Assembly (NCBI GenBank): GCA_946478645.1
Contig: CAMLCW010000294.1
Coordinates: 1 to 6,423, forward strand
DNA length: 6,423 nt
Direction of reading: 5' to 3'
From: an uncultured Variovorax sp.
GTDB lineage: Bacteria > Pseudomonadota > Gammaproteobacteria > Burkholderiales > Burkholderiaceae
The number at the start of each line of letters is the position of its first letter. The first letter of the stretch is position 1. This document shows positions 1 through 6,423 of the stretch, one piece after another. The notes under the pieces are model-generated. The model had not been told where the DNA came from, did no database searches, and saw only the letters and a list, made by a program, of their open reading frames with translations. The position numbers and the translations under genes were made by a program.

Positions 1-140
1 GGGACGACGACTACTCGTACAGCTCGTCGTGGTACGACTGGGATGCCGACTACTCCTACGATTCTTCGTGGGACGACGACTACTCGTACAGCTCGTCATC
101 GAACTACTGGGACGACGACTACTCGTCCGACTGGTCTTCC
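1..140 (+). repeat. In-frame degenerate coding repeats of the DDDYSYSSSW unit
   Basis: The bases at 1-28 recur exactly at 70-97 (offset 69 nt, 23 codons), and their first 18 bases recur again at 109-126. Between these lie diverged units ending in Trp. All spacings keep the reading frame, so gain or loss of units would change protein length without a frameshift. The codons GAC-GAC-GAC-TAC-TCG are reused almost unchanged, which points to recent expansion or homogenisation rather than selection on amino acids alone. Confidence 0.85.
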
Positions 141-947
141 AGTTATTCGTCCAGCTGGAATTCGGGTTCTGACGCACATGAGGACTACGTCGAATCACGG
201 GGGAATACTGGCCTCTATGAGGGCGGATTCTTGGCGGGAAGTCCAGTTGCCCTCGATCTGAATGACGACGGCGGAATCGGCGTGACTGGTGACACGTCGT
301 CCTTCCAGAAAGATGCCGATGCGCAGATCGGCCGTACCGTCCAGTTCGACATCGACGCAGACGGAGCCCTCGACACCATCGAGTGGTACGACGGCTCGGG
401 GGACGGCATCCTGATCGACAACCGCGACGGCCAAGCCATCGGCGACATGGATGGCGAACGACTGTTCGGCGACCAGGGCGGCAAGTTCGCGAATGGCTAC
501 GTCAAGCTCGCGCACCTCGATGCCGACGACAGCGGGGCCGTTGCGGGCGACGAACTCGAAGGCCTCCAGCTGTGGGTGGACAACGGCGATGCCGTGGTGC
601 AGAACGGCGAGATCCAGACGCTGACACAGCACGGCATCGTCGAGATTTCGACCCGGATGGCGTTGACCACCGACGACGAAGGACGCGAGCACATGACGTC
701 CACCGCGACCCGCTCGGACGGCAGCAGCCTGATGACCGAGGACGTGTGGTTCGTCGACGCAGGCGATGCGATCCCAGTCTCGGACCTCATGGCCGACGAA
801 GGCGCTCTCGACCGGCTCCTGGGCGCCCCTGCACCGCAAGCACAGCAGCATCAGCAGGACCTCGCACCCGATGGCCAGGCCGAAGCGGCAGAGTTGCTGC
901 GGAAGGTGTTGGCCGCCCACGCGGACAGCGAGGCACTCGCCGCCTGA
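3..947 (+). CDS. Secreted acidic-aromatic repeat protein with C-terminal EF-hand-like calcium-binding domain, probable T1SS substrate (5'-partial)
   Basis: The frame is open from the first codon in the window, so the true start lies upstream; 314 residues are visible. Residues 1 to about 56 are low-complexity Asp/Tyr/Ser/Trp repeats (DDDYSYSSSW at nt 3-32, DDDYSYSSSS at 72-101, DDDYSSDWSS at 111-140). From about nt 243 a globular domain starts with SPVALDLNDDG. It holds a full 12-residue EF-hand-like loop DIDADGALDTIE (348-383), the segment RLFGDQGG, a second loop DADDSGAVAGDE (519-554), a degenerate third loop before QNGEIQTL, and the closing motif RSDGSSLMTEDVWF. This order (LDLDGDG, FDxDGDG, ELFGD, LDxNGDG, LRVW, RSDGS..DVWF) is familiar from C-terminal regions of RTX-type proteins exported by T1SS. 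The tail after about nt 830 is Gln/Ala-rich and ends in an amphipathic segment (ELLRKVLAAH), a plausible secretion signal. That it is cargo of the adjacent transporter is inferred from position and domain. The biological role is unknown; a surface or matrix protein is one possibility. Confidence 0.85.
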   Translation, partial: DDDYSYSSSWYDWDADYSYDSSWDDDYSYSSSSNYWDDDYSSDWSSSYSSSWNSGSDAHEDYVESRGNTGLYEGGFLAGSPVALDLNDDGGIGVTGDTSSFQKDADAQIGRTVQFDIDADGALDTIEWYDGSGDGILIDNRDGQAIGDMDGERLFGDQGGKFANGYVKLAHLDADDSGAVAGDELEGLQLWVDNGDAVVQNGEIQTLTQHGIVEISTRMALTTDDEGREHMTSTATRSDGSSLMTEDVWFVDAGDAIPVSDLMADEGALDRLLGAPAPQAQQHQQDLAPDGQAEAAELLRKVLAAHADSEALAA

Positions 948-954
948 GCGTGCA

Positions 955-985
955 GGGCCGGGCACGCGTCTCGCGCACCCGGCCC
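955..985 (+). other. Strong GC hairpin downstream of first cargo gene
   Basis: GGGCCGGG (955-962) pairs perfectly with CCCGGCCC (978-985). Inside it, CGCG (965-968) pairs with CGCG (972-975) around a 3-nt TCT loop. The hairpin begins 7 nt after the cargo stop codon. No T-run follows, so it is not a standard intrinsic terminator. It is more likely an mRNA 3'-end stabiliser, a processing point or a partial transcription block that lowers expression of the transporter genes relative to the cargo. The structure is seen in the sequence; the role is inferred. Confidence 0.6.
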
Positions 986-995
986 GGCACCGCGC

Positions 996-1030
996 CGCCT
1001 GCCCGTTCGTGCCCGAGGAAGGGGCAGGCG
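996..1030 (+). other. Second GC hairpin before the ABC transporter gene
   Basis: CGCCTGCCC (996-1004) pairs perfectly over 9 bp with GGGCAGGCG (1022-1030), leaving a 17-nt loop. The purine-rich GAGGAAGGGG stretch (1015-1024), the only Shine-Dalgarno-like sequence in this gap, falls in the loop and the 3' arm. It ends 30 nt before the transporter ATG, too far to act as a normal ribosome site. No T-tract follows. With the hairpin at 955-985 it forms a tandem pair filling most of the 107-nt gap. Confidence 0.55.
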
Positions 1031-1054
1031 CGCCAGGCCTCCACAGACCACTTG

Positions 1055-3280
1055 ATGAGCACCACCTTGTCCCTCGATGACGCGGCGCCCGCCGCGGATG
1101 CCCCGGCGAAACCACCGGGCGATGCGCTGCTAGGCGCGATCATGTTCCTGGCGCAGCTCCTGGGCTGCGGCGTGGCCCGTGATCAACTGCGCGCGGCGCT
1201 CGACGCCCTCCCGCGGGACCTTGCCTTGCTCGATGCCGACGCACTCGGCTACCTGCTTCGGCATGCGCAACTCGGTGCTTCCGCCCTCGACGGCCGAAGA
1301 CCCCGGCGCGCGACGGAGCTGCCCGCGCTGCTCCTGGGGCCTGACGGGGCATGCCTGGTCGCCGTGTCGATGCAAGACGCGCGCTTCGAGGTGCATGTGC
1401 CCGGCATCGCCGGTACGGCCTGGCTCAGCCAGGAAGAGATCGACCAGGAGCTGCCGAATGTGCGCTGGTGGGCCGTGCGGCCCCAGCTGCAGTTCGACCA
1501 GCGCAGCCTCCTCTATACATTGCCGCAGCCGGCGCGCTGGTTCTGGGACGTGTTCGCCCGCAACCGCGGCGTGTTCGCCTGGGCCCTCGTGGGCACGGCG
1601 GCGCTGAACATCTTCGGCGCGCTGATTCCCTTCTACAGCATGGCCGTGTACGACCGTGTGATACCGCACAACGCGCTCAACAGCCTCTGGGTGCTCACCA
1701 TCGGCGTGGTGCTGCTGACCGGCTTCGACTTCGTGCTGCGGCTGCTGCGCAGCCACCTCGTGGATTCAACGGCGCGGCGCATGGACGTGGCGTTGTCCTC
1801 GCGCATCTTCGAGCAGTGCCTGCGCATGCGCGCCGCAGACCGGCCGGCCTCGGGCGGGACGCTGGCCAACACCGTGCGCGACTTCGAGTCGGTGCGCGAC
1901 TTCTTTGCGACCGGTACGCTCACCGTCCTGGGTGACGTGCCTTTCATGCTGCTGTACCTGGCGGTCATCTTCCTGGTCGGCGGCAAGCTGGCATTCGTGC
2001 CGGCACTCTTCATTCCGCTGGTGCTTGGGGTTTCCCTTGCTGCACGCCGCCCGCTGGCGCGGCAAGTCAGCGAATCCATGCAGGAGGGGGCGCAGCGCAC
2101 CGCACACCTGTTCGAAACCATGAACGGCCTCGACACCGTGAAGGCACTGGGCGCGGAGGCCTGGAGCCGCCGCAAGTGGGAACTGCTCACCCAGGCCATC
2201 GCCCACAACAGCTACAAGACGCGGGGCATTACCAACAGCATGAGCTATGTCAACACCATGCTCATGGGCCTGTGCACGGTGGCCGTGGTCGCCACGGGCG
2301 CCGTGCTGACGAGCGAGCATGCGCTCACCGTGGGCCAGATCATCGCGGTGAGCCTCCTCAGCTCGCGCGCCCTGTCGCCTGTGGTGCAGATTGCGGGGCT
2401 GCTGCTGCGCTGGGAGCAAACCCGGTTGAGCTTCCAGGCGCTGGACAAGATCATGCAGGCACCCACCGACGATGGAGCCTCGAGCATGCAGGCGCCGCCG
2501 TTGACGGGCGCGCTCGAGCTGCGCGACGTGACCTTCGCCTACCCCCGCCAGCCACCGCTGCTGGAGAGGGTGAACCTGCGCATCGCCGCCGGCGAGCGTG
2601 TGGGGATCATCGGCAAGCTCGGCTCTGGCAAGAGCACCATCCTGCGGCTTGTGTTGAACCAGTACGCGCCCGAAACAGGCGCAGTGCTGGTCGACGGCAC
2701 CGTCAGCACGCACCTCGATCCGCTCTCGCTGCGACGCCAGATCGGCTATGCACCGCAGGACGTTACCCTGTTCCACGGCAGCATCCGCGAGAACATCGAG
2801 CTCGGCCGAGGCACCGGCAATGATGTCCCGCTCGTGGCGGCGATGCGCACCGCCTGCCTCGACGAAGTGATTGCACAAATGCCGCAGGGTGTGGCCACGC
2901 CGGTGGGCGAGCGCGGCGAGCGCCTGTCCGGCGGCCAGCGCCAGCTCGTGGCGATCGCCCGTGCGCTGTTTATGCGGCCGCGGCTGCTGCTGCTCGACGA
3001 GCCGAGCTCTATGGTCGATCCGGCCACCGAGCAGCGCCTCATCGCACGCCTTCGCGGGCTCGAGAAGACCACCATCGTGCTTGTCACACACCGCATGGCG
3101 ATGCTCGCGCTGGTGGACCGGCTCGTGGTCATGGACCGTGGCCGCGTGGTGATGCAGGGGCCGCGCGAAGAGGTGCTGCGGGCGCTGAATGCACGTGGTG
3201 CCGAGACCGCGCCGGGCGCCGAACTGCCTGCCGCTGCCCCCAAGCGGACCGACGCGGAGCGCACACGCCATGGCGAATGA
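1055..3280 (+). CDS. Type I secretion ABC transporter (permease-ATPase) with degenerate C39-like domain, LapB/LssB type
   Basis: This 741-residue inner-membrane transporter would energise export of the flanking repeat proteins. Residues about 20-140 resemble a C39 peptidase domain, but the catalytic Cys position (in GAIMFLAQLLG) and the His position (in ACLVAVSM) are not conserved, so it should bind cargo rather than cleave it. A six-helix ABC membrane domain spans about 165-440. The ATPase domain has Walker A GKLGSGKST (520-528), the Q-loop Gln568, signature LSGGQ (624-628), Walker B LLLLDE (644-649) and the H-loop His679, so it looks fully active. The length matches LapB-like proteins (about 720). 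The start ATG (1055) follows an in-frame open stretch that belongs to another frame of the cargo gene. It is chosen because the C39-like domain begins about 20 residues later and the next Met (1141) would cut into it. No good Shine-Dalgarno precedes it. The gene overlaps the adaptor gene by 11 nt. Confidence 0.95.
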   Translation: MSTTLSLDDAAPAADAPAKPPGDALLGAIMFLAQLLGCGVARDQLRAALDALPRDLALLDADALGYLLRHAQLGASALDGRRPRRATELPALLLGPDGACLVAVSMQDARFEVHVPGIAGTAWLSQEEIDQELPNVRWWAVRPQLQFDQRSLLYTLPQPARWFWDVFARNRGVFAWALVGTAALNIFGALIPFYSMAVYDRVIPHNALNSLWVLTIGVVLLTGFDFVLRLLRSHLVDSTARRMDVALSSRIFEQCLRMRAADRPASGGTLANTVRDFESVRDFFATGTLTVLGDVPFMLLYLAVIFLVGGKLAFVPALFIPLVLGVSLAARRPLARQVSESMQEGAQRTAHLFETMNGLDTVKALGAEAWSRRKWELLTQAIAHNSYKTRGITNSMSYVNTMLMGLCTVAVVATGAVLTSEHALTVGQIIAVSLLSSRALSPVVQIAGLLLRWEQTRLSFQALDKIMQAPTDDGASSMQAPPLTGALELRDVTFAYPRQPPLLERVNLRIAAGERVGIIGKLGSGKSTILRLVLNQYAPETGAVLVDGTVSTHLDPLSLRRQIGYAPQDVTLFHGSIRENIELGRGTGNDVPLVAAMRTACLDEVIAQMPQGVATPVGERGERLSGGQRQLVAIARALFMRPRLLLLDEPSSMVDPATEQRLIARLRGLEKTTIVLVTHRMAMLALVDRLVVMDRGRVVMQGPREEVLRALNARGAETAPGAELPAAAPKRTDAERTRHGE

Positions 3281-4586
3281 AATGCAGGCTGCCGCGCGCG
3301 GCGACTTCAATCACGATCCGGATCGCGGCCCGGAACGCGTGGCGATCTGGATGGTGTTCGTGATCGCGCTGGTCGTCGTCACCGCCATTGCATGGGCCTG
3401 CCTGGCGCAGCTTGACGTCGCCGTGCAGGCGACCGGCGTGGTCGAGACATCCTCGCGTGTCGCCGAGGTGCAGAGCCTCGAGGGCGGCATCGTGCGCAAG
3501 CTGCTGATCCACCCGGGACAGGCCGTGCACAAGGGCGACCTGCTGGTGCAGCTCGATACTGCCCAGTACGCGGCCGACGTGGGCGAGAACCGTCAGGAAT
3601 ACCTCGCCGCGTTGGCAGGCCTCGCGCGCACCGATGCGCTGCTGGCCGGTACGCCGCCGCGCTTCGACCCAGCCTGGAAGCAGAACGCGCCGGCCCTTAT
3701 CGACAAGGAGATGGAGCTCTGGCGCGAAGGCCAGCGCGAGTTCGAGGCGACCGCCCGTTCGGGCAACGAGGCGATCCGCCAGCGCGAGAGCGAACTCCGC
3801 GAGGCGCAATCGCGCCTGCCTTCGCTGAAGGCGGCGCTGCGCCTCACCGAGGAGACCTTCGCGATCGAGGAGCGGCTCTTCAAGGAGGGCGCCGGCGCGC
3901 GTGCCGACTACCTGGCGGCGCAGCAGCGCGTGGTGACCCAGCGTTCCGAATACGACGCGGTCCGACAGTCGCTGCCGCGGCTGACGGCTGCATTGGCGCA
4001 GGCTCGCGCATCGGCGGCACAGGAGGTCTCCCGGGTGCGCACCCAATGGGGCACGCAGCGCAGCGAATTCGCTGCGCGGGCCGCGAGCCTTGCCGAAACG
4101 CTCGAAGGGCGCACCGACAAGCTCACACGGCGCGATCTCGTGGCACCCGTCGACGGCATCGTCAACCGGCTGCTCGTGACGACGGAGGGTGCGGTGGCGG
4201 CGCCGGGCAAGGCCGTGCTCGAGATCGTGCCCGACGATGCGCGCCTGTTAATGACCGTGCGCATCCAGCCCCCGGACGTGGGCTTCCTGCGACCCGGACA
4301 GACGTCGCGCGTGCGTGTGATGCCCTACGACGCCTCCACTTTCGGCCAGATGGACGCAACGCTGGAGCGTGTCGGCGCCGACGCGATCGTGGATGAGAAG
4401 GGCAACTCCTACTTCGAGGCGCAGCTCAGCGCCGAGCGCGGCCAGTTGCGGCTGCACGGTGAGCCGCTACGCATCACCCCGGGGATGCCCGTCGAGGCAA
4501 GCATCCTGACGGGTGAGCGCAGCGTCATGCAGTATTTGTTGAAGCCTGTGCTGCGTGGTGTGCAGGGCGCGCTGCAGGAGCGATGA
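3270..4586 (+). CDS. HlyD-family membrane fusion protein (T1SS periplasmic adaptor)
   Basis: This 438-residue adaptor would join the ABC transporter to the outer-membrane channel across the periplasm. A short cytoplasmic N-terminus precedes one membrane helix (about residues 24-46, VAIWMVFVIALVVVTAIAW). The first lipoyl half-motif is around 66-105 (LEGGIVRKLLIHPGQAVHKGD, Glu71-Gly73 marking its core). A long Glu/Arg/Ala-rich alpha-helical hairpin spans about 110-280, and the second lipoyl half starts at APVDGIV (292-298). A beta-barrel/membrane-proximal part follows, ending in the family-typical GERSVMQYLLKPV. The length is normal for HlyD/LapC. The start ATG (3270) has GGAG at 3256-3259, a good 10-nt spacing, and lies inside the end of the ABC gene; longer in-frame starts upstream have no support and lie deeper in that gene. 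It is translationally coupled to both neighbours. Confidence 0.95.
   Translation: MANEMQAAARGDFNHDPDRGPERVAIWMVFVIALVVVTAIAWACLAQLDVAVQATGVVETSSRVAEVQSLEGGIVRKLLIHPGQAVHKGDLLVQLDTAQYAADVGENRQEYLAALAGLARTDALLAGTPPRFDPAWKQNAPALIDKEMELWREGQREFEATARSGNEAIRQRESELREAQSRLPSLKAALRLTEETFAIEERLFKEGAGARADYLAAQQRVVTQRSEYDAVRQSLPRLTAALAQARASAAQEVSRVRTQWGTQRSEFAARAASLAETLEGRTDKLTRRDLVAPVDGIVNRLLVTTEGAVAAPGKAVLEIVPDDARLLMTVRIQPPDVGFLRPGQTSRVRVMPYDASTFGQMDATLERVGADAIVDEKGNSYFEAQLSAERGQLRLHGEPLRITPGMPVEASILTGERSVMQYLLKPVLRGVQGALQER
4576..4580 (+). promoter_or_regulatory. Shine-Dalgarno that selects the TolC-family start
   Basis: AGGAG lies at 4576-4580, inside the last codons of the adaptor gene. Three in-frame ATGs follow at 4583, 4589 and 4592, at spacings of 2, 8 and 11 nt. 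The 8-nt spacing favours 4589. The 4583 ATG overlaps the adaptor stop (ATGA) but sits too close to the site for normal initiation. Confidence 0.6.
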
Positions 4587-4588
4587 AC

Positions 4589-6052
4589 ATGATGAGCGCA
4601 CGCCGACAGCACACCCAATGGTTGCCCGCGGTTCTCCCGCCGGCGCTGGCAGCCCTGCTGTGCATGGCTGCGCAGGCCGAAGTGCGTGCGGCGTTGGCGG
4701 TCCAGGTCGGATCAGCCGTGCTCCCGCGCACCGGGAGCTTGCTCGCGCAGCAGCCGGGGGCGATGACGGCGGTGCAGGTCGGATCGGTTGTGTCCCCGCG
4801 GCGCACTGAGGGTTCGGCAGCAGGCGCGTCGCCGGACAGGGTCGGCCTGATCGCGCTGCTGCGGCACGCATTCTCGAACGATCCCGAAGTGCGCGGCTCG
4901 GCGGCCTTGCTGTCGGCTGCGCAGGACCAACTGGTGCAGGCGCGCTCACGCTGGTGGCCGGTGCTCGGCGTCCAGGCCAGCCGCGGCCGCAGCCGTGCCG
5001 AAGCCTCGGGGCAAGGCGTGGAGCGCAAGACCGACCGCGCGCAGGCGTCCTTGAGCTGGAACCTGTACAACGCCGGCACCGACGAAGCAGAGGTCGCCGC
5101 AAAGGGGCGTGAGGCGGAGGCGGCGCGCGAAGATCTGCGGCGCGTGCGCGAGGACGTGTGCGAGCGCATCGCGCAGGCCTACGCGCAAGTGCTGCGCTAC
5201 GACGACCTGCTGCCGGAATCCGAAGTGCGCGTGCGCCGCATGCAGCGGCTCCACCGGAAAGTCGGCATTCAGGTCGAGGCCGGCAAGCTGAGCGAGACGG
5301 ACCGCGTGCAGTCAGCGGCCACCCTGCTCGACGCGGAGATCGAGCATGGCCGGCTGGAATCCGAGGCCGAGGCGGCACGGATGCGCCTTGCCGAGCTCAC
5401 GGGCGTGCGCGGCGCGCGAGCCATCGACTGGCCCGCAGCGCTATCGGAGCCTCCGGAAGGCGACGATCTGGCCTCGAATCCCGCCCAGCTCGCGGCTGCG
5501 CGGCTGCGGGCCGAGGCCGCGCGCAGCCGGGTTTCGTCGGTTGCTTCGCTGTACGCCCCGAAGGTCGATCTGCAATACGACCATCAACTGCATGACCGCA
5601 CAGAGCCACGCCTCTCGGAGCAGCAGCGCAAGGGCTGGACCGTGACTGCACGATGGGACATTCCACTGGGTGGAGAGAAGCATGCGCGACGAGACGAGAG
5701 CAGCCATCGCGCCCAGGCGGCCGACGAAGAAGTCGCACGCGTTGCACAGAGCCTGCGGGCGGAGGCTGCCGGTGCGCTGGACCGGATCCGGTTCAGTCGA
5801 TCCGCCATCGAGAAGCTCCAGGACCAGGGGCGGCGCTATGGCGCTCTCGTGCAGGCGGCCGCGTTGCAGTTCGAGGCCGGGCGGCGCACGCTGGTCCAGC
5901 TCACGGACCTGGAGCAGAACAGTTTTCTTGTCCAGCAACGGCTGGCCGAGGAGCGGCTGCAACTGCGCACTGCGGTGCTACGGCAATGGACGCTGTCGGG
6001 TGAATTGCTCGGCCGGCTAGGACTCGACGGGCCGGACCCAACGCAGCGTTGA
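4589..6052 (+). CDS. TolC-family outer-membrane channel protein of the T1SS
   Basis: This 487-residue protein is predicted to form the trimeric outer-membrane/periplasmic tunnel of the secretion system. A Sec signal peptide is clear: a basic start (MMSARRQ), a hydrophobic core (LPPALAALLCM) and likely cleavage after AQA (residue 30). The Cys in the core does not make a lipobox. Residues 37-84 are an unusual linker holding two copies of an AVQVGS-x-V-x-PR unit 24 residues apart. The first outer-membrane efflux (OEP) half begins near residue 85 (VGLIALLRHAFSNDPEV, then LSWNLYNAG) and the second near 292 (SNPAQLAAARLRAEAA, then VDLQYDH and WDIPLGGEKH). Both end in long Ala/Glu/Arg-rich helices, the pseudo-duplication typical of TolC. 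Length is at the upper end of the usual range because of the linker. An in-frame start at 4583 (two more residues) is possible. It is the last gene of the operon. Confidence 0.93.
   Translation: MMSARRQHTQWLPAVLPPALAALLCMAAQAEVRAALAVQVGSAVLPRTGSLLAQQPGAMTAVQVGSVVSPRRTEGSAAGASPDRVGLIALLRHAFSNDPEVRGSAALLSAAQDQLVQARSRWWPVLGVQASRGRSRAEASGQGVERKTDRAQASLSWNLYNAGTDEAEVAAKGREAEAAREDLRRVREDVCERIAQAYAQVLRYDDLLPESEVRVRRMQRLHRKVGIQVEAGKLSETDRVQSAATLLDAEIEHGRLESEAEAARMRLAELTGVRGARAIDWPAALSEPPEGDDLASNPAQLAAARLRAEAARSRVSSVASLYAPKVDLQYDHQLHDRTEPRLSEQQRKGWTVTARWDIPLGGEKHARRDESSHRAQAADEEVARVAQSLRAEAAGALDRIRFSRSAIEKLQDQGRRYGALVQAAALQFEAGRRTLVQLTDLEQNSFLVQQRLAEERLQLRTAVLRQWTLSGELLGRLGLDGPDPTQR
4697..4807 (+). 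repeat. 72-nt-spaced direct repeat in the N-terminal linker of the TolC-family gene
   Basis: The segment beginning at 4697 (encoding AVQVGSAVLPRTGS) resembles that beginning at 4769 (encoding AVQVGSVVSPRRTEGS). They are exactly 24 codons apart, and the run CAGGTCGGATC is identical in both. The second copy has diverged at several positions, so the duplication is not brand new. It lies between the signal peptide and the first OEP half, outside the conserved fold. Confidence 0.7.
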
Positions 6053-6133
6053 CGAAGGCAGGCTATGGCTTGGAGAGAGAGATTTGAGGAGAGGAGGCTT
6101 TCTATTCGATTCAGCAGCACCTGATCCATGAAG

Positions 6134-6150
6134 GGCGCGCGTCACGCGCC
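6134..6150 (+). other. GC hairpin downstream of TolC-family gene
   Basis: GGCGCG (6134-6139) pairs with CGCGCC (6145-6150) around a 5-nt loop. It lies 82 nt after the stop codon and has no T-run after it, so it is more likely an RNA 3'-end structure than a terminator on its own. Confidence 0.4.
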
Positions 6151-6159
6151 AATGGCACA

Positions 6160-6186
6160 GGCGGTCGAGCTGGGAGGCCGACCGCC
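6160..6186 (+). other. Second GC hairpin downstream of TolC-family gene
   Basis: GGCGGTCG (6160-6167) pairs perfectly over 8 bp with CGACCGCC (6179-6186), with an 11-nt loop. No T-run follows. It lies only 9 nt after the hairpin at 6134-6150, repeating the tandem two-hairpin arrangement seen after the first cargo gene. Confidence 0.45.
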
Positions 6187-6267
6187 GATGAGATGGCCAC
6201 CTCGGTCATCGAAACGACATCCGTCGAAATCCGAACCTGCCACATATACCTGCAGGCCTCGATCGAA

Positions 6268-6301
6268 AGCCCGACCTTGAAGAGCTCGGGCTCAGGTTTT
6301 T
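6268..6301 (+). terminator. Rho-independent terminator
   Basis: AGCCCGA (6268-6274) pairs perfectly with TCGGGCT (6286-6292) around an 11-nt loop. It is followed within 4 nt by five Ts (6297-6301) and a further T-run at 6308-6311. This is the only structure in the window with the full stem-plus-T-tract form. It would end the transport operon, but it sits 31 nt before the ATG of the next gene, so it may also act on that gene's transcription. Confidence 0.65.
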
Positions 6302-6332
6302 CAATACTTTTGCTGTCACATAGAGGTTCATC

Positions 6333-6423
6333 ATGGATTCCTATAGCTACTCCGACAGTTCTTCCTGGGACGACGACTACTCGTACAGCTCGTCGTGGGA
6401 CGACTGGGACGATGACTACTCGT
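6333..6423 (+). CDS. Second acidic-aromatic repeat protein, paralogue of the first cargo gene (3'-partial)
   Basis: The start ATG at 6333 has GAGG at 6323-6326 with 6-nt spacing. Thirty codons are visible, beginning MDSYSYSDSSWDDDYS and continuing with further DDDYS and SSSWDDW units. The repeat starts at the very N-terminus with no signal peptide, as expected for a protein exported by T1SS through a C-terminal signal. Its DNA at 6367-6398 is identical to bases 1-32 of the window, so the two genes are close paralogues or were recently homogenised. The C-terminal domain is outside the window, so whether it also carries the EF-hand-like domain cannot be seen. The first gene's own N-terminus, also outside the window, may look like this one. 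Confidence 0.85.
   Translation, partial: MDSYSYSDSSSWDDDYSYSSSWDDWDDDYS
6367..6423 (+). repeat. Direct repeat matching the start of the window (bases 1-57)
   Basis: Bases 6367-6398 are identical to 1-32. Over the whole 57 nt, 52 positions match (differences at window positions 33, 44, 46, 47 and 56). Both copies are in the same orientation and the same reading frame, 6,366 nt apart, with the complete transport operon between them. Confidence 0.9.

Follow-up and report, generated by a model that had tools for sequence, protein, structure and literature searches.

We analysed a stretch of 6,423 nucleotides from an uncultured Variovorax sp. (contig CAMLCW010000294.1 of assembly GCA_946478645.1; below, the window), whose open reading frames give five genes or gene parts, all on the forward strand: A, cut by the left end, then the ABC, HlyD and OEP/TolC-like genes, and B, cut by the right end. 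The genes and the features within and between them are:

1..947, forward strand: gene A, putative substrate of the T1SS (open from base 3 up to the stop codon at 945-947; 5′ end outside the window)
3..173, forward strand: D/Y/S/W low-complexity repeat passenger of A, 57 visible residues (from composition; predicted disordered)
240..770, forward strand: domain of A like the self-processing module (SPM) of FrpC, PF26745-type (from the predicted model and a profile of 50 sequences)
762..944, forward strand: C-terminal tail of A, proposed T1SS export signal (LLG..LD..LLG-type linker, LRKL-type helix, small-residue end)
867-941, forward strand: terminal helix of the tail (predicted model)
1055..3280, forward strand: LssB-type T1SS ABC permease-ATPase (above the TIGR03375 cutoff)
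3270..4586, forward strand: HlyD-type periplasmic adaptor (above the TIGR01843 cutoff)
4583..6052, forward strand: TolC-like outer-membrane efflux protein, OEP (above the PF02321 cutoff)
6268..6301, forward strand: hairpin with a T run behind it, within the leader of gene B (weak candidate for a terminator or attenuator)
6333..6423, forward strand: gene B, second D/Y/S/W repeat protein, start only (ATG at 6333; 3′ end beyond the window)

The reading frames of ABC and HlyD overlap by 11 bases, and those of HlyD and OEP by 4 bases. The ABC protein scored 716.5 against the NCBIfam LssB model TIGR03375 (cutoff 693.1), the HlyD protein 338.8 against TIGR01843 (cutoff 208.65), and the outer-membrane protein 129.7 against Pfam OEP (PF02321; cutoff 22); the last did not reach the TolC cutoff of TIGR01844 (133.7, cutoff 225.15), and is filed as OEP only. 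The linked ABC, membrane-fusion and outer-membrane genes by which a T1SS is recognised are all present in the window, and the coordinates and family models agree with the first-pass annotation, which had described an overlapping run of ABC, HlyD and TolC genes with a repeat gene on either side. A transporter with neighbouring substrates is the ordinary part of the locus. The system resembles LssB-type T1SS in its ABC protein and its HlyD and OEP partners, but the substrates examined here carry an SPM-like domain and a tail and lack RTX arrays. The OEP protein has an N-terminal extension (window 4690-4800) with a near-duplicated VQVGSxVxPR stretch before the conserved domain. The hairpin has a 7-bp outer stem, and its T run lies about 30 bases upstream of the start codon of B; the consensus terminator scan did not pick it up, and its overall fold energy is not below that of shuffles. 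Scans for Rfam families, tRNAs and sigma-70/terminator signals, run on the window or its gaps, gave no hits.

The best relatives of the C-terminal half of A are in Variovorax. Close relatives of the ABC protein (E ≤ 1e-220; 62-71% identical) were found in 4 of 101 Variovorax genomes, 12 of 399 genomes of the family, and 9 of 21 from an additional genus, 21 distinct genomes in all. ABC, HlyD and OEP are collinear in all of the first 15 loci and in five of six further ones (the sixth contig ends inside ABC). In each of the first 15 loci, the gene for a protein that the A-type C-terminal model matches lies no more than about 1 kb from the transporter genes: upstream in 14, with L063 having a downstream gene too, as in the window, and downstream only in L062; in the other six, the substrate gene is upstream in five, and in the sixth, 247 bases of contig precede the ABC match. 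Gene order and linkage are thus direct readings of the sequence, and the earlier proposal that the substrates are encoded beside their transporter holds in 20 of the 21 loci with a close ABC relative. So does the proposal of more than one substrate per system, with genes on both flanks in L063, tandem genes in L003, and unlinked tail-bearing genes in G001 and G002. For example, in L003 (6600-11829) two substrate genes, both complete, stand in tandem and are nearly identical in domain and tail, and a third, partial one with SdrD_B domains lies at the contig end. Two contigs (G068:C303, locus L041; G507:C212, locus L071) start inside a substrate gene upstream of the transporter, like the window, as would happen if assemblies tended to break at this spot in repeated or duplicated substrate DNA. 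Among plasmids, the transporter DNA had only partial matches (1341 records), none covering 80%.

The SPM-like domain alone was rejected as a marker of this transporter. The A-type domain model matches in 14 of 101 Variovorax genomes, at 22 places, many of them weak. Among 20 further domain loci (two places are each represented by a pair; in seven of the 20, the weak domain was not found again by script), 11 lack any match to the T1SS genes of the window, two match in the ATPase domain only, and seven (six distinct places) have an HlyD match of only 27-30% identity, which points to a different T1SS. Three of the 11 loci lacking a T1SS match carry the tail (two places: G002:C36 and G002:C20).

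The linked substrates have the tail in common, with some divergence. It consists of an LLG..LD..LLG-type stretch and an amphipathic LRKL-type helix, joined by a linker that varies, and its final residues are mostly small. Our tail model (threshold E ≤ 1e-4) found it in 5 of 101 Variovorax genomes, namely all four with the ABC gene plus the MAG G003, which has no ABC match, and in 9 of 399 family genomes, all among the twelve with the ABC gene. Most of these positives are circular, since A and 13 of the proteins in question supplied the rows of the model; the independent matches are G068, G157, G275, G416, G002:C36, a second copy in G003, and G001:C8. No tail match came from G179, G283, and G473, three genomes in which the ABC gene stands next to the gene for an SPM-like substrate, so the tails diverge. 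Most informative, besides the independent matches, are the negatives, which comprise 387 family and 96 Variovorax genomes, at 14 and 57 scored candidates per genome, respectively, and the small number of candidates weakens those of the family. Some tail-bearing proteins are encoded away from the T1SS, in genomes that nonetheless carry it: G002 has two unlinked tail-bearing genes, and G001:C8 encodes a protein of 460 residues with SdrD_B domains and the tail that does not match the domain model. Such a distribution, in which the tail co-occurs with the transporter but sits on different bodies, would be expected of a portable export signal, and the tail is probably the recognition signal of the T1SS. 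The signals of RTX proteins are about 60 residues long, C-terminal and unprocessed (PMC3034196), and an '[FLI][VAI]' ending has been reported for RTX effectors (PMC8861453); that ending fits 1 of 20 tails here. A tail accompanying the transporter on bodies of different kinds is among the less ordinary parts of the locus.

The visible part of A opens with 57 residues, 53 of which are D, S, Y, or W. At the DNA level, a pattern encoding DDDYSYSS is present three times in the window and not once in 200 shuffles, and Tandem Repeats Finder gives a repeat unit of 39 bases in A and of 30 bases in B. The repeat of A is coding, because it is in frame with the conserved domain, and residues 1-74 have pLDDT below 50 almost throughout in the predicted model. 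We found no relatives of this passenger, which makes it another of the less ordinary parts of the locus. Protein searches with residues 1-66 (228 candidates, none at E ≤ 1e-3) and 1-60 (225 candidates, none at E ≤ 10) are weak negatives, given the low-complexity correction. The repeat DNA pattern was absent from the 399 family genomes (exact) and the 101 Variovorax genomes (one mismatch allowed), and in the related genus it occurred in 1 of 21 genomes, as a single DDYSYSTSR with no repeat. Window bases 1-300 had no match in plasmids, nor did protein A in phages. None of 90 homologs has an A-type repeat (P0061 and P0086 have short runs of other composition); the best D/Y/S/W stretch in a six-frame scan of 103 loci (945 kb) was 19 of 40 residues, versus 38 of 40 in A; and 16 substrates of the first set have at most 17 D/Y/S/W per 40 residues (aromatic criterion) versus the same 38, the N-termini of those cut by contig or fetched-region ends, as several or many are, lying outside the repeat comparison. 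DDxP repeat proteins are the subject of PMC7730722; a description of this locus was not found in the open-licence PMC text.

The passengers of the relatives are of a different, adhesin-like kind. All five Pfam-scanned substrates of transporter-linked or tandem loci contain SdrD_B domains, and three of the five also Big_9; this, together with the lack of a comparable D/Y/S/W stretch in the 103 loci, gives no support to the earlier suggestion of a system reserved for acidic-aromatic repeat proteins. The SdrD_B/Big_9 proteins of L001, L003, L033, and L057 share the domain and tail of A, but have Ig-like passengers where A has D/Y/S/W repeats. The second substrate of L003 starts YSWGYP...SESWDDWGSN, a Y/S/W/G stretch followed by a His/Gly-rich run, and gives a hint that low-complexity N-termini recur. 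RTX nonapeptide arrays (GGxGxDxU) are absent from visible A and from 22 proteins, apart from one isolated match (L063). A resembles RTX exoproteins in T1SS linkage and in an Asp-loop, Ca2+-type C-terminal half, and differs from them in lacking these arrays.

We favour a sticky, disordered passenger as the role of the D/Y/S/W repeat, and the main rival is a spacer. In staphylococcal Sdr proteins, Ser-Asp repeats serve as a flexible stalk or spacer, and the repeat here, itself non-adhesive, could act in the same manner, since it is rich in S and D and predicted to be disordered, and SdrD_B domains are present in the relatives. We consider this unlikely, if worth keeping in mind: the repeat of B begins at residue 2, with nothing N-terminal to it to be held out (domains could follow beyond the window), and Tyr or Trp make up 16 of the 57 residues in A, which would be unusual for an inert spacer. 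A second rival concerns the number of substrates: A and B may be one gene seen twice, as a tandem unit or in a repeat-collapsed assembly, with a single repeat substrate. Both ends of the window do lie in near-identical repeat DNA (32 identical bases in common; 5 mismatches between the last and the first 57 bases), but there is no exact overlap of the ends at 8-199 bases, so the window is not a simple circle, and the five differences make A and B distinct copies as assembled; relatives with two-sided (L063) or tandem (L003) substrates also speak against the single gene, which we regard as improbable. The term "paralogous" that had been applied to A and B is therefore justified for the repeats, and not beyond them, the C-terminus of B being outside the window.

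The C-terminal domain of A has the FrpC self-processing-module fold, according to the predicted model of A and the profile of 50 sequences, and PF26745 is in the precomputed Pfam annotation of all but two of 90 homologs; the single sequence of A does not match FrpC at E ≤ 1, and a Pfam scan of visible A (its 5′ part being outside the window) gave no families, thus no SdrD_B domains. The first-pass annotation was right about a C-terminal Asp-loop domain in the first exoprotein; its failure to find a named family stands for the repeat, and no longer for this domain. The Asp-Pro scissile bond at the N-terminal edge is absent: Ser80 (240-242) occupies the position of the scissile Asp of FrpC, with Pro81 next to it, and nearly all relatives have Ser or Thr there (Asp in 0 of 49 A3 homologs and in none of the 23 scorable among 25 tail-family proteins; Asp-Pro in 1 of 82 scorable homologs). 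P0059, a homolog from a compost metagenome, has Asp-Pro at this position and is possibly self-cleaving. FrpC has four Ca2+ sites, the residues of three of which match in A by sequence; A has Arg (R153) where FrpC has E474, which leaves one EF-like Ca2+ loop degenerate. A also differs from FrpC in having no RTX block after the module; its domain is followed directly by the C-terminal tail. Of the 90 homologs, many end within about 10 residues of the domain and have no tail; proteins from Myxococcaceae, Sericytochromatia, and other sources (P0034, P0041, P0073, and similar) likewise have the domain near their end with few residues behind it, so the SPM-like fold has uses beyond this T1SS. Plasmid matches to the domain (16 records) are all below 60% identity. 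An SPM fold that lacks its cleavage residue and stands in place of RTX repeats is a further less ordinary part of the locus. It is very unlikely that the domain is still active in FrpC-like self-processing, with a cut at Ser/Thr-Pro or another site that would free the repeat passenger or link it covalently: the module keeps its fold and, of the structural residues checked, nearly all, including the Pro after the scissile bond, but the Asp is missing as counted above, and the FrpC chemistry passes through an Asp anhydride (PMC7078468), which Ser or Thr should be unable to form.

Our preferred reading, with a probability of roughly 0.7, is that a Burkholderiaceae-type (Variovorax-like) T1SS of the LssB class exports a family of non-RTX exoproteins built in the order passenger, FrpC-type SPM-like domain, C-terminal tail. 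The recognition signal would be the tail, about 60-75 residues ending in the amphipathic LRKL-type helix. The SPM-like domain would remain unfolded in the low-Ca2+ cytosol and fold on Ca2+ outside, where it would cap and probably pull the chain, as RTX repeats do elsewhere; with Ser in place of the self-clipping Asp of FrpC, the protein is expected to stay whole and uncleaved. The passenger, a disordered acidic-aromatic repeat, is most likely sticky matrix or surface material, in which Tyr/Trp would be the stickers and Asp/Ser the spacers. The three ABC-positive genomes lacking a tail match, and the few candidates behind the family negatives, lower our confidence slightly. More tentatively, the system may be a plug-in platform, in which the clip-dead SPM is a cap that folds on Ca2+ and replaces RTX repeats, and the portable tail allows a single T1SS to carry out any passenger, here a new class of bacterial acidic-aromatic sticker-and-spacer proteins condensing or adhering outside the cell; this is possible, and we would not lean on it.

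Passenger, Ca2+ folding, and export signal, which are usually merged in RTX proteins, would be separate here. Since the SPM fold is kept without the cleavage residue across many proteins, Ca2+-driven folding, and not clipping, may be its more general use. The tail is a short candidate export signal that is open to fusion tests, and the D/Y/S/W passenger may be a naturally secreted material of low complexity.
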